From Streptomyces brevispora (lineage in GTDB: Bacteria > Actinomycetota > Actinomycetes > Streptomycetales > Streptomycetaceae), in contig NZ_VIWW01000003.1 in the NCBI RefSeq assembly GCF_007829885.1, forward strand, positions 248,001-312,000: a DNA stretch of 64,000 nt. Direction: 5' to 3'. Below, piece by piece: positions 1 to 64,000 of the stretch (its first letter is position 1; every line of letters begins with the position of its first letter). Both the position numbers and the translations under genes were made by a program. The notes under the pieces are model-generated. The model saw nothing but the letters and a program-made list of their open reading frames with translations, was not told where the DNA came from and ran no database searches.

Positions 1-1436
1 TCGCCGCCTCCCTCGTGATCTCGGTGCGCATCGGCCGCGGGCTCGTCGTGGAACTGGTCAGCCTCCGCAACAGCGCCCTGGAGATCGCCCGGCGCAAACT
101 GCCCCTGGCGATGCGGCGGCTGCGCGCGGGCGAGGAGCTCGACATCCAGGCCGAGGCCCCGCCGGGGCCCGCCTCCCACGACGAGATCGGGCAGGTCGGA
201 GAGGCCCTCGGCACCGTCCACCGGGCAGCCCTCGGCGCCGCTGTCGAACGGGCCGAACTCGCGGACGGCATCTCCGGCGTCTTCGTCAATCTGGCCCGCC
301 GCAGCCAGGTGCTGGTCCACCGTCAGCTCAACCTCCTGGACAGCATGGAGCGCCGGGCCGACGACCCCGACGAGCTGAGCGACCTCTTCCGCCTCGACCA
401 CCTCACCACCCGGATGCGCAGGCACGCCGAGAGCCTGATCATCCTGTCCGGCGCCGCCCCGGGACGGGCCTGGCGCATGCCCGTGTCCCTGACCGACGTC
501 GTGCGGGCCGCCGTCTCCGAGATCGAGGACTACGCCAGGGTGGAGGTCCGCCGGCTGCCCGACGGCGCGGTGAAGGGGACGGCCGTCGCCGACCTCATCC
601 ACCTGCTCGCCGAACTGGTCGAGAACGCCGCACAGTTCTCACCCCCGCACACCAGGGTGCACATCACCGGCGAACCCGTCGGCAACGGGTACGCGCTGGA
701 GATCGAGGACCGTGGTCTCGGTATGGGACCCGAACTCCTCGCCGAGGCCAACCGGCGCATCGAAGAGGCCGAGGCGCTCGACCTCTTCGACAGCGACCGG
801 CTCGGCCTGTTCGTCGTCAGCCGGCTCGCCGTGCGCCACCGGATCAAGGTCCAGCTGCGTACCTCGCCGTACGGAGGCACAACGGCCGTGGTCCTGCTGC
901 CGACCGCGCTGCTGCAGAGTGCGCTGCCACCGGCCGCGGAGCAGACCGCACTGCGGAGGGACCCGGCCGGGCGTAGCGACGAGCACGAGGGGATCTCCTT
1001 CCCCTCTGCCCCGGGCGCGCGGCCGGAACGGGCCCGGACCACGGCCTTTCCCGCGCCCGTCGCCGTTCCCGCACTGGAGTCCCACACGGGCCCGGAAACC
1101 CGGGTGACCGCGTTGCGCCCGCGGCCCCGCCGGGCGGACGAAACAGGCGATGCCCCGCCTCCGGACGCAGAGCGGGGCGAGGACGACGCCCTGCCCCGCC
1201 GGGTGCGCCAGGCCAGCCTCGTGCCGCAACTGCGCGAGGAGCCAAGGCCCGAACCGCCCCCGTCGGGCAGCCCGGCCGAGGACGCATCCGCAGAGCGCAC
1301 GCCCGAACAGGTCCGGGACCGGATGACCGCCTACCGGGCCGGCTGGGTACGCGGCGGCGGCTTTGGCCCGGAGACACCGGCGCCACCCCCGCGTACCACC
1401 GAACCCCGCCCGCTCACCGAAGGAGACCCCGCATGA
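1..1436 (+). CDS. cvnA: CvnA-type sensor histidine kinase-like ATPase (5' partial)
   Basis: First gene of a conservon (cvn), the Streptomyces operon type whose CvnA-D proteins are thought to form a membrane-associated signalling complex. The 5' end is outside the window; the frame is open from base 3, so about 477 C-terminal residues are seen. They show a HAMP-like linker, a helical segment with NLARRSQVLVHRQL, then a HATPase_c domain with N box ELVENAAQFSPP and G boxes DRGLGMG and LGLFVVSRLA. The last 160 or so residues are rich in Pro, Arg and Glu and look disordered. The stop overlaps the cvnB start (ATGA), which suggests translational coupling. The family call is firm; what it senses is unknown. 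Confidence 0.88.
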   Translation, partial: AASLVISVRIGRGLVVELVSLRNSALEIARRKLPLAMRRLRAGEELDIQAEAPPGPASHDEIGQVGEALGTVHRAALGAAVERAELADGISGVFVNLARRSQVLVHRQLNLLDSMERRADDPDELSDLFRLDHLTTRMRRHAESLIILSGAAPGRAWRMPVSLTDVVRAAVSEIEDYARVEVRRLPDGAVKGTAVADLIHLLAELVENAAQFSPPHTRVHITGEPVGNGYALEIEDRGLGMGPELLAEANRRIEEAEALDLFDSDRLGLFVVSRLAVRHRIKVQLRTSPYGGTTAVVLLPTALLQSALPPAAEQTALRRDPAGRSDEHEGISFPSAPGARPERARTTAFPAPVAVPALESHTGPETRVTALRPRPRRADETGDAPPPDAERGEDDALPRRVRQASLVPQLREEPRPEPPPSGSPAEDASAERTPEQVRDRMTAYRAGWVRGGGFGPETPAPPPRTTEPRPLTEGDPA

Positions 1437-1870
1437 TCGCGAACGAGAGGGCCGGGGTCCGCGGCCGTTCCGGCGAACTGGACTGGCTGCTGGACGATCT
1501 GGTGGCGCGAGCCGGCGAGGTACGGCACGTGGTCGTGCTGTCCGGCGACGGGCTCGCGGTCGGCGCGTCCAGCACGCTGAGCCGCGAGGACGCCGAACAT
1601 CTGGCCGCGGTCGCCTCCGGGTTCCACAGCCTCGCGAAAGGCGCCGGACGCCACTTCAGGGCTGGAGACGTACGCCGGACGATGGTGGAGATGGACGAGG
1701 GGTTCCTGTTCGTCGCCGCCGCGGGGGAGGGGTCCTGCCTCGCCGTGTTCACTACGGCGTTCGCCGATATCGGCATGGTCGCCTACGAGATGGCCCGGCT
1801 CGTCAACCGGGTGGGCGAGCACCTGCGTACCCCGGCACGGTTCGCCGGACACCCGTCGGCAGCTGACTGA
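1433..1870 (+). CDS. cvnB: Roadblock/LC7 domain protein CvnB
   Basis: A 145-residue Roadblock/LC7 protein, the second member of a conservon. In this family CvnB is expected to act with the small GTPase CvnD as an activator-like partner at the membrane. The whole length fits one Roadblock fold: ELDWLLDDLVARAGEVRHVV, then LSGDGLAVGAS and the EDAEHLAAVASGF segment. It starts four bases inside cvnA and is followed by a clear AGGAGG for cvnC. A second, very similar cvnB lies at 12442-12855, next to the only cvnD in the window. Family call is confident; partner choice is not visible from sequence. Confidence 0.9.
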   Translation: MIANERAGVRGRSGELDWLLDDLVARAGEVRHVVVLSGDGLAVGASSTLSREDAEHLAAVASGFHSLAKGAGRHFRAGDVRRTMVEMDEGFLFVAAAGEGSCLAVFTTAFADIGMVAYEMARLVNRVGEHLRTPARFAGHPSAAD

Positions 1871-1886
1871 AGGAGGTTGGGACACC

Positions 1887-2327
1887 TTGTCCGGTACCGA
1901 CGAGGCCCGGGAACACCTCCCGGGCGCCCCCGAGCCGTACGAACTGCCCGGCAGCCAGTGGTACGACGCCGACGCGGGCCCGCTGGTCCGTCCGTACGCC
2001 ATGACCGGCGGCCGGACGGAACCGGGGCCGGGCGGCGCGCACTTCGACCTGATCGCGCTCGTCACCTTCGACGACACCGCGTCCAAGAGCTCGAAGGACG
2101 CGCTGCTCGGGCCGGAACACCGGACCCTGCTGACGCTCTGCCGGACCGAGACCCAGTCGGTCGCGGAACTCTCCGCCGACGCCGATCTGCCGGTCGGCGT
2201 CGTTCGGGTGCTCCTCGGCGACCTGCTCGAATCGGGTTACGTACGGGTCAGCCGCCCCGTGCCGCCTGCGCAGCTGCCCGACGAACGCATCATCCGCGAG
2301 GTGATCACCGGCCTGCGGGCACTCTGA
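1887..2327 (+). CDS. cvnC: DUF742 protein CvnC
   Basis: A 146-residue DUF742 protein, the third conservon member. The family signature YDADAGPLVRPYAMTGGRT is near residue 25. A winged-helix-like part follows: LLTLCRTETQSVAELSADAD, LPVGVVRVLLGDLLESGYV. The DNA-binding-like fold is known for the family, but a target is not. The start is TTG, about ten bases after AGGAGG; no better start is in frame. In most conservons a cvnD GTPase gene follows at once with a short overlap. Here the next gene is a MarR regulator on the opposite strand, so this conservon lacks an adjacent cvnD. Confidence 0.88.
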   Translation: MSGTDEAREHLPGAPEPYELPGSQWYDADAGPLVRPYAMTGGRTEPGPGGAHFDLIALVTFDDTASKSSKDALLGPEHRTLLTLCRTETQSVAELSADADLPVGVVRVLLGDLLESGYVRVSRPVPPAQLPDERIIREVITGLRAL

Positions 2328-2352
2328 GCACCGTCCGACCGGACGCCCCCGC

Positions 2353-2862
2353 TCAGGGCTGCCGCCCGTCCTTGCGCAACTGGGCCAGCTCGTCGTTCAT
2401 GGCGTCCAGGAAGCGCACCACGACCGCCAGTTCGGCCTCGTCGAACTGGCGCCGGGCCGAGTCCGTGCTGTCCGCCAGTGGCATGAAGAAGTCGCGGGCC
2501 ACCGCCTTCGCCGCGGCGGCGTAGTGCAGATGCACCATCCGACGGTCGCTGTTGTCCCGGACCCGCCGGATGTGCCCCGCGCGCTCCAGGCGGTCCAGAC
2601 ACGCTGTCACCGCGCCTGAGGTGAGGTCGAGCTGTTCACGCAGTCTCCCCGGAGTCATGGCCGCCCCCGTCCCGGTGCGCTCGGCGTCGAGGATCGCGAT
2701 GAGCGCCTGCACATCCGTGGGATGCAGGCCCTGGGACTGGGCGAACTCGTGGGCGATGCGATTGAACTCGCTGTTCATCCGGCGCAGCAGGACAGCGAAC
2801 GACTGGAGCCCGGTGGGTCCGTCGTCCATGCCTCTGTCCGGGCCTCTGTCTGCGGTGCGCAT
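2353..2862 (-). CDS. MarR-family transcriptional regulator
   Basis: A 169-residue winged-helix regulator. LHPTDVQALIAILDAE leads into the recognition segment TPGRLREQLDLTSGAVTACL, then the wing RRVRDNSDRRMVHLHY and a C-terminal dimerisation helix, the usual MarR order and length. It diverges from the MMPL exporter gene at 2944, and a perfect palindrome lies between them, so it most likely represses itself and the exporter until a ligand binds. The start is uncertain: ATG at 2862 sits only one base after GGAGG, and a second ATG at 2829 would give a protein 11 residues shorter. A reading frame continues far upstream on this strand but is antisense to the exporter and is not real. Confidence 0.87.
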   Translation of the reverse strand: MRTADRGPDRGMDDGPTGLQSFAVLLRRMNSEFNRIAHEFAQSQGLHPTDVQALIAILDAERTGTGAAMTPGRLREQLDLTSGAVTACLDRLERAGHIRRVRDNSDRRMVHLHYAAAAKAVARDFFMPLADSTDSARRQFDEAELAVVVRFLDAMNDELAQLRKDGRQP

Positions 2863-2877
2863 ACCTCCAGAGTAATA

Positions 2878-2912
2878 TCTCTCAATCATTGAGATAATGA
2901 ATGATTGAGAGA
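2878..2912. promoter_or_regulatory. Palindromic operator between MarR and MMPL genes
   Basis: A perfect 13-bp inverted repeat: TCTCTCAATCATT at 2878-2890 and AATGATTGAGAGA at 2900-2912, with a 9-base spacer. The left arm also takes part in a second palindrome, TCTCAATCATTGAGA at 2880-2894 (7-1-7). MarR dimers bind palindromes of this size. The site is 16 bases from the MarR start and 31 bases from the exporter start, so a bound dimer could block both promoters. That the adjacent MarR binds it is inference from position. Confidence 0.75.
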
Positions 2913-2943
2913 CCGTGATCGTGCACCGACCTCTGGGGAAGCA

Positions 2944-5058
2944 ATGAAGCCCGTACCGCGGCACCGCATCGTCCGTTGGCTGGTGCCCGTGGCCCTGCTC
3001 GTCGTCTGGCTCGGCATCGGCGGGACGCTGGGCCCGTACGCCGGAAAGCTCGGCGAGGTGTCCACGAACGACCAGGCCGCGTTCCTGCCGCGCAGCGCGG
3101 AGTCGACGAAGGTGTCCGAGGCCCAGAAGGAGTTCCAGCGGTCCGGAACCGTACCCGCGATCGTCGTCTGGACAAGCGAGCGGGGCCCGCTCCCGGCGGG
3201 TGCTCAGGCCGCGTCCACCCGGGCACTCGCCTCCCTGGCCGGGGTGCCGGGAGTCGTCGGAACGCCTTCGCCCGCACTGCCTTCCGAGGGCGGCGAGGCG
3301 CTCTCCGGTGTCGTGCAACTCAGCTCCGGCCTGGGGGACGCACTGCCCGGCACGCTCGACCGGGTACGTGAGGCAGCAGGTACGGTGGCGGGCACCACGG
3401 CAGGGATCGCCGGACCCGCGGCCAGCCAGGCCGACCTCAAGGACGCCTTCGCCGGGATCGACGGGCTGCTGCTGGGCGTCGCACTCGCCGCAGTGCTGGT
3501 GATCCTGCTTCTCGTCTACCGAAGTCTGCTGCTGCCGTTCCTGATCATCTTCAGCTCCGTCCTCGCCCTCGGACTCGCCTGCGCGATCGTCTACGTCCTC
3601 GCGGACCACGACGTCGTGCGTGTGGACGGCCAGGTCCAGGGCATTCTGTCGATTCTGGTGATCGGCGCGGCCACCGACTACGCGCTGCTGCTCACCGCAC
3701 GCTTCCGCGAGGAGCTCACCCGGCACGGCGACCGCACGGCCGCGGCCGTAGCCGCGCTGCGCCGCTCCTTCGGGGCCGTCACCGCGAGCGCCGCAACCGT
3801 GGCCCTCGGCCTGCTCGCGCTGCTGCTGAGCGATCTGACGAACAACCGGGCGCTCGGCCCGGTGGGGGCCATCGGCATCGTCTGCGCGGTGCTGAGCACA
3901 CTGACCTTCCTGCCGGCGGTGCTGGTCCTGTGCGGCCGGGCCGCCTACTGGCCGGCGAAACCGCGCCCGGCGGACGAGGCGGCCGGGGGACACGGCATCT
4001 GGCGACGGGTCGCGGCCCGAGTCGACCGCACCCCGCGCAAGGTCTGGATCTCCACCTCCCTGGTCCTGGTCGCCTGTGCGGCGTTCGCGCCCACGCTGAA
4101 GTCGCAGGGCGTACCGCTGGACGAGATCTTCGTGAACGACGCCCCGTCCGTCTCGGCGCAGGCCACCCTGGGGAAGCACTTCCCGGGCGGATCGGGCAAC
4201 CCCGCGGTCGTCGTCGCCAACAGTGCCCGCGCCGCCGAGGTGACCGCTGCGGCCGAGGGGACGCGAGGTGTCGCCTCCGCGGCACCCGTGACGGCTTCCG
4301 GACGGCCGGGTGGCGGTCCGCCCGTCGTGGTGGACGGCCGCGTGCGCATCGACGCAACGCTGACGGACGCCGCGGACAGTGATGCGGCCAAGGCCACGAT
4401 CCAGCGCCTGCGCACCGCCGTGCACGCGATCCCGGGAGCCGACGCGCTCGTCGGCGGTTACACCGCGCAGCAGTACGACACCCAGCAGACGGCCGGGCAC
4501 GACCGCGGCGTCATCGTGCCGGTGGTGCTCGCCATCATTCTGGTGATCCTGATGGGGCTGCTGCGATCCGTGCTGATCCCGGTCCTGCTGGTGGCCACCG
4601 TGGGGCTCAACTTCCTGGCGACCCTGGGCGTTTCGGCGCTGGTCTTCAAGCATGCCTTCGGGTTCAGCGGAACGGATGCCTCCGTGCCGCTGTACGGGTT
4701 CGTCTTCCTGGTGGCCCTTGGCGTGGACTACAACATCTTTCTGATGTCGCGTGTCCGGGAGGAGGCGTTGGCGCACGGGGCCCGGCAGGGCGTACTGCGC
4801 GGACTGGTCAGCACGGGCGGGGTGATCACCTCGGCGGGGGTGGTGCTGGCCGCCACGTTTGCCGCGCTGATCGTCATTCCGCTGGCGTTCCTCGCTCAGA
4901 TCGCCTTCATCGTGGCCTTCGGCGTGCTCCTGGACACCCTGGTGGTGCGTTCACTGCTCGCGCCGGCGCTGGTCGTGGACATCGGTCCGAAGGCCTGGTG
5001 GCCCAGTGCGATCAGTCGCAGCGGGACGAAGGCGCCGGGAGCCGCCGGGCTCCGGTGA
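2944..5058 (+). CDS. MMPL-family RND transporter
   Basis: A 704-residue inner-membrane exporter of the MMPL group in the RND superfamily, which uses proton influx to move lipids or hydrophobic compounds. There is one transmembrane segment at the N-terminus (about residues 9-29), an extracytoplasmic loop, a bundle of hydrophobic helices at about 160-340, then the same arrangement repeated. Each half has the proton-relay GxxxDY motif: Asp245 in GAATDYALLL and Asp595 in LGVDYNIFLM. ATG 2944 was chosen because it follows GGGGAAG and begins the normal family N-terminus; upstream in-frame codons run into the operator. It is probably repressed by the divergent MarR. The substrate cannot be told. Confidence 0.92.
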   Translation: MKPVPRHRIVRWLVPVALLVVWLGIGGTLGPYAGKLGEVSTNDQAAFLPRSAESTKVSEAQKEFQRSGTVPAIVVWTSERGPLPAGAQAASTRALASLAGVPGVVGTPSPALPSEGGEALSGVVQLSSGLGDALPGTLDRVREAAGTVAGTTAGIAGPAASQADLKDAFAGIDGLLLGVALAAVLVILLLVYRSLLLPFLIIFSSVLALGLACAIVYVLADHDVVRVDGQVQGILSILVIGAATDYALLLTARFREELTRHGDRTAAAVAALRRSFGAVTASAATVALGLLALLLSDLTNNRALGPVGAIGIVCAVLSTLTFLPAVLVLCGRAAYWPAKPRPADEAAGGHGIWRRVAARVDRTPRKVWISTSLVLVACAAFAPTLKSQGVPLDEIFVNDAPSVSAQATLGKHFPGGSGNPAVVVANSARAAEVTAAAEGTRGVASAAPVTASGRPGGGPPVVVDGRVRIDATLTDAADSDAAKATIQRLRTAVHAIPGADALVGGYTAQQYDTQQTAGHDRGVIVPVVLAIILVILMGLLRSVLIPVLLVATVGLNFLATLGVSALVFKHAFGFSGTDASVPLYGFVFLVALGVDYNIFLMSRVREEALAHGARQGVLRGLVSTGGVITSAGVVLAATFAALIVIPLAFLAQIAFIVAFGVLLDTLVVRSLLAPALVVDIGPKAWWPSAISRSGTKAPGAAGLR

Positions 5059-5064
5059 AGCGGA

Positions 5065-5113
5065 ACGGGTCCCGGTCCGCGCTCCGTATGCCGGAGTGCG
5101 GACCGGGACCCGT
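5065..5113. terminator. Bidirectional terminator hairpin
   Basis: A perfect 16-bp stem (5065-5080 with 5098-5113) is extended inward by a G-T pair and CTCCG/CGGAG around a five-base loop, about 22 paired positions in all. It lies seven bases after the MMPL stop and 28 bases before the stop of the convergent terD-like gene, so it can end both transcripts. There is no U-tract, as is common in Streptomyces. Confidence 0.85.
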
Positions 5114-5140
5114 GCAGATCCGGTTCACGGCAGCGATAGG

Positions 5141-5716
5141 TCAGACGTTGACGCCGTAGTCGGACGCGATACCCGCCAGGCCGGAGGCGTACCCCTGGCC
5201 GACCGCGCGGAACTTCCACTCCGCTCCGTGCCGGTACAGCTCGCCGAACACCATCGCCGTCTCCGTCGACGCGTCCTCGCTCAGGTCGTAGCGGGCGAGC
5301 TCCACGCCGTTGGCCCGGTTCACCACACGGATGAAGGCGTTGCGCACCTGGCCGAAACTCTGCCCCCGGCTCTGCGCGTCATGGATGGAGACCGGGAAGA
5401 CGATCTTCGCGACATCCGCAGGGACGCCCGCCAGGTCCACATTGATGGACTCGTCGTCGCCCTCGCCCTCGCCCGTCAGATTGTCACCGGTGTGCTGGAC
5501 GGAACCGTCCGGGCTGTTGAGGTTGTTGTAGAAGACGAAGTGCTGGTCGGAGAGGACCTTGCCGCTCTCCGAGCACAGCAGTGCGCTGGCGTCGAGGTCG
5601 TGATCGGCGCCCGTCGTCGTCCGTACGTCCCAGCCCAGGCCGACCGTCACCGCGGTCAGGCCGGGCGCCTCCTTCGACAAGGAGACGTTGCCGCCCTTGG
5701 CCAGGGTCACACCCAT
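5141..5716 (-). CDS. TerD-family calcium-binding stress protein
   Basis: A 191-residue cytoplasmic protein of the TerD/TerE family (tellurite-resistance and general stress proteins that bind calcium). It opens with the family signature [18 protein letters not shown], has the Ca-binding strand [10 protein letters not shown] and [19 protein letters not shown], and ends in [15 protein letters not shown]. Length is typical. ATG 5716 is preceded by GGAGGAAGTTC, a good ribosome site; the frame extends upstream but the family N-terminus is at this Met. Streptomyces carry many TerD paralogues and this one stands alone, without terA-C or terZ genes. Its physiological role cannot be narrowed further. 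Confidence 0.95.
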
Positions 5717-5874
5717 GAACTTCCTCCAATGATTCAATGATCCGCCGATCGGCACTACTTCTGATCAGCGCTTCTTCGGCCGTCACCGAGTTGAACGACG
5801 GCCCTGCCCTCAGGGTTCCCTGATTGCGCAAGCCATGAAGTGGCGAGCCGGTGCGGCGATTGCGGCCGCGCCGC

Positions 5875-6039
5875 TCACCGAGGAGACTCCTCCTTCATGG
5901 CCTTCGCCTCACTCTTCAGGATCCGCATGGATTTGCCCAGGGCGCGGGCGGTGTCCGGCAGCTTCTTCGAGCCGAACAGCATCAGCACGACGATCGCGAC
6001 GATCACCAGGTGCCAGGGTTCGAGGCCGTTGCGCAGCAT
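5875..6039 (-). CDS. tatA: Sec-independent protein translocase TatA (short form)
   Basis: A 54-residue protein translated by hand. It starts [18 protein letters not shown], which is the single TatA membrane helix, followed by [19 protein letters not shown], the FG hinge and amphipathic helix of TatA. The charged tail is short ([15 protein letters not shown]). TatA oligomers form the translocation channel of the twin-arginine pathway with TatB and TatC. A GTG at 6048 in the same frame is an alternative start. It is much shorter than the usual 85-100-residue Streptomyces TatA and has no tatC beside it, so it is probably an extra TatA copy. Confidence 0.85.
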
Positions 6040-6233
6040 GCGCTTCACGCCCTTTCTTCGGGTGTCTTCCGGTCAATGTTTCCGGCAGGCATTTGTGGAC
6101 AGCGGATCGGACCGACGATGGACGGGTCCGGTGATCCATCCGGGCGAAAACACTTGCTACATTGCGCAACTGTACAACCATGTGTGTGCGGTGCGAGTCC
6201 GACTGCATGGAAGCCGGACGAACGGGGTGGCCA

Positions 6234-7718
6234 ATGGCAGGCAGTCACAAGGCGGCAGCGGCAGGGGGACGGAGGAGTCGTCTGCGGCGGACGGCCCTGT
6301 TCGGGCTCTCCTTCCTGGTACTGCTGGTCGCCGGAGTCGGTTGGGGGTACCTCAAACTGACCGGCAGCATCGACACATTCAGCGCCGACGGAGTGTCGGG
6401 CGACCGGCCGCCCGACACGTCCAAAGGACAGAACGTCCTTGTCATCGGGTCGGACTCACGATCGGGCGCCAACAGCGGGCTCGGCGGTGGCACGGGCGAC
6501 GTCGGGCGCTCCGACACCGCGTTCCTGCTGCATGTCTACGCCGACCACAAGCATGCCGTCGCCGTGTCCATCCCCCGCGACACACTCGTCGACATTCCGG
6601 CCTGCAAAATGCCCGACGGCAGCTGGACGACCCCGCAGCACCACACCATCTTCAACGCGGCGTTCTCGGTGGGGGAGACGGCCGAGGGCAACCCCGCCTG
6701 CACCCAGAACACGGTCGAACACCTCACCGGCCTGCGTGTCGACCACACCATCGTGGTCGACTTCGCAGGCTTCTCCGCGCTGACCTCGGCCGTCGGAGGA
6801 GTGCCCGTCTGTCTGCCGAAGGACATCTACCAGCGCGATCTGAACCCCAAGCGAACCACCCGGGGAACCCTGGTCCTCGCCAAGGGCCCGCAGTCGGTCT
6901 CCGGACAGCGGGCACTCGACTACGTACGGATCCGGCACGGCATCGGCGACGGCTCCGACATAGGGCGCATCAAGCGGCAGCAGGCCTTCGTCGGTTCCCT
7001 CGTGAAGGAGGTCAAGTCCCGTGGCCTGAGCCCCACCACCCTGCTGCCGCTCGCCAACGCGGCGACCGACGCGATGACCGTGGACCCGGGGCTCGGATCG
7101 GCCGACCGGCTGCTGTCGTTCGCCATGTCGATGAAGAACGTCGACCTGCACAACACGAAGTTCGTCACCGTCCCCTGGCGCTACCAGGGCGCCCGCGTCG
7201 CGATCGTGGAACCGGACGCCGGCGCGCTGTGGGCGTCCCTGAAGGCCGACCGCACACTCGACGGCCAGAACGCCGCAGGCAAGGCGGGAGGAGACGGCCC
7301 GGCCACCGCATCCGGCGGGGCGTCGCCCTCTGCCACCGCTCCCGTCTCCGGCACGGGCATCGACGTGGCCGTCTACAACGGCACCACCGTGACCGGACTC
7401 GCGGCCGACGCGGCGAAGCTCCTGCGCTCGCACGGCTTCACCGTCACCGGCACGGCCACCGCGAACTCCCAGGACCAGACCCACACCCTCGTCACCTACG
7501 GCCCGGGCCTGCGGGACAAGGCCGAGACCACGGCCCGGCTCTTCGCGGGAGCGCGGACCACGGAGTCGGCCGCCGCCGGAATCCAGGTGATTGTCGGCAG
7601 CGACTACGCCGACAACCCCGCAGCCGCCCCCGCGACATCCGACGCAGTGCCGTCCGCCGTAGCCGACGAAGCCCGCTCGGCCGACGACGACCCCTGCAGC
7701 AACCTGTCGTACGGCTGA
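6234..7718 (+). CDS. LCP (LytR-CpsA-Psr) family envelope protein with LytR_C domain
   Basis: A 494-residue membrane-anchored protein of the LCP family, which attaches teichoic acids or other glycopolymers to peptidoglycan from lipid-linked precursors. A short basic cytoplasmic tail is followed by one transmembrane helix (ALFGLSFLVLLVAGVGWGYL). The LCP domain shows NVLVIGSDSR, GRSDTAFLLHV, the phosphate-binding SIPRDTLVDIP, and VDFAGFSALTSAVGGVPV and DYVRIRHG. A linker leads to a LytR_C domain (IDVAVYNGTTVTGLAADAA). ATG 6234 follows GGGGTGG; an ATG at 6207 in frame is possible. Two Cys-containing segments in the extracellular part could form disulfides. Confidence 0.93.
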   Translation: MAGSHKAAAAGGRRSRLRRTALFGLSFLVLLVAGVGWGYLKLTGSIDTFSADGVSGDRPPDTSKGQNVLVIGSDSRSGANSGLGGGTGDVGRSDTAFLLHVYADHKHAVAVSIPRDTLVDIPACKMPDGSWTTPQHHTIFNAAFSVGETAEGNPACTQNTVEHLTGLRVDHTIVVDFAGFSALTSAVGGVPVCLPKDIYQRDLNPKRTTRGTLVLAKGPQSVSGQRALDYVRIRHGIGDGSDIGRIKRQQAFVGSLVKEVKSRGLSPTTLLPLANAATDAMTVDPGLGSADRLLSFAMSMKNVDLHNTKFVTVPWRYQGARVAIVEPDAGALWASLKADRTLDGQNAAGKAGGDGPATASGGASPSATAPVSGTGIDVAVYNGTTVTGLAADAAKLLRSHGFTVTGTATANSQDQTHTLVTYGPGLRDKAETTARLFAGARTTESAAAGIQVIVGSDYADNPAAAPATSDAVPSAVADEARSADDDPCSNLSYG

Positions 7719-7787
7719 GCCGCTGCGGACGGCTCAGCGGCTGTCGGGTGACCTGCGATCCGGCGGACGGAGGCCACCGGCAGCCTC

Positions 7788-8297
7788 TCAGACCGACGGC
7801 CCGGCCGTCCGCAGCTGCAAAGAGGGGTGGTGCCGGGGCGGCGCGAACCCGAACGACTCGTACAGACCTGCCCCGTCCCCGGTGGCGTTGAGACTGACCA
7901 CCGCACACGCGTCTCCTGCTCGAACCAGGCGAGCAGCGCGTCAAGACAGGCCCGGGCATGGCCCAGCCGGCGCCGCCGCGGATCGGTGCTCACGTTGGAC
8001 ACGTGACCCTGCAGCCCGCTCGAGCCGACCGCGCACGACACCACGCCCAGTTCGGTGTTGTCGACCAGGAACGCGGCGAACTCATCCGGCCGCGGCATCC
8101 GGTCGGCGAACCACTGCGCCGAGGCGGCGCGCCACGGAGCGCGGTCGTCACCGGTGGCCATCCCCCTGTCGGCCGGCATCAGCGCGCATCCGCACCAGCG
8201 CCGGAACATCGTCGAGGGTGGCGCGGCGTACACGTACCGGCCGGCCGTGAGCGGTTCCCGTGCCGGAATCCGCGCGGTCGTTGTCCGCCGTGGCCAT
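7788..8297 (-). pseudogene. GNAT N-acetyltransferase, two frameshifts
   Basis: Reading from ATG 8297 gives a normal GNAT N-terminus (VRVRRATLDDVPALVRMR). Near 8190 the frame must change to continue with ALMPADRGMATGDDRAPW; the DNA looks two bases short within a GC repeat there. The middle part carries the CoA-binding pattern (STDPRRRRLGHARACLDALL). Near 7905 a second change, one base short, is needed to reach VVSLNATGDGAGLYESFGF and the stop at 7788. The start codon shares one base with the MgtA stop (TGATG), so it was the last gene of the ArsR-MgtA operon. Either it is a real pseudogene or the assembly has two errors. Confidence 0.72.
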
Positions 8298-11023
8298 CAG
8301 AGCTTCCGTTTCCGTTCATAGCGGTTGCGCGCCGCTGCGAGGCCGTATGCGTACAACGCGAGGACGCTGGCGAGCAACAGGTAATAGAGCGGCGGCAGTG
8401 CGCTCATACCCAGCGGCGGGCCGAGCGGGGTGAGCGGCAGCAGGACGCCGACGACCGCCAGACCGGCCGCGGCCGCCCGCAGCGGTCCACCTGTGCGGCC
8501 CTCCGCGGCCCGTCGGCCGGTGCGCAGCAGCAGCATCACCAGGGCCTGGGTGAGGAGGTTCTCGGTGAACCATCCGGAGTGGAAGGCCGCCTGGTCGTCC
8601 GCCCGGGAATCGTGCAGGGCAAGGGCCAGCACGGCGAAGGTCGCCAGGTCGGCGGCGGCGTTCAGCAGCCCGAATCCCGTGATGAACCGGAGGAAGTCCC
8701 GCGGGCGCAGCACCGTCGGCCGTCGCAGTACCGAGGAAGCGGGACGGTCGAAGGCGAAGGCGAGCTGCGCCGCGTCGAAACACAGGTTCTGGACCAGGAC
8801 CTGCGCCGGAAGCATCGGCAGGAACGGCAGCAGCAGACCTGCGGCCAGCATCGCGATCACGTTTCCGAGATTCGAGGAGAGCGTGATGCGCAGGTACGTG
8901 GCGATGTTGCCGCTGCTGTGCCGGCCCGCGGTGATCGCGTGGTCGATCGCGCCGAGGTCCTTCTCCGCGAGAACGACATCGGCGGTCTCCCGTGCCACGT
9001 CGACCGCGTTGCGAGGACAGATGCCCACATCTGCGGCGTGCAGGGCCGGCAGATCGTTGACACCGTCACCGAGGAACCCCGTGGTGTGTCCCGATGCACG
9101 CAGCGCGGCGACGATCCGGGCCTTGTGCCCAGGGGTGCAGCGGGCGAAGACGGTCGCCCGGTCGGCCGCGCGGGCGAGCTCCGCCGCGGACAGCGCGTCC
9201 ACCTCCTCGGCGGAGACGACCTGCCCCGGATCCAGCCCGAGGTCCCGGCAGGCACGGGCCGCTGTGCCCGGGTGGTCCCCGGTGAGGACCTTCACGGCGA
9301 CACCCCGGCGGGCCAGCACCTCCAGTGCGTCGGCGGCGCTGGGCGTGAGCGCGTCCCGCAGGGCCACGAAGCCGAGAAAGGTCAGCCCGTGTTCGTCGGC
9401 CGGGTCGTACGTGCCGAACCGTGCGGGCCGCTCGGTACGGGCGACGGCGAGCAGCCGCAGCCCATGGGCGGCCTCGTGCGCCGCCATACCGGCCAGCCGC
9501 TCCCGTTCCTCCGGCTCCAGGTCGCACCGTTCCAGGACGGCCTCCACCGCCCCCTTGGTCACCAGCACATGGGTGCCCAACCCGCCGGGGAGCCGGACAA
9601 CCGCGGTGGAGAGACGCCGCACCGGATCGAAGGGCAGGGCGGCCACCGCGTCGTACGACCCGACGGCAGTGGGGGGCGTCCAGTCACTGGTCCCGGACAG
9701 CGGGCCGTCCTGCTGTTCCCAGGCGTCCAGCACCGCTTCGTCGAGGGCGTCCGGCGCCGGGAGGTCGGCGAGCTGAAGCGTCCACAGGGCGTTGACCGCC
9801 GCCCAGTGCAGCACCCGTGGATCGGGATGCCCCGTCCGGTCCAGCGAGCGGTCGACGACGGGCCGGTCCTGGGTGAGGGTGCCGGTCTTGTCCAGGCAGA
9901 GCACATCGATCGCGCCCAGGTCGTGCAGCGCGGGCAGCCGCTTGACGATCACCCCGTTGTTGCGTGCGAGTTGGGAAGCACCCCGGGCCAGCGCAGTGGT
10001 GACGATGACCGGCAGCATCTCGGGCGTCAGCCCCACCGCCACCGCGACGGCGAACGGCAAGGTCTCCAGACCCCGCCCGCGCAGTGCGGCATTGGCCATC
10101 AGGACCAGCGGTGGGGTGAGCAGCATGAACCGGATCAGAGTCCAGGAGATCCCCTGCACCGACCGGTCGAACGCACTCGCGCCGCGGCGGTGTGCCGACC
10201 GGTCGTGCGCGGCGGCGAACCGGGTGTTCCCACCGGTCGCGACCACCACTGCCGTACCGCTGCCGGACGCCACACTGCTGCCCTGGAAACACAGCTGACG
10301 CTGGGCGAAGACGCCCGCCCCGATGCCGGGCACGCTGTGCAGCGCGGTCGTGGCCCCCTGCCGCAGCCCGGCGTCCGCGGGATGTTTTCCGACGGGAGCG
10401 GACTCCCCGGTGAGGGCGGACTGATGCACGGTCAGACCGCTCGCGCGCAGCAGCTGCACATCGGCCGGCACGAGGTCTCCCGGGCCGAGTCTGATCACGT
10501 CACCCGGGACGAGCTCGCCGACCGGTACCTCGCGGGCCTGTGGGACCGTGTCGGGGCCGCTGCGGCGCTGCACCGTCGCGGTCGTCGCCACCAACTCGCG
10601 CAGCGCCGCCGTCGCCCGGTGGGCCCGATGCTCCTCCGAGGACCGCAGCACACCGCTGACCACCGCCAGGACCAGGGTGACGGACGCCGTACCCCACGCG
10701 TCCACCACGGCCGAGATCAGCCCGAGGCAGAGCAGTACGGAAGTGAAGGGGTCTCGCAGGGTGCGCAGGAAGCGCAGTGGCCAGGGGACCGGGCGCCAGG
10801 CGGGGAGGATGTTCTCGCCGAACCGGGCCAGCCGTTCCTCCGCCTCCGTCTCCAGCAGCCCCCGCGGCCCGCTGTCCAGCGAACGCAGGACCTGGAGCGA
10901 GGTCGGTGCGGCGGGCGGTTGCGCGGTGGCCGCGGGGCCGGCGGTGGCGCCGGGCATCGGCACGACGACAGCCGACCGGTCTGCGTTCTCCGCCGCGGCA
11001 GCGTTCTCAGGCGCCGAGTTCAT
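8297..11023 (-). CDS. mgtA: Magnesium-translocating P-type ATPase (MgtA type)
   Basis: A 908-residue P-type IIIB ATPase that would import Mg2+ across the membrane at the cost of ATP. It has the N-terminal region GLLETEAEERLARFGENIL, the actuator-domain motif SALTGESAPVGKH, the phosphorylation motif CLDKTGTLTQDRP with catalytic Asp378, and the hinge GFLGDGVNDLPALHAADVGI near residue 651. About ten hydrophobic segments flank these domains, with AVGLTPEMLPVIVTTALA in the cation-binding helix. It starts inside the end of the upstream ArsR gene (17-base overlap) and its stop overlaps the start of the broken GNAT gene, so the three were one transcript. Regulation by the ArsR protein is likely. Confidence 0.93.
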   Translation of the reverse strand: MNSAPENAAAAENADRSAVVVPMPGATAGPAATAQPPAAPTSLQVLRSLDSGPRGLLETEAEERLARFGENILPAWRPVPWPLRFLRTLRDPFTSVLLCLGLISAVVDAWGTASVTLVLAVVSGVLRSSEEHRAHRATAALRELVATTATVQRRSGPDTVPQAREVPVGELVPGDVIRLGPGDLVPADVQLLRASGLTVHQSALTGESAPVGKHPADAGLRQGATTALHSVPGIGAGVFAQRQLCFQGSSVASGSGTAVVVATGGNTRFAAAHDRSAHRRGASAFDRSVQGISWTLIRFMLLTPPLVLMANAALRGRGLETLPFAVAVAVGLTPEMLPVIVTTALARGASQLARNNGVIVKRLPALHDLGAIDVLCLDKTGTLTQDRPVVDRSLDRTGHPDPRVLHWAAVNALWTLQLADLPAPDALDEAVLDAWEQQDGPLSGTSDWTPPTAVGSYDAVAALPFDPVRRLSTAVVRLPGGLGTHVLVTKGAVEAVLERCDLEPEERERLAGMAAHEAAHGLRLLAVARTERPARFGTYDPADEHGLTFLGFVALRDALTPSAADALEVLARRGVAVKVLTGDHPGTAARACRDLGLDPGQVVSAEEVDALSAAELARAADRATVFARCTPGHKARIVAALRASGHTTGFLGDGVNDLPALHAADVGICPRNAVDVARETADVVLAEKDLGAIDHAITAGRHSSGNIATYLRITLSSNLGNVIAMLAAGLLLPFLPMLPAQVLVQNLCFDAAQLAFAFDRPASSVLRRPTVLRPRDFLRFITGFGLLNAAADLATFAVLALALHDSRADDQAAFHSGWFTENLLTQALVMLLLRTGRRAAEGRTGGPLRAAAAGLAVVGVLLPLTPLGPPLGMSALPPLYYLLLASVLALYAYGLAAARNRYERKRKL

Positions 11024-11372
11024 GGAGACGTGCGGGTTGCGTGGACGGGTACCCGGCCCGCTCCGCGAGCTGGCTGACCATGAGCCGTACGACTGTCACC
11101 ACATCGGGATCGTCGACCAGGTACACCTGACGGCGGCCCTCGCGCCGGGAGCGGACGAGGCCGGCCAGCTTGAGCTTCGTCAGATGCTGGCTCACCGATG
11201 GAAGCGTGCCGCCCACCCGCTCCGCGAGGCCCGTCACATCGCTCTCGCCCTGGGCCAGCGCCCAGACGATGTGCAGCCGGGCAGGTGTCGCCAGCAGACC
11301 GAAGGCGGCAGCCGCCTGGGCCAGCACCTCCGCGGGCGGATCCTGGAAACCGCCGCCGGCACCTGTCGACAC
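11007..11372 (-). CDS. ArsR/SmtB-like winged-helix regulator
   Basis: A 121-residue winged-helix regulator: LLATPARLHIVWALAQGES, the recognition helix TLPSVSQHLTKLKLAGLV, and the wing RSRREGRRQVYLVDD. GTG 11372 was chosen because GGGAG stands seven bases before it and it gives the usual ArsR length; an ATG at 11462 would add 30 residues with no ribosome site. The stop lies inside the MgtA gene, so the pair is co-transcribed. It has no cysteine in the recognition helix, where classical ArsR sensors carry CxC, and none elsewhere in this 121-residue form, so any metal would be held by His, Asp or Glu. The ligand, perhaps Mg2+ or another metal, is not shown. Confidence 0.85.
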   Translation of the reverse strand: MSTGAGGGFQDPPAEVLAQAAAAFGLLATPARLHIVWALAQGESDVTGLAERVGGTLPSVSQHLTKLKLAGLVRSRREGRRQVYLVDDPDVVTVVRLMVSQLAERAGYPSTQPARLHELGA

Positions 11373-11695
11373 TCTTGTACTCCCGTCCGCGTGGGCCGAC
11401 TCCTCGCACCCGAAGGGACCAGTGTAGGCGCCGGACGTGGAGCTTCCGTGGTGAGTCGTCATCGACCAGGAACAATCGGAGGGCTGACAATCACACCGGA
11501 ATGTGGGCTTTTCCAGGCGGTGAACGGCCTGAAATGGTCATATCCCCAAGAATGCGGTCCCATCCCACGGACCGGGTTCCTGTTTGCCATGCTGTCGCCG
11601 TGCACCTGCCGAGGATTCACTGGATCCAAGCCCGGCAAGATGGCTCTGACCTGCGCATTCGACATCCTGGGACTCATTGGTGAGAGAAGTGATCG

Positions 11696-12322
11696 ATGCC
11701 ACCCGAGCACACTGACAGCACCTACGAGGCCGGCACCGGGGCGGCCCCGCAGAGCGATGTCATGGCCCTGAAGATCTTGGTCGCCGGCGGATTCGGGGTC
11801 GGCAAGACCACGCTGGTCGGAGCGGTGAGCGAGATCCGGCCATTGCGGACGGAGGAACTTCTCAGCGAGGCCGGTCAGTCGGTCGACGACACCGATGGTG
11901 TCGCCCGGAAGACCACGACGACCGTCGCCATGGACTTCGGACGCATCACCATCCGGTCCGGCCTCTCGTTGTACCTGTTCGGTACGCCGGGACAGGACCG
12001 TTTCTGGTTCCTCTGGGACGAACTGTCCCAAGGCGCCCTCGGGGCCGTCGTCCTGGCCGATACCCGGCGGCTGGAGGACTGCTTCCCGGCCGTCGACTAC
12101 TTCGAGCACCGGCGGATCCCCTTCGTCGTCGCGGTCAACTGCTTCACGGGGGCGCGCTCGTACAGCGAACAAGAGGTCTCACGCGCCCTCGACCTCGACC
12201 CGGGAACGCCCGTGGTGCTGTGCGACGCCCGCGACCGGGACTCCGGCAAGGAGGTCCTGATCCGCATGGTCGAGTACGCGGGCCGGATGCACACGGCCCG
12301 GCTCCTCGACTCGGTGAGCTGA
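11696..12322 (+). CDS. cvnD: Conservon small GTPase CvnD
   Basis: A 208-residue Ras-like GTPase of the CvnD family. The P-loop is GGFGVGKTTLVGAV near residue 31, the switch II region is LFGTPGQDRFWFLWDE, and FVVAVNCFTGA with VVLCDARDRDS correspond to the NKxD and SAK regions in altered form, as is usual for CvnD. CvnD binds GTP and works with CvnB at the membrane. Here it stands about 9.4 kb from cvnA-B-C and is followed, not preceded, by a cvnB copy. The start is placed after GAGAGAAG. It may serve the truncated upstream conservon, or pair only with the cvnB at 12442; sequence cannot decide. Confidence 0.9.
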   Translation: MPPEHTDSTYEAGTGAAPQSDVMALKILVAGGFGVGKTTLVGAVSEIRPLRTEELLSEAGQSVDDTDGVARKTTTTVAMDFGRITIRSGLSLYLFGTPGQDRFWFLWDELSQGALGAVVLADTRRLEDCFPAVDYFEHRRIPFVVAVNCFTGARSYSEQEVSRALDLDPGTPVVLCDARDRDSGKEVLIRMVEYAGRMHTARLLDSVS

Positions 12323-12441
12323 GAAGGCATGTCCTGATTTCGCCCTGTCCGATGCGTGGAGGGGAGGTTGCCCGGACGTGACCGGTGCGCAAGGCTTACG
12401 CGTACGGGGGCACGGGGAACGTATGAACGGGGAGGAACAGG

Positions 12442-12855
12442 ATGGCGCTGGACAGGGGACTCGACTGGCTCCTCGACGATCTCACCAGCCGGGTGGAGCA
12501 CATACGGCATGCCCTGGTGCTCTCCAACGACGGTCTGGTGACAGGAGCGAGTACGGGTCTGGCGCGTGAGGACGCGGAACATCTGGCGGCGGTCTCGTCC
12601 GGCCTGCACAGCCTTGCCCGCGGATCGGGACGGCACTTCCGCGCCGGAAAGGCCCGGCAGACCATGGTGGAGTTCGACGAGGCGCTGCTCTTCGTGACGG
12701 CCGCCGGGGACGGCAGCTGTCTGTGCGTGCTCAGTGAGGCCGAGGCCGACGTGGGTCAGGTGGCGTACGAGATGACGCTGCTGGTCAACAAGGTCGGGGA
12801 ACATCTGGGTGTGGCGGCGAGGCAGGACGGAAGCGCCGGAGACAGCCTGATCTGA
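12442..12855 (+). CDS. cvnB: Roadblock/LC7 domain protein, second CvnB
   Basis: A 137-residue Roadblock/LC7 protein very like the one at 1433-1870 (shared DWLLDDL, EDAEHLAAV, SGLHSLARG/SGFHSLAKG, GRHFRAG, TMVE, VGEHL). The start follows GGGGAGGAACAGG. It lies 119 bases after cvnD on the same strand and no cvnA or cvnC is beside it. In the family this protein would modulate the GTPase. The close likeness of the two CvnB proteins suggests duplication within this region, or exchange of partners between the two loci. Confidence 0.88.
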   Translation: MALDRGLDWLLDDLTSRVEHIRHALVLSNDGLVTGASTGLAREDAEHLAAVSSGLHSLARGSGRHFRAGKARQTMVEFDEALLFVTAAGDGSCLCVLSEAEADVGQVAYEMTLLVNKVGEHLGVAARQDGSAGDSLI

Positions 12856-12975
12856 CGCGTCCTTCGTTCAATGTTGCCGCCCGGCCGGGGAGTTATCCAC
12901 AGGCCGGGCGGTGGTGGTTCTCCCCGGGCTACCGTGGTCACAGAGAGTATTCGGATCTCATGGGGGAGGATCGTC

Positions 12976-14136
12976 ATGCCGGTGACGGATGCGGTACGTA
13001 CAAGCGGTGCACCCACGGTCGCCGTAAGCCGGGCTGCTGCGGAACTTGTTTTGAAACGAGGTGAGTTCGAGCTGGCGGTGCACCTGGGCATCGTCCGGGT
13101 CGAAGCGCAGCGCAGCGGCGGGCGGCCCAGGGTCCGCCAGGAGGAGATCGACCGGCTGCGGTCGGAGGACGGCTTCCCGGAGGCTCTGCGGGAGCGGGTG
13201 CGCACGGTAGGGACGGCGGAAGGCGCGCGGCTGCTCGGAATCAGCCCGGGCCGCTTCACCCGGCTGGCCCGCGCGGGATGCGTCACACCGGTCGCGTTCT
13301 ATCTCAATCGCTACCGAGTGGTGGTGTGGCTCTATCTCGCCCAGGAACTCGGCGGGTTTGCCGCCCGCTCGCCCGAACTGCTGGTGGGCAACAGCCCGGC
13401 CTGGATGCGCAGCCGGCTGGACTCCGGCATGGACTGCCGCCCGCGTAACTGGCGTTCGCGGAGGATCGAACGGCTGCTGACCCGCACCGAGGATCCCTGG
13501 GCGCGCGCGGCGATCGCGGCCCAGGCACTGGACCCCGCCCAGTTGGCGGAAGTGGTCGACGACCCCTACGAGCGCGCCCACTTCGCCAGGGTCCGGCCCG
13601 AGCCGGTCTTCGGGCAACGGGGGCCGTCGGCCACGGGGCAGGCGATGTGCCGCCTGATGCACGCTGATGAACCGGACGAGATCCTGTGGCGACGGGTCAA
13701 CCTCATCATGGAGCTGGACAGTGCCCGTGAGCACCGCCAGGCGCCACGCCCCGGAGACGAACAGCGGCCGCGCCGGAAGGAACTCGGCCGACCGCGTGTA
13801 TCGGCCGAGGCGGTTGAACTGACCGATCCGGTCGGGCCGGCCGAGTCGGTCAAGCCGGTCGAGCCGGCCGAGGCAGTCCAACTGGCCGGGCCGGTCGCGT
13901 CGGCCGACGATCTGGCCGAGCCTGCTGAACCGGTGGAACAAGGAGGGCCTGTTGGGCTCCTGGCCCGGCTCGGGCTGCGCAGGGTGCGCCGAAGTCGCCG
14001 TCCTCGGGCGCATGACGTCCATCGCGCGGCCACTCGTGCTGCCCGCTCTGCCGGGCACCGTCCACCAGGTACGCGCCGCCCGCTCGCCGGCCCGCGGGGA
14101 GGCTCGGTGCGGGAGGACGCCTCGAACAGGAAATAA
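12976..14136 (+). CDS. DUF6397-like protein of unknown function
   Basis: A 386-residue protein that I associate with the actinobacterial DUF6397 group; no function is known to me. The first 270 residues look folded: AAAELVLKRGEFELAVHLG and GRPRVRQEEIDRL resemble a helix-turn-helix or excisionase-like unit, a second similar unit is TAEGARLLGISPGRFTRLAR, and LIMELDSAREHR follows. From about residue 275 it turns into low-complexity repeats rich in Pro, Val, Glu and Ala (PVEPAEAV, AEPAEPVEQ), then an Arg-rich tail. The start follows GGGGGAGGATCGTC; an upstream extension of 35 codons lacks a ribosome site. The repeated DNA in the C-terminal part could make length variable between strains. Confidence 0.7.
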   Translation: MPVTDAVRTSGAPTVAVSRAAAELVLKRGEFELAVHLGIVRVEAQRSGGRPRVRQEEIDRLRSEDGFPEALRERVRTVGTAEGARLLGISPGRFTRLARAGCVTPVAFYLNRYRVVVWLYLAQELGGFAARSPELLVGNSPAWMRSRLDSGMDCRPRNWRSRRIERLLTRTEDPWARAAIAAQALDPAQLAEVVDDPYERAHFARVRPEPVFGQRGPSATGQAMCRLMHADEPDEILWRRVNLIMELDSAREHRQAPRPGDEQRPRRKELGRPRVSAEAVELTDPVGPAESVKPVEPAEAVQLAGPVASADDLAEPAEPVEQGGPVGLLARLGLRRVRRSRRPRAHDVHRAATRAARSAGHRPPGTRRPLAGPRGGSVREDASNRK

Positions 14137-14176
14137 GGGCTCGCGAGCGGCGGCCGGAGCGGGCAGTCTTTGCGCC

Positions 14177-14665
14177 ATGTTGATCAGGGAAGCAACCACT
14201 GGGGACTGGCCGGCCGTATGGCCGTTCTTCCACCGAATCGTTTCCGACGGCGAGACCTTCACCTATCCCCTCGACCTGGGGGAGTTCGACGCCCAGGACT
14301 GGTGGCTCCTCGAGCCACCCAACCGTACGGTCGTCGCGGTTGCCGACGACGGGACGATTCTGGGTACGGCGAAGATGAACAGGAATCATATGGGAAACGG
14401 CTCGCACATCGCGAGCGCCAGTTACATGGTCGACCCCCGGCACGCCGGACGCGGCGTGGGACGGGCCCTGTGCGCGTACACGATCGACTGGGCCCGTACC
14501 GCCGGGTTCCGCGCCATGCAGTTCAACGCGGTGGTGGAGACGAACACCGCCGCGGTCGGGCTCTACCGCTCGCTCGGCTTCCAGGTCCTGGGAACGCTGC
14601 CCGAGGGCTTCGACCACCCGAAGCAGGGATTCGTCGGACTGCACATCATGCACCGACCGCTCTGA
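14177..14665 (+). CDS. GNAT-family N-acetyltransferase
   Basis: A 162-residue single-domain GNAT enzyme that would transfer an acetyl group from acetyl-CoA to an amine. It starts MLIREATTGDWPAVWPFF. The CoA pyrophosphate loop is YMVDPRHAGRGVGRALCAY near residue 92, and the C-terminal pattern MQFNAVVETNTAAVGLYRSL with GFQVLG completes the fold. It resembles the phosphinothricin/L-amino-acid acetyltransferase branch, but the substrate is not determined. It follows the DUF6397-like gene by 40 bases on the same strand. The start was set at the Met that begins the family fold; the ribosome site is weak. Confidence 0.88.
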   Translation: MLIREATTGDWPAVWPFFHRIVSDGETFTYPLDLGEFDAQDWWLLEPPNRTVVAVADDGTILGTAKMNRNHMGNGSHIASASYMVDPRHAGRGVGRALCAYTIDWARTAGFRAMQFNAVVETNTAAVGLYRSLGFQVLGTLPEGFDHPKQGFVGLHIMHRPL

Positions 14666-14979
14666 CAGCACCGGTATCCGGTATTCGGCAACCGGTGTCC
14701 GATGTTCGGTGTCTCTCGGTCGGCGCGGCCGGCCTGCACGGTCGGCCGACTGGCCGAAACGGCTCGATCGGCACGTTCCGGCGTCATACGCTCACTTCGC
14801 GCCACCGCCGGTCCGGCCATCACCCCGTCAGCGCTGTCCGTCATGTCCCAACTGGTGATGGTGTGCCGCCAGTTGTGACGTCGAACGGTGTGTGGGCCGG
14901 GTGCACATACGGGGGACGAGGGCAGTACTGTGCGCCCCACCGCCATTCGGGCGATGAAACATTTGCGGAGGAACATTCC
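14666..14979. other. Intergenic region upstream of LAETG gene
   Basis: About 310 bases without a gene. An imperfect hairpin with 7-base arms CACCGGT (14669) and ACCGGTG (14691) follows the GNAT stop and may be a weak terminator. The right half presumably holds the promoter of the surface-protein gene, but I cannot place convincing -35 and -10 boxes. Confidence 0.4.
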
Positions 14980-15642
14980 ATGACCATACCCAGGAGATCG
15001 CTGCGTGCTGCGGGAACCCTCGCTGCCGCTGCGGTTGTCGGCCTGACCGGCGCGGTTCTCACCGCCGGCCCGGCCGCAGCTCACACCCCCACCTGGGACG
15101 TGACCTGTACCGAAGTGAGCCTTCACCTGACCGCGTACAACGACAAGGTCACCAACCAGGTGACCGTCACCGTTGACGGGAAGGACCTGCTGCCGACGGA
15201 GACCTTCGGCAGGGGGCTCGACAAGACGATCGAACTGCCCGCGCACGACAAGGTTCTGACGGTGCATCTGGTCGTCAAGGCCGGTGACGGCGCCCAGTTC
15301 TCGAAGGAGGACACCAAGCAGGCACCGGTCTGCGAGGGCGACACCCCGACGCCCACGGTGACGCCGTCCGAGACGACACCGTCCGAGAAGCCGTCGGAGA
15401 AGCCGTCGGAGAAGCCTTCCGAGTCGCCCACCACGGCGACGCCGGCCCCGAGCGACAAGCCCAGCGAGACCGCTTCGTCGTCTGCGCCCGCCGCAGCCGC
15501 GCCGAGTTCCAGCTCGCCGGATCTGGCCGAGACCGGTTCGTCGTCGGCGACCCCCATCATCGGTGGTGCGGCTGTTGCCGTGCTGCTGGCCGGTGGCGGC
15601 ATCATGTGGTCCGTGCGCAAGCGTCGCACCGCTCAGCACTGA
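14980..15642 (+). CDS. LAETG-anchored secreted surface protein
   Basis: A 220-residue exported protein. The signal peptide is RRSLRAAGTLAAAAVVGLTG up to AAAH (about residue 33). A small beta-rich domain with two cysteines follows (TWDVTCTEVSLHLTAYND ... APVCEGD). Then comes a Ser/Thr/Pro-rich stalk with four EKPSEKPSE-type repeats. It ends with the sortase signal LAETG (near residue 183), a membrane helix and an RKRR tail. LAxTG is the motif of class E sortases in Streptomyces, so it should be covalently anchored to peptidoglycan. No sortase gene is in the window. Start follows GGAGGAACATTCC. Confidence 0.87.
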   Translation: MTIPRRSLRAAGTLAAAAVVGLTGAVLTAGPAAAHTPTWDVTCTEVSLHLTAYNDKVTNQVTVTVDGKDLLPTETFGRGLDKTIELPAHDKVLTVHLVVKAGDGAQFSKEDTKQAPVCEGDTPTPTVTPSETTPSEKPSEKPSEKPSESPTTATPAPSDKPSETASSSAPAAAAPSSSSPDLAETGSSSATPIIGGAAVAVLLAGGGIMWSVRKRRTAQH

Positions 15643-15688
15643 CGTAGTCCGGCGGTCCCGGGCGCGTAGTGCGCCGGGGGTCCGGCAG

Positions 15689-15727
15689 GGGGCGTGCCGC
15701 ATCGCTTTCGGCGGGGCGGCACGCCCC
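15689..15727. terminator. Hairpin between convergent genes
   Basis: A 12-bp stem, GGGGCGTGCCGC at 15689-15700 with GCGGCACGCCCC at 15716-15727, lies between the end of the LAETG gene and the end of the phosphatase gene that comes from the other side. A smaller hairpin GGCGC/GCGCC at 15661-15675 precedes it. Likely a bidirectional terminator. Confidence 0.7.
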
Positions 15728-17914
15728 TCAATGCTGTCCGCTCGTCCTCCCGGTTCCGTCCGTCCCGCCCGCGGGTTTCACCGGCTTCCGGGCGTCCCTG
15801 TGCATGGGAGCGGACGTGGGTGGCGCGGCCGGGCCGATCTCGCACCACACCGCCTTCCCCTCGCCGCGGGGTTCGATGCCCCACCGCGTGGCGACGGCGT
15901 CCAGGAGAAGCAGACCCCGCCCTGAAGTCGCCGTCTCACCCGGTGTCCGGCGCCTCGGCCATACGCTGGAGCGGTCCTGCACGGAAAGCCGGACCCGCCG
16001 CACCGGTTCCGGCAGCACCTCCAGGGTGAGCACCGCGCCGCCCTCCGTGTGCAGCAGCACATTCACCAACAGCTCCCCGGTCAGCAGTTCGGCGTCGTCC
16101 GCGAGTTCGGCCATGTCCCAGTCGGCCAGGGCCTGGCGCACGATCGTCCGTGCGTCGGAGAGCCCCTGCGGGTCGGCCTGGTGGATGTACTGATGCAGCC
16201 GCGGGGCCCGCGGCGACCCGGGATCCGGGCTGCGGCGCAACACCAGCAACGCGACGTCGTCACCCGAACCCCAGCGCTCCCACAGCCGTTCCGACAGATG
16301 ATCGGCAAGCGCCTCGGCCCCCGCCGGACCCGCACTCACCTCATGGATGAGCGTGCGCACCCCCGCGTCGATATCGGCGCCGGGCTCCTCGACCAGCCCG
16401 TCGGTGTACAGGACCAGTGTTTCGCCGGGGACCAGATCGAGCCGGGTCTCGGGGAACTCCTCGTCCCCGAAATCGGTCGAGATCCCCAGGGGCAGACCTC
16501 CACGTACCCGCGGGCTGCCGACCCGGCCGTCCATATGCCGGATCAGCGGAGCGAAGTGGCCGGCCCGCACCACCCGCACCGTTCCGCTACCGAGATCGAC
16601 CTGGGCATACGTACAGGTGGCGAACCGGTCCGTGTCCAGTTCGGCGAGGAACCGGGACGCCCGGGCCAGTACCGTCGACGGCGGATGGCCCTCCCCGGCG
16701 TACGCACGCAGCGCGATCCGCAGCTGGCCCATGATCGCGGCCGCATGCGTGTCATGGCCCTGTACGTCGCCCACCACGATGCCGAATCGGGACTTCGGCA
16801 GCGCGATCACGTCGTACCAGTCGCCGCCGACCTGACGGCCACTCCACGCCGTGTGGTAGCGGACGGCGATCTCGCCGCCCTCGATGTCATGGATCCGCCG
16901 GGGCAGCATCGCGGACTGGAGACCGGTGGCGAACTCCCGCTCCTCGTCGAAGAGCGTGGCCCGCTGGAGGGACTGGGCGACGATGGCGGCCAGCCCCAGA
17001 CACAGATTGCGCTCGTCGGCGCTGAAGGCCGTGCGCTCGCGGTAGAAGAGCGCCAGCCCGCCCAGTGAACGTGCCTGTGCGACGAGCGGCAGGTAGGCCG
17101 CGGCCTGAAATTTCAGCTGCCCCATATACGGTTCCAGCACCGGGTAGCGCCGCGTGAGCGCGCCGAGCGAACTCACGAAGTGTGGCCGGCCGCTGAGAAT
17201 GGTATCGGCCAGCGGGAACTTCCGGTCGAGCCGGCCCTGTCCCAGCTCGTCGACGACCTCCAAGGAGTCGCCGCTCAGAGCGATGACATTCAGCGTGCTG
17301 TTGTCCATCAGCCCGAGCGCGAGCCCGTCGGCTCCCAGCCGTGCCAGCCCGCCCGGTCCCGTCAGCGCGGCCGTCACATCGTCCACGGTCACAGCCCGCG
17401 ACAAGGCGCTCGTGGTGCGTTCGACGATGTCGGTCTGGCGCTGACGTCGCTTTTCCAGCTCCTGCACGAAGGCCGAATGGGTGACTTCCGCCGTCGCGTC
17501 CCGTACCACCCCGATCACCCGGCGCGCCCGCCCCCCGGAGCTGCGCAGGATGCGCGCCTGGATATGGGTCCACTGGTCGCCGCCGTGATCGAGCGGAACG
17601 CGGAAATGGACGCTGTACGTGTTGCGCCCGCCCTTGACGGCCTCGTCGATCGCCACATCCAGACGGATCCGTTCCGACGGCTCCAGCCGCTCCACCAGGG
17701 ACTCCGGCCGTGAGTCGAAGGAGAACGGATCCAGGCCCAACACCAGCAGGCCTGCCTCGTCGACGTCCAGCGTCCGGGCATCGAGATCCCACTCGAAACT
17801 GCCGGTGCGGTTCATGGCAAGCCGCTCCGCCGTCCCGGTGTCGCCGTGGGGTGTCTTCTCGAACAACAGGCGAGGTCGGACGGGGATGATCGGTGGCCGA
17901 TCGTGATCGGTCAT
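15728..17914 (-). CDS. PAS-GAF-SpoIIE phosphatase with HATPase domain
   Basis: A 728-residue cytoplasmic regulator of the RsbU/SpoIIE type, a class that dephosphorylates anti-anti-sigma factors in partner-switching networks. Order: PAS domain (about 30-155, GSFEWDLDARTLDVDEAGLL), GAF domain (about 175-330), PP2C-like SpoIIE phosphatase (about 350-570) with metal-site segments VGGDWYDVIAL, VVGDVQGHDTHAA and LYTDGLVE, then a HATPase_c anti-sigma-kinase-like domain (about 590-700, LLTGELLVNVLLHTEG, GRGLLLLDAVATRWG). So kinase and phosphatase activities are on one chain, common in Streptomyces. ATG 17914 follows GGAGCAGGA. No sigma or anti-sigma gene is adjacent. Confidence 0.93.
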   Translation of the reverse strand: MTDHDRPPIIPVRPRLLFEKTPHGDTGTAERLAMNRTGSFEWDLDARTLDVDEAGLLVLGLDPFSFDSRPESLVERLEPSERIRLDVAIDEAVKGGRNTYSVHFRVPLDHGGDQWTHIQARILRSSGGRARRVIGVVRDATAEVTHSAFVQELEKRRQRQTDIVERTTSALSRAVTVDDVTAALTGPGGLARLGADGLALGLMDNSTLNVIALSGDSLEVVDELGQGRLDRKFPLADTILSGRPHFVSSLGALTRRYPVLEPYMGQLKFQAAAYLPLVAQARSLGGLALFYRERTAFSADERNLCLGLAAIVAQSLQRATLFDEEREFATGLQSAMLPRRIHDIEGGEIAVRYHTAWSGRQVGGDWYDVIALPKSRFGIVVGDVQGHDTHAAAIMGQLRIALRAYAGEGHPPSTVLARASRFLAELDTDRFATCTYAQVDLGSGTVRVVRAGHFAPLIRHMDGRVGSPRVRGGLPLGISTDFGDEEFPETRLDLVPGETLVLYTDGLVEEPGADIDAGVRTLIHEVSAGPAGAEALADHLSERLWERWGSGDDVALLVLRRSPDPGSPRAPRLHQYIHQADPQGLSDARTIVRQALADWDMAELADDAELLTGELLVNVLLHTEGGAVLTLEVLPEPVRRVRLSVQDRSSVWPRRRTPGETATSGRGLLLLDAVATRWGIEPRGEGKAVWCEIGPAAPPTSAPMHRDARKPVKPAGGTDGTGRTSGQH

Positions 17915-18142
17915 TCCTGCTCCGAAGATCGTCCGGCGGGGCTGCCGTACTGCGTGCCCCAATTGTCGTGCCGGTTCGGTGCGGCTGCCACAGCGGAGAT
18001 CTTCCCGGACGGTGTACAGGTCCCGGCCCCGTGGCCGGAACACCCCTCCGTACCAGGGCTCCGGGCCGCCGCGCACAATGGCAGCGGAAGGCCGTCCGTG
18101 ACCGGCGGGCGGCACGGCACAGGGGCTGACCGGAGCGCACGC

Positions 18143-19216
18143 ATGAACCACGAGGATCCCGTCCTGCTGCGCACCGAAGGGCGCATCCGTCACATCACGC
18201 TCAACCGGCCCCGGGCCCTGAACGCGCTGAACCACGCCATGGTGCTGCGCATGGGAGAGGCGCTCGACGCGGCGGAACAGGACGCCTCGGTTGCTGCCGT
18301 GCTGCTCACCGGGGCGGGGCAGCGGGGACTGTGCGCGGGCGGCGACATCCGCGCCATCCGCCACGACGCCATGGCCGGCGGCGGGACCGCCCTGGACTTT
18401 TGGCGTGACGAGTACCGGCTCAACGCCCGTATCGCCCGGTTCCCCAAGCCGTACGTCGCGGTCATGGACGGAATCGTGATGGGCGGCGGCGTCGGAATCT
18501 CGGCCCACGGCTCGATCCGGATCGTCACGGAGCGGTCGGGCATCGCGATGCCCGAGACCGGTATCGGGTTCGTTCCGGACGTGGGCGGTACATACCTGCT
18601 GGGCAGGGCCCCCGGTGAGCTCGGCACCCACCTGTCTCTCACCGGGGAAGCGGTCGGCGCGGCGGACGCGCTGCTGTGCGGGCTCGCCGACCACTTCGTG
18701 CCGTCGCGGGAACTTCCCGGCCTGATCGCCGCCCTCGACGCCTGCACCACGCCCGCGGACATCGCCGCGACGGCGGAGCGGTACGCCGTAGCAGCCCCCG
18801 GCGGCGAACTGGCCGCACATCGCGACTGGATCGACTCCTGCTACGGCGCCGACACCGTCGAGGAGATCGTCGAGCGCCTCGCCGATCGCGGGGTGCCCGC
18901 CGCGAAACAGGCCGCGGCGACGATCCTGTCGAAGTCGCCGACGTCACTGAAGGTGACGCTGGAGGCAGTCCGCAGAGCCCGGCGCCTCGACAGTCTGGAA
19001 GCGGTGCTCGACCAGGAGTACCGGGTCTCGTCCACCGCCTTCACCCGGCCCGACCTGGTGGAGGGCGTACGCGCCCAGATCATCGACAAGGACCGGAATC
19101 CGCGGTGGAGCCCCGCCGGGCTCGCCGAGGTCACCGAAGCCGATGTGGCGCGGTTCTTCGCACCGCTGGGCGGCGGTGAACTCGGACTCGGCCCCGGGGC
19201 CCCGGCGACCCGCTGA
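18143..19216 (+). CDS. 3-hydroxyisobutyryl-CoA hydrolase (crotonase family)
   Basis: A 357-residue crotonase-fold enzyme of the HIBCH type, which releases 3-hydroxyisobutyrate from its CoA ester in valine degradation. Visible marks: ITLNRPRALNALNHAMV, the first oxyanion-hole segment GLCAGGDIRAI, the second YVAVMDGIVMGGGVGISAHG, and IAMPETGIGFVPDVGGTYLL with the catalytic Glu. The long C-terminal part with ILSKSPTSLKVTLEAVRRA and QEYRVSSTAF is typical of HIBCH rather than plain enoyl-CoA hydratases. ATG 18143 follows CGGAG at eight bases. It is a single gene, convergent with the rhamnose operon, with only 13 bases between the two stops. Confidence 0.9.
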   Translation: MNHEDPVLLRTEGRIRHITLNRPRALNALNHAMVLRMGEALDAAEQDASVAAVLLTGAGQRGLCAGGDIRAIRHDAMAGGGTALDFWRDEYRLNARIARFPKPYVAVMDGIVMGGGVGISAHGSIRIVTERSGIAMPETGIGFVPDVGGTYLLGRAPGELGTHLSLTGEAVGAADALLCGLADHFVPSRELPGLIAALDACTTPADIAATAERYAVAAPGGELAAHRDWIDSCYGADTVEEIVERLADRGVPAAKQAAATILSKSPTSLKVTLEAVRRARRLDSLEAVLDQEYRVSSTAFTRPDLVEGVRAQIIDKDRNPRWSPAGLAEVTEADVARFFAPLGGGELGLGPGAPATR

Positions 19217-19229
19217 GACACCGCTCGCG

Positions 19230-20693
19230 TCAGAGGGCGTTGGGCCCGGTCACGGAACGGAACGGGATGCCCAGAAGGTCCGCGGCGGCCCGGAAGTCCT
19301 TGGCGCGGTGGCCGGTGCACAGCGCCCAGTGGTGACCGATGCCCGTGGCGGACCAGGCATCGGTCCACTCGCCGGGATCGAAACCGAAGTCGACCCGGGA
19401 GGTTGTGTTGCCGATCTCCAGCAGGGGACCGGGCACGACCGCACCCTCGGATGCGATCAGAACGAACGAGCCGTCGGCCTCCTGACCGATGCCGAACGTG
19501 GTGACAGGCCCGTGGGTGACGTCGAATTCGACACTGACGCCCCAGCCGCGCTTGCCGTGGTACACACCCAGACCGCGCAGCAGCGGTTCCTTCGCGCTGA
19601 TCGCCAGGTGGGCGGGGCCGTCGTGCCCCATCTCCACGACCCGGTCGCGGAAGTTGAGCGCCTGTAGCTCGGTGAACGAACCGCCCGCTCCCATGGTGTC
19701 GGCGATCAGCATGGCGAGGCTGGTGCGCAGCTCGTACTCACCGGCCATCGGCACCCCACGGGCGGTCAGCAGCGAGGCGCCCAGGATCATGCCGGCGCCC
19801 AGCCGTTCATGGATCTCGCCCTCCAGCCCTCGGTGGTAGTAGGCGAGGCTGTCGAGCGCGAAATCAGCCACCAGCCGGTCGAGACCGACCGAGACACGGG
19901 CCGCCCAGGCGAGGTCGTCCTCGTCGACGGAACCGTCCAGGGTGAACACCTCACGTGCCAGCGCGACCCGGTCGGCGGTCTCCCCGTCCGTGACGGCCGC
20001 GACCCTGACCCGCAGGTCGTCGAACTCCAGGACCTCGACATGTCCGCCGAGCTGCGTGGAGACCAGCGTCATGTCGGTGGAGACGTCGAGCATGCCCGGG
20101 TACAGGTGCCCCATCAGCCCATGGCGGCCGTGACGCAGTGCGCCACGCACACCGGCGGCCGAGATCCAGCGGCCGATCCTGGCCCAGGCGTTCTCGTCGC
20201 GCAGATGACCGGAGACGGACCGGAACGGGATACCGCTGCGCCGGAACACACTGGCGACCTCCGGCAGTGGGCACTGACCGCAGTAGGCCAGCCACTCGCC
20301 CGTGCCGGTGTTCGGGTGGTCCATGGCCTCGGTCGGCTGGAGGTCGATCACCAGCACCGGTGTGTGGGTGCGCTGCGCGATCGGCAGCACCATCGAGGCG
20401 GTGAGGTACGTCGTCAGAAACGTCATCACCAGATCGCAGTCGGCCCGGCGCAACTGCTCCGCGGCCCTGGCGGACTCCAGCGGATCGGAGACGAAACCCG
20501 CGTCGACCACCTCGCAGCCCATCTCCTCGAACCGTTCGGTCACGAACCGCGCCGACTCCTGCAGCCGTTCGAGAAGGCCGGGGAACTGCGGCCAGTACGC
20601 GCCGAGCCCGCCCGAGACCAGGCCCACCCGGGTTCGTCGGCGCAACGTGCGTACAAGTGGACTGCCGGGTTCGGCGCCGCAGTCGTCAGACAT
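19230..20693 (-). CDS. L-fucose/L-arabinose isomerase family protein
   Basis: A 487-residue protein of the FucI/AraA-fold family. TRVGLVSGGLGAYWPQFPGL and CDLVMTFLTTYLTASMVLPI form the N-terminal sugar-isomerase domain. GHLYPGMLDVSTDMTLVSTQ, LGAGMILGASLLTARGVPMAGEYELRT-type residues (near 300-330) with conserved Glu and GHDGPAHLAI mark the catalytic part, which in relatives binds Mn2+. It is last in the rhamnose operon and overlaps the kinase gene by eight bases, so it must work in the same pathway, yet RhaI already supplies L-rhamnose isomerase. It may isomerise a related sugar such as L-lyxose, L-fucose or L-mannose released with rhamnose; the substrate is open. Confidence 0.83.
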   Translation of the reverse strand: MSDDCGAEPGSPLVRTLRRRTRVGLVSGGLGAYWPQFPGLLERLQESARFVTERFEEMGCEVVDAGFVSDPLESARAAEQLRRADCDLVMTFLTTYLTASMVLPIAQRTHTPVLVIDLQPTEAMDHPNTGTGEWLAYCGQCPLPEVASVFRRSGIPFRSVSGHLRDENAWARIGRWISAAGVRGALRHGRHGLMGHLYPGMLDVSTDMTLVSTQLGGHVEVLEFDDLRVRVAAVTDGETADRVALAREVFTLDGSVDEDDLAWAARVSVGLDRLVADFALDSLAYYHRGLEGEIHERLGAGMILGASLLTARGVPMAGEYELRTSLAMLIADTMGAGGSFTELQALNFRDRVVEMGHDGPAHLAISAKEPLLRGLGVYHGKRGWGVSVEFDVTHGPVTTFGIGQEADGSFVLIASEGAVVPGPLLEIGNTTSRVDFGFDPGEWTDAWSATGIGHHWALCTGHRAKDFRAAADLLGIPFRSVTGPNAL

Positions 20694-22206
20694 CAGGACT
20701 TCCCTTCCTCGTCACCGGTCCCGGGCTGAGCCGGTCGTCCGCGCGGTCCCAGTCCTGTCGGTTTCCCCGGGGTTCGTAGTGCCGCAACTCCTGTGTACGG
20801 GCGACCAGTCGACGCAGGCCGGCGAGGTCGCCCACCAGACCGTGGGCGCGGGCCTGGAGCAGGATGTTGCCGAGCGCCGTGGCCTCGGCCGGCCCCGCCG
20901 TCACCGGCATCCCGCTCGCGTCGGCCGTCCACTGGCACAGCAGCTCATTGCGCGAGCCGCCGCCGACCAGATGGATCCGCTTCGGCTCGCGGCCCGCCAG
21001 CTCGGCGGCCCGGCGCAGCGTCCTGCGATGGGCCAGCGCCAGGCTCTCCAGCACACACCGCACGTACCCCCCGGGAGTTCCCGGAGGCGTCTGCCCCGTC
21101 CGCAACAGATACGCGTCGATCCTGGACGGCATGTCCCCCGGCGCGAGGAACGTCTCGTCATCGGGGTCGATCACCGCGGCGAACGGCTCCGCCGCGGCCG
21201 CGGCGGCCAGCAGCCCGGCCAGACCGGTGGCCGGGCCCCTGCGGTCCCACGCCCGGCGGCACTCCTCCAGCAGCCACATGCCCATGATGTTGCGGAGGTA
21301 TCGGACGGTGCCGTCGACCCCGCGCTCGTTGGTGAAGTTCGCCGCCCGGGACTCCTCGGACAGCACCGGGGCGTCCAGCTCCAGACCGGCCAGCGACCAG
21401 GTGCCGGACGAGACGTACGCGAAGTCCGACTCCGTCGCCGGTACCGCCACGACCGCCGACGCCGTGTCGTGCGAGGCGACGGTCGTCACCGGGGTTCCGG
21501 CCGGCAGGCCGGTGGCCTCGGCGACGTGCGCCAGCAGTGTCCCCGCCGGATCGCCCGGCTCACGCAGCGGCGGAAAGAGCGAACGCGCCAGCCCCAGCCG
21601 TCCGATGAGCTCATCCGACCAGCAACCGCCGCGCGCGTCGAGCAGACCGGTCGTCGACGCGTTCGTGATCTCGGCGCCCACCGACCCCGTCAGCCAGTGC
21701 ACCAGCAGATCGGGCATCAGCAACAGTGTCCGCGCCGCCTCCCACTGAGCGCCGGCACGGTGTGCCAGCAACTGGAACACCGTGTTGAACGGCAGATGCT
21801 GCAACCCGCTGACGGCATACAGCTCTGCCGCGCCGCAGCCGTCCGGCAACCGCTCCGACATTCCGCTGTTGCGCCCGTCCCGGTAATGGAACGGCGCCCC
21901 GAGCAGCGCCCCGTCGGCATCCAGCAGACCGTAGTCCACCGCCCAGGTGTCGATGCCGATCGAGGCGACCTGACCACCGCGCCCGGCTGCCCGCAGCCCC
22001 TCCAGCATCCCCTGGTACAGGGCCAGTACGTCCCAGCGCAGCCCGTCCGGCAGCCGCACCGGTGTGTTGGCGAACCGGTGTGCCTCGGTCAGCACCAGCG
22101 TGCCGGGTCCGACCCTGCCCGTCATCACCCGGCCGCTGGTGGCACCGAGGTCCACGGCGGCGAAGACGGAGTCGCCGGCCGGGTCGTGGAGTGAGTTCAC
22201 AGCCAT
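20686..22206 (-). CDS. rhaB: Rhamnulokinase
   Basis: A 506-residue FGGY-family sugar kinase that phosphorylates L-rhamnulose to L-rhamnulose 1-phosphate. FAAVDLGATSGRVMTGRVG is the first phosphate loop, GIDTWAVDYGLLD carries the catalytic Asp, VASHDTASAVVAVP and YVSSGTWSLAGLEL are rhamnulokinase hallmarks, and HLVGGGSRNELLCQWTADA with TALGNILLQARAHG is the second ATP site. ATG 22206 starts the usual N-terminus and lies 16 bases after the stop of the upstream gene; the ribosome site is weak, so coupling is likely. Its 3' end overlaps the next gene by eight bases. Confidence 0.92.
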   Translation of the reverse strand: MAVNSLHDPAGDSVFAAVDLGATSGRVMTGRVGPGTLVLTEAHRFANTPVRLPDGLRWDVLALYQGMLEGLRAAGRGGQVASIGIDTWAVDYGLLDADGALLGAPFHYRDGRNSGMSERLPDGCGAAELYAVSGLQHLPFNTVFQLLAHRAGAQWEAARTLLLMPDLLVHWLTGSVGAEITNASTTGLLDARGGCWSDELIGRLGLARSLFPPLREPGDPAGTLLAHVAEATGLPAGTPVTTVASHDTASAVVAVPATESDFAYVSSGTWSLAGLELDAPVLSEESRAANFTNERGVDGTVRYLRNIMGMWLLEECRRAWDRRGPATGLAGLLAAAAAAEPFAAVIDPDDETFLAPGDMPSRIDAYLLRTGQTPPGTPGGYVRCVLESLALAHRRTLRRAAELAGREPKRIHLVGGGSRNELLCQWTADASGMPVTAGPAEATALGNILLQARAHGLVGDLAGLRRLVARTQELRHYEPRGNRQDWDRADDRLSPGPVTRKGSPDV

Positions 22207-22222
22207 GGGGATCGTGTCCGGG

Positions 22223-24268
22223 TCATCGAAGGAAGGCCGCTGCCACACCGGCGTCGACCGGGATGTGCAGACCTGTGGTGTGCGTGAGGTCGCCACCGGT
22301 CAGGGCGAACACGGCATTGGCGACATGTTCGGGCAGCACCTCGCGCTTGAGCAGGGTCCGCTGGGCGTAGAACTCGCCGAGTTTCTCCTCCTCGATGCCG
22401 TACGTCGCCGCCCGCTGGGCGCCCCAGCCGGCGGCGAAGATCCCCGAACCACGCACCACGCCGTCCGGATTGACGCCGTTCACCCGGATACCGTGCTCAC
22501 CGAGCTCCGCCGCCAGCAGCCGCACCTGATGGGCCTGGTCGGCCTTGGTCGCCGAGTACGCGATGTTGTTGGGACCCGCGAACACGGCATTCTTTGAAGC
22601 GATGTAGATGATGTCGCCGCCGAGGTCCTGAGCCCGCATCACCCGGGCTGCCTCCCGAGACACGAGGAACGAACCGCGCGCCATGATGTCGTGCTGCAGA
22701 TCCCAGTCGCGCGCGGTCGTCTCCAACAGCGGCTTGGAGATGGAGATCCCCGCGTTGTTGACGACGAGGTCCACACCGCCGAAAGCGAGCACGGCGGCCC
22801 TGAACGCCTCGGCGATCTGCTCCTCACTGGTGACGTCGACCGTCACCGCGACCGCCCGGTCGGCCCCGCCGAGGTCCTGGGCTACCGCGGCGGCGTTCTC
22901 CCCGTTCAGGTCCGCGACGACCACGCACGCGCCCTCGGCGGCCAGCCGGTGCGCGATGGCCTTCCCGATTCCCGATCCCGCACCGGTCACCAGCGCCACC
23001 CGGGTGGCCAGCGGCTTCGGCTTCGGCATCCGTCGCAGCTTGGCCTCCTCCAGGTCCCAGTACTCGATCCGGAACTTTTCGGACTCCTCGATCGGCGCGT
23101 AGGAGGAGACAGCCTCCGCACCGCGCATCACGTTGATGGCGTTGAGGTAGAACTCCCCGGCGACGCGGGCGGTCTGCTTGTCCTTCCCGAAGGAGAACAT
23201 GCCCACCCCGGGCACCAGCACTATCGCCGGATCCGCACCACGCATGGCGGGGGAGTCGGGAGTGGCGTGCCGCTCGTAGTACGCGCGATAGGCCTCACGG
23301 TACTCCTCGTGCAGCTCCTTCAGCCGTGCCCCGGCCTCGGCCACCGGAGCGTCCGAGGGAAGGTCGAGGACCAGCGGGCTGACCTTCGTACGGAGGAAGT
23401 GGTCCGGGCATGAGGTGCCCAGCGCGGCGAGGCGCGGATGCTCGGCGCGGGACAGGAAGTCCAGCACCGGTTCGGCGTCGGTGAAGTGACCCACCTGGGC
23501 GCGGTCCGTGGACACCAGACCGCGGATCAGCGGCGCGAGCTGCGCGGCCCGTTCGCGGCGCAGCTCCGCGGACAGTGCCACCCGGTCCGGCAGTACGGAA
23601 CCGAAGGGCTCGGCCCTGCCGTGTTCCTGAAGGAAGGTCTCGGCGGTACGGATCATCCACAGGGCGTTCTGCTCGCACTCGTCGGACGTCTCGCCCCAGG
23701 CGGTGATTCCGTGACCGCCCAGAATCACGCCGACCGCCTGCGGGTTGGCCTCCTTCACGGCCGCGATGTCGAGACCGAGCTGGAACCCCGGCCGGCGCCA
23801 GCCCACCCAGGCCACCTTGTCGCCGAAGCACTCGGCGGTCAGCTTCTCGCCGTCGGCCGCACACGCCAGGGCGATCCCCGAATCCGGATGCAGGTGGTCG
23901 ACGTGCGCCGCCTCGACCAGGGCGTGCATGGCGGTGTCGATGGACGGCGCGGCACCGCCCCTGCCGTGCAGGCAGAAGTCGAAGGCCGCCACCATCTCGT
24001 CCTCGCGCTCGACGCCCGGGTACACCTCCTTGAGGGCGCGGACCCGGTCCAGGCGGAGCACGGCGAGACCCGTCTCCGTCAGGGTGCCGAGGTCACCCCC
24101 GGAACCCTTGACCCAGAGCAGCTCGGTCCCGCCGTCGGTGACCGGATCGGCTCCGACGGCCTTCACCGATGTGTTGCCACCGGCGTAGTTGGTGTTGCGG
24201 GGATCGGAGCCGATCCGGTGCGCGCGCTCCAGGAGCGCTGCGACCTCGGCGTGCGTCGCGGACGTCAT
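22223..24268 (-). CDS. Bifunctional rhamnulose-1-phosphate aldolase / short-chain dehydrogenase
   Basis: A 681-residue fusion. The N-terminal 400 or so residues are a class II aldolase (RhaD-like): YAGGNTSVKAVG, LLWVKGSGGDLGTL, and the metal-site histidines in AAHVDHLHPDSGIA and VILGGHGITAWG. The C-terminal 260 residues are a short-chain dehydrogenase: RVALVTGAGSGIGKAIAHRL (NAD-binding), NNAGISISKPLLE, and the catalytic Ser-Tyr-Lys pattern in IIYIASKNAVF and IAYSATKADQAH. The aldolase would yield dihydroxyacetone phosphate and L-lactaldehyde, and the dehydrogenase half would oxidise L-lactaldehyde, as known for this fusion in other bacteria. GAAGGAACCCTT before ATG 24268 sets the start; upstream frame is non-coding. 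Confidence 0.92.
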   Translation of the reverse strand: MTSATHAEVAALLERAHRIGSDPRNTNYAGGNTSVKAVGADPVTDGGTELLWVKGSGGDLGTLTETGLAVLRLDRVRALKEVYPGVEREDEMVAAFDFCLHGRGGAAPSIDTAMHALVEAAHVDHLHPDSGIALACAADGEKLTAECFGDKVAWVGWRRPGFQLGLDIAAVKEANPQAVGVILGGHGITAWGETSDECEQNALWMIRTAETFLQEHGRAEPFGSVLPDRVALSAELRRERAAQLAPLIRGLVSTDRAQVGHFTDAEPVLDFLSRAEHPRLAALGTSCPDHFLRTKVSPLVLDLPSDAPVAEAGARLKELHEEYREAYRAYYERHATPDSPAMRGADPAIVLVPGVGMFSFGKDKQTARVAGEFYLNAINVMRGAEAVSSYAPIEESEKFRIEYWDLEEAKLRRMPKPKPLATRVALVTGAGSGIGKAIAHRLAAEGACVVVADLNGENAAAVAQDLGGADRAVAVTVDVTSEEQIAEAFRAAVLAFGGVDLVVNNAGISISKPLLETTARDWDLQHDIMARGSFLVSREAARVMRAQDLGGDIIYIASKNAVFAGPNNIAYSATKADQAHQVRLLAAELGEHGIRVNGVNPDGVVRGSGIFAAGWGAQRAATYGIEEEKLGEFYAQRTLLKREVLPEHVANAVFALTGGDLTHTTGLHIPVDAGVAAAFLR

Positions 24269-24326
24269 AAGGGTTCCTTCTGAGGTGAGAAGTGCGTTGA
24301 CGGCAAGGGGAGGGTGTACCGGCGGG

Positions 24327-25493
24327 TCAGGCGCCCCAGCCGGCCTGCGTGCCACCGACCCGGGCGGCGGCGATGCGTTCCTGGTTGCCGGAGGCGAGGT
24401 AGGCGGCGAACGGGTCACGGCCCAGCCCCTGCTCCTCGCGCACCTCGGCGAGCAGTGGCCGCACATCGGTGTTGTACGCATCCATCAGGACGGCGTTCGA
24501 GGCGAGCACATCGCCCGACCTCTGCGCGGCGCCGAGCGCGTCCCCGTCCACCAGCAGCGCCTTGGCGGTCGCCTCCTGCACATTGGCGACCGACCGGATC
24601 ACCGCGGGGATCTTCGCCTCGATGTTGTGGCACTGGTCGAGCATGAAGTTGACGTTGGTCTCGGACGTGAGACCGCCGTTCTTGACCACCTCGTGCATGA
24701 TCCGGAACAGCTGGAAGGGGTCGGCGGCGCCGACCATCAGATCGTCGTCCGCGTAGAAGCGGGAGTTGAAGTCGAACGCGCCGAGCCTTCCCTCACGCAG
24801 CAGGAGCGCCACGATGAACTCGATGTTCGTGCCCGGTGCGTGGTGCCCGGTGTCCACGACCACCTGGGCCTTCGGGCCGAGCTTCAGGCAGTGCGCGTAC
24901 GCCGTGCCCCAGTCCGGCACATCCGTGGTGTAGAACGCCGGCTCGAAGAGCTTGTACTCCAGCAGCATCCGCTGGTCCTCGCCCAGCCGCTCGTACACCT
25001 CCGTCAGCGCCTCGGAAAGCCTGTCCTGACGGGCGACGATGTCGTCCTGCCCGGGGTAGTTGGTGCCGTCGGAGAACCACAGCTTGAGATCGGGCGAACC
25101 GGTCTCGTCCATGACGTCGACGCACTCCAGTAGATGATCGGTCGCCTTGCGCCGCACCGCCGCCTCGGGGTGGGTGACCGATCCCAGTTTGAAGTCGTCG
25201 TCCTGGAAGACATTGGAGTTGATCGCGCCGATCCGAAGCCCGAGGCCCTCGGCGTGCCGGGTCAGTGCGGCATAGTCCGCCACCTTGTCCCAGGGAATGT
25301 GCAACGACACCTTCGGCGCGACCCCGGTGAACGCGTGGACCTGCGCGGCGTCCTCCATCTTCTCGAACGGGTCGCGCGGCACCCCCGGCTGTGCGAACAC
25401 CTTGAAACGCGTTCCCGAATTGCCGTAACCCCACGAAGGAGTCTCGATCACCTGAGACTTCAGGGCTGCCTTGACGGCCGACACATCAGACAT
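24327..25493 (-). CDS. rhaI: L-rhamnose isomerase (RhaI type)
   Basis: A 388-residue TIM-barrel isomerase that converts L-rhamnose to L-rhamnulose. VSLHIPWDKVADYAALTRHA and IGAINSNVFQDDDFKLGSV are N-terminal barrel strands. LLEYKLFEPAFYTTDVPDWG has the catalytic metal-binding Glu, and VVVDTGHHAPGTNIEFIVA and GAFDFNSRFYADDDLMVGA hold the other metal ligands (His, Asp). First gene of a leftward four-gene operon, 58 bases ahead of the aldolase fusion. ATG 25493 follows GAGG at five bases; a GTG six bases earlier is less likely. Two LacI-type palindromes lie 47 and 124 bases upstream, so induction by rhamnose or a derivative is expected. Confidence 0.94.
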   Translation of the reverse strand: MSDVSAVKAALKSQVIETPSWGYGNSGTRFKVFAQPGVPRDPFEKMEDAAQVHAFTGVAPKVSLHIPWDKVADYAALTRHAEGLGLRIGAINSNVFQDDDFKLGSVTHPEAAVRRKATDHLLECVDVMDETGSPDLKLWFSDGTNYPGQDDIVARQDRLSEALTEVYERLGEDQRMLLEYKLFEPAFYTTDVPDWGTAYAHCLKLGPKAQVVVDTGHHAPGTNIEFIVALLLREGRLGAFDFNSRFYADDDLMVGAADPFQLFRIMHEVVKNGGLTSETNVNFMLDQCHNIEAKIPAVIRSVANVQEATAKALLVDGDALGAAQRSGDVLASNAVLMDAYNTDVRPLLAEVREEQGLGRDPFAAYLASGNQERIAAARVGGTQAGWGA

Positions 25494-25539
25494 GAACACC
25501 TCGTAAGCAGAGTCATCCGGCGACCACAGCCGTCAGATG

Positions 25540-25551
25540 TGAATCGTTTCA
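25540..25551. promoter_or_regulatory. LacI-type operator 1 of the rhamnose operon
   Basis: TGAATCGTTTCA, a 12-base palindrome with TGAA/TTCA arms and a central CG, typical of LacI-family operators. It lies 47 bases upstream of the rhaI start, where it could block the promoter. The same core is found upstream of the alpha-L-rhamnosidase gene (51015-51028). Confidence 0.65.
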
Positions 25552-25616
25552 TCAGGAACGTACGCTAGGTTTGGCGGCAACGACTAGTCAACAGCTTGCC
25601 CATCTTCCCGTTGGTT

Positions 25617-25628
25617 TGAATCAATTCA
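25617..25628. promoter_or_regulatory. LacI-like operator 2 upstream of rhaI
   Basis: TGAATCAATTCA, a palindrome with five-base arms TGAAT/ATTCA, in a locally AT-rich stretch 124 bases upstream of rhaI. Its centre is 77 bases from that of the site at 25540, about seven helical turns, which would allow looping between two dimers. Assignment rests on likeness to the nearer site. Confidence 0.5.
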
Positions 25629-25658
25629 CCACGGATCGGGGCGACCTGGCCAAAGACG

Positions 25659-25698
25659 GACCGGGCCTGCCCGGGGGAGTTCCCGGGCAGGCCCGGTC
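25659..25698 (-). terminator. Strong GC-rich terminator hairpin
   Basis: A perfect 17-bp stem (25659-25675 with 25682-25698) around a six-base loop. It lies between the rhamnose promoter region and the stop of the small gene at 25863, so it probably ends the leftward transcript of the two hypothetical genes at 25863-26670. The rest of the 25500-25862 gap holds the two operators and no gene that I can support. Confidence 0.75.
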
Positions 25699-25862
25699 AG
25701 GAAGGCGTTCCGTCAGGTGGGCACCGGGCGGCCCACTCGCCGTCCGGGCCGATGATTCCCGCTGGGGTGTCACCGCTGAGCCGGGCGGGCCCCGGAGTCA
25801 CATCCGGCGACCCCGGCCCCGTGGCGCCCGGCCCCCTCCGGCGGCCTTTCGCGGGGCACGGC

Positions 25863-26090
25863 TCAGCGCCCGCTGCCCGACATGCGCGGGTGGAGCGTCC
25901 GGACGAGGCCGAAGAACCGGGACTCGTTGCCCGAGAGCCCGGCCCGCCGCAGCGCGCCGTCCGCCTCCTCGATCGGTGCGGCGAGCAACGGTATGTACAG
26001 AGGGGCGTCATCCGGATCGGAGAGGGCGGCCCGGGTGGCCTCCAGCAGACGGACGTACGCCTGCGCCGCGGCCAGTTCGTCATTGCGCAT
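25863..26090 (-). CDS. Small hypothetical protein
   Basis: A 75-residue, mostly helical protein that I do not recognise: AAAQAYVRLLEATRAALSDP followed by DDAPLYIPLLAAPIEEADGA. It has no signal peptide, no membrane segment and no cysteine. GGAGGTGCTGAG stands directly before ATG 26090, a good ribosome site, and codon third positions are GC-rich, so it is probably real. It follows the unknown gene at 26179-26670 by 88 bases on the same strand and may form an operon with it. No function can be inferred. Confidence 0.6.
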   Translation of the reverse strand: MRNDELAAAQAYVRLLEATRAALSDPDDAPLYIPLLAAPIEEADGALRRAGLSGNESRFFGLVRTLHPRMSGSGR

Positions 26091-26178
26091 CTCAGCACCT
26101 CCACGTCAGTGGTGTCGGACCCCCAAGCATCCCTCCTGGGTCTGACAACACCCCTCGGTGACGGCTCGGGTGCGATCC

Positions 26179-26670
26179 CTATCGGCCGTCCGGCCGACGA
26201 GAACCGGTTGGTGGTTCGACCTCCAGGAATCTTCGACGGCGCGGCCCGCGGTACAGCAGCGCCGTCCAGCCCAACTCCCGCAGCGCCGCCGCGCATCGGG
26301 TCAGTTCGCCGTCCTCCTCGTGCGCAGCCCCGCTCCCGGAAGGGCCGAGCCACTCGACCCGTACGGTGCCCGAGGGGGTGCCGGGTTCCACGCGGTACCC
26401 CGTCGCCGTACGCCGCCCCGACGCGTCAACCGCGGACGCGGGCAGCCCCGATGCCTCCAGCGCGAGGGCGATCGCCGTTACGGGCCTGTGCAGTTCCCAC
26501 GGGGCCGGGACGGTCTCCGGGGCGGGGTGCCCGGTGTTGGTCAGCCGCCGTATCTGCAGCATCCCGGCGAACGCGGTCCGCACCGCGGCGGTACGCCTAT
26601 CCGCGGGGCCCGGGGGTGGCGGACCCTCCCCGGTCGCCGGTTCGAAGACGGTTCCCTCGTCGGCGTTCAT
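26179..26670 (-). CDS. Hypothetical protein
   Basis: A 163-residue soluble protein that I do not recognise. After a Pro-rich start (GEGPPPPGPAD) come FAGMLQIRRLTNTGHPAPET and a mixed alpha/beta part with GYRVEPGTPSGTVRVEWLGP, AAALRELGWTALLYRGPRRR and FLEVEPP at the end; the last part could be one half of a small alpha/beta domain. ATG 26670 follows GGGGAGGCGG. An upstream extension of nine codons lacks a ribosome site. It lies just upstream of the small gene at 25863 on the same strand. No motif points to a function. Confidence 0.6.
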   Translation of the reverse strand: MNADEGTVFEPATGEGPPPPGPADRRTAAVRTAFAGMLQIRRLTNTGHPAPETVPAPWELHRPVTAIALALEASGLPASAVDASGRRTATGYRVEPGTPSGTVRVEWLGPSGSGAAHEEDGELTRCAAALRELGWTALLYRGPRRRRFLEVEPPTGSRRPDGR

Positions 26671-26754
26671 CCGCCTCCCCCTTTCGCCCGTACACATTGG
26701 TTGTCAGTGTGCGCCGCCCCACTGACAACGCGGCCCCGGACGCGAACAAGAAGG

Positions 26755-28128
26755 TCAGATGCCGCCCCCGAGCACCTTGCCCGGGTTGAGGATGCCGTGC
26801 GGATCCAGTGCCGCCTTCACCGCGTGGTGCATGCCGAGCACCGCGGGTCCCAGCTCCTTGTTCATGCCGCGCATCTTCAGCAGCCCGACCCCGTGCTCGC
26901 CCGTGACCGTGCCGCCGAGCGCGAGCGCGTCGTCCAGGATGTCCTCGAATGCCGACTGGGCGCGGGCGCGTGCCGCTTCGTCACCCGGCGGCGTGATGAT
27001 CAAAGGATGCAGATTGCCGTCGCCGGCATGGGCGATGTTGGCGATCAGGATGCCGTGCCGGGCCGCCGTCCGCTCGATCCGGGCCAGCATCTCCGGTACC
27101 GCGGTCCGCGGTACGCAGATGTCCTCGGTCAGGACCGGGCCGAGCCGCTCCAGCGCCGGATAGGCCAGCCGCCGGGCCTGGAACAGGGCATCGGCCTCCT
27201 GCTGGTCGGTGGAGACCGCGGCCCAGCTCGCCCCGGCCCGTTCGAAACATTCCCGGACCAGTTCGGCCTCGGCGTCACCCTCGGCCCCCGGGGTGTCGAC
27301 CCGGCCGAGCAACACCACGTCCGCGTCCGCGGACAGCCCCATCTTCTTCCAGGCGTCGACGGCGGCGAGGCAGTGCCGGTCGACCAGTTCGAGCGCGGAC
27401 GGGATGACGCCGGACGCCGTCACGGCGCTCACCGCCTCACCGGCTGCGACCACCGACGAGAAGTATCCCGCCACCGTGCGCTCCTGGAGCCGTGCCGGAC
27501 GCAGCCGCACGGTGATCTCCGTGATCACCCCAAGGGTGCCCTCGGAGCCGACCATCAGCCCGGCCAGGTCGTATCCCGCCACACCCTTCGCGGTACGGCG
27601 GCCCAGCGAGACGACCTCGCCGAGCCCGTTGACCACCTGAAGGCCCAGCACGTAGTCACGCGTCACGCCGTACTTGACGCAGCACATGCCCCCGGCGTTG
27701 GTCGCGACGTTCCCGCCGATGGTGGACCAGGGTGAACTGGCCGGATCCGGCGGGTACCACAGCCCGTGCTCCGCACAGGCCGCCCGGAGATCGTCGTTGA
27801 CCACACCGGGCTGGACCACTGCGAGTCGCTCGGCCGCGTCGATGTCGACGATCCGGTTCATGTCCTCGAACGACAGGATGATCGCCCCGTCGACGGCGTT
27901 GGCGCCGCCGGACAGACCGGTGCCCGCACCGCGTGGCACCAGCGGAATGCGGTGGGCGAGACAGTGGCGCACCACATCACGCACCTCGTCAGTGCTCTCG
28001 GGGCGTACCACGGCCAGCGGCATTCCGTACGGCGCCCACTCGGCCTCGTCGTGCTGGTACCGGGCCAGACCCGCCGGATCGGTCAGTATGCGCCGGGCCG
28101 GAATGCTGTCGACAGGTGCGTTTTCCAC
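26755..28128 (-). CDS. FAD-linked oxidase (glycolate/D-lactate dehydrogenase GlcD type)
   Basis: A 457-residue flavoprotein of the VAO/PCMH family, which oxidises D-2-hydroxy acids such as glycolate or D-lactate. The FAD-binding half shows VPRGAGTGLSGGANAVDGAI, PPDPASSPWSTIGGNVATNA and the GSEGTLGVITEITVRLRP segment. The C-terminal FAD-oxidase half ends with IANIAHAGDGNLHPLI, GGTVTGEHGVGLLKMRGM and KAALDPHGILNPGKVL. GTG 28128 was chosen because AGGAGG lies 11 bases before it; the upstream ATG at 28167 would place that ribosome site inside the gene. It is a lone gene without glcE or glcF neighbours, so it may use another electron acceptor. Confidence 0.9.
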   Translation of the reverse strand: MENAPVDSIPARRILTDPAGLARYQHDEAEWAPYGMPLAVVRPESTDEVRDVVRHCLAHRIPLVPRGAGTGLSGGANAVDGAIILSFEDMNRIVDIDAAERLAVVQPGVVNDDLRAACAEHGLWYPPDPASSPWSTIGGNVATNAGGMCCVKYGVTRDYVLGLQVVNGLGEVVSLGRRTAKGVAGYDLAGLMVGSEGTLGVITEITVRLRPARLQERTVAGYFSSVVAAGEAVSAVTASGVIPSALELVDRHCLAAVDAWKKMGLSADADVVLLGRVDTPGAEGDAEAELVRECFERAGASWAAVSTDQQEADALFQARRLAYPALERLGPVLTEDICVPRTAVPEMLARIERTAARHGILIANIAHAGDGNLHPLIITPPGDEAARARAQSAFEDILDDALALGGTVTGEHGVGLLKMRGMNKELGPAVLGMHHAVKAALDPHGILNPGKVLGGGI

Positions 28129-28347
28129 GATGGTGGCCACCTCCTGTAAAGATGCACAATGCACCATTGTCGCGCGCGGAGCTGCCCGGCTCGTGGGGGA
28201 GGCCCCCGTTCGGCGGTTACGGAACCGCCGTCCCCGCGCCCGGCCCGGCAGGCCGCTCCGTGAAGGACACCGCGTGGATCAGGCGCACGGTGAGACTCGG
28301 TAGGCTCGACCGTCCATGAACCCCGTACACCGGAGGATCCAGGCACC

Positions 28348-29202
28348 GTGCCCCACGACGACCGAGTTCCCGGCCCCGACCGCGCGGACAGCTCCGGCCG
28401 GGCCGGTCTGCGCGCCGACTGCGGGAACTGCTTCGGGCTGTGCTGCGTCGCGCTGACCCTGACCCGGTCCGCGGACTTCGCCATCAACAAGGATGCCGGT
28501 AAACCCTGCCGCAACCTTCAGGACGACTTCCGCTGCGGCATCCACACCCGGCTGCGCACCGAGGGCTTTCCGGGCTGCACCGTGTACGACTGCTTCGGCG
28601 CCGGCCAGAAGGTCTCCGCGGAGACCTTCGGCGGACGGGACTGGCGCAGGGCCCCGGAGAGTGCCCAGCAGATGTTCCAGGTCTTCCCGGTCATGCGGCA
28701 GCTCCACGAACTGCTCTGGTATCTGACGGAGGCGGCCGCCCTGGTACCGGCCCGCCCCCTTCACGGCGACATCGGCCGCACCCTAGACGCGACCGAACGC
28801 CTCACCCGCCTCGACGCGGACGCCTTCGCGGACCTGGACGTCTCGGCTCACCGGGACGAGGTCGCCGCCCTGCTCTCGCGCACCAGCGAACTCGTACGCG
28901 CCACCGCTCCTCGCAAGAAGAAGCGCAACCACCGCGGCGCCGACCTCATCGGCGCCCGTCTCAAGGGCGCGGATCTGCGCGGTGCCGACCTGCGCGGCGC
29001 CTACCTCATCGCGGCGGATCTCACCGGCGCCGATCTCCGGCTGGCCGACCTCATCGGCGCCGACTTCCGGGACGCGGAACTGTCCGGCGCCGACCTGACC
29101 GGAGCACTCTTCCTGACGCAGTCACAGCTGAACGCCGCCCGGGGGAACGCGGCCACCCGGCTCCCTCCGTCGCTCAGCCGCCCCGAGCACTGGGAGAGTT
29201 GA
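28348..29202 (+). CDS. Cys-cluster (YkgJ-like) and pentapeptide-repeat fusion protein
   Basis: A 284-residue protein with two parts. Near the N-terminus a CxxCxxxCC cluster (Cys25, 28, 32, 33) with four more cysteines (54, 63, 77, 82) resembles the zinc- or iron-chelating YkgJ/UPF0153 family. A helical middle follows, then about 11 pentapeptide repeats (residues 198-255, patterns such as GADLRGADLRGAYL and GADLTGADL) that would fold as a right-handed quadrilateral beta-helix. GTG 28348 follows GGAGG at ten bases. The gene is between divergent or convergent single genes, so context gives no role. Pentapeptide proteins can mimic DNA and bind gyrase, but this one has an added metal site; its function is not known. 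Confidence 0.85.
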   Translation: MPHDDRVPGPDRADSSGRAGLRADCGNCFGLCCVALTLTRSADFAINKDAGKPCRNLQDDFRCGIHTRLRTEGFPGCTVYDCFGAGQKVSAETFGGRDWRRAPESAQQMFQVFPVMRQLHELLWYLTEAAALVPARPLHGDIGRTLDATERLTRLDADAFADLDVSAHRDEVAALLSRTSELVRATAPRKKKRNHRGADLIGARLKGADLRGADLRGAYLIAADLTGADLRLADLIGADFRDAELSGADLTGALFLTQSQLNAARGNAATRLPPSLSRPEHWES

Positions 29203-29216
29203 GGGCGCCCGAACGA

Positions 29217-29741
29217 TTACGGTCGGGGCGCATCCCCGTCCAGCGGGGCCTCCAGTGCCGCCTTCAGCCGCTGGAGAGTGGTCCTGATGTTGCCGCGTTG
29301 GAACTCGGCGAACGTGTGCCCCCGGGTGTCCACCCGGCCGAAGGCGTCGGCCAGGAAGTCCGGCTGGCCGCGGCGGTCGTCGGTCCAGGTCTCGCTTACC
29401 CGTGTGCCGCCGTCCACGGCCTCGAAGCGGTACTCCCAAGTGGCGATCGCGCCGGGCAGCCGGGGCCGCCGGGCACCGATGGCGTGAACCCGGAAGGCGA
29501 ACCGCTCGCCCGGATCGGCCGCGGTCACCGTGCACCGTGTCGTCCAGCGCATCCTTCCGCGCTTGTTGCGGCCCTCGAAAACCATGCCGACATACGCGTC
29601 CCGGCGCTCCCCGAGCACCTTCGCGCCCCGGTTCTCCGGACTCCAGCGACCCATCGCGGTCGGGTCGCCGATCTGCTCGTACACGGCCGACGGGGCGGCG
29701 AGAACCACGATGCTGTCCGACACGGACATGGTGCGGGGCAT
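29217..29741 (-). CDS. SRPBCC (START-like) family protein
   Basis: A 174-residue polyketide-cyclase/dehydrase-like protein. SDSIVVLAAPSAVYEQIGDP, MGRWSPENRGAKVLGE, GMVFEGRNKRGRMRWTTRCT and WEYRFEAVDGGTRVSETWTD give the usual order of a SRPBCC hydrophobic-pocket fold. ATG 29741 follows GGAAG at seven bases; an ATG at 29729 is a shorter option. Members bind lipids or small hydrophobic molecules, or act as cyclases in antibiotic pathways; there is no such cluster here. It is convergent with the pentapeptide gene, with 14 bases between the stops. Confidence 0.85.
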   Translation of the reverse strand: MPRTMSVSDSIVVLAAPSAVYEQIGDPTAMGRWSPENRGAKVLGERRDAYVGMVFEGRNKRGRMRWTTRCTVTAADPGERFAFRVHAIGARRPRLPGAIATWEYRFEAVDGGTRVSETWTDDRRGQPDFLADAFGRVDTRGHTFAEFQRGNIRTTLQRLKAALEAPLDGDAPRP

Positions 29742-29990
29742 GAAGCACTTCCGATCCGCGGCCGGCTCCGGCAACCACCGGGCGTCGGGCCGACCGCACG
29801 GACGGCCGGCGGGCTCCCGGGCCCCACACCCTACTCACGGGTCACACGGATCGTGGCGGCAGTAACCCATGGACCGGACCGGTGGCCCCGCAACCGGCGC
29901 CCGGTATCGAGAACGCTTCGGGCCCGTGGTTCGTTGCACAGGGTGACGTATCTGGAACACCTTCGACAACCGGACCGAGGAGCCCCGCAC

Positions 29991-31355
29991 ATGTCCAGCC
30001 GCACCGACCCCAGCCGTACCGACCCGGGCAGCACCGACGCGAGCCGCACCCGCCTGATCGAACGGCTCATGGAGCAGTTCCCGCACGTGCCGCGGGAGGC
30101 CGTCATCAAGGAGGACCTGCTGCGCGGCGGCCTGGCCTTCGACGAGTCCGCGCTCAGTGACAACGAGGACGGTGACGTCAAGCCGAAGTCGTACTTCATC
30201 TTCTCCTTCGACCACGGCACCCTGCCCGAGCTGGGGGCCGCAGCCCTGCGCCGGCCGCCGGAGGAGATCGTCCTCACCGGCGGTCCGTACGAGCTGCGGC
30301 GCACCGTCGTCTCCGTGCGGGTCAACCCGGCGTCTCCCTACCGGGTCGCGGCCGACGCCGACGGCGTGCTCGGGCTCTACCTCGACGGCAGGTGGATCTC
30401 CGACGTCGGACTCCCCCCGATGCCGGACTACTACCGGCACAAGCTGGAGAACGGCAAGTCCGTGATGGAGGTCGCGCCCACCATCCAGTGGGGCTACCTC
30501 GTCTATCTGACGGTCTTCCGCGTATGCCAGTACTTCGGCGCGAAGGAGGAGTGCCAGTACTGTGACATCAACCACAACTGGCGCCAGCACAAGGCCGCGG
30601 GCCGCCCGTACACCGGAGTGAAGCCGGTGGAGGAGGTCCTTGAGGCACTGGCCATCATCGACCGGTACGACACCGCGAAGACCTCCACGGCCTACACCCT
30701 CACCGGTGGTGCCATCACCTCCCACATCGGCGGCCGGGACGAGGCCGACTTCTACGGCCGGTACGCGAAGGCCATCGAGGAGCGCTTCCCCGGCCGCTGG
30801 ATCGGCAAGGTCGTCGCCCAGGCCCTTCCCAAGGCCGATGTGCAGCGGTTCCACGACTACGGTGTGCAGATCTACCACCCGAACTACGAGGTGTGGGACC
30901 CCCGGCTGTTCGAGCTGTACTGCCCCGGCAAGGAGCGCTACGTCGGCCGCGACGAATGGCACCGCCGCATCCTGGACTCCGCCGAGGTCTTCGGCGCCCG
31001 CAATGTCATTCCCAACTTCGTCGCTGGCGTGGAGATGGCTGAGCCGTTCGGCTTCACCACGGTGAAGGAGGCCATCGAATCCACCACCGAGGGCCTGCGG
31101 TTCTTCATGTCGCACGGCATCACGCCCCGCTTCACCACCTGGTGCCCCGAGCCCACCACCCCGCTGGGGAAGACCAACCCGGACGGCGCGCCGCTTGAGT
31201 ACCACATCCGATTGCTGGACGCCTACCGCTCGACGATGGAGGAGTACGGGCTCAGCTCGCCCCCCGGCTACGGCCAGCCGGGTCCGGGACGCGCGGTGTT
31301 CTCCGTCAGCTCCTTCATGGACAGCCTGCCGGCCCGTCCCGACGACGAGGGGTAG
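29991..31355 (+). CDS. Radical SAM protein with CX8CX2C cluster
   Basis: A 454-residue protein. A helical first 50 residues (RLIERLMEQFPHVPREAVIK) precede an N-terminal beta domain. The iron-sulfur site is VCQYFGAKEECQYCDINHNW, with Cys179, Cys188 and Cys191, so the spacing is CX8CX2C, not the canonical CX3CX2C. TLTGGAITSHIGGRDEADFY matches the SAM-binding GGEP position, and NFVAGVEMAEPFGFTTV and FTTWCPEPTTPLG are later barrel elements. SAM cleavage to a 5'-deoxyadenosyl radical is expected, but the substrate is unknown. ATG 29991 follows GAGGAG at eight bases. The N-terminus has a short SRTDP repeat. It is monocistronic. Confidence 0.82.
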   Translation: MSSRTDPSRTDPGSTDASRTRLIERLMEQFPHVPREAVIKEDLLRGGLAFDESALSDNEDGDVKPKSYFIFSFDHGTLPELGAAALRRPPEEIVLTGGPYELRRTVVSVRVNPASPYRVAADADGVLGLYLDGRWISDVGLPPMPDYYRHKLENGKSVMEVAPTIQWGYLVYLTVFRVCQYFGAKEECQYCDINHNWRQHKAAGRPYTGVKPVEEVLEALAIIDRYDTAKTSTAYTLTGGAITSHIGGRDEADFYGRYAKAIEERFPGRWIGKVVAQALPKADVQRFHDYGVQIYHPNYEVWDPRLFELYCPGKERYVGRDEWHRRILDSAEVFGARNVIPNFVAGVEMAEPFGFTTVKEAIESTTEGLRFFMSHGITPRFTTWCPEPTTPLGKTNPDGAPLEYHIRLLDAYRSTMEEYGLSSPPGYGQPGPGRAVFSVSSFMDSLPARPDDEG

Positions 31356-31800
31356 CCGCCGGTGGACGGATCCGCCGCGGCGGCGAGTTCCCGTACGGCC
31401 TGGGCGGGGCCTCGCACCAGTGCGGTGTCCAGACCGTCCGCCCGGGTGCGTACGCCCCGCAGCGGCTCCAGGCCGGTGGGGCCCAGGCCGACTGGGCCCA
31501 GGACGGGTCCGGCCGCGCATAGTGCCGGGCCGTGCTCAGGGCAGCGAAGCGGAGGAAGAGACCCTCCGCCACCTGCTCCGGCATCCCTCGGCGTTCTTCC
31601 GAAGGTGTCCGCGTGACGTGAACGGGGTCCTGACGGTTCACCGACTCACTACTGCCGGTTCACCGGCCCGCTCCCGCCCGGGGTTGTTCCGGGTGACGGC
31701 GAAACGATTCCTCTACCACGCCGACGGATGGGACCCGCAAGTCGCGGGCACTTAACGGACGAGGAAGCGGAATCACGTGAACCACTTGAAGGCGGTGCCC
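31356..31800. other. Gene-poor region after the radical SAM gene
   Basis: About 440 bases. On the minus strand one frame that would stop near 31278, inside the end of the radical SAM gene, reads like real protein: TGLEPLRGVRTRADGLDTAL and VRGPAQAVRELAAAADP. I find no start codon with a ribosome site for it, so it may be the remnant of a lost gene. The right part (31640-31800) holds the lysozyme promoter region; CGAAACGATTCC near 31699 slightly resembles the rhamnose operators. Confidence 0.35.
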
Positions 31801-32352
31801 ATGCTCCATGGTGTCGATGTCAGCTCTCATCAGTCGTCCTTCGACACGGACGGACTGGACTTCGTCCTCATCAAGGCCACCGAAGGGCGTTCGTACGTCA
31901 ACCCGCATCTTGCAGAGCAGACGAAGCGCGCTCGGGACGCGGGGTGCGTCGTCGGCTACTACCACTTCCTGTGGCCCGGGAACATCACGGCGCAGGCGGC
32001 GTACTTCCTGAGCAGGGCGCCGGAGAAGGCAGGGGAACTGCTGGCCGTCGACTGGGAGGAGAACGGTGAGGGCACCCGGGCGAGCAATGCCGAGAAGGAC
32101 CGGTTCATCCGCGAGGTCAAACGACTGCGGCCGCACCACCGGGTCCTGCTGTACTGCAACCGATACTTCTGGCTGAACCACGACACCACGTCGTACGCCG
32201 GGGACGGCCTGTGGATCGCCGACTACGTCACCGCGGGCAAGCCTCGCATCAAGGCGTCCTGGCGCATCCACCAGTACACCGACCATCCTCTCGACAAGGA
32301 CGTCGCGAAGTTCTCCTCGCGGGCCGCGATGCACACCTGGGCGCGGGGGTAG
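31801..32352 (+). CDS. GH25-family lysozyme-like protein
   Basis: A 183-residue single-domain GH25 (Chalaropsis-type) muramidase. It opens LHGVDVSSHQSSFDTDGLDF with the catalytic-site Asp, then VLIKATEGRSYVNPH, GYYHFLWPGNITAQAAYFL and the DxE element in LLAVDWEENGEG, and ends KASWRIHQYTDHPLDKDVAK. No signal peptide is seen, so it is either cytoplasmic, released by lysis, or exported in another way. ATG 31801 has GAAGG eight bases before it and begins the standard N-terminus; a GTG at 31777 is possible. Alone on its strand; not part of a phage module. Confidence 0.85.
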   Translation: MLHGVDVSSHQSSFDTDGLDFVLIKATEGRSYVNPHLAEQTKRARDAGCVVGYYHFLWPGNITAQAAYFLSRAPEKAGELLAVDWEENGEGTRASNAEKDRFIREVKRLRPHHRVLLYCNRYFWLNHDTTSYAGDGLWIADYVTAGKPRIKASWRIHQYTDHPLDKDVAKFSSRAAMHTWARG

Positions 32353-32508
32353 CGACCGGACCGGGGAGGAGGGAGTAGCGACCGGGCCGAGGGCGAGGAG
32401 AGGCGATAACAAGCCATCCGAAATACTCTGTTTCGAAGCTTGTGTACCTGGTGGGTGCGTTCGCGCGCAGCAAGCCGGGCACACAAGCACCGAAGCGGAG
32501 GAGTACCC

Positions 32509-33534
32509 ATGAGAGCCGCAGTCGTCCGCAGCTTCACCGAACCTCTCGTCGTCGAGGACAGGCCGTTGCCCAGCCCCGCCGGGCATCAGGTCCTGGTACG
32601 CATGGAGGCCTCGGGGCTGTGCCACACCGACATCCACGCGGCCCAGGGGGACTGGCCGGTCAAACCGAGTCCGCCCTTCGTCCCTGGTCACGAGGGCATC
32701 GGAATCATCGAGGCGGCCGGCAACCAGGTCACCCACCTCGCGGTGGGGGACCGGGTGGCCATCCCCTGGCTCGGTGAGGCGTGCGGACACTGCGACCACT
32801 GTGTCTCCGGCTGGGAGACGCTCTGCCTGGAGCAGCAGAACAGCGGCTACTCGGTCGACGGCAGCCATGCCGAGTACGCCCTCGCGCACGGCAACTACGT
32901 CGTGCCCGTGCCCGACGGCATCGATCCGCTGGACGCGGCGCCGCTGACCTGTGCGGGCGTCACCACGTACAAGGCGGTGAAACTCTCCGGGGCGCGCCCC
33001 GGCACCCGTGCCCTCGTCTCCGGTATCGGCGGGCTGGGGCACCTCGCCCTGCAGTACGCGCGGATCTTCGGCGCCGAGACCATCGCCGTCGACGTCACCG
33101 ACGAGAAGCTGGCCCTCGCCCGGGAACTGGGCGCCGATCACGTCATCGACGCCCGCGTCCAGGACGTCGCCGAGGAAACCCACCGGCTCGGCGGCGCCGA
33201 CGCGGCGATCTCGCTCGCGGTGAGCAACGAGTCGTTCAGCGCGGCCTACGGTGCGCTGCGCCGCGGCGGCACCCTCGTCCTCGTGGCACTCCCCGCAGAG
33301 GGCAAACTGGAACTTCCGGTCTTCGACACCGTGCTGAACGGCACGAAGGTCGTCGGCTCGATCGTCGGAACCCGCGAGGACCTGGCCGAGGTCTTCCGGC
33401 TGCACCGGCTCGGCCGCACCCGTGTGGTTCGCGAGAGCCGCGATCTGGCGGACATCAACACCTCGATCGACGAAGTCCTCAAGGGGACGGTGTCGGCGCG
33501 CCTCGTCTTCGACTTCGGCAGCACAAAGGCCTGA
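32509..33534 (+). CDS. Zinc-dependent alcohol dehydrogenase
   Basis: A 341-residue medium-chain dehydrogenase of the AdhP type, oxidising primary alcohols with NAD. ASGLCHTDIHAAQGDWPVKP and PFVPGHEGIGIIEAAGNQV hold the catalytic zinc ligands (Cys, His-Glu). ACGHCDHCVSGWETLC is the structural-zinc loop with four cysteines. LVSGIGGLGHLALQYARIFG is the nucleotide-binding loop, followed by IAVDVTDEKLALARELGADH, whose Asp favours NAD over NADP. ATG 32509 follows GGAGGAG. Single gene in tandem with a MarR regulator 160 bases downstream, which might control it, but no operator was identified. Confidence 0.93.
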   Translation: MRAAVVRSFTEPLVVEDRPLPSPAGHQVLVRMEASGLCHTDIHAAQGDWPVKPSPPFVPGHEGIGIIEAAGNQVTHLAVGDRVAIPWLGEACGHCDHCVSGWETLCLEQQNSGYSVDGSHAEYALAHGNYVVPVPDGIDPLDAAPLTCAGVTTYKAVKLSGARPGTRALVSGIGGLGHLALQYARIFGAETIAVDVTDEKLALARELGADHVIDARVQDVAEETHRLGGADAAISLAVSNESFSAAYGALRRGGTLVLVALPAEGKLELPVFDTVLNGTKVVGSIVGTREDLAEVFRLHRLGRTRVVRESRDLADINTSIDEVLKGTVSARLVFDFGSTKA

Positions 33535-33696
33535 TCACCGCACCCGTATCACCGACCGCTCCGGCCGCCGGGCCCCGGCGGCCGGGACAGGCGCGGAACG
33601 TTCGACGAACCCGCTGACCAGTAGCCGGGGGTGCAGGGCGTCCACGTTCATTCACGGGTGTGCACCCATCATTGGTGACGACCTACTATATATGTG

Positions 33697-34167
33697 ATGA
33701 ACATGAACGAGACCCCGCCCAGCCTCCTGGGGCTCACTGTCTACTTGATGTCCAGGACCGGGAAAGTGGCCCGCGGCCGGCTTGCGGAGCGGCTGACCGA
33801 GCGCGGACTGCGGCTCTGGCACATGGCCGTCCTGGCGGCACTGGTCGACTTCGGCCCGCATGTGCAACGGGAGCTGGCGGCCCGGCTCTCGATCGACCGC
33901 AGCGACATCGTGAAGATCGTGGACGACCTCTCGGTCGCCGGACTTGTGCAGCGGGCCCGCGACACAACGGACCGGCGCCGCGTCATGGTCACCGTCGCGC
34001 CGGCGGGCCGCACGTTGCTCGACCGCCTGCACGTCGAGGCGCTGGCCGTCCAGGAGGACCTTCTCGCGCCCCTGTCGGAGGCGGAACGCACACAGCTGGC
34101 AGTCCTGTTGAGACGCGTGTACGCGCATGCCCAGGACGGTGCCGGGGCGCAGCGGCCAGGCCGCTGA
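33697..34167 (+). CDS. MarR-family regulator, possibly leaderless
   Basis: A 156-residue winged-helix regulator: LRLWHMAVLAALVDFGPHVQ, recognition part RELAARLSIDRSDIVKIVDD, wing QRARDTTDRRRVMVTVAPAG, and C-terminal helices. The first codons read GTG ATG AAC ATG, so starts at 33694, 33697 and 33703 are all possible. None has a ribosome site; an AT-rich TACTATATATG lies right before them, which fits a leaderless transcript with a -10 box close to the start. It follows the alcohol dehydrogenase gene on the same strand. Ligand and targets are unknown. Confidence 0.85.
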   Translation: MNMNETPPSLLGLTVYLMSRTGKVARGRLAERLTERGLRLWHMAVLAALVDFGPHVQRELAARLSIDRSDIVKIVDDLSVAGLVQRARDTTDRRRVMVTVAPAGRTLLDRLHVEALAVQEDLLAPLSEAERTQLAVLLRRVYAHAQDGAGAQRPGR

Positions 34168-34202
34168 CCGAATTGGCCCACCCGGTGCGGCAGACTTCTG
34201 CG

Positions 34203-34472
34203 GTGACCACAGCCGCGGCTCAGCCGCCTCGTGACCGTGCGCTCGGGCGCGGTATCTCCACCCTCATCCCGCAGGCCGCGACTGCGACGCCGGCCGAACA
34301 GGCAGCGGCGGTTCTGGCGGCGATGCAGAGCGTTCCGGTACGCGTCGGTGTACTGCAGGCGGCGGTGGTGCTGCTGGAGGAGCGGGTGCGGGCGACGAGC
34401 GACGATGCGGAACGTGCGGCGGCCGCGACCACCGTGGCGATGCTTCGCACCGCGATCAGCCAGGTCCGCTGA
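34203..34472 (+). CDS. Small protein with ParB-like N-terminal motif
   Basis: An 89-residue protein. Near the start it has RALGRGISTLIPQ, close to the GLGRGLxALIP box at the N-terminus of actinobacterial ParB, the part that contacts ParA. The remainder is two Ala-rich helices (AEQAAAVLAAMQSVPVRVGV, LLEERVRATSDDAERAAAAT) with no ParB CTP-binding or DNA-binding domain. GTG 34203 was taken as start; a GTG at 34182 is equally possible and neither has a good ribosome site. It lies 35 bases after the MarR gene. The ParB link is by motif only; it could be a ParA-interacting small protein or chance. Confidence 0.55.
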   Translation: MTTAAAQPPRDRALGRGISTLIPQAATATPAEQAAAVLAAMQSVPVRVGVLQAAVVLLEERVRATSDDAERAAAATTVAMLRTAISQVR

Positions 34473-34514
34473 CCCGGCGGGCCGACACCGCGACGGCTGC
34501 CGCGGCGACCCGGC

Positions 34515-35171
34515 TCATTCCGGCCAGGGCGAGTCGAGGATCGTACGGACGAAGTCGCCGCGCTCGAAACCCGGCACGTAGTGCTCCAGCACATCTGCCT
34601 TGACGTTACCGAACGTCGTTTCCGGCTTCTGGCGAATGCCGTCGGTGAACGCGCCGAGAATGCGTTGCTTGAAGTCCGGCCGCGGGTGCAGGGCGACGAT
34701 CCGGGAGCGGTCCTCCTCGGAGATGTCCCGGTAGCCGATGCCGAGTACGTCGTACTCGACCCCGGCCGTCACGAGCGCCACTTCGGGCTCCATGAACTGC
34801 GGGACACCGGGTGTGGTGTGCAGTGCGATGGCCGTCCAGACCCTGCGGACGCTGTCCTCCGGGACATGGTGCCCCTGCAGGAATCGCCGCGCCTCGTCCG
34901 CGCTGTCCACCTCGAAGCGGCGCCCGCTCGTACGGAAGCGTTCGCCGAGCCCGAGATCGTGGAACATTGCGCCGATGTAGAGGAGTTCGGGGTCGTAACC
35001 CAGATCGCGGTTGCGGCCCTGTAGGGCGCCGAACCAGTAGACGCGGCGCGAATGGTGGAAGACGAGTTCGCTGGTGGTGTCCCGGACCAGTTGGGTGGCC
35101 TCGCGCGCCAGCGCCGTATCGGGAACCTGCACTCCGGCGACTGAAGAGGGATCGGTGGTCACCACGTTCAC
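34515..35171 (-). CDS. HD-domain protein, cyanamide hydratase-like
   Basis: A 218-residue HD-superfamily protein. LVFHHSRRVYWFGALQGRNR has the first His, LLYIGAMFHDLGLGERF the HD pair, DEARRFLQGHHVPEDSVRRV and WTAIALHTTPGVPQFMEPE the later ligands. The pattern with WTAIALHTT resembles the cyanamide hydratase/DUF of plant-soil microbes rather than nucleotide hydrolases. The start is GTG 35171, five bases after GGAAGG; an upstream frame of 48 codons is Arg/Ala/Val-rich and has no site. No neighbour suggests a substrate, so hydratase activity is tentative. Confidence 0.78.
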   Translation of the reverse strand: MNVVTTDPSSVAGVQVPDTALAREATQLVRDTTSELVFHHSRRVYWFGALQGRNRDLGYDPELLYIGAMFHDLGLGERFRTSGRRFEVDSADEARRFLQGHHVPEDSVRRVWTAIALHTTPGVPQFMEPEVALVTAGVEYDVLGIGYRDISEEDRSRIVALHPRPDFKQRILGAFTDGIRQKPETTFGNVKADVLEHYVPGFERGDFVRTILDSPWPE

Positions 35172-35603
35172 CTGCACCTTCCGGGACGTATGCACTGCAC
35201 GGACTGCCTGACCAGCTTGAACGGCCGGAACGGCCCGAAGGGCCCGCGCGTCCGGCGGACGGTGTGACGGGACCGCCCGCACCTCCACCATCCGCGTTCG
35301 TCCCACGGGCCACAACCCGGCGCCGCGCGCTGATGCCGGACGGCCGCGAGCGCAGGGCAGGACCGCACGGTTCGCTCACGCCATGGAGGGAACGGGACGT
35401 CCATGCCTGCGTGAACCAACTACGCCTGTCCCGATCACGCGCTGCCATCACGTTCTGTCGGTCTGAGGGAATGGCCGGAGGCGGTCGCGCCTTGAGCTCC
35501 CCGGTTGTCCAGTCAACCGGACTCTGTTCGGTATATCGAACGCCCGATGAAGGGATACTCGACGCGCCCAGCTGATTCCCTCGCACCCGGAGGTCGATTC
35601 GAC
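35172..35603. other. Intergenic region without recognised gene
   Basis: About 430 bases between the HD gene and the broken gene at 35604. Frames here are interrupted or lack starts, and I see no homology to known proteins, no clear hairpin and no repeat. A slightly AT-richer stretch near 35515-35545 could hold the promoter of the broken gene. Confidence 0.35.
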
Positions 35604-35927
35604 ATGCGCACCTCACGCACCGCGACCGTCCTGCTCGCCGCACGGACCGCCACGGTGCTCGTCGTCCTCCGCCCTCCCCACCACCTCGCTGCCTGCGGAC
35701 AGAGCGGCGATGGCGGCAGCGAGGAGAAGAAGCGGCATCCCCTCGTTCATCCTGACACCGGTCGGCTACGGTGTGTTCCCGATTTCGTCGCGGCACGATC
35801 GCCGCCGAGCCTCAGGCCGGAACCAGCTTCGAACTGGAGCCCATCACGGCCGCGTTCATCGGCGGCTTCGTGCTGCTCTCCGCCGTCGGGCTTCGACCTC
35901 TGTGACAAACGCAAGGGCGGCGCGTAA
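35604..35927 (+). pseudogene. Frameshifted small membrane protein gene
   Basis: ATG 35604 follows a good ribosome site (GGAGGTCGATTCGAC). The first frame gives a hydrophobic, signal-like start (TATVLLAARTATVLVVL) and CGQSGDGGSEEK. The sense then seems to pass to a second frame (GIPSFILTPVGYGV near 35735), a third frame (EPITAAFIGGFVLLSAVG, a membrane helix, near 35850) and back to the first for FDLCDKRKGGA and the stop at 35927. The last jump fits one extra G in a GGG run near 35888. Three shifts in 320 bases point to a decayed gene or poor assembly. I do not recognise the parent family. Confidence 0.5.
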
Positions 35928-36081
35928 ATCGGATCGTCCCTGGACGACGAACCCGCGCCCTCCGGGCTCGTCGACGCGCTTCTCGCGGTGACCGCTATTT
36001 CGTTCGCGCCGTGACCACGGGCTCTGCCATCCTGATCACCGTGCCCGGCCGGGGCGGGGAGCGAAGGGCGGCAGAGCAGCG

Positions 36082-37620
36082 TTGAGGAGTGTCTTCGATA
36101 CGACGTGCGGGCAGGTACGGGGACGAGGCGCGGACCGGGGTGTCGTCGCCGTCCTCGCAATCCCCTATGCCGAGCCACCGTTCGGAGCGAACCGGTTCCG
36201 GGCGCCACGCCCCCGCAGGCCCTGGGCCGGCATCCGCGACTGCGTGGACTTCGGGCCCGTCCCACCGCAGTCGGCACGGTTGCCGGGCGCACCGAGCTGG
36301 TCGCCCGGCGACGAGGACGTCCTCAGCCTCAACGTCTGGACCCCGGTCACCGGTATCGGCACCCCCGACGGCGCCCCGCTGCCCGTGCTCGTCTGGATCC
36401 ACGGCGGGAAGTACACCTTCGGGTCCGGTGCGCAGCCGGACTTCGACGGCGGCGCGCTCGCCCGCGCCGGCCTCGTCGTGGTCACCCTCAACTACCGCCT
36501 CGGGCTGGAGGGCTTCGGCCACATCCCGGCCGACGGCGACGACCCCTGCCCGCCCAACCGCGGGCTGCTCGACCAGATTGCCGCCCTGACATGGGTGCGC
36601 GACAACATCGCGGCCTTCGGCGGGACTCCGGAGAACGTCACCGTGGCCGGGCAGTCCTCCGGGGCGACATCGGTGGCCTGCCTGATGGCCATGGACGGCG
36701 CGCGAGGTCTGTTCCGGCGCGCGATAGCGCACAGCGCGGTCGGCCCCAGCTTCTCACCGGAACTCGCCGAGCACTTCATGCAGAAGGTGGCCGCCGAGGC
36801 TGCGGTCCCCGCAACGCGCGCCGGGCTGGCGGCCGCCTCGCCGCAGAGGCTGGTGAAGGCATCCGACGCCGTGGTGGACGGATACCGGCAGAACCCGGTC
36901 TCCGGACGTCACCACTGGGACCCGGTCATCTACGGCCCGGTGGCTGACGGAGTGCACCTGCGTGCCGATCCGCTCGCCGTCCTCGCCGGTGGGACGGCCT
37001 CCGGAATCGATCTGCTCGTGTGTCACACCACCCAGGAGTACTGGCTGCTGGACGCCGTCGGCAGCAGCGCGAAGGTCACCACGGAGGAACAACTCGCCGA
37101 TTTCGCCGCTGACTTCGAACTACCGGACACATTGACGCAGGGCTACCGCGGACTCATGCCGGGGGCCTCCGTGGGCGACATCCATCTCGCTCTGTACGGG
37201 GACCTGATGTTCGGCGAGTACAGCAGCCGGCTCGCCGACGCCCATGCGCGGGCCGGCGGGCGTACCTTCCTGTCACGTTTCGCGCGGCAGCGGGGCGGAT
37301 CGCAGTCGGTGGCATACGCCTGGCACTGCGCGGACGTCCCGTTCGCCTTCGGGAACCTCGACGAGGAGAGCGTCCGCTTCCTGATCGGCGGTCCGCCGAC
37401 GGCCGCGGACCATCACCTCTCGGACCGGATGACCGCCGCCTGGGCCGGATTCGCGGTCACCGGCGAGCCGGGGTGGGAGCCGCTCGGCACCTCCGGCGGG
37501 CCGGTCCGGACCTGGGAGACAACAGATACCACCGCGGCACCTGCCCCCGGCCACTGGTCGGACAGCGAAACGATCCGCACACTGTGGCGGAGCTTCGGAT
37601 ACCGACCCCTGCGGCCCTGA
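36082..37620 (+). CDS. Type B carboxylesterase
   Basis: A 512-residue alpha/beta-hydrolase of the carboxylesterase/para-nitrobenzyl esterase family. The oxyanion loop is VLVWIHGGKYTFGSGAQ, the nucleophile elbow is TVAGQSSGATSVACLMA with Ser192, and WHCADVPFAFGNLDEE holds the catalytic His. ENVWTP-like VLSLNVWTPVTG and NYRLGLEGFGH are family marks. No signal peptide is seen. The start is TTG 36082, for which I see no close ribosome site; a later start is unlikely because TTCGQVRGRG belongs to the conserved N-terminus. Natural ester substrate is unknown. Single gene. Confidence 0.9.
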   Translation: MRSVFDTTCGQVRGRGADRGVVAVLAIPYAEPPFGANRFRAPRPRRPWAGIRDCVDFGPVPPQSARLPGAPSWSPGDEDVLSLNVWTPVTGIGTPDGAPLPVLVWIHGGKYTFGSGAQPDFDGGALARAGLVVVTLNYRLGLEGFGHIPADGDDPCPPNRGLLDQIAALTWVRDNIAAFGGTPENVTVAGQSSGATSVACLMAMDGARGLFRRAIAHSAVGPSFSPELAEHFMQKVAAEAAVPATRAGLAAASPQRLVKASDAVVDGYRQNPVSGRHHWDPVIYGPVADGVHLRADPLAVLAGGTASGIDLLVCHTTQEYWLLDAVGSSAKVTTEEQLADFAADFELPDTLTQGYRGLMPGASVGDIHLALYGDLMFGEYSSRLADAHARAGGRTFLSRFARQRGGSQSVAYAWHCADVPFAFGNLDEESVRFLIGGPPTAADHHLSDRMTAAWAGFAVTGEPGWEPLGTSGGPVRTWETTDTTAAPAPGHWSDSETIRTLWRSFGYRPLRP

Positions 37621-37788
37621 GGCCCGTGACGCACCTTCGGCGTCACCACCCCGCTTCCATCTGTCCTGTCTGTAGGGCGAGTTCGGATCGGTCGGAGGGT
37701 ACGCCCGCTCGACGGCTGAGCCGTCCGCCACCCGTACATTGGCATGGACCTGCAAACAACTCTGGGCTACAGTCCGGAGCGGCACACT

Positions 37789-37804
37789 CTGAGAGCGCTC
37801 TCAG
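37789..37804. promoter_or_regulatory. CebR-like LacI-family palindrome upstream of protease
   Basis: CTGAGAGCGCTCTCAG, a perfect 16-base palindrome. Its core TGAGAGCGCTCTCA differs at two symmetric positions from TGGGAGCGCTCCCA, the known operator of the cellobiose regulator CebR/CelR in actinobacteria. It is 67 bases upstream of the protease start. Which LacI-family protein binds here is inference. Confidence 0.6.
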
Positions 37805-37870
37805 GCGAGACGTCTCCCGGATGCCTGCTGTTCCTCCCCACGTCGTCGGAACAACAGAAGGGCCAATGCC

Positions 37871-39037
37871 TTGAGACGCATCACAGCTTTACGGACCGCT
37901 CTGTCCGCCGTGCTCCTCGTCGGAGCCTGGGCGGGCGCGGGCTTCCCCGCCGCCTCCGCCGCCGACACCCCCGCCACCGCAAACCGCGCCGTCTCCGACG
38001 CGCCCCCGGCGTCCGCCGGACTGCTGGCCGCCATGCGGAAGGACCTCGGACTGACGGAAAGCCAAGCCAGGGCGAGGCTGTCCGCGGAGAAGACCGCGAC
38101 CGCGATACAGGGAAAGGCGAAGCGCGCCGCCGGAGCGGCGTACGGCGGCTCCTGGTACGACCCGTCGACCGGCGGACTCACCGTGGCCGTCACCAGTAAC
38201 AAGCAGAAAGCGGCTGTACGGGCGACCGGTGCGGCAGTCCGCCTGGTGACACACACCGCGCGCCGGCTCGACGCGGTCAAGGCACGGATCGACAAGCTCG
38301 ACGCCCCCGCCGGGGTCAGTAGCTGGCACGTCGACCCGGAGGCCAACAAGGTCGTCGTCAACATCGTCGCCTCGGCGCAGGGTGACAACGATGTCCGGAA
38401 GTTCGTCGAGCGGGCCCGCGAGGCCGGACCGGTCGTCGTCGAGCAGACCGCCCGGGCACCGCAGACCTTCGCCGCCGGGACCGTGGGCGGAGACCCGTAC
38501 TACACAGGGAACGTACGGTGCTCCATCGGCTTCTCCGTGTACGGCGGCTTCGTCACCGCCGGACACTGCGGACAGGCGGGTGCGGGCGTCAGAGGGTGGG
38601 ACGGCTCCGCCATCGGGAACTTCCAGGGGTCGTCCTTCCCGGGTGACGACTATGCCTGGGTCAGTGTGGGCAACGGATGGTGGACCGTTCCCGTGGTCCT
38701 CGGCTGGGGCACCGTCTCGGATCAGCTCGTACGCGGCTCCGCCGCGGCCCCCGTCGGCGCCTCGATATGCCGTTCCGGATCCACCTCGCACTGGCACTGC
38801 GGCAACGTACTGGCCACCAACGAAACGGTGAACTACAGCCAGGGCGCGGTCTACCAGATGACCAAGACCAGCGTGTGCGCGGAGCCGGGCGACTCGGGCG
38901 GCTCCTTCATCAGCGGCGACCAGGCCCAGGGAGTCACCTCGGGCGGCTGGGGCAACTGCACCTCGGGCGGCGAGACCTGGCACCAGCCGATCAACGAGAT
39001 CCTGAACCGGTACGGGCTGACGCTCCACACGGCCTGA
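37871..39037 (+). CDS. Secreted S1-family serine protease (streptogrisin/alpha-lytic type)
   Basis: A 388-residue pre-pro-protease. Signal peptide RITALRTALSAVLLVGAWAG ends near AASA (about residue 31). A pro-domain follows (LLAAMRKDLGLTESQARARL and SSWHVDPEANKVVVNIV) that would assist folding and be cut off near residue 200. The mature chymotrypsin-like domain has His232 in VTAGHCG, Asp260 in GDDYAWV and Ser342 in AEPGDSGGSF, with cysteines placed for two or three disulfides. The start is TTG 37871, nine bases after GAAGGG; no ATG is in frame. A CebR-like palindrome upstream suggests carbon-source control, and a strong hairpin follows the stop. Confidence 0.93.
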   Translation: MRRITALRTALSAVLLVGAWAGAGFPAASAADTPATANRAVSDAPPASAGLLAAMRKDLGLTESQARARLSAEKTATAIQGKAKRAAGAAYGGSWYDPSTGGLTVAVTSNKQKAAVRATGAAVRLVTHTARRLDAVKARIDKLDAPAGVSSWHVDPEANKVVVNIVASAQGDNDVRKFVERAREAGPVVVEQTARAPQTFAAGTVGGDPYYTGNVRCSIGFSVYGGFVTAGHCGQAGAGVRGWDGSAIGNFQGSSFPGDDYAWVSVGNGWWTVPVVLGWGTVSDQLVRGSAAAPVGASICRSGSTSHWHCGNVLATNETVNYSQGAVYQMTKTSVCAEPGDSGGSFISGDQAQGVTSGGWGNCTSGGETWHQPINEILNRYGLTLHTA

Positions 39038-39055
39038 TCACCCCGACCGGTCCCG

Positions 39056-39099
39056 AGGGCCTGTCGCGCGAAGCACGCCGCTTTCGCGCGACAGGCCCT
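39056..39099 (+). terminator. Terminator of the protease gene
   Basis: A perfect 17-bp stem, 39056-39072 with 39083-39099, around a 10-base loop, 19 bases after the protease stop. The arms begin AGGGCCTGTCGCGCGAA. No U-tract, as usual in this genus. Confidence 0.82.
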
Positions 39100-39573
39100 T
39101 CACGTGCGACCGGCCACCACGGCGGGTACCGCCGCCGGGAACACTCTCGCGTGCACCGGTCCGCGCGCCGCTCGCGCCCTCACCGGGACCACTCCTGCTC
39201 CCGGCCGGAACGACGACGGGGATCCAGCGCGGTCCCTGGGACGTACACTCCACTTATGGGTCACAAAGAAGCGGTGAGGGAGTGCCTGCGACAGGCACCT
39301 GACCTGCTGGGCCCTGTCGCCCCCGAGGCGCGTTGCCGTGCCGTGCACGGTCACGGCTGACCGGGACCCACCCGCAGCCGGCCGTGCCGCGACGTTGCTC
39401 CGCCTCCGGATTCCGTTTCCGGCCGTGCTCTCCCGCTCCGCGACCGGAGTTCTTCCACCGCCTTTGCTGCGCACCGCAGCACCCCACACCATGCGCAGCC
39501 CCCGCGACGCGCCGTCGGCAACCCCACGGCGGCGGCCGACGGGGGCCGAGCCGCATTCTCGAAAGGATCCTGC
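39100..39573. other. Region upstream of murE-like gene
   Basis: About 470 bases without a firm gene. A 34-codon frame at 39256-39360 (MGHKEAVRECLRQAPDLLGP onward) starts with ATG but has no ribosome site; it could be a leader peptide or chance. The rest is low in codon bias. The promoter of the murE-like gene should be here. Confidence 0.3.
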
Positions 39574-41064
39574 ATGAATCTGAGGGAGTTGCTGGCCGGG
39601 CACGATCACGAGGTCCTCCTCGGTGATCCGGAGACCCAGATCACCGCCGGAGCCTGCTTCGACGCCCACCGCGTGACACCGGGATCGCTGTACATCGCTG
39701 TGCCCGGCCATCGCGAAGGCGGTCCCGAGGCCGTCGGTCCGGCCCTGGCGCGGGGTGCCGTGGCCGTGCTGGTGGACAGCGAGGCACCGGACATCCTGAC
39801 GGCGGTGCAGGCATCGCTCACCGGCACGTGCGTGGTGCGGGTGGCGGACACCCGTACGGCAGCGGCGGTCATCACCTCCCGTTACCACGGAGAACCCGGC
39901 CGGAACATGGACATGGTGGCCGTCACCGGCACGAACGGGAAGACCTCGGTCTCGTACATGGTCGAGTCCGTGCTCAGGATCGCCGAGGGCGCGAGAGTCG
40001 GAGTGATCGGCACCGCCGGCAGCCGGATCGGTGACGAACTCATCCCGATGCCCCGCTCTGTCCTGACCACACCGGAATCGCCGGACTTCCAGTACCTCCT
40101 GGGGCACATGCGTGACCACGAGGTCGGCACCGTGGTCCTGGAAGCGACTTCGATGGGCCTGCTGCACCACCGGGTGGACCATGCCTTCCTCGACGTGGGT
40201 ATCTTCACCAATCTGACGCAGGACCACCTGGACGACCACGGCACCATGGAGAACTACCGCGACGCCAAGCTCCGCCTCTTCCAGGGGCTGTGCCGGAGCG
40301 CCGTGGTCAACGCGGACGACCCCGTGGGCGCCGCCATCGCCCCCACGATGCCGGGCATGGTCACCACGTACGGCATCGACGCGGAGGCGGACTACCGGGC
40401 CACGGACCTGAGCATGAACGCCTTCGGTACCCGCTTCACCCTTCACCACGAGGGCAGCAAGTACCCTGCGGCGATCCCCGTACCGGGACGGTTCTCCGTG
40501 TCCAACGCGCTGGCCTCCGTGGCGGCCTGCCACGTCCTGGGCCACGACCTCGCCGGGCTGGTGGCCGCACTCGACAGGATGCCTCCGGTCCCCGGGCGGC
40601 TCGAACGCTTCGAGACGCCGCGCGGCACCGCGGTGATCGTGGACTACGCGCACTCACCGGACTCCCTGGACAAGGTTCTCGGCGCCGTCCGGGATTTCTC
40701 GCGGGGCCGGGTCATCACCGTCTTCGGGTGCGGGGGAGACCGGGACGTCACCAAGCGGGCCCGGATGGGCGAGATCGCCGGGACCCGCTCCGACCTGTGC
40801 GTCCTGACCTCGGACAACCCCAGGAACGAGGACCCCGAAGCGATCATGGACCAGATCGCCCCGGGCCTGGAGGGCACCGGAACCAGGTTCGAACGCCACG
40901 CGGACCGGCGCACCGCGATCGCCTTCGCCCTCGGGGCCGCCGGACCCGACGACATCGTGCTGGTGGCGGGGAAGGGCAGCGAGCCGTACCAGACCGTCGG
41001 CGAACAGCTGATCCCGTTCAGCGACATGGCGACGGTGCGCGAACTCGCCGCTCTGCAGGCCTGA
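39574..41064 (+). CDS. murE: UDP-N-acetylmuramyl-tripeptide synthetase (MurE paralogue)
   Basis: A 496-residue Mur ligase that would add a diamino acid to UDP-MurNAc-L-Ala-D-Glu in peptidoglycan assembly, using ATP. Mur N-domain: GACFDAHRVTPGSLYIAVPG. Central ATPase domain: VAVTGTNGKTSVSYMVESVL, TTPESPDFQYLL, EATSMGLLHHRVD and FTNLTQDHLDDHGTMENY. C-domain: VDYAHSPDSLDKVLGAVRDF, VFGCGGDRDVTKRARMGEIA and LTSDNPRNEDPEAIMDQI. DNPR is the signature for diaminopimelate, matching the LL-DAP cell wall of Streptomyces. It starts after AAAGGA and stands alone, outside any division and cell-wall cluster, so it is probably a second MurE used in special conditions. Confidence 0.9.
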   Translation: MNLRELLAGHDHEVLLGDPETQITAGACFDAHRVTPGSLYIAVPGHREGGPEAVGPALARGAVAVLVDSEAPDILTAVQASLTGTCVVRVADTRTAAAVITSRYHGEPGRNMDMVAVTGTNGKTSVSYMVESVLRIAEGARVGVIGTAGSRIGDELIPMPRSVLTTPESPDFQYLLGHMRDHEVGTVVLEATSMGLLHHRVDHAFLDVGIFTNLTQDHLDDHGTMENYRDAKLRLFQGLCRSAVVNADDPVGAAIAPTMPGMVTTYGIDAEADYRATDLSMNAFGTRFTLHHEGSKYPAAIPVPGRFSVSNALASVAACHVLGHDLAGLVAALDRMPPVPGRLERFETPRGTAVIVDYAHSPDSLDKVLGAVRDFSRGRVITVFGCGGDRDVTKRARMGEIAGTRSDLCVLTSDNPRNEDPEAIMDQIAPGLEGTGTRFERHADRRTAIAFALGAAGPDDIVLVAGKGSEPYQTVGEQLIPFSDMATVRELAALQA

Positions 41065-41069
41065 CAGCC

Positions 41070-41096
41070 GGCGCTCTGCGCCCACCGCAGAGCGCC
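41070..41096. terminator. Hairpin between murE-like and GNAT genes
   Basis: An 11-bp perfect stem, GGCGCTCTGCG at 41070-41080 with CGCAGAGCGCC at 41086-41096, loop of five. It lies six bases after the MurE stop and 22 bases before the stop of the convergent acetyltransferase gene, so it serves both directions. Confidence 0.8.
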
Positions 41097-41117
41097 ACGT
41101 CCCGGCGAAAAAGGGCG

Positions 41118-41567
41118 TCAGGCCAGGCGGAGGTCGATGAACGGCACGCTGTCACCCGGCAGTACGTACCTCTCGGTCTCGACGAATCCACGGTCCAGTG
41201 CGAACCGCAACCCCTCGGGGCTGGACTCCAGGACACAGGTCTCGATCACATCGGCGCCGAGCGCGCGCGCTTCGGCCAGCCCCCGCGCGTACAACTGCCC
41301 GCCGAACCCCCGGCCACGGTGGTCAGGCAGCACCCGCGCGATCACGGTGGCCACCGCGTCGTCCGGGGCGGGCGGCCGCACGGTGGAGCAACCCACCACG
41401 ACTTCTCCCAGATACGCGACGGCCAGCCGGTTGCGACGGGCCCGCTCGTCCACCTCCGCGAGCGACAGCACGGCCGTGGCAATGATCGTGTTGTGGACGT
41501 ACCGCCAGTCCACGAGCTTGGCGCTGCCGTCCACCCGCTCGATCCGAAGACCGGTCATCGAAGTCAT
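41118..41567 (-). CDS. GNAT-family N-acetyltransferase
   Basis: A 149-residue GNAT enzyme. LAVAYLGEVVVGCSTVRPPA is the central beta-strand region, ATVIARVLPDHRGRGFGGQL carries the acetyl-CoA pyrophosphate loop (RGRGFG), and ADVIETCVLESSPEGLRFAL with GFVETERY ends the fold. The start is ATG 41567 or the ATG three codons later; the ribosome site is weak in both cases. It is a single gene, convergent with murE, and the acceptor substrate cannot be told from sequence. Confidence 0.87.
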   Translation of the reverse strand: MTSMTGLRIERVDGSAKLVDWRYVHNTIIATAVLSLAEVDERARRNRLAVAYLGEVVVGCSTVRPPAPDDAVATVIARVLPDHRGRGFGGQLYARGLAEARALGADVIETCVLESSPEGLRFALDRGFVETERYVLPGDSVPFIDLRLA

Positions 41568-41793
41568 CGCATCAGGAAACCGCGCGGACAGCGACGCGTC
41601 AACTCGCCTCCTCGGCGGACGAGAGACGCCTCACGCCGGACCACGGGCCGGACCACCGCCCCGCTCGCCCTACCCGTAGTACTTCGGAGCTACACGACAG
41701 GTGCGATCCGTGGAGGGACGCCGACTACAGGGCGCGGTTCATAACTTTCGTACCGGAACCACGAAGCACATCCGGTACGGAAGGACTCACCCC

Positions 41794-42765
41794 ATGCGCG
41801 TCCGCCCTCGCAACAGCCGCCTGCGCCGCGCCCTGTTGGCCGCGCTCATCGCCACCTCGGTCGCCGTGCCCGTGTCCGGAGCCTCCCGCCCCGCAGCCGT
41901 ACCGGCACCCGCTCCGGCCGCGCTCGCCCCGCTGCGGGACACCGCTCCGGGCACCCTGGACGCACGCTACGCCGTCACACGTCACGGCATCCTGGCAGCC
42001 GAGCGCACGGCCGCGGCCCACGGCGACCGGAGACGGGCCGCGGCGCTGCGCGCCATGGCGGATCCCCGTCGCCACTTCCTCCTCTTCGACGGCCGCGACG
42101 GCGGCCGCACCGCCGAGGTCTTCGGGGACCTGGCACAGGCCGAACGGATCGCCGTCATCGTGCCGGGCGCCGACACCGACCTCGACAGGTACTGGCGCCT
42201 GAGGAACGATTCCGCCACCCTGCGAAAGGAGTTGGGCGGGAGGTCTGCCGTCGTCGCGTGGCTCGGCTACAAAACACCTGTCACGGTGAGCCCCGCGGTC
42301 CTCACCACCGGACGCGCCGAGGCGGCCGCTCCCCTGCTCAGGCAGTTCACCGGCGAGTTGCACACCGTCGGACCGGCGGCCAGGATCTCCCTGCTCTGCC
42401 ACTCCTACGGTTCGGTCGTCTGCGCCCGCGCCGCGCCCGGCCTGCGGGGAGTCGCCGCCGTCGTCCTGTGCGCCAGCCCCGGGACCGGGGCCGGCAACGT
42501 CCGCGCGCTGCACACCCGTACCACCGTCTGGGCCGGCCGGGGAGCGGACGACTGGATCGCCGGCATTCCGCACACCCGTCTCCACCTCCCCTTCGTCTCC
42601 ATCGGCTTCGGACCGGACCCGATGTCGCGGAAGTTCGGCGCCCACACCTTCGACGCCGGAACCGGCGGACACAGCGACTACCTCAAGCCCGGCTCCGTAC
42701 CCCTCAAGAACATCGCCCGCATCGTCTCGGGCACCGCACCCTCCGGGAGGAGCCGGCATGCGTGA
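41794..42765 (+). CDS. Secreted DUF1023 alpha/beta-hydrolase
   Basis: A 323-residue exported hydrolase. The signal peptide is RLRRALLAALIATSVAVPVS (about residues 8-30). IAVIVPGADTDLDRYW, AVVAWLGYKTPVTV and the nucleophile elbow SLLCHSYGSVVCARAA with Ser in HSYGS are DUF1023 marks; GHSDYLKPGSVPLKNI near the end holds the catalytic His. ATG 41794 follows GGAAGGA. It is the first gene of a four-gene operon: it overlaps the acyltransferase gene by eight bases, which in turn overlaps the histidine kinase gene. A cell-surface lipid or ester substrate is plausible given the acyltransferase neighbour, but not shown. Confidence 0.88.
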   Translation: MRVRPRNSRLRRALLAALIATSVAVPVSGASRPAAVPAPAPAALAPLRDTAPGTLDARYAVTRHGILAAERTAAAHGDRRRAAALRAMADPRRHFLLFDGRDGGRTAEVFGDLAQAERIAVIVPGADTDLDRYWRLRNDSATLRKELGGRSAVVAWLGYKTPVTVSPAVLTTGRAEAAAPLLRQFTGELHTVGPAARISLLCHSYGSVVCARAAPGLRGVAAVVLCASPGTGAGNVRALHTRTTVWAGRGADDWIAGIPHTRLHLPFVSIGFGPDPMSRKFGAHTFDAGTGGHSDYLKPGSVPLKNIARIVSGTAPSGRSRHA

Positions 42766-43918
42766 GTTCATCCGGCGGATCGACGCAGCCACCCCGTACC
42801 ACCGCGACCGGGCCGTCGACGCGCTGCGCGCCCTCGCCATCCTCGGAGTCGTACTCGGCCATTGGCTGGTGACCGCTCTCGTCATCGACAGCGGCACCGT
42901 CCATGTTGCCGGCCCGCTCCAGTACTTACCCGAACTCGCCCCGGTCTCCTGGGTATTCCAGACGCTCGCGGTGTTCTTCCTGGTGGGCGGGCAGGTGGCG
43001 GCCAAGAGCTATGCGTCGGCCCGTGCCCGGGGCACCACCTACGGTCGCTGGCTCGGCGCCAGGACGGCCCGGCTGTTTCGGCCGGTCGCGGCGCTGCTGG
43101 TGGTCTGGGCCGTGACGGCAGGCACGATGCTCGCCTCCGGAGTCGGCTACGACAACCTGCACGCGCTGCTGGAACTCGTCCTCTCACCCCTCTGGTTCCT
43201 GCTGGTCCTCGCCGCACTCACCGCGCTGACCCCGCTCGTCACCCGGCTCCACCCCTTGTGGCCCGTAGTCGTGGTCCTCCACGTCGACATCATCAGGCTC
43301 GGGCTCGACGGCCCCGACCGGCTCGGCTGGATCAATGTGGCCGCGGGCTGGCTCGTCCCGTACTGCCTCGGCACGGCCTGGGCCCGCGGGGACCTGCGGT
43401 CCCGTACGACCGGCTGGACCCTGCTCATCGGCGGCGCGACCGCCACCGCTCTGCTGGTCCTGTTCGCCGGATACCCCGCGGCCATGGTCGGAGTACCGGG
43501 CGCCGGCATCTCGAATCTCGACCCGCCCACCCTGGCCGCGGTCACCTTCGGCCTCGCCCAGTGCGGTGCGGCGCTGCTCCTGCTGGGCCCGCTGCGGCGG
43601 GTACTCGTGAGGCCCGCCGCATGGGCGGCCGTGGCCCTGGTCAACCTCAGTGCCATGACCGTCTTCCTCTGGCACCAGACGGCGATGATGGCGGTGACGG
43701 CGACCGGCCTGCTCACCGGTCGTGCTCTGACGGGCCTGCACACCCGTCCCGACGGCGCGCAGTGGATCATCGCCCGGCTTCTCTGGCTACCGGCCTTCGC
43801 CGTCGCCCTGGCCGTGTGCTGGGCGGCGTTCAGAACGTACGAACAGCGACGGCAGCAAGGCACCACGGTGGTGCGGGAAGGGCGACCCAGCCGGACCGAG
43901 GAGGCGCACCGTGCCTAG
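42758..43918 (+). CDS. Acyltransferase-3 family membrane protein (one TTA codon)
   Basis: A 386-residue integral membrane protein of the acyltransferase-3 (OafA-like) family, which moves acyl groups onto extracytoplasmic sugars or lipids. RAVDALRALAILGVVLGHWL is the family start with the catalytic-type His in GHW. VSWVFQTLAVFFLVGGQVAA and the Arg-rich GARTARLFRPVAALLVVW follow; about ten hydrophobic helices make up the rest. Codon 57 (42926-42928) is TTA, so translation needs the bldA tRNA, which links it to development or secondary metabolism. Starts inside the DUF1023 gene; stop overlaps the kinase gene by eight bases. Confidence 0.88.
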   Translation: MREFIRRIDAATPYHRDRAVDALRALAILGVVLGHWLVTALVIDSGTVHVAGPLQYLPELAPVSWVFQTLAVFFLVGGQVAAKSYASARARGTTYGRWLGARTARLFRPVAALLVVWAVTAGTMLASGVGYDNLHALLELVLSPLWFLLVLAALTALTPLVTRLHPLWPVVVVLHVDIIRLGLDGPDRLGWINVAAGWLVPYCLGTAWARGDLRSRTTGWTLLIGGATATALLVLFAGYPAAMVGVPGAGISNLDPPTLAAVTFGLAQCGAALLLLGPLRRVLVRPAAWAAVALVNLSAMTVFLWHQTAMMAVTATGLLTGRALTGLHTRPDGAQWIIARLLWLPAFAVALAVCWAAFRTYEQRRQQGTTVVREGRPSRTEEAHRA

Positions 43919-45218
43919 GGTGGGAGCCATGCGTAGGGAATGGGCGGGGGCCGGGGCGCTGCTGACAGGACGTGTGAAGGCGTTGCCGCGCATCTTGGCC
44001 CACGACCTGTGGACCACGGCCATCGACCCACCGCCCCGTTCGAAACGGCCCGGACTGCACGACTGGCTCCCGGCCCTCCTGGTTCCACTCGTGGTGTGCA
44101 CGGTGCCGATCGCCGCCTTCAGCATCAACACCCTTGTGTGGCAGTACGGGATGGACTCCTGGGACGCCGTCCTTCTCGGCGGGATCCAGTCCGTGGCTCT
44201 CATCGCCGCCCTGTACCGGCCGGTTCCCGCCTGGTGGGCGGTGACCGCCGTCATGACCGTTGTCGCGCTGACCGCGAGGTTCGGGGCAGTCGACGCGCCA
44301 CTGCCCTGGACCGGGCCCGGAATCGTCGTACAGGCCGGGGTCCTGCTGCTGATGGCGCTGCGGCTGCGCCCCCGCATCGCCGTCGAGGCACTCAGCCTCA
44401 GCATCCTGGTGAGCCTGGCCTGCGCCCCGCACGGCTTCGTCGCTCCTACCGCCGACACCCGTGTCGCCGTGGCCGTCCTCACCGCGGTCGTCGTGGTCGG
44501 CGCTGCGCTGCGCGGCCGTCAGGTCGCCCGCACCGAACTCGTGGCGCAGGAGGAACGCACCGCAGAGGAACGCAACCGCCGCACCCTCCTGGAGGAGCGC
44601 AACCGCATCGCCCGCGAACTTCACGACGTGGTCGCCCATCACATGTCGGTGATCTCCATCCAGGCCCAGGTCGCCCCGCACCTCGTGGAGAATCCGTCCG
44701 ACGAGCTCAAGGAGAACCTCGCGGGCATCCGCGAGAACGCCGTCGACGCACTCACCGAACTGCGCCGCGTCCTCGGTGTGCTCCGCTCCGAGGACCCCCT
44801 GTCCGCCGACGCGCGACACACCCCCCAGCCCACCCTCGACCGCCTGCCCGAACTGCTCGCCAATGTGCGAGCGGCGGGCCTCAGGGTCACCACCGACCTC
44901 ACAGGCACACCGCGGCCCATCCCGCCCGGCGTCGACCTCTCCGCGTTCCGTATCGTGCAGGAGTCCCTCAGCAACGCCCTGCGGCACGCGCCCGGAACCG
45001 CGGTACGCGTGGGGATCGGATACGGGACGAACTGCGTTACCGTCCGGATCACCAACTCCGCGCCGGACGAGCCGGTCCCGCCCCCGCGCCACATCGGTCA
45101 CGGACTGCTCGGCATGCGGGAGCGCACCGCCATGCTGGCCGGGGACTTCACCAACGGGCCCACTCCCGAAGGCGGTTACGAAGTTGTGGCGCTACTTCCC
45201 CTGGAGGAACCCGTATGA
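43911..45218 (+). CDS. Two-component sensor histidine kinase (NarL-partner type)
   Basis: A 435-residue HisKA_3 kinase. Four to five hydrophobic helices fill residues 50-205 (ALLVPLVVCTVPIAAFSIN, SVALIAALYRPVPAWWAVTA). ERNRIARELHDVVAHHMSVI carries the phospho-acceptor His, and FRIVQESLSNALRHAPGTAV with GHGLLGMRERTAMLAGDF is the HATPase domain. GTG 43911 lies seven bases after AGGAGG inside the acyltransferase gene; an ATG at 43929 is an option. Its stop overlaps the response-regulator start (ATGA). The pair probably controls its own operon and envelope functions; the signal is unknown. Confidence 0.92.
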   Translation: MPRVGAMRREWAGAGALLTGRVKALPRILAHDLWTTAIDPPPRSKRPGLHDWLPALLVPLVVCTVPIAAFSINTLVWQYGMDSWDAVLLGGIQSVALIAALYRPVPAWWAVTAVMTVVALTARFGAVDAPLPWTGPGIVVQAGVLLLMALRLRPRIAVEALSLSILVSLACAPHGFVAPTADTRVAVAVLTAVVVVGAALRGRQVARTELVAQEERTAEERNRRTLLEERNRIARELHDVVAHHMSVISIQAQVAPHLVENPSDELKENLAGIRENAVDALTELRRVLGVLRSEDPLSADARHTPQPTLDRLPELLANVRAAGLRVTTDLTGTPRPIPPGVDLSAFRIVQESLSNALRHAPGTAVRVGIGYGTNCVTVRITNSAPDEPVPPPRHIGHGLLGMRERTAMLAGDFTNGPTPEGGYEVVALLPLEEPV

Positions 45219-45883
45219 CCATCCGTGTTGTCATCGCCGACGACCAGATGATGGTCCGCCAGGGCTTCACGGTCCTTCTTGACGCCGAGCCCGGGATCGA
45301 GGTCGTCGGCCAGGCGGTCGACGGCCTGGACGCCGTGACCAAGGTCGCCGAACTCACGCCCGACGTCGTGCTGATGGACATCCGCATGCCCGGACTCGGC
45401 GGTATCGAGGCGACGCGACGCATCACCGCGCCCGCCGGATCCACCGTCAAGGTCCTCGTCCTGACCACATTCGACCTCGACGAGTACGTGTACGAGGCGC
45501 TGCGCGCCGGTGCCTCCGGATTCCTCCTCAAGGACGCCTCGGTGGCCGAACTCGCCCAAGCGGTGAGGGTGGTGGCGGCAGGTGACGCCCTCCTCGCACC
45601 GAACATCACCAAGCGCGTCATCGCCGAGTTCTCCCGCGTCACCCGGACACCCCGCACCCCGGAAAAGGGCCGAGCGGGTGTTCTGACGGAACGCGAGACC
45701 GAGGTCCTGTCCCTCATCGCACAGGGACTCTCGAACGCCGAGATAGCAGCGAACCTGGTGGTCGCGGAACAGACGGTCAAGACCCACGTCGGCCGGATCC
45801 TGGTCAAGCTGGGGCTCCGGGACAGGACCCAGGCCGCCGTTTTCGCCTACGAGACCGGCCTGATACGCCCGGCCGGCTACTGA
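45215..45883 (+). CDS. LuxR/NarL-family response regulator
   Basis: A 222-residue response regulator, partner of the kinase it overlaps by four bases. The receiver starts TIRVVIADDQMMVRQGFTVL with the acidic pair, the phospho-acceptor Asp is in DVVLMDIRMPGLGGIEATRR (about residue 54), and the switch Thr and Lys are in VLVLTTFDLDEYVY and GFLLKDASVAEL. The C-terminal LuxR helix-turn-helix is LTERETEVLSLIAQGLSNAE and VAEQTVKTHVGRILVKLGLR. Complete and of normal length. Likely target is its own operon, but I see no repeated binding sequence to prove it. Confidence 0.94.
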   Translation: MTIRVVIADDQMMVRQGFTVLLDAEPGIEVVGQAVDGLDAVTKVAELTPDVVLMDIRMPGLGGIEATRRITAPAGSTVKVLVLTTFDLDEYVYEALRAGASGFLLKDASVAELAQAVRVVAAGDALLAPNITKRVIAEFSRVTRTPRTPEKGRAGVLTERETEVLSLIAQGLSNAEIAANLVVAEQTVKTHVGRILVKLGLRDRTQAAVFAYETGLIRPAGY

Positions 45884-46037
45884 ACCCGGGGCATGGCGCG
45901 GCGGAGACCGGGCAGCTCCGTGCACCCGGAGTGAACGGTTCCCCGAAGGCCCGCCGCGTGGCGCCACGGACCTATTCGCGCTGCCGCCGCGACCCTTTGC
46001 TTCCCACGTGATTCCGAACCATGGGCCGGATCCCGAA

Positions 46038-46553
46038 TCAGGCGCCGAAACCTTGTGTGGTGAAGCCCGCGCAGGCTGCGAGAGCGGTCAGCTCCGCCAC
46101 CCGTGCGGCCCGCAGGCACACCACCGGGTAGCAGTCCGATTCGATGTCGAGGACGGCAAGCGCCGCACCGACGTCGCGGAAGTGTCGATCACGGGCCTCC
46201 AGGAACTCGTGGGTCGGCAGGAGCATGTCGTCCGCCCCGACCAGCACCCAGGGATCCACCGAGGGCCGGGACGCGAGACCCCGCAGCTGGGATCGGATCT
46301 CCTCGGAGTCCTCCTTCCAGTCCAGTTCCGCCAGCAGCCGGTGGTCGGCGAGCGCGTCGACGAGCGCTATCCAGGCGAGGTCGGGCACGGGCCCATCGAT
46401 ACCCCGGTCCTCCAATACGGCGGCATGGTCGCGCACGTAGCCCGCGGGGTCGTCGTGCGCGTGCAGTACCCGCGCGGCGACAGCCTCATGGGCCGGAGCG
46501 AGCAATGCCGCGACAGCGGCCAGGGAGGTACGGGCTTCGTAGGTACCGGACAT
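46038..46553 (-). CDS. DUF6630-like protein
   Basis: A 171-residue soluble protein that I associate with DUF6630; no function is known to me. HAHDDPAGYVRDHAAVLEDR leads to GIDGPVPDLAWIALVDALAD, ELDWKEDSEEIRSQLRGLAS and LDIESDCYPVVCLRAARVAE near the end. The acidic helices and the absence of signal or membrane segments suggest a cytoplasmic role. Relatives are often found near SMI1/KNR4-type or immunity-like genes, but its neighbours here are a two-component operon and an LLM oxidoreductase. ATG 46553 start; ribosome site weak. Confidence 0.72.
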   Translation of the reverse strand: MSGTYEARTSLAAVAALLAPAHEAVAARVLHAHDDPAGYVRDHAAVLEDRGIDGPVPDLAWIALVDALADHRLLAELDWKEDSEEIRSQLRGLASRPSVDPWVLVGADDMLLPTHEFLEARDRHFRDVGAALAVLDIESDCYPVVCLRAARVAELTALAACAGFTTQGFGA

Positions 46554-46672
46554 GGCGTGCGCCCTTTCGGCAGCCGTACGGCCGCATCCGCAGTGTCATG
46601 AGGACACCCGGTCCGGCGCCCTGGAAAAACCCTGCCACAGGGGTATGACAACGAGGCCTCCGGACGGGTGGG

Positions 46673-46783
46673 TCACGGGCCGTGCTCCGCCTGCGCCAGT
46701 GAGTCCAGGACCACCAGCACTGCCTGTCCCACCGAGTCGGCGAGCAGCGCGCCCTGCTCAGGACCGTCCGCCTCCGGTCCGGC
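46673..46783 (-). pseudogene. Remnant of an ECF sigma factor (SigJ/ECF41-like)
   Basis: Directly after the stop of the LLM oxidoreductase, in the same frame and with no start codon, 36 codons read AGPEADGPEQGALLADSVGQ and AVLVVLDSLAQAEHGP before a TGA. This matches the linker between regions 2 and 4 of SigJ/ECF41-type sigma factors, where the family reads PEQEALLADSVGLALLVVLDTLAPAER. Both ends of the gene are missing. It is a trace of a sigma gene lost by deletion, found from translated sequence only. Confidence 0.55.
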
Positions 46784-47713
46784 TCAGACTCCGGCGGCTC
46801 GCGCGGCCTCGTACACCGCGGTCGCCACGCCGATGAGTTCTGCGGCGTCACGAGTCGTGCCCTGGAGGTCCAGGATGAACTCCGGTACGCCCGTGGCGGC
46901 GTGTGCCACCAGGTCCTCGACGATCTGCGCGACACTGCCGTGGAACGACTTCCGGTCCCGGCTCCCCAACGGTTCGGCGCTGTACCGCGCGTTGGCACGG
47001 GCACAGACACCCACCGGCCGGTCCCGCCCCCGTTCGGCGGCGACGTCCCGCACCCGCTGCCACTGCTCGGCCAGCTGCGACGCACCCATCGCGACGGGCA
47101 TCCAGCCGTCGGCCCGGTCGACCAGACGGCGAGTGGCCCGGGGGCTGTTCGCCGGCAGGAACACGGGGATGGGGCGGGCCGGTTTGGGCCCCACCTCGGC
47201 CGGGGCGATCGTCGTGAGATCCCCCTTGTACGAGACGGGGTCAGGGCCCCAGACGGCCGCGCACACGTCGAGCAGCTCGTCCAGGACCGCGCCGCGCTTC
47301 TCGAAGGGAGCGACGGATGCGGCCGCGTACTCGTCCAGGGACCAACCGGTTCCCAGCCCCGCGATCACCCGGCCACCGCTGGCGACGTCCAACGAGGCGA
47401 GTGAACGGGCCAGCTGGAAGGGCACATGCAGGGGCGCGACGAGAATACTGGTCCCGAGCCGGGCCCGGCCGGTTGCCGCGGCGGCCAGGGTCAGGGTGAC
47501 CAGCGGGTCGGTGACGCTGCGGTACTGATCGGGCCAGGCCAGCCCCGGGACCCCGTAAAGCCCCTGGGTGGCCGGCTCGGGAAACAGAACCCGCTCGAAC
47601 ACCCACAGACTCTCGTACCCGACCGCTTCCGCGGCCCGTGCCACGTCTGCCACGTCGCGGCCGAGGTCGTACTGCTTCATCTGCGGAAGGCCAAGACCGA
47701 GCGGGATCGGCAC
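46784..47713 (-). CDS. LLM-class F420-dependent oxidoreductase
   Basis: A 309-residue luciferase-like TIM-barrel protein that should use coenzyme F420, which Streptomyces make. The start is IPLGLGLPQMKQYDLGRDVA. DVARAAEAVGYESLWVFERV, LGTSILVAPLHVPFQLARSL, LDVASGGRVIAGLGTGWSLD and EYAAASVAPFEKRGAVLDEL follow family order, and the end is GVATAVYEAARAAGV. GTG 47713 follows GAGGGAGA at seven bases. It is a single gene; the substrate is not determined. Its 3' flank holds a sigma-factor remnant. Confidence 0.9.
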   Translation of the reverse strand: MPIPLGLGLPQMKQYDLGRDVADVARAAEAVGYESLWVFERVLFPEPATQGLYGVPGLAWPDQYRSVTDPLVTLTLAAAATGRARLGTSILVAPLHVPFQLARSLASLDVASGGRVIAGLGTGWSLDEYAAASVAPFEKRGAVLDELLDVCAAVWGPDPVSYKGDLTTIAPAEVGPKPARPIPVFLPANSPRATRRLVDRADGWMPVAMGASQLAEQWQRVRDVAAERGRDRPVGVCARANARYSAEPLGSRDRKSFHGSVAQIVEDLVAHAATGVPEFILDLQGTTRDAAELIGVATAVYEAARAAGV

Positions 47714-47782
47714 AGGTGTGTCTCCCTCATTCTCGGTGTATTGGGCAACTAACTTACGCCGGGGTCGATGTGACGAGACGTC

Positions 47783-50700
47783 CTACACGCCGAAGCGGTG
47801 GTTCCCGGAACCGACGCGGTACACCGCGCAGCCCCCCTCCTCGCGCAGGAACGTTGCACGGGTGTGGGTCACCGAGTCCGGGCTGTCCGTGGGGACCCAT
47901 ACCTCCGCGGTCGTGTTGGGAGGCACGGTGCACCTCAGGTCGATGCCGCCGGACCGCAGCTTCCACTGGGTGGAGACGGGGCCGTAGACCGAGGCGAACG
48001 TGGCGCGGGCCGATGTGACCTCGCCGCCCGGCCGCGGACGGATGACGATCTCGCGGAAACCGGGCCGGCTCGCCGAGATGCCGGCGATGTTCGTGTACAT
48101 CCACTCGCCGACCGATCCGTAGGCGTAGTGGTTGAAGGAGTTCATGTCCGGCGTCTGGAAGCCGCCGTCCGGCTGGATGGAGTCCCAGCGCTCCCACATC
48201 GTGGTGGAGCCCTTGTCGATCTGGTAGCCCCAGCTCGGGAAGGAGCGCTGCTGAAGCAGGCGGTAGGCGACATCGGTGTGCCCGGTGTCGGTGAGGACCG
48301 GCAGCAGCCGGGGCGTTCCGAGGAAGCCCGTCGACAGGTGCCAGTCCTTGGCCTCGATCAGTGCGACGAGCCGGTCGGCCGCCGAAGCCCGCAGAGCGTC
48401 GGGCAGCAGGCCCATCGACAGGGAGAGGACGTACGCCGTCTGCGTGTCACCCTTCACCTTTCCTTCGGCGGTGACGTACGCGCCCTGGAACGCCTCGCGT
48501 ATGCGTGCGAAGAGGTCGAGGTAAGGGGCGGGGTCCTCGCCGAGCTCCGTGGCCGTCCGGGCCGCGAGATCGGCACTGTGCGCGAAGTACGCGGTGGAGA
48601 CGACGTCCTTCGGCGTCTCGTCGGAGACGTTCAGCCAGTCGCCGTACCCACCGGCCGGCCGGAGCAGGCCGTCGCTGTTCTTCTCCAGGAACGACAACCA
48701 GGCTCGGACGGAAGGCCAGGAGTCCTTGAGGACCTGCCGGTCCCCGTACGCCCGGTACAGCGACCAGGGGACCGTGACGCCCGCGTCGCCCCAGCCGGCT
48801 GCGCCGTTGCCGATATTGCCGACGATGGGCGCCACGTCCGTGAAGGCGCCCTCGGCGGTCTGGGCGTCCCGCAGGTCCACGAGCCACTTCGTGAGGAAGC
48901 GGGCCGACTCCATCGTGTACGCGGCCGTCGGTGCGAAGACGTTGATGTCACCCGTCCACCCCAGACGCTCGTCGCGTGCGGGCGTGTCCGTCGGGACGGA
49001 GAGGAAGTTGCCCCGCTGGCCCCAAGTGACGTTGCTGTGGAGTTTGTTGAGCATCGGGACGTCGGTCTCGAAGTCCAACGTGAACGGCGCGGACGTATGC
49101 ATGACGCGGCCGGTCAGGGCATTGGCCGGGGGAGTGCCGGGGAGACCGGTCACCTCGACGTAACGAAATCCGTGGAAGGTGAAGCGCGGCTCGTACGTCT
49201 CGGCGCCGCCGCCCTTGAGGACGTAGGTGTCGGTGGCCGCGGCGGTGCGAAGGTTCGCGGTGTAGATGGTGCCGTCCGGATTGAGGACCTCGGCGTGCCT
49301 CAGCCGTACCGTCGTCCCCGCGTCGCCCGAGATGCGCAGCCGCACCGAGCCGACCATGTTCTGGCCCAGGTCGAAGACGAAGACGCCCGGCGCGGGCTCG
49401 GTCACCTTCTTGGCGGGAAGCTCCTTGGCCACCCGGACCGGGCCGTCCACCTGCGCGACGATCAGGCCGGGTGCGGCCTCGCCCGCGCCACGTACCTCGG
49501 ACCAGGTCCGGTCGTCGAAGCCGGGCGAGGTCCAGCCGGCGGTCTCCTTGCGCGCGTCGTACGTCTCACCGCTGAGCAGGTCGGCGGTGAGGATCGGCCC
49601 GGAGGCGGCCCGCCAGTTCGTGTCCGACGTGATGCGCCGGCTCGTACCGTCCGTGTAATCGATATCCAACTGGGCCAGCAGTGCAGGTCGTTCGCCGTAC
49701 TGGTGGGGCCCGAACATGCCGACATTGCCCGCGTACCAGCCCGGCGCCACGTACGCACCGATGGCATTCGCGCCGGGCCGAAGGAGCGAGGTGACGTCGT
49801 ACGTCTGGTACTGGACGCGCTCGCGGTAGTCGGTCCAGCCCGGGGCGAGCTGATCGCGGCCCACGCGGCGGCCGTTGAGATGGGCCTCGTACAGGCCGAG
49901 AGCCGTGGCGTACAGGCGGGCCCGCGCGACCTTCTTCCGCGGCAGCGTGAACTCGCGCCGCAGCTGGTTGGCCGCGAACACCGCCGCGGCGACCTTGCCC
50001 CACGGCGCGGCACCCCATGCGGCCGCCTCCTTCGCCGCCGGCCAGCCGCTGTCGTCGAAGCCGAGGCCGCGCCAGTCAGCTGGGGGCTCCTTGTCCGTCG
50101 ACTTCCAGGAGGCGTCGGTGACGACGCTCTGCTCGCCGGACGCCGTGTTCAGGGAGAGCGTGGCGATCAGGCCGGCAGGACCTTCGCTCGCGTTGGCCGC
50201 CGACACCGCGACGACGTTCTTTCCGGGACGCAGCTGCGCGAGGACGTCAATGACCGCCGGGTGGCGCCAGCCCTCATTGTCGGTCGCCAGATCGGTATGT
50301 GCGACCTCGGTGCCGTTCACGGAGACGGCGTACACGTTGTCCGCGCTGATGGCGAGGGTCGCGGCGGTCGTCCCGTCGGCGACATCGATGGTGCGGCGGA
50401 ACCAACGGGTGTCCGCCGGGGCGCTGTTGGCCGGCTCGCCCTCGGGGAACCAGATCCAGGTGCTGTTCTCCAGTGACGGCGCGTCCGTGAGGGCCGACGG
50501 CGCGGACACCCATGCGGCGGACCACTGGGCGGGGTCCATGAGGCCGGTCTCCCACCACGAAGGCGCGCTCCAGCCGGACTCGCCTCCGTCCGTGTCCCAC
50601 ACTCGAACGGACCAGAAGTAGCGTGTTCTCGGCTTCAGTTGAGGGCCTGCGTAGGGGACGAGGACGGACTCGCCGGACATGACCTTCCCGCTGTCCCAGA

Positions 50701-50992
50701 CGTCCGGGTGCGACAGGCCGGACTCACTGGACGCGACCCGGATCCGATAGGCGCTCTGGCGCACGTTCGTCTCGTCCGAGGCGATCGGCCAGCTCAGCCG
50801 AGGGTGTGGAGTGTCGAGTCCCAGGGGGCGCTGAACGTACTCCACGGTCGGCGTGGTGACGCGTGGTGCACCGTGCTGCGTATGCGCCCGGGAGGGTGTC
50901 GGCGCCGGTGCGGCCACGGCTGGTCCGACTCCGGCTGCCACGGCGCCCACCGTGGCAGCCGCGCTCGTCAGGATGTTCCTCCTGCTGATCAC
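47783..50992 (-). CDS. Secreted GH78 alpha-L-rhamnosidase (Tat signal)
   Basis: A 1069-residue exported enzyme that would cleave terminal alpha-L-rhamnose from pectin, glycosides or bacterial polysaccharide. A Tat signal (SRRNILTSAAATVGAVAAGV) is followed by an N-terminal fibronectin-like domain (PHPRLSWPIAS, YFWSVRVWDTDGG), two beta-sandwich domains, the GH78 N-domain (VKRARLYATALGLYEAHLNG-like segment near 350) and the (alpha/alpha)6 catalytic barrel with PTDTPARDERLGWTGDINVF, GDAGVTVPWSLYRAYGD and STTMWERWDSIQPDGGFQTP. Asp and Glu residues in the DERLGWTGD motif are the usual catalytic site. GTG 50992 start after GAGGGG. LacI-like operators identical in core to those of the rhaI operon lie just upstream. 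Confidence 0.94.
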   Translation of the reverse strand: MISRRNILTSAAATVGAVAAGVGPAVAAPAPTPSRAHTQHGAPRVTTPTVEYVQRPLGLDTPHPRLSWPIASDETNVRQSAYRIRVASSESGLSHPDVWDSGKVMSGESVLVPYAGPQLKPRTRYFWSVRVWDTDGGESGWSAPSWWETGLMDPAQWSAAWVSAPSALTDAPSLENSTWIWFPEGEPANSAPADTRWFRRTIDVADGTTAATLAISADNVYAVSVNGTEVAHTDLATDNEGWRHPAVIDVLAQLRPGKNVVAVSAANASEGPAGLIATLSLNTASGEQSVVTDASWKSTDKEPPADWRGLGFDDSGWPAAKEAAAWGAAPWGKVAAAVFAANQLRREFTLPRKKVARARLYATALGLYEAHLNGRRVGRDQLAPGWTDYRERVQYQTYDVTSLLRPGANAIGAYVAPGWYAGNVGMFGPHQYGERPALLAQLDIDYTDGTSRRITSDTNWRAASGPILTADLLSGETYDARKETAGWTSPGFDDRTWSEVRGAGEAAPGLIVAQVDGPVRVAKELPAKKVTEPAPGVFVFDLGQNMVGSVRLRISGDAGTTVRLRHAEVLNPDGTIYTANLRTAAATDTYVLKGGGAETYEPRFTFHGFRYVEVTGLPGTPPANALTGRVMHTSAPFTLDFETDVPMLNKLHSNVTWGQRGNFLSVPTDTPARDERLGWTGDINVFAPTAAYTMESARFLTKWLVDLRDAQTAEGAFTDVAPIVGNIGNGAAGWGDAGVTVPWSLYRAYGDRQVLKDSWPSVRAWLSFLEKNSDGLLRPAGGYGDWLNVSDETPKDVVSTAYFAHSADLAARTATELGEDPAPYLDLFARIREAFQGAYVTAEGKVKGDTQTAYVLSLSMGLLPDALRASAADRLVALIEAKDWHLSTGFLGTPRLLPVLTDTGHTDVAYRLLQQRSFPSWGYQIDKGSTTMWERWDSIQPDGGFQTPDMNSFNHYAYGSVGEWMYTNIAGISASRPGFREIVIRPRPGGEVTSARATFASVYGPVSTQWKLRSGGIDLRCTVPPNTTAEVWVPTDSPDSVTHTRATFLREEGGCAVYRVGSGNHRFGV

Positions 50993-51014
50993 TGAGGCCC
51001 CTCACATAGAATTG

Positions 51015-51028
51015 ATGAATCGATTCAT
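51015..51028. promoter_or_regulatory. LacI-type operator of the rhamnosidase gene
   Basis: ATGAATCGATTCAT, a perfect 14-base palindrome 22 bases upstream of the rhamnosidase start. Its core TGAATCGATTCA differs by one base from the rhaI site at 25540 and by one from the site at 25617, so one LacI-family regulator probably serves both loci. Confidence 0.68.
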
Positions 51029-51154
51029 GCGGTGAACGTAGCTGAACGTATGGGCGGGAGAGGTGGGGGTCAATGAGTGTGCAGGGAGTTTCTTGATGGG
51101 GCGTCGCTCGAGCGTGCGCCCTCCAAATGTATTGCGGTGCAGGTGAGTTGCTTG

Positions 51155-51172
51155 ATTGAACGGTTTCAATCC
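51155..51172. promoter_or_regulatory. Second palindrome upstream of the rhamnosidase gene
   Basis: GATTGAACGGTTTCAATC: seven-base perfect arms GATTGAA/TTCAATC with a four-base centre. It lies 163 bases upstream of the start and has the TTGAA/TTCAA feel of a LacI-family site. Its relation to the nearer site is uncertain. Confidence 0.45.
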
Positions 51173-51335
51173 GTGGGAGTGGCTGCCACGTCCCGGCGGC
51201 GGCCGGCGGCGCGCCGATGGTGCCCGGTCGGCTGACGGCGTCTGTTGGTTTGCTCTCGGCCCGCACCTTGGTGCGAGGGAATGCGTCCGGCCGGCTCGCC
51301 AGTGGCCGTGTCGCGCCTCTGGTCCAGCAGGAGTA

Positions 51336-51355
51336 TCTCTGACTAGGGTCAGAGA
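51336..51355. promoter_or_regulatory. Palindrome at the start of the broken MarR gene
   Basis: TCTCTGAC and GTCAGAGA, perfect eight-base arms with a four-base centre, ending directly at the ATG of the MarR-like pseudogene. The position is that of an autoregulatory operator that also covers the translation start. Confidence 0.55.
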
Positions 51356-51697
51356 ATGGATGCGGGGCAGATCGACCAGGTGCGGCAGTTCAACCGCACC
51401 GTCACCGAGCGCGTGGGTGCGCTCCAAGACCACTACCTCGCCCGTGGCCGGCCCATCGGCGAGGCCCGGCTCCTGTGGGAGACCGGATAACAGGGTCAGG
51501 ACGTATGGCGACTGCGCGAGCGTCTCGGGCTTGACTCCGGGTACCTCGGCCGGCTGCTGCGCTCCCTGGAGACCGACGGTCTGGTCACAGTGGAACCGCA
51601 CCCCGGGGACGGGCGGGTGCGACAGGTCCGGCTCATCGAGGCGGGCCGCGCCGAGCGCGCTGTGCTCGACGGCCGCAGTGACGAGCCGCATCCGTGA
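51356..51697 (+). pseudogene. MarR/GNAT regulator, nonsense mutation and truncation
   Basis: Reading from ATG 51356 gives IDQVRQFNRTVTERVGALQD, then RPIGEARLLWETG and a TAA stop at 51488-51490. The same frame goes on as RLRERLGLDSGYLGRLLRSL, ETDGLVTVEPHPGDGRVRQV and RLIEAGRAERAVLDGRSDE, then stops at 51697. This is the DNA-binding half of the MarR-GNAT double-domain family; the acetyltransferase half is missing. One in-frame stop and loss of the 3' half make it a pseudogene. It is divergent from the rhamnosidase gene. Confidence 0.75.
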
Positions 51698-52707
51698 GGT
51701 GCCAGGTAGCAGACGGTTGGAGAGCGAAACATTGTTGGCGCTTCAATGCCGACCGACTCGGCTGCGTCGAGGAGGTGCGCTTGCGCGATCACACGTGCTC
51801 TTCGCCGGTCGGCACACCAGGATCTCGTCATGATGGGCATGCTCAGCGATGAGTCCGACCGCCTGCACTCGACGTGGGAGGCGTGAGAGCGCCCAGATCC
51901 TTGGGTGGGAACCGGTGCTGCCGTCGCGGGGGGTGAGCGTGGCCCTGTACTCGGTGTGCGTGCGGTTGCTTCGGCGTATCGCGTCAAGGCACATGCCCAG
52001 ATCCTGTCAGTGTCACGGTGGCGGCCATGGTGGTGAGGGTCGCCTTCCACCGGCGGGTCCGTTGAGTTCTCTTCAGGATGACGCGAGCACTGCTGACGCT
52101 TGACTTGAGCGTGGCAAAGGTAGGAGCTTTCAGCGCAACAAGCGAGCGTGAGTGTGAGTGTGAGTGTGTCCATGCTTGCTCGAATATCTAATGGTTCAGT
52201 CATCTTCGATGATCATTCGGATATCGATGAACGCTAACTGGGCGCGTGTGTCTGCAATATGGGTGATTCGCCATGCTCTGTCGGTGCGCAACCGGGCCGC
52301 CGCCCGCCTTGTCGCCCGCCCTGTCGTCTCGGGTGGCTGGGTGTAGATCTGCCGCGTTGAGATCCGATGTGTGGATGCGTCGACCATTCGGGGGCGTGCG
52401 CGTCGAGTCGCGCGCGAAGTCCGGCGCCCATGTGAGGACCGTTGACAAGAGTGTGACCTGCTAGAAACCTGTTACCTCGGCACCGTAAAATATTGACCAG
52501 ATCACTCAAAATACTAGGCAACGAGCGTGTGATTTCCGGCAGGTAGCTCGCTCCTGCTTCTGCCGACGTACCTGATCGTCCCCCCATCGGTGCACCGGCA
52601 GCTCACACCCCGGCCCTGTCCGACCGCGTGGCGCAGAGCGCGTCGTGCGGTCGGCTACGCGTCGTCGTGCTCTCCCGGTCCCGCATCCCCACGGAACAGA
52701 GGACAGC
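51698..52707. other. One-kilobase region of degraded sequence
   Basis: About 1000 bases without a supported gene and with lower GC than the neighbours, mainly at 52140-52260 and 52440-52530. Short frames on both strands have no ribosome site or family likeness. At 52148-52168 there are three copies of a GAGTGT hexamer. The last 200 bases should contain the promoter of the GH87 gene. The stretch probably held the rest of the MarR/GNAT gene and other lost material. Confidence 0.45.
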
Positions 52708-55700
52708 ATGAGAGGGAAGCAATTCGGATGGCGGTTCATCGTCGGCGCGGTGACAGCCGCACTGATGACGGTCGGGCTCCTGCCGGTCACCGCCTCGGCA
52801 GCCGTACCGGGCCCTGACCTCGCCTTCGGGAAGCAGGCGACGGCCAGTGGGTCGAACGGCGCCTACCCGGCGTCGAACATCACCGACGGCAGCCAGCAGA
52901 CGTACTGGGAGAGCCCGGGCACGTTCCCGCAGTGGGTGCAGATCGACCTCGGCAACCGGTTCGACGTCGACCAGGTGGTGCTGAGGCTGCCGAACACCTG
53001 GGAGGCTCGCACCCAGACACTCGGCATCCAGAGCAGCACGGACGGGAGCAGCTTCAGCTCCCTGTCCGCCTCGGCCCCAAGGGTGTTCACACCCTCGGCG
53101 GGCAACACCGTGACCATTGGCTTCACCGCGAAACAGGCGCGGTACATCCGTGTGCAGGTGACGGCCAACACCGGCTGGAACGCCGCGCAGCTGTCACAGG
53201 TGGAGGTCTACGGAGCGGACGGCGGGGACGACCCCGGCCCACCGGCCGGGGTCGGTTCCAACCTGGCACTGAACAAGCCGATCGAGGCTTCCTCGTTCGT
53301 GCAGAACTTCGTGGCGGCCAACGCCAACGATGACAAGCCCGGCACCTACTGGGAGTCGAACGGATACCCCTCGACACTCACGGTGAAGCTCGGCGCCGAC
53401 GCCGACCTCGAGAACGTCGTCGTCAAGCTCTCGCCGGACCAGGCCTGGGCGGCCCGCACCCAGAGCCTCCAGATCCTCGGCCGCTCCCAGTCAGCCACCG
53501 GCTTCACCTCGCTGAAGGACCGGGCCGACTACGCGTTCAACCCCACCGGCAACCAGAACACCGTGACGATCCCGGTGAGCGGGCGGTACGCGGACATCCA
53601 GCTCAAGTTCTTCTCCAATACCGGTGCTCCCGGTGCCCAGGTCGCCGAGATCCAGATCGTCGGCACCGCCGCTCCCAACCCGGACCTGACCGTCTCCGAA
53701 CTGACGTGGTCGCCCGCCTCGCCGTCCGAGAAGGACGACGTCACCGTGAGCGCCACCGTACGCAACACGGGTACGGCTCCGGCCGCCGCGACGACGGTTG
53801 ATGTCAGCCTGGAGGGTGTGGTCGCCGGCAGCGCACCCGTGAGCGGACTCGCCGCAGGCGCCTCGGCCACCGTGCAGGTGGGAGTCGGCAAACGACCGAT
53901 GGGAACGTACAGCGTTTCGGCGGTGGTCGACCCGACCGACACGATCATCGAGCAGGACAACAGCAACAACAGCCGCACCGCGTCCTCGAAGCTCGTGGTC
54001 GCTCAGAGCCCCGGCCCCGATCTGGAGGTGCTCGGCATCACCTCCAGCCCGGCGAATCCCGCAGTGGGCTCAGCCGTCACCTTCACCGTATCCGTGCACA
54101 ACCGCGGTACCACTGCGGTGAGTTCCCCGACGGTCACCCGTCTCCTCGTGGAGAGCACCACGCTGAACGGCGCTACCGGCGCGATTCCCGCCGGAGGCAC
54201 CGTCACCGTGCCCATCAGCGGGAGCTGGACCGCGAAGAGCGGTGGGGCGAACCTGACCGCCATCGCGGACGCGACCGGTGTCGTCGCCGAGACGAACGAG
54301 AACAACAACGTCTTCTCGCGCGCCATCGTCGTCGGCCGCGGGGCCGCTGTCCCGTACACCGAGTACGAGGCGGAGAAGGGTGACTACCGGGGCACGTTGC
54401 TGACGTCCGACAAGAAGCGCACCTTCGGCCACACCAACTTCGCCACCGAGTCCTCGGGTCGGCAGTCCGTGCGGCTCGACTCCACCGGTGAGTACGCCGA
54501 GATCACCTCGACCGTTCCGTCCAACTCGATCGTGGTCCGCAACTCCATCCCCGACGACTCCGGCGGCGGGACGGCGGCCACGATCAGCCTGTACGTCAAC
54601 AACACCTTCGAGCGGAAGCTGACCCTCTCCTCCAAGCACAGCTGGCTGTACGGCGACACGGACAGTCCTGAGGGCCTGACCAACAGGCCCGGGGGCGACG
54701 CACGCAGGCTGTTCGACGAGTCCAACGCGCTGCTGGGCCAGACCTACCCCGCCGGTACGAAGTTCCGCCTCCAGCGCGACGCGGGCGACTCGGCCCCCTT
54801 CTACATCATCGACCTCGTAGACCTGGAACAGGTGGCACCGGCGGCCTCCCAGCCTGCCGGATGCACCTCGATCACCAACTACGGAGCCGTCCCGAACGAC
54901 GGGATCGACGACACGGATGCCATCCAGCGCGCCGTGACGGCCAACCAGAACGGCAACATCGGCTGCGTGTGGATCCCGCCGGGGCAGTGGCGGCAGGAGC
55001 AGAAGATCCTGACCGACGACCCACTGAACCGGGGTCAGTACAACCAGGTCGGCATCAGGGACGTCACTATCCGCGGCGCGGGCATGTGGCACTCTCAGCT
55101 GTACACCCTCACCCCGCCGCAGGACGCGGGCGGCATCAACCACCCGCACGAGGGGAACTTCGGCTTCGACATCGACGCCAACACCAAGATCTCGGACCTG
55201 GCGATCTTCGGCTCCGGCACCATCCGCGGAGGGGACGGCAACGCCGAGGGCGGAGTGGGCCTGAACGGACGCTTCGGCAAGGACACCAAGATCACCAATG
55301 TGTGGCTGGAGCACGCGAACGTCGGCGTGTGGGTCGGACGCGACTACGACAACATTCCGGACCTCTGGGGACCGGGTGACGGGGTCGACTTCACCGGCAT
55401 GCGGATCCGCAACACCTATGCGGACGGCATCAACTTCGCCAACGGAACACGCAATTCGACGGTGTTCAACTCCTCCTTCAGGAACACCGGTGACGACTCG
55501 CTGGCCGTGTGGTCGAGCAAGTACGTGAAGAATCCGTCGGTGGACATCGGTCATGACAACCACTTCCGCAACAACACGATCCAGTTGCCCTGGCGGGCCA
55601 ACGGTATTGCGATGTACGGCGGTTACGGCAACACGATCGAGAACAACATCATCTCCGACACGATGAACTACCCCGGAATCATGCTGGCGACGGACCACGA

Positions 55701-56103
55701 TCCGCTGCCCTTCTCCGGGCAGACACTGATCGCCAACAACGAGCTCTACCGCACAGGCGGGGCTTTCTGGGGCGAGGCCCAGGAGTTCGGTGCCATCACA
55801 CTGTTCGCCGCCGGTCAGAACATCCCCGGTGTGACGATCCGCGACACCGATATCCATGACTCGACCTACGACGGGATCCAGTTCAAGTCCGGCGGTGGAT
55901 CCGTACCCGGAGCGCAGATCTCGAACGTCCGCATCGAGAATTCCGTCAACGGGTCTGGAATCCTGGCCCATGGAGGTGCACGCGGCAGTGCGACCCTGAC
56001 GGATGTGACCATCACCGGTTCGGCCGACGGCGATGTCGTGGTCGAACCAGGTTCACAGTTCGTCATCAACGGCAGTGCCGGTAAGGCAGCCGCCAAGAAG
56101 TAG
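52708..56103 (+). CDS. Secreted GH87 alpha-1,3-glucanase (mycodextranase/mutanase type)
   Basis: A 1131-residue exported enzyme. Signal peptide RFIVGAVTAALMTVGLLPVT ends at ASA (about residue 31). Then come two F5/8-type-C discoidin domains (about 35-170 and 185-320), two CARDB repeats (about 330-430 and 440-540), a CBM35-like beta-sandwich (about 550-705, YTEYEAEKGDYRGTLL) and a right-handed beta-helix catalytic domain. In that domain Asp906 in YADGINF and Asp929-Asp930 in NTGDDSLAVW have the same spacing (23, 24) as the three catalytic Asp residues known for GH87. It would degrade alpha-1,3-glucan of fungal walls or dental-type mutan. ATG follows GAGGA; a strong terminator follows the stop. 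Confidence 0.88.
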   Translation: MRGKQFGWRFIVGAVTAALMTVGLLPVTASAAVPGPDLAFGKQATASGSNGAYPASNITDGSQQTYWESPGTFPQWVQIDLGNRFDVDQVVLRLPNTWEARTQTLGIQSSTDGSSFSSLSASAPRVFTPSAGNTVTIGFTAKQARYIRVQVTANTGWNAAQLSQVEVYGADGGDDPGPPAGVGSNLALNKPIEASSFVQNFVAANANDDKPGTYWESNGYPSTLTVKLGADADLENVVVKLSPDQAWAARTQSLQILGRSQSATGFTSLKDRADYAFNPTGNQNTVTIPVSGRYADIQLKFFSNTGAPGAQVAEIQIVGTAAPNPDLTVSELTWSPASPSEKDDVTVSATVRNTGTAPAAATTVDVSLEGVVAGSAPVSGLAAGASATVQVGVGKRPMGTYSVSAVVDPTDTIIEQDNSNNSRTASSKLVVAQSPGPDLEVLGITSSPANPAVGSAVTFTVSVHNRGTTAVSSPTVTRLLVESTTLNGATGAIPAGGTVTVPISGSWTAKSGGANLTAIADATGVVAETNENNNVFSRAIVVGRGAAVPYTEYEAEKGDYRGTLLTSDKKRTFGHTNFATESSGRQSVRLDSTGEYAEITSTVPSNSIVVRNSIPDDSGGGTAATISLYVNNTFERKLTLSSKHSWLYGDTDSPEGLTNRPGGDARRLFDESNALLGQTYPAGTKFRLQRDAGDSAPFYIIDLVDLEQVAPAASQPAGCTSITNYGAVPNDGIDDTDAIQRAVTANQNGNIGCVWIPPGQWRQEQKILTDDPLNRGQYNQVGIRDVTIRGAGMWHSQLYTLTPPQDAGGINHPHEGNFGFDIDANTKISDLAIFGSGTIRGGDGNAEGGVGLNGRFGKDTKITNVWLEHANVGVWVGRDYDNIPDLWGPGDGVDFTGMRIRNTYADGINFANGTRNSTVFNSSFRNTGDDSLAVWSSKYVKNPSVDIGHDNHFRNNTIQLPWRANGIAMYGGYGNTIENNIISDTMNYPGIMLATDHDPLPFSGQTLIANNELYRTGGAFWGEAQEFGAITLFAAGQNIPGVTIRDTDIHDSTYDGIQFKSGGGSVPGAQISNVRIENSVNGSGILAHGGARGSATLTDVTITGSADGDVVVEPGSQFVINGSAGKAAAKK

Positions 56104-56132
56104 TTCCGGCCCGCCCACCGGACACGACCCGG

Positions 56133-56171
56133 CCCCCGGCCGGCCCGCCACAGGAGCGGGCCGGCCGGGGG
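56133..56171 (+). terminator. Terminator of the GH87 gene
   Basis: A perfect 16-bp stem, 56133-56148 with 56156-56171, around a seven-base loop, 30 bases after the GH87 stop. All-GC arms. It may also end the leftward transcript of the TetR/hydrolase pair. Confidence 0.82.
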
Positions 56172-56208
56172 AACGGAGCCGGGCCGCCTCGGGGTCGTCA
56201 AGCGTGCT

Positions 56209-56397
56209 TCAGGACATGCCGCGCGGGTCATGGGCAGCGACGGTGGATTCGGTGGCCAGGTGGTCGGCGACGGGGGTGAGGGAGGCCGCAGCGCCCGTCC
56301 CGCCCGGGATCGGCAGCAGAAGTGGACCCTGCCCGCGTACCTCGTGGTGCAGGGTCGCTCCGTCCAAGCGAACGCTGCCGATGGCCGGTTTCGTCAT
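56209..56397 (-). pseudogene. Truncated alpha/beta-hydrolase gene
   Basis: Sixty-two codons encode the N-terminus of an alpha/beta hydrolase: VRLDGATLHHEVRGQGPLLL, PIPGGTGAAASLTPVADHLA and AAHDPRGMS, then TGA. The catalytic elbow and the remaining 200 or so residues are absent, and no continuation is seen in other frames before the GH87 terminator. Its ATG overlaps the TetR stop (ATGA), so it was the second gene of a TetR-hydrolase operon, a common pair in Streptomyces. It looks cut off by deletion. Confidence 0.72.
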
Positions 56398-56987
56398 GCG
56401 GAGTCCTCTTCCCGCGGCGGAGGCCAGTGCTCCAGCAGGGTGTGCAGGGCGTCTAGAGTTCGCACCCAGGAGCGCTGGGGTGAGCGCGCATGCGCGAACC
56501 CGCCCGCGGCCTCCAGGGCGACGAACCCGTGGAACGTGCTGCGCAGCAACCGGACCGCGTCGGTCAGGTCCGGCTCGGCCAGTCCGTAACCGCGCAGCAT
56601 GCCGTAGGTCAATTCGACGCCGCGCCGCGGTCCGGGTGCTTTCGCGGCCAGTTCGGGATCGATCTGCATGGGGGTCTGCGTCGCCATGTAACGGCCCGGA
56701 TGCTCGCGGGCGTACTCGCGCCAGGCATCCGCGAACGCGACCAGCGCGTCCCTGCCGGCCCGCCCGGCGGTCGCCTCCGCGATACGGATGGTCTTCTCGT
56801 CCGCCGCCAGCAGTGCGATCCGCCCGCGCAGGTCCTCCAGCCCCCGGACGTGCGCGTAGAGGCTCGCGTCCTTCACCCCGAGCCGCCGCGCCACCTGGGA
56901 CATGGTCACCCGGTCGAGCCCGACCTCGTCCGCCAGTTCGGCGCCCGCGATCGTCACTCGTTCGGTTGTGAGACCAGCCCTGACCAT
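56394..56987 (-). CDS. TetR-family transcriptional regulator
   Basis: A 197-residue TetR regulator. The N-terminal helix-turn-helix is AGAELADEVGLDRVTMSQVA and RRLGVKDASLYAHVRGLEDL. The rest is the ligand-binding helical domain of the TetR_C type (AFADAWREYAREHPGRYMAT, LLRSTFHGFVALEAAGGFAH). ATG 56987 is the only start that keeps the usual N-terminus. It overlaps the truncated hydrolase, which it probably controlled. Three CCTAGG hexamers and a TATCTAGATA palindrome just upstream look like its own operators. Confidence 0.9.
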   Translation of the reverse strand: MVRAGLTTERVTIAGAELADEVGLDRVTMSQVARRLGVKDASLYAHVRGLEDLRGRIALLAADEKTIRIAEATAGRAGRDALVAFADAWREYAREHPGRYMATQTPMQIDPELAAKAPGPRRGVELTYGMLRGYGLAEPDLTDAVRLLRSTFHGFVALEAAGGFAHARSPQRSWVRTLDALHTLLEHWPPPREEDSA

Positions 56988-57364
56988 GCGTCCTCCGCGA
57001 ATTCCTAGGGTATCTAGATATAGCCTAGGGGTCCTAGGAGCGGCAACCGGCAGAGGTACTCAAGCCCGACAGGGCCTCGTGAGTCACGCCGGCTCTGTCC
57101 CCGGAGTCACCGCCATGACCGGCGCATGGGCTCCGAGCGCGTTCCCGGTACCGGTGGTCAGTGCGACGCGAGTGCCATGCGCGTGGTGTCAGCGCCGTGA
57201 TGGCTCCGACACCGGCGACGGGCGCCTGCCGTCGGACTGTTCAGAGCCGGGCCGAGGTGCTGGGTCTATTGGCAAGCAGGAAAGAAACGAAAAGAATACT
57301 AAGTAACCCACATTGGCGACAGTGGGGTCAGTCCCTATTTCTTCCGGACCGGGCATCCGGTTGA
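56988..57364. other. TetR operator region and low-GC upstream region of oxidoreductase
   Basis: CCTAGG occurs at 57004, 57024 and 57033, and TATCTAGATA lies at 57011-57020, all within 35 bases of the TetR start; this is the likely autoregulatory site. The stretch 57240-57350 is clearly AT-richer than its surroundings and encodes nothing I recognise. It may hold the promoter of the gene at 57365 or mark a recombination join. Confidence 0.5.
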
Positions 57365-58405
57365 ATGGCTACGAGGTCAGTCACGGCGCTCGGGGGAATC
57401 TCAGCAAGTCATCGGCCGAGGATTGAAGCCGCTGAAAGCGGAAAAGAATCTATCGGGGAGATGTTGCTGAAGACCCGGTACGTCTCGGTCGACCCCTATC
57501 TCCAGGGCATCGCGCTGGACACCCCGCTCGGCCGGCACATGGGCGCCGACTCGATCATGGAAGTGCTGGAGGCGGGCCCGCGGGCCGCACACCTGCCGGG
57601 CGATCTGGTGCAGGGTTTCGGCGGTTGGCGGTCCCATCTGGTCAGCACGGGCACGGAATCGCTGTGGCAGACGGGAACCTTCCCGATGGTGTTCCCGGCC
57701 TTCCGCCGTCTCGACCCGCGCTGGTACGACGACGCGCTGCCGCTGGCGACGGCGCTGAGCGCGATGGGCGGCCCCGGCATGACCGCCTGGGGCACGCTGT
57801 CGAAGTTCCTCACCGTCGGTGCGGGGGACACCCTCGTGATCAGCGGCGCCTCGGGTGCGGTGGGGACACTGGTCGGCCAGCTGGCCCGGCTCGCGGGCGC
57901 CCGCGTGGTGGGCACGACGTCGAGCCCGCAGAAGGCGGAGTACCTGTTACGGCTGGGGTTCGACACGGTCGTCGTCTACCGGCAGGGCGACAGCGCCGAG
58001 AGCGTGCGCGACGCGCTCGCCCGGGCGGCTCCGGACGGCGTCGACCGCTACTTCGACAACCTCGGCGGTGCCGTGACCGACGTGGTGTTCTCCCTGCTCA
58101 ACGTCGGCAGTCAGGTGGCGGTGTGCTGGCAGTGGGCTACCCAGGTCGGCCAGGACGTGGTGGGCCCCCGGCTCCTGCCGTACATCATGTTCACGCGCAC
58201 CACCGTGCGCGGAATCTTCTCCCTGGAGTGGTTCACCGACGAGAACTGGCAGGCGCTCCACACCGAGCTGGGTGGCAGGGTCCGGCAGGGCGAGGTCGTC
58301 TGCGACCATACCCTCCACCACGGCTTCGACAACATCCCCGCGGCCTACGGAAGCCTGTACCACGACCGGGGGGCCAACCTGGGCAAGGTGCTGGTCGAAC
58401 TGTGA
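57365..58405 (+). CDS. CurA-like NADP-dependent oxidoreductase (one TTA codon)
   Basis: A 346-residue medium-chain reductase of the CurA/leukotriene-B4 dehydrogenase-like group, reducing double bonds of alpha,beta-unsaturated carbonyls with NADPH. LLKTRYVSVDPYLQGIALD is the family N-domain; MGGPGMTAWGTLSKFLTVGA, VISGASGAVGTLVGQLARLA and VVGTTSSPQKAEYLLRLGFD form the nucleotide-binding part, and VDRYFDNLGGAVTDVVFSLL and VRGIFSLEWFTDENWQAL end it. No zinc ligands. The first 35 residues do not match the family and their DNA has lower GC. Codon 195 (57947-57949) is TTA. The start lacks a clear ribosome site. Lies just upstream of a P450 gene that also has a TTA codon. Confidence 0.85.
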   Translation: MATRSVTALGGISASHRPRIEAAESGKESIGEMLLKTRYVSVDPYLQGIALDTPLGRHMGADSIMEVLEAGPRAAHLPGDLVQGFGGWRSHLVSTGTESLWQTGTFPMVFPAFRRLDPRWYDDALPLATALSAMGGPGMTAWGTLSKFLTVGAGDTLVISGASGAVGTLVGQLARLAGARVVGTTSSPQKAEYLLRLGFDTVVVYRQGDSAESVRDALARAAPDGVDRYFDNLGGAVTDVVFSLLNVGSQVAVCWQWATQVGQDVVGPRLLPYIMFTRTTVRGIFSLEWFTDENWQALHTELGGRVRQGEVVCDHTLHHGFDNIPAAYGSLYHDRGANLGKVLVEL

Positions 58406-58522
58406 CCGGCACCGTGATACCCCTTCCCCTTCCGTTCCTCTTCGCCTTCCCCTCTCCTCTTCCCCGGCCGCTCCGCTTGCCCCGTCAGCTGTCCCGTCGA
58501 GCATGCACAGCCAGGAGGTACC

Positions 58523-59734
58523 GTGTCCGCCGCAGTCAGCACCAGCAACAGTGCTGGTCCCGAACCGCTGTTGGCCCCGCTCCACCGCATGGAGTTCGAC
58601 GCCCCGGGCCCACCGCGGCTCACCGACCTGGCCGACGGATCCCCGGCCTGGCTGGTCAGCCGGTATTCCGATGTCAGGCAGGTGCTCAGCGACAGCCGGT
58701 TCGGCCGTGCCGAGCTGTACGCGGCGGACGGGCCGTCCCTGTCCCAGGTGCCAGGGCTGGTCAACGACCCGGACCTGATGTTCAACCAGGACGGCCCCAG
58801 TCACCTGCGACTGCGCCGCACCATGCGCCGCGCGTTCACCCCGAGGGCCGTCGCCCGCTGGCAACCCTGGATCGCCTCGATCGTGGAGCAGTTACTGGAC
58901 GGACTGCCGACCCACGGGGACGGGCCGGTCGACATCGTCGCGGAGTTCACGCTGCCGCTGCCGGTTGCCGTGATCAGCAGGCTGATGGGACTCGACGCCT
59001 CCGCGCGTGAGCGGATGCGCCACTGGAGCGAGCACGCCTTCACGGACGGCTCGCGCTGCGGTGACGAGGTCGGAGCGGCCATGGCCGAGTTCTCCGCGTT
59101 CGGCGCCGAACTGCTGGCCGCCCGGCGGCGCGAGCCCGGCGACGATCTGGTGACTGGCCTGGTCCGGGCCGCCGACGAAGAGGGAGACATCCCCGAGGGC
59201 CAACTGGTCAGCCTGGTCTGCGGGCTGGTGGTGGGGGGACACGACAGCACGATGACCATGCTCGGCAACTCCCTCCTCTACCTGCTCGCCGAGCGACCGG
59301 AGGCCTGGCCGCTCCTCGCGGCCGGAGGGGAGGCGGCCGGTGCGGCGGCCGACCGTCTGCTCCACCTGATTCCGCTGGGCGACGACCGGGGCAGCACGCG
59401 TCGCGCGTACGAGGGCGTCGAGGTCGGGGGTGTTCTCATCCCAGCCGGTGCGGTGGTCCTGGCGGACTGCGGCATGGCCAACCGCGACCCCGCCGTCTTC
59501 CCGGCAAGTACGGCGGACGACCTGTTCGCACCCCTGGAGGCGCCCACCCTGTCCTTCGGCGCCGGACCGCACTACTGCCTGGGCGCCTGGCTGGCACGGA
59601 TGGAACTCCAACTGGCCCTGCACAGAATGGCGGTCCGGTTCCCGGGACTGCGGCTGGCGCAGCCGGTGGAGTCCGTCCACTGGCGCGTGGGAACCACCTC
59701 GCGCAGCCCGGAACGCCTTCCGGTGACCTGGTGA
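58523..59734 (+). CDS. Cytochrome P450 lacking the EXXR motif (one TTA codon)
   Basis: A 403-residue soluble bacterial P450. The heme loop is SFGAGPHYCLGAWLARMELQ with Cys352. The I-helix oxygen region is GLVVGGHDSTMTMLG. In the K-helix, where other P450s read EELLR, this one reads DRLLH (residues 277-281), so the EXXR pair is missing, as is known for the CYP157 family of Streptomyces. HLRLRRTMRRAFTPRAVARW is the usual C-helix. Codon 124 (58892-58894) is TTA, so expression needs bldA tRNA. GTG 58523 follows AGGAGG. It follows the oxidoreductase gene by 117 bases; no ferredoxin or biosynthetic genes are adjacent. Confidence 0.92.
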   Translation: MSAAVSTSNSAGPEPLLAPLHRMEFDAPGPPRLTDLADGSPAWLVSRYSDVRQVLSDSRFGRAELYAADGPSLSQVPGLVNDPDLMFNQDGPSHLRLRRTMRRAFTPRAVARWQPWIASIVEQLLDGLPTHGDGPVDIVAEFTLPLPVAVISRLMGLDASARERMRHWSEHAFTDGSRCGDEVGAAMAEFSAFGAELLAARRREPGDDLVTGLVRAADEEGDIPEGQLVSLVCGLVVGGHDSTMTMLGNSLLYLLAERPEAWPLLAAGGEAAGAAADRLLHLIPLGDDRGSTRRAYEGVEVGGVLIPAGAVVLADCGMANRDPAVFPASTADDLFAPLEAPTLSFGAGPHYCLGAWLARMELQLALHRMAVRFPGLRLAQPVESVHWRVGTTSRSPERLPVTW

Positions 59735-59780
59735 GGAGCACGGTGAGCGAGGAGTAGGTCTTGCGGTACGGGCCTTGCGG

Positions 59781-59810
59781 ACGTACGCGGACGTACGCGG
59801 ACGTACGCGG
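59781..59810. repeat. Three tandem copies of a 10-base repeat
   Basis: ACGTACGCGG occurs three times in a row at 59781-59810, between the P450 stop and the next gene. The unit contains the palindrome ACGT/GTAC. It might bind a regulator or be simple slippage. Confidence 0.8.
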
Positions 59811-59863
59811 GAACGGGCGTGCTCTACTGAAACGCCCGCCCTGTTCAGCACCGGAGGTCACTC

Positions 59864-60319
59864 GTGGCCCGGCTCCACATCCGTCCCGGCATCGACCCCG
59901 ACGAGCCTGACGTGCCCGCTGTGGTGCTCGTCGTCGACCCCGACGGCCCACCCGGCGAGCGTGCGGTCCATGAGCTCTTCAACTGCTGCTACGAGGGCGA
60001 CGGCGTGGTCTACCTGGTGCCGACCGATGGCTGGGCCGAGCACACCCTCGACGGCAACCGCTTGGTGGTCGACATCGCCGAGTACCCGGTCGCGCTGGGG
60101 CGCGTCGGGATGGACAGCGGGGCGTTCCCCGGCCACTCGGTGGTTGACCCGGAGGCGGCGCTGGTGTTGCGCGTGGACGCCGTGGTGGACCCGGAGCGGT
60201 ACGCGCGGGCGGCACCGGGGACCGTGGTGTTCAGCGCGGGCCCGGACCAGTCGCTCGAAGAGGTACTCGCCTCCGTCGACGGCTGGCCGATGGTGCTCGG
60301 ACCGTCGCCCGCGCGGTGA
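59864..60319 (+). CDS. Hypothetical protein
   Basis: A 151-residue protein that I do not recognise. It is acidic and beta-rich: LHIRPGIDPDEPDVPAVVLV, FNCCYEGDGVVYLVPTDGWA, EHTLDGNRLVVDIAEYPVAL and EEVLASVDGWPMVLGPSP. There is one CC pair and no signal or membrane segment. GTG 59864 follows CCGGAGGTCACTC, a good site, and third-position GC is high, so the gene is real. It is located after the P450 and before transposase remnants. No function can be inferred. Confidence 0.62.
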   Translation: MARLHIRPGIDPDEPDVPAVVLVVDPDGPPGERAVHELFNCCYEGDGVVYLVPTDGWAEHTLDGNRLVVDIAEYPVALGRVGMDSGAFPGHSVVDPEAALVLRVDAVVDPERYARAAPGTVVFSAGPDQSLEEVLASVDGWPMVLGPSPAR

Positions 60320-60468
60320 GCTCGCCAGGGGCGTCATCGCAGCGGTGCGGGCTTCCTGGACGGTGACGGTCTCCTGGACGGTGCCGGCCACGGTCCGGGA
60401 GGCCCGCACAACCGGCCGGGTGCGCCCGTGCATCGGGGCGGCGGCGCGTTCCGGGTCCGTGTCCTGAG

Positions 60469-60634
60469 GAGCGGCGTAGCCGACGTTGCTGCAGTGTGCG
60501 ACCAACAGAGCGGCGATCGTGGCATGCCGTTCCCGAGGACGTGCCTCGCCGCCGGCGACCGAGGTGAACACTTGGTCGTCACCGGTCCAGGAGAACACCT
60601 CCAGTGGTACCTCGGGCAGATCGACCGGGCCTGC
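60469..60634 (-). pseudogene. Fragment of a Tn3-family transposase
   Basis: On the minus strand 55 codons read VDLPEVPLEVFSWTGDDQVF, TSVAGGEARPRERHATIAAL and LLVAHCSNVGYAA. This is the start of the DDE domain of Tn3-type transposases, where the family reads DLPEVLLEV..WTG..AFT and SIAALLVAHGCNVGYTP. Sequence on either side does not continue the protein, and a normal Tn3 transposase is about 1000 residues, so only about 5 percent is left. No terminal inverted repeats were found. Confidence 0.68.
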
Positions 60635-60683
60635 CGGTCGTGATCGGCGGCCACTGTCCGAGCGGGCTGGGAGACTGCCGGTC

Positions 60684-61298
60684 ATGACCTCTATTGATCA
60701 CAGTCGTGTGCGGCAGTCATGGGATCGAATCGGCCTCTGGCTGAGGACTCATGTCCGGCAGGCCCCGCTCAGACCGGCCGTGGACTCGGGTCGCCTTGAC
60801 GCAGTTGAGGCAGCGCAGGCTGTGACACTGCCGGCCGACGTGAAGGAGTGGTGGGCCCTGGCCGACGTCAGCGCCGATTTCTGGATCCCCGGAGACTTCG
60901 CTCCTGTGGCGCTGGAAGAAGCCCTGGAGACTCGGGAGACCTGGCTGCTCGTCGCAGAGGAGGAAGGACCTCTGTTCGATCAGAACGGGGAGCCGGAGCC
61001 TCGCTTTCTGCCGGAGTTCATACCGATCGCGATGAGCCCCGGCGGTGACGGCCTCATCGTTGACCTTCGGCCCGGCGGGGCCAACGGGGCGGTCTTCCTG
61101 TGGGATCACGAGCGCTGGGGACTCGGGGTGCCGCTGTGGGACTCGATCGACTCAATGCTCCAGGACATTGCCGACGCCCTGGAGTCACAGACGGCAGTGC
61201 TGGGGCAACATGCTGCTCTCGGGGGTGCCGAAGCGACCTGTGTCGGTCAGCTCGGCGACGCGGGCGAACTCAACTGGGAACCGGTCCCGGTGGCCTGA
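60684..61298 (+). CDS. SMI1/KNR4 (SUKH) family protein
   Basis: A 204-residue SUKH-superfamily protein. DRIGLWLRTHVRQAPLRPAV, AAQAVTLPADVKEWWALADV, FWIPGDFAPVALEEALETRE and SPGGDGLIVDLRPGGANGAV with VFLWDHERWGLG follow the SMI1/KNR4 layout. Many SUKH proteins are immunity factors against polymorphic toxins, but no toxin gene is adjacent. ATG 60684 has no strong ribosome site. It lies between a Tn3 and an IS21 transposase fragment, so it may have arrived on a mobile element. Confidence 0.83.
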   Translation: MTSIDHSRVRQSWDRIGLWLRTHVRQAPLRPAVDSGRLDAVEAAQAVTLPADVKEWWALADVSADFWIPGDFAPVALEEALETRETWLLVAEEEGPLFDQNGEPEPRFLPEFIPIAMSPGGDGLIVDLRPGGANGAVFLWDHERWGLGVPLWDSIDSMLQDIADALESQTAVLGQHAALGGAEATCVGQLGDAGELNWEPVPVA

Positions 61299-61330
61299 GC
61301 AGGAACGGGCAGGTCATGGGGGGCGACGGT

Positions 61331-61479
61331 CTGGTCATGGACGTAGGGCCTGACCGTGCCGCAGGCGATGGAGACGTTGTGGTCGTCCATCAAGGCGGTC
61401 CAGATTTCCATGGCGGTGTGGCCCTTTTTCGACCATGGTGTCGGTGATGCCTTGGGCGGGCTCGATGACGGTCGGCCTG
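61331..61479 (-). pseudogene. Fragment of an IS21-type transposase
   Basis: Two frames on the minus strand together read RPTVIEPAQGITDTMVEKG and, after a one-base shift near 61425, HTAMEIWTALMDDHNVSIAC and GTVRPYVHD. This resembles the helix-turn-helix part of IstA-like transposases. Both ends of the gene are missing. Likeness is by eye only; a different IS family with a similar helix-turn-helix is possible. Confidence 0.52.
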
Positions 61480-61499
61480 GACGCAGATGTTCTCGGACG

Positions 61500-62048
61500 T
61501 CACGACCGCCCGCCGAACTGCCAGTTGTGCACCTCAATGTCGGCGTACCGGTCCGGGGTCAGGATGGCGCGTGCCGTGTCCCGATCCGGTGCCCGGATCA
61601 ATGCCGCCGTGCCCAGCCAGGTGGCGCCGTCGTCGGACAGCAGCGGTCCGTAGGCGATCAGTTCGTCCCGGTCGGCCGGCACCGTGGTGTCGGCGGCCTT
61701 CCCCGCGCCGAGGCCGAGCACCAGGTACCGGTTGCCTTCGGCCGGTCCGCCGGGGAAGTCCCACATGGTGCGCCCCAGCATGTTGCGCCATCGTCGCAGC
61801 AGCACATCCCGGTAGGCACCGGCCTGGTAGTTCGGCTCGTCGAAGGCGAACGTGCGGGCAGCGGAGGGATCGGGCAGGTCGACGATGTGCACGCTGCCGG
61901 TAGGGGTCTCACCGTCATCGGTGAGGGTCGGACCCCGGGCGATCATCTCCTTCGCGTACTGGTCCATGTATGACCAGTGCTCTTCCGTCAGCCTGTGGCG
62001 CAGAGGCAGGGAACCGGGCCGGTCGCGGTGGTAACAGAGGAACTCCAT
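61500..62048 (-). CDS. Double YCII-domain protein
   Basis: A 182-residue protein with two YciI-like (YCII) ferredoxin-fold halves: EFLCYHRDRPGSLPLRHRLT and TGSVHIVDLPDPSAARTFAF for the first; NRYLVLGLGAGKAADTTVPA and LGTAALIRAPDRDTARAILT for the second. Each half keeps the Asp/His-type residues around the strand-turn-helix of the family. No cofactor or substrate is known. ATG 62048 begins the fold; a longer frame upstream is not conserved. The gene sits between IS remnants. Probably functional. Confidence 0.8.
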   Translation of the reverse strand: MEFLCYHRDRPGSLPLRHRLTEEHWSYMDQYAKEMIARGPTLTDDGETPTGSVHIVDLPDPSAARTFAFDEPNYQAGAYRDVLLRRWRNMLGRTMWDFPGGPAEGNRYLVLGLGAGKAADTTVPADRDELIAYGPLLSDDGATWLGTAALIRAPDRDTARAILTPDRYADIEVHNWQFGGRS

Positions 62049-62146
62049 GCCCCATGATCTCTTCACGGAGGCATCCAGGTCGAGCGGATTCCCATGCGAC
62101 GGCTGCTCGTCCTGGCCCACGTGCGTTACGGGCACACGTACGCTAG

Positions 62147-62537
62147 CTCGCAGCCAGCTTCGGGATCGGGCCGGCCACCGTATACCGCTACATCGCCGGA
62201 GCGGTTGAGATCCTGGCCGTCCTCGCCCCACCCTCCAGCAGGCCGTGGCCGTCGTCGCCAACAAGGCGTTCGTGATCCCGAACGGCACACTGCTGTCCAC
62301 CGACGGCATCGCCGCCGACCGCCCCGACTACTCCGGCAAGCACAAGCGCCACGGCATGCACGTCCAGGTCATCGCAGATGCATTCGGACCGGGAAGCGGG
62401 CGGTGAAGTCCTCCCGCACCAGGATCCGATCCGTCGGCGACCAGGCCAATGCCACCCTGAAGAGTCGGAGACTTCTGCGCGCAAACTCCCTTGCAGCTAC
62501 GATCACAGTACGTGACGACCTTGCGTCAATCTCGTGA
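62147..62537 (+). pseudogene. Degraded IS5-type transposase
   Basis: Three frames are needed. The first reads LAASFGIGPATVYRYIAGAV (helix-turn-helix). After a one-base loss near 62225 the second reads TLQQAVAVVANKAFVIPNGT, LLSTDGIAADRPDYSGKHKR and HGMHVQVIAD, which is the start of the DDE domain of IS5-family transposases. Near 62400 the sequence jumps to VGDQANATLKSRRLLR, like the C-terminus, so about 300 bases were deleted. Terminal repeats were not found. Confidence 0.7.
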
Positions 62538-62630
62538 TCATCGTCGGGCAGATTCTGACGACCGTTCGCCAGCCGGCGAGACCTGTCTGTCAGGCTCTCT
62601 TGTCGCGACCTTCCGATAGCCTTCGTCGTC

Positions 62631-63080
62631 ATGATGCGCGCTTGGATCCTTCCGATGCTGTTTGTGCTCGGTGGCTCAGTCGTCGCGACCGGGCTGATCC
62701 TCAGCGGGGTCCCCGGCGAAGCCGCAGCACTTCTGCTGTTGTTTGTGCTGCTCGCTGTCGTGCACTCGCCTCTGGTCTTCCCGAGGTCGATCGGTGCGCT
62801 GGAGGCACAACGCCGCAGTGCGGTCGACGGCCGGCCGGTCGTCTTTTGGCGGTCGGGCTGCAAGTACTGCCTGCGGCTGCGCATCCGGTTGGGCCGAAGC
62901 GCCCGACAGTTGCATTGGGTCGACATCTGGAGTGACCCGGCTGGAGCGGCAGTGGTGAGGGCAGTCAACGATGGCAATGAGACCGTGCCGACCGTTGTCG
63001 TGACGGGCCGGCCGCATGTCAACCCGGACCCTGAATGGGTGCGCGAGCAGCTTGGGCAGAGCCCGGAGTCGATGGGGTGA
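62631..63080 (+). CDS. Membrane-anchored glutaredoxin-like protein
   Basis: A 149-residue protein with two N-terminal membrane helices (WILPMLFVLGGSVVATGLIL and ALLLLFVLLAVVHSPLVFP) joined to a glutaredoxin-fold domain. VVFWRSGCKYCLRLRIRLGR has the CxxC pair Cys-Lys-Tyr-Cys, and ETVPTVVVTGRPHVNPDPE contains the TVPT cis-Pro segment. It would act in thiol-disulfide exchange at the inner face of the membrane. ATG 62631 or 62634; no strong ribosome site. It follows the IS5 remnant and has no partner gene. Confidence 0.82.
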   Translation: MMRAWILPMLFVLGGSVVATGLILSGVPGEAAALLLLFVLLAVVHSPLVFPRSIGALEAQRRSAVDGRPVVFWRSGCKYCLRLRIRLGRSARQLHWVDIWSDPAGAAVVRAVNDGNETVPTVVVTGRPHVNPDPEWVREQLGQSPESMG

Positions 63081-63340
63081 CTGTCGGTGTGGTGGTGGTT
63101 TCGGGGCAGGGGCGTATGGCTTGATGTTCGGTGTTGTGCCGTTACGGATGGGTTCCGTATCGGTGGCATCCTGTACGGCTCGCACGTGGCTGTGGATCCG
63201 TTGGCTGGTGCGTGGCGGCGAAACGTTCTGGTGGGAGGTGAGTGGTGTACAGATTTTGGGACTTCAGAGAGAGCGTTGTCGGTCTGCCCGAGTAGAACCA
63301 TCACTGCGAGTATCCGGTGGGATGTGTGCAACGACGGGTG

Positions 63341-63961
63341 TCAGTGTGGTTGTGAGCGGTACAGGTCGCGCATCAGGGCGATCTCTGCTCCGTGGTGCAG
63401 CAGTTCCTGGTTGACCCACCAGACGATGTCGATGAAGGGGTCGCCGGAGTCGCTGCCGTGGGGGTAGGTGCTGTATCCCACGGTGTCCAGGGCACTGTCA
63501 TCGACACCGTGCAAGGCCTTCCGCCAGGCTGCGGCGCCGGTCTCGAAGGCTGAGATCGCCCCGGCAGCGTCTTTGCTGCTGCAGTAGTCGTCCCGTGTCA
63601 GCGTATGGCTGCCGGCTGTGTGGTCAGCCCGAAGGGTCAGCAGTTCACAGAGGTGACTCAGACGCCACGCGATTGTGGTGAAGGGTGGCGGGGCGGGGTG
63701 CGGGCCCGGTGTGGCGTCGCGTCCCCACTCACCTGTGCCGGTCAGGGTCGTCGCCCGGGGTCCGGGCCCGTCCGTACGTCGTCGGACCGACCAGCAGTCG
63801 GGCACCGGCTCCCAGAAGTACTCCTTGTCAGTCATGGGGCCGACCTCGACGTCCGTGCCGTTGCCGCTGTCCATGACGGGGCCTGCCAACCGGTCGGCAA
63901 GTCGCTTGTGCGCGAAGTCGAACTGCTGGAGCAATGGGATCATGCGTGGCGGCGTAGGCAT
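63341..63961 (-). CDS. DinB-family protein
   Basis: A 206-residue DinB/YfiT-like four-helix protein. IPLLQQFDFAHKRLADRLAG, KEYFWEPVPDCWSVRR, TTIAWRLSHLCELLTLRAD and IVWWVNQELLHHGAEIALMR keep the family pattern with three histidines, His in SHL, HHG and the helix end, that bind a metal. Members act in mycothiol-dependent or unknown reactions. ATG 63961 near the window end. The 260 bases between this gene and the glutaredoxin-like gene hold nothing that I recognise. Confidence 0.85.
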   Translation of the reverse strand: MPTPPRMIPLLQQFDFAHKRLADRLAGPVMDSGNGTDVEVGPMTDKEYFWEPVPDCWSVRRRTDGPGPRATTLTGTGEWGRDATPGPHPAPPPFTTIAWRLSHLCELLTLRADHTAGSHTLTRDDYCSSKDAAGAISAFETGAAAWRKALHGVDDSALDTVGYSTYPHGSDSGDPFIDIVWWVNQELLHHGAEIALMRDLYRSQPH

Positions 63962-64000
63962 CGGAGGCTCCTGCGGCGGGCTGCGGGGACGGGATTGATC

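Follow-up and report, generated by a model that had tools for sequence, protein, structure and literature searches.

Several known radical SAM systems are close to the protein analysed here. LipA, LipS1 and LipS2 have a CX3CX2C motif and a second [4Fe-4S] cluster, and BioB has a [2Fe-2S] one, according to the account in PMC9585515. The same account presents the auxiliary clusters of LipS1 and LipS2 as bound by three cysteines, which were shown by mutation. A further radical SAM gene belongs to the Nit1C cluster, and the description of that cluster in PMC1199592 places it nearest to the biotin-synthase-related COG2516. NCBIfam contains a model for this radical SAM protein (TIGR04043, MSMEG_0568 / Nit1C) and also the model NF045502 (variant_rSAM), which carries no reaction.

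We analysed a 64,000-nucleotide stretch of Streptomyces brevispora DNA, called the window, from a 334,513-base contig of a 7.54-Mb genome in three contigs. It encodes a protein that had been predicted to be a radical SAM protein, and this assignment is borne out by the match to NF045502, by the three cysteines of the motif and by the predicted fold. The match to NF045502 scores 164.5 bits, above the cut-off of 125, and covers residues 39–395. The protein shares with the NF045502 family the three cysteines, which are mostly spaced CX8CX2C, but its score is less than half of the 347–389 bits of the best-scoring relatives, and it lacks their C-terminal cysteines. The score with the Pfam model Radical_SAM (PF04055) is 16.9 bits, under the cut-off of 29.5, and therefore a search of the host genome with that model did not report the gene; among 52 family members, 46 reach E ≤0.01 with the same model, the best being 1.8e-15. 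Of the properties usual in the superfamily, the protein has the three cysteines in the loop past the first barrel strand and, by comparison of the predicted model with the PDB, the radical SAM barrel, and it departs from the usual CX3CX2C spacing. The features of the gene and its product are listed in Table 1.

Table 1. Features of the radical SAM gene and its predicted product, with positions in the window
Feature	Position	Strand	Observation
Radical SAM protein, 454 aa, NF045502 (variant_rSAM) family	29991..31355	+	Intact ORF, ATG to TAG
Cluster loop, residues 177–192, with strand 1 (170–176) before and helix (193–202) after	30519..30566	+	Predicted secondary structure
Cys179, first predicted [4Fe-4S] ligand	30525..30527	+	162/162 rows; aligns with first Cys of the canonical CX3CX2C of L186
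Cys188, second predicted ligand	30552..30554	+	162/162 rows
Cys191, third predicted ligand	30561..30563	+	162/162 rows
G239-G240-A241, closing predicted strand 2, in the place of the GGE(P) SAM motif	30705..30713	+	GGA/GGS in 119/119 close rows
Cys311 in CPGK; also in S1, S4 and one other relative	30921..30923	+	119/119 close, 9/43 distant rows
Cys385, just past predicted strand 6 (380–383), clade-specific	31143..31145	+	119/119 close, 0/43 distant rows

The protein has five cysteines in all (179, 188, 191, 311 and 385), and none precedes residue 179. Therefore, it lacks the N-terminal CX4CX5C of LipA. LipS1 and LipS2 combine CX3CX2C with three auxiliary-cluster cysteines in the account of PMC9585515, whereas the window protein has CX8CX2C and only two cysteines besides. 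It is likewise missing both the CX3CX2C of BioB and a match to the BioB model; the NCBIfam search returned no LipS2, LipA or BioB match, the last at E up to 10. Its likeness to the Nit1C radical SAM protein consists of a weak match to TIGR04043 (25.1 bits, under the cut-off of 303.7) and of the CX8CX2C spacing, which is found in 15 of 17 rows of the Nit1C-like subfamily S3. It differs from that protein in having no tail of the GCxRCxACS type, and no nitrilase-containing cluster was seen among the annotated neighbours in two relatives (L139 and L140) or among the window neighbours, which were read by eye. The original prediction allowed that the family might already be described with a known reaction; the NCBIfam model is the only description that we found, and a search of open-licence literature returned no relevant paper on this family, its spacing or such a Streptomyces enzyme.

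The motif was compared in an alignment of 162 rows from fetched loci, 119 of them with at least 50% identity to the window protein (close rows) and 43 below (distant rows). Five pairs of rows are identical over the core, one of them being the window's own gene taken twice, which leaves 157 distinct sequences (114 close and 43 distant). All three predicted cluster cysteines are kept in every row, a count that is favoured by the tendency of alignment programs to stack cysteines. The predicted CX8CX2C arrangement of Cys179, Cys188 and Cys191 is confirmed by the positions of the cysteines and by this alignment; the spacing occurs in every close row, and together with the conservation of the cysteines this indicates that the motif is not due to chance. 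The reading of the spacing as unusual was correct with respect to the canonical motif, but the spacing is common to a broad family: CX8CX2C is present in 145 of the distinct sequences, CX6 in six, CX5 in three, CX9 in two and CX3 in one. The last is L186, a single case of the canonical CX3CX2C, which has a long and uncertain branch in the tree. Since the loop varies from CX3 to CX9 while the cysteines stay constant, Cys179 most likely corresponds, judging from the aligned sequences, to the leading cysteine of the canonical motif, and L186 lends this the support of one case. In contrast, a HMMER alignment to ThiH puts the first cysteine of ThiH in the loop and not on Cys179, which is against the equivalence. 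On balance, Cys179 is very probably a cluster ligand, as had been predicted. The GGA segment noted in place of GGEP is indeed found where predicted strand 2 ends, the site of the canonical GGE(P), and its second glycine is present in all 162 rows.

An AlphaFold2 model of the window protein, calculated from a 52-row alignment (A2), has a pLDDT of 89.6 and a pTM of 0.89. The model has all three cysteines of the motif in the loop between strand 1 and the following helix, and the loop past the first barrel strand is the usual place of the radical SAM cluster. A Foldseek search against the PDB listed 50 rows headed by MgmA, HydE, LIAS and biotin synthase, and judged from their titles we take all the listed rows to be radical SAM enzymes. 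With VIA-align 2, the best matches were lipoyl synthase (Z 17.7, rmsd 4.1, 246 residues aligned), MqnE (Z 17.1) and HydE (Z 16.2), followed by PylB (Z 15.8), biotin synthase (Z 15.7) and ThiH (Z 15.1). The window protein alone found nothing better than E 0.82 among PDB sequences, whereas the A2 family profile found ThiH (E 4.7e-9), BioB (3.1e-8), PylB (2.9e-5) and also LIAS. Thus, LipA/LIAS and BioB share the fold with the window protein (Z 15.3–17.7), and the group of LipA/LIAS, LipS1/LipS2 and BioB comprises remote matches of the family profile. ThiH, NosL, MqnE, PylB and HydE share the fold as well, ThiH and PylB being also found by the profile, and the identity of these five enzymes to the window protein in structural alignments is about 11–15%.

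The compared sequences strongly support the membership of the family, the three predicted ligands, the predicted fold, the lack of C-terminal cysteines and the lack of a constant partner gene. We propose, with about an even chance of being right, that the protein is a stand-alone, one-cluster radical SAM enzyme that acts on a small metabolite and does not insert sulfur. Cysteines 179, 188 and 191 would hold a single [4Fe-4S] cluster, and SAM would bind to its open iron with the aid of the GG(A/S) strand. One-electron reduction would then produce a 5'-deoxyadenosyl radical. This radical would act by hydrogen abstraction on a small soluble metabolite, and a hydrogen atom may be given back by the clade-specific Cys385, located past strand 6. 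A hydrogen-donating cysteine is used by known radical SAM epimerases, and the role of Cys385 is our guess by analogy with them; its place after strand 6 of the model suggests that it could face the active site. No cysteine occurs past residue 396 in 118 of the 119 close rows, which make up the window clade, and a second, sulfur-donating cluster is therefore unlikely. We infer that the enzyme probably catalyses a rearrangement, epimerisation, dehydrogenation or bond cleavage and not sulfur insertion, and that the substrate is small; the class of the substrate is suggested by the relatives only.

The distant relatives were divided into subfamilies S1–S5, named from the tree and from neighbouring genes read by eye; ten neighbour proteins from three loci were checked with Pfam. 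In S1, a cysteine-synthase-like gene adjoins the radical SAM gene in six of seven loci (L155, L156 and L199–L202; not L154), and methionine-type (O-acetylhomoserine-sulfhydrylase-type) genes are near; MetW and a PLP enzyme were confirmed by Pfam in L155. In S2, a symporter-like gene follows the radical SAM gene in all five loci examined (L158, L159, L161, L169 and L173, with the sixth member, L123, outside this count), and an ATP-sulfurylase-like gene is located just upstream in all three loci with upstream sequence. Pfam confirmed PAPS reductase, TusA, ATP sulfurylase and a sodium:sulfate symporter in L159. S3 has nitrilase-like and acetyltransferase-like neighbours (L152, read by eye), as in the Nit1C cluster. 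In all four S4 loci (L160, L195, L196 and L197), a TPP riboswitch heads a ykoFEDC run that ends with the radical SAM gene, and Ykof, ABC_cobalt (YkoE) and ABC_tran were confirmed by Pfam in L196. The gene context of the relatives is informative, and the reaction is therefore not wholly beyond inference. The original prediction of a gene without partners is supported, and its statement that the reaction could not be guessed from context needs this correction. In two S5 loci (L182 and L184), a conserved protein of about 320–340 residues with the motif RYGDLP[YF]ITPY is encoded directly upstream of the radical SAM gene.

The subfamilies also differ in the cysteines outside the motif. At the position of Cys385, arginine is the commonest residue of the distant rows (34 of 43). 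Cys311 is held by nine distant rows, namely all seven of S1, one of S4 and L141. C-terminal cysteines number two in S1 (7/7 rows), three or four in S3 (16/17) and S5 (9/9), and four in S4 (1/1), and they are absent in all six S2 rows. Such tails, for example GCxRCxACS, would probably ligate a second cluster if they are comparable to the auxiliary cysteines that LipS1 and LipS2 possess. S2 lies among sulfate-assimilation genes yet has no C-terminal cysteines, and the lack of them is therefore compatible with a sulfur-related role.

The window clade is solid in a 58-row tree (support 100/100), from which no firm sister group emerged. Without the long rows L141, L157 and L186, and with L192 and L193 removed too, the window clade joined S4 with a support of 99/89; this grouping is suggestive, as it comes from an unrooted tree with rows dropped. 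S4 shares with the window clade the CX8CX2C spacing, the CPGK segment and an insert that follows the GxxE strand (an insert also present in L157), and differs from it in operon context, in the arginine at the place of Cys385, in the presence of C-terminal cysteines and in an identity of only 27–29%.

These relationships allow other functions to be weighed. The protein might be a thiamine- or pyrimidine-linked salvage enzyme with a substrate of the S4 type, as suggested by the TPP riboswitch and ykoFEDC genes of S4, by the features shared by the two clades and by their grouping once the long rows are removed. The four S4 genomes gave no ThiC match, which also favours salvage; their ThiG search gave only partial matches, which scored 22.5–32.1 bits (best per genome), over the Pfam cut-off, and which we read as other barrel proteins. 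However, the host genome itself gave strong matches to ThiC and ThiG, and the low identity to S4 and the unsettled sister of the window clade with the long rows included weaken the connection. Such salvage is a serious rival in view of S4, although we regard it as quite unlikely. A thiamine operon in this order was considered and rejected, since YkoE occurs in none of 197 genomes and a TPP riboswitch at gathering score is absent from the window and seven other clade loci; both results also speak against the salvage function. Also unlikely is an enzyme of the ThiH, HydG and NosL kind, an amino-acid lyase or dehydrogenase that would yield an imine or nitrile, in keeping with the nitrilase-like genes beside S3. 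Among solved structures, the family profile matches ThiH best, and the fold matches include ThiH, NosL and HydG, but a reaction cannot be read from fold matches, and the annotated neighbours of two relatives include no nitrilase or thiazole gene.

A sulfur-inserting enzyme like BioB or LipS would draw on a second cluster, which Cys311 and Cys385 could in principle hold together with a non-cysteine ligand. The best fold matches include lipoyl synthase and biotin synthase, the LipS2 model is matched by 36 of 52 family members, and S1 and S2 relatives adjoin sulfur genes. We nevertheless consider sulfur insertion very unlikely, since the window protein itself matches none of the LipS2, LipA and BioB models and has just two further cysteines, neither of them C-terminal, where the second clusters of LipS1 and LipS2 take three (PMC9585515, as cited above). 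Least credible is a degenerate, non-catalytic protein kept for binding. It would be in keeping with the Pfam score under the cut-off and with the broken copies of the gene in two genomes described below, and it is opposed by the invariance of the cluster cysteines and other core residues and by the low dN/dS. This ratio is 0.088, 0.113, 0.107, 0.154, 0.142 and 0.172 against six relatives; a seventh, L080, was left out because of a stop within its stretch. The range of 0.09–0.17 and the match in 126 of 197 genomes sampled from the order indicate that the gene is selected.

The one-cluster enzyme without sulfur insertion can be extended to a broader proposal, which we offer as speculation that is rather unlikely to hold in full. 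The window clade would catalyse an unreported reaction, in which a single cluster and Cys385 as hydrogen donor would rearrange or epimerise a free metabolite without a partner gene. The wider family would have specialised separately for methionine/transsulfuration, sulfate-assimilation, nitrile and thiamine-uptake gene sets. The radical SAM kind of the protein and the NF045502 model are already known. With respect to the open-licence literature searched, the orphan clade and the links of subfamilies to gene sets, above all to thiamine uptake, may be new. Bacteria in and around Streptomyces are objects of metabolic research, yet no reaction has been assigned to this strongly conserved gene. Across the wider family, an atypical radical SAM motif is tied to gene sets for sulfur, nitriles and thiamine, and the S4 clade, with its TPP riboswitch and genomes without a ThiC match, provides a concrete and testable substrate hypothesis.

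Among 61 genomes sampled from relatives, 32 have a match to the gene. The best 80 of 587 loci encoding a relative belong to Streptomyces, except for one from Actinacidiphila and three from Actinoplanes (85–86% identity), and the closest named relatives among these 80 are Streptomyces with up to 98% identity. NF045502 has a match in 108 of 396 genomes of the phylum, over the cut-off in 51. Beyond the phylum, it has a match in six of 14 named control genomes, over the cut-off in one, and a family member is encoded on a plasmid of Agrobacterium pusense, where two adjacent radical SAM genes are followed by NUDIX and galE genes (L141:5564-8966). Copies are carried by two further plasmids, one from Streptomyces sp. 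NBC_01324, linear and 173,614 bases long (96.7% identity), and one from strain NBC_00257 (85.1%). A split copy (G027:C1:2783636-2784972) and a remnant (G022:C37:23005-23181) are a sign of gene loss in some lineages. The stand-alone, patchy and sometimes plasmid-borne gene prompted us to consider an anti-phage role, which we rejected: PADLOC gave no match at E up to 1, PHROG gave two rows only, at E 0.25, and no relative was confirmed in viral contigs.

The gene had been predicted to be alone, and the neighbourhoods agree. In 98 anchored loci of the 100 compared (20 of the 100 limited to some 1.5 kb of flanking sequence), no constant partner was found within three genes, and the commonest neighbour family was present in 31 of the 98. 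Members of this family are encoded on the same strand and start 59 to 1016 bases downstream, and a pyridoxamine-oxidase-like gene, read by eye, is next upstream in 15 loci. We take both as local synteny and not as partners; the named loci are those of the closest relatives, which favours synteny. The neighbours are different again in eight loci of a family with 56–58% identity (f3). In the window, the upstream ORF (29217-29774), which is SRPBCC in the annotated relative L139, is on the opposite strand, and downstream no further gene is predicted before 31777, where the next one starts.

A promoter-like stretch is shared by relatives, with GGCATACCG and ATACCGTGA each present in 40 of 82 upstream regions, in line with separate transcription of the radical SAM gene. 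Scans for sigma-70 promoters and terminators gave nothing. The window's upstream region is without that stretch and has another one, common to its nearest relatives. The sequence GGTTCGTTGCACAG is located at window positions 29928-29941, about 50 bases ahead of the start codon, and is kept in close relatives, for example L009, L010 and L013; many other relatives have GGGGGCATACCGTGAGG in its place. Farther upstream, window positions 28348-29202 encode a pentapeptide-repeat protein, named after the annotated relative L139, with a cysteine-rich N-terminal part (CGNCFGLCC), and related genes are near the radical SAM gene in 17 loci.
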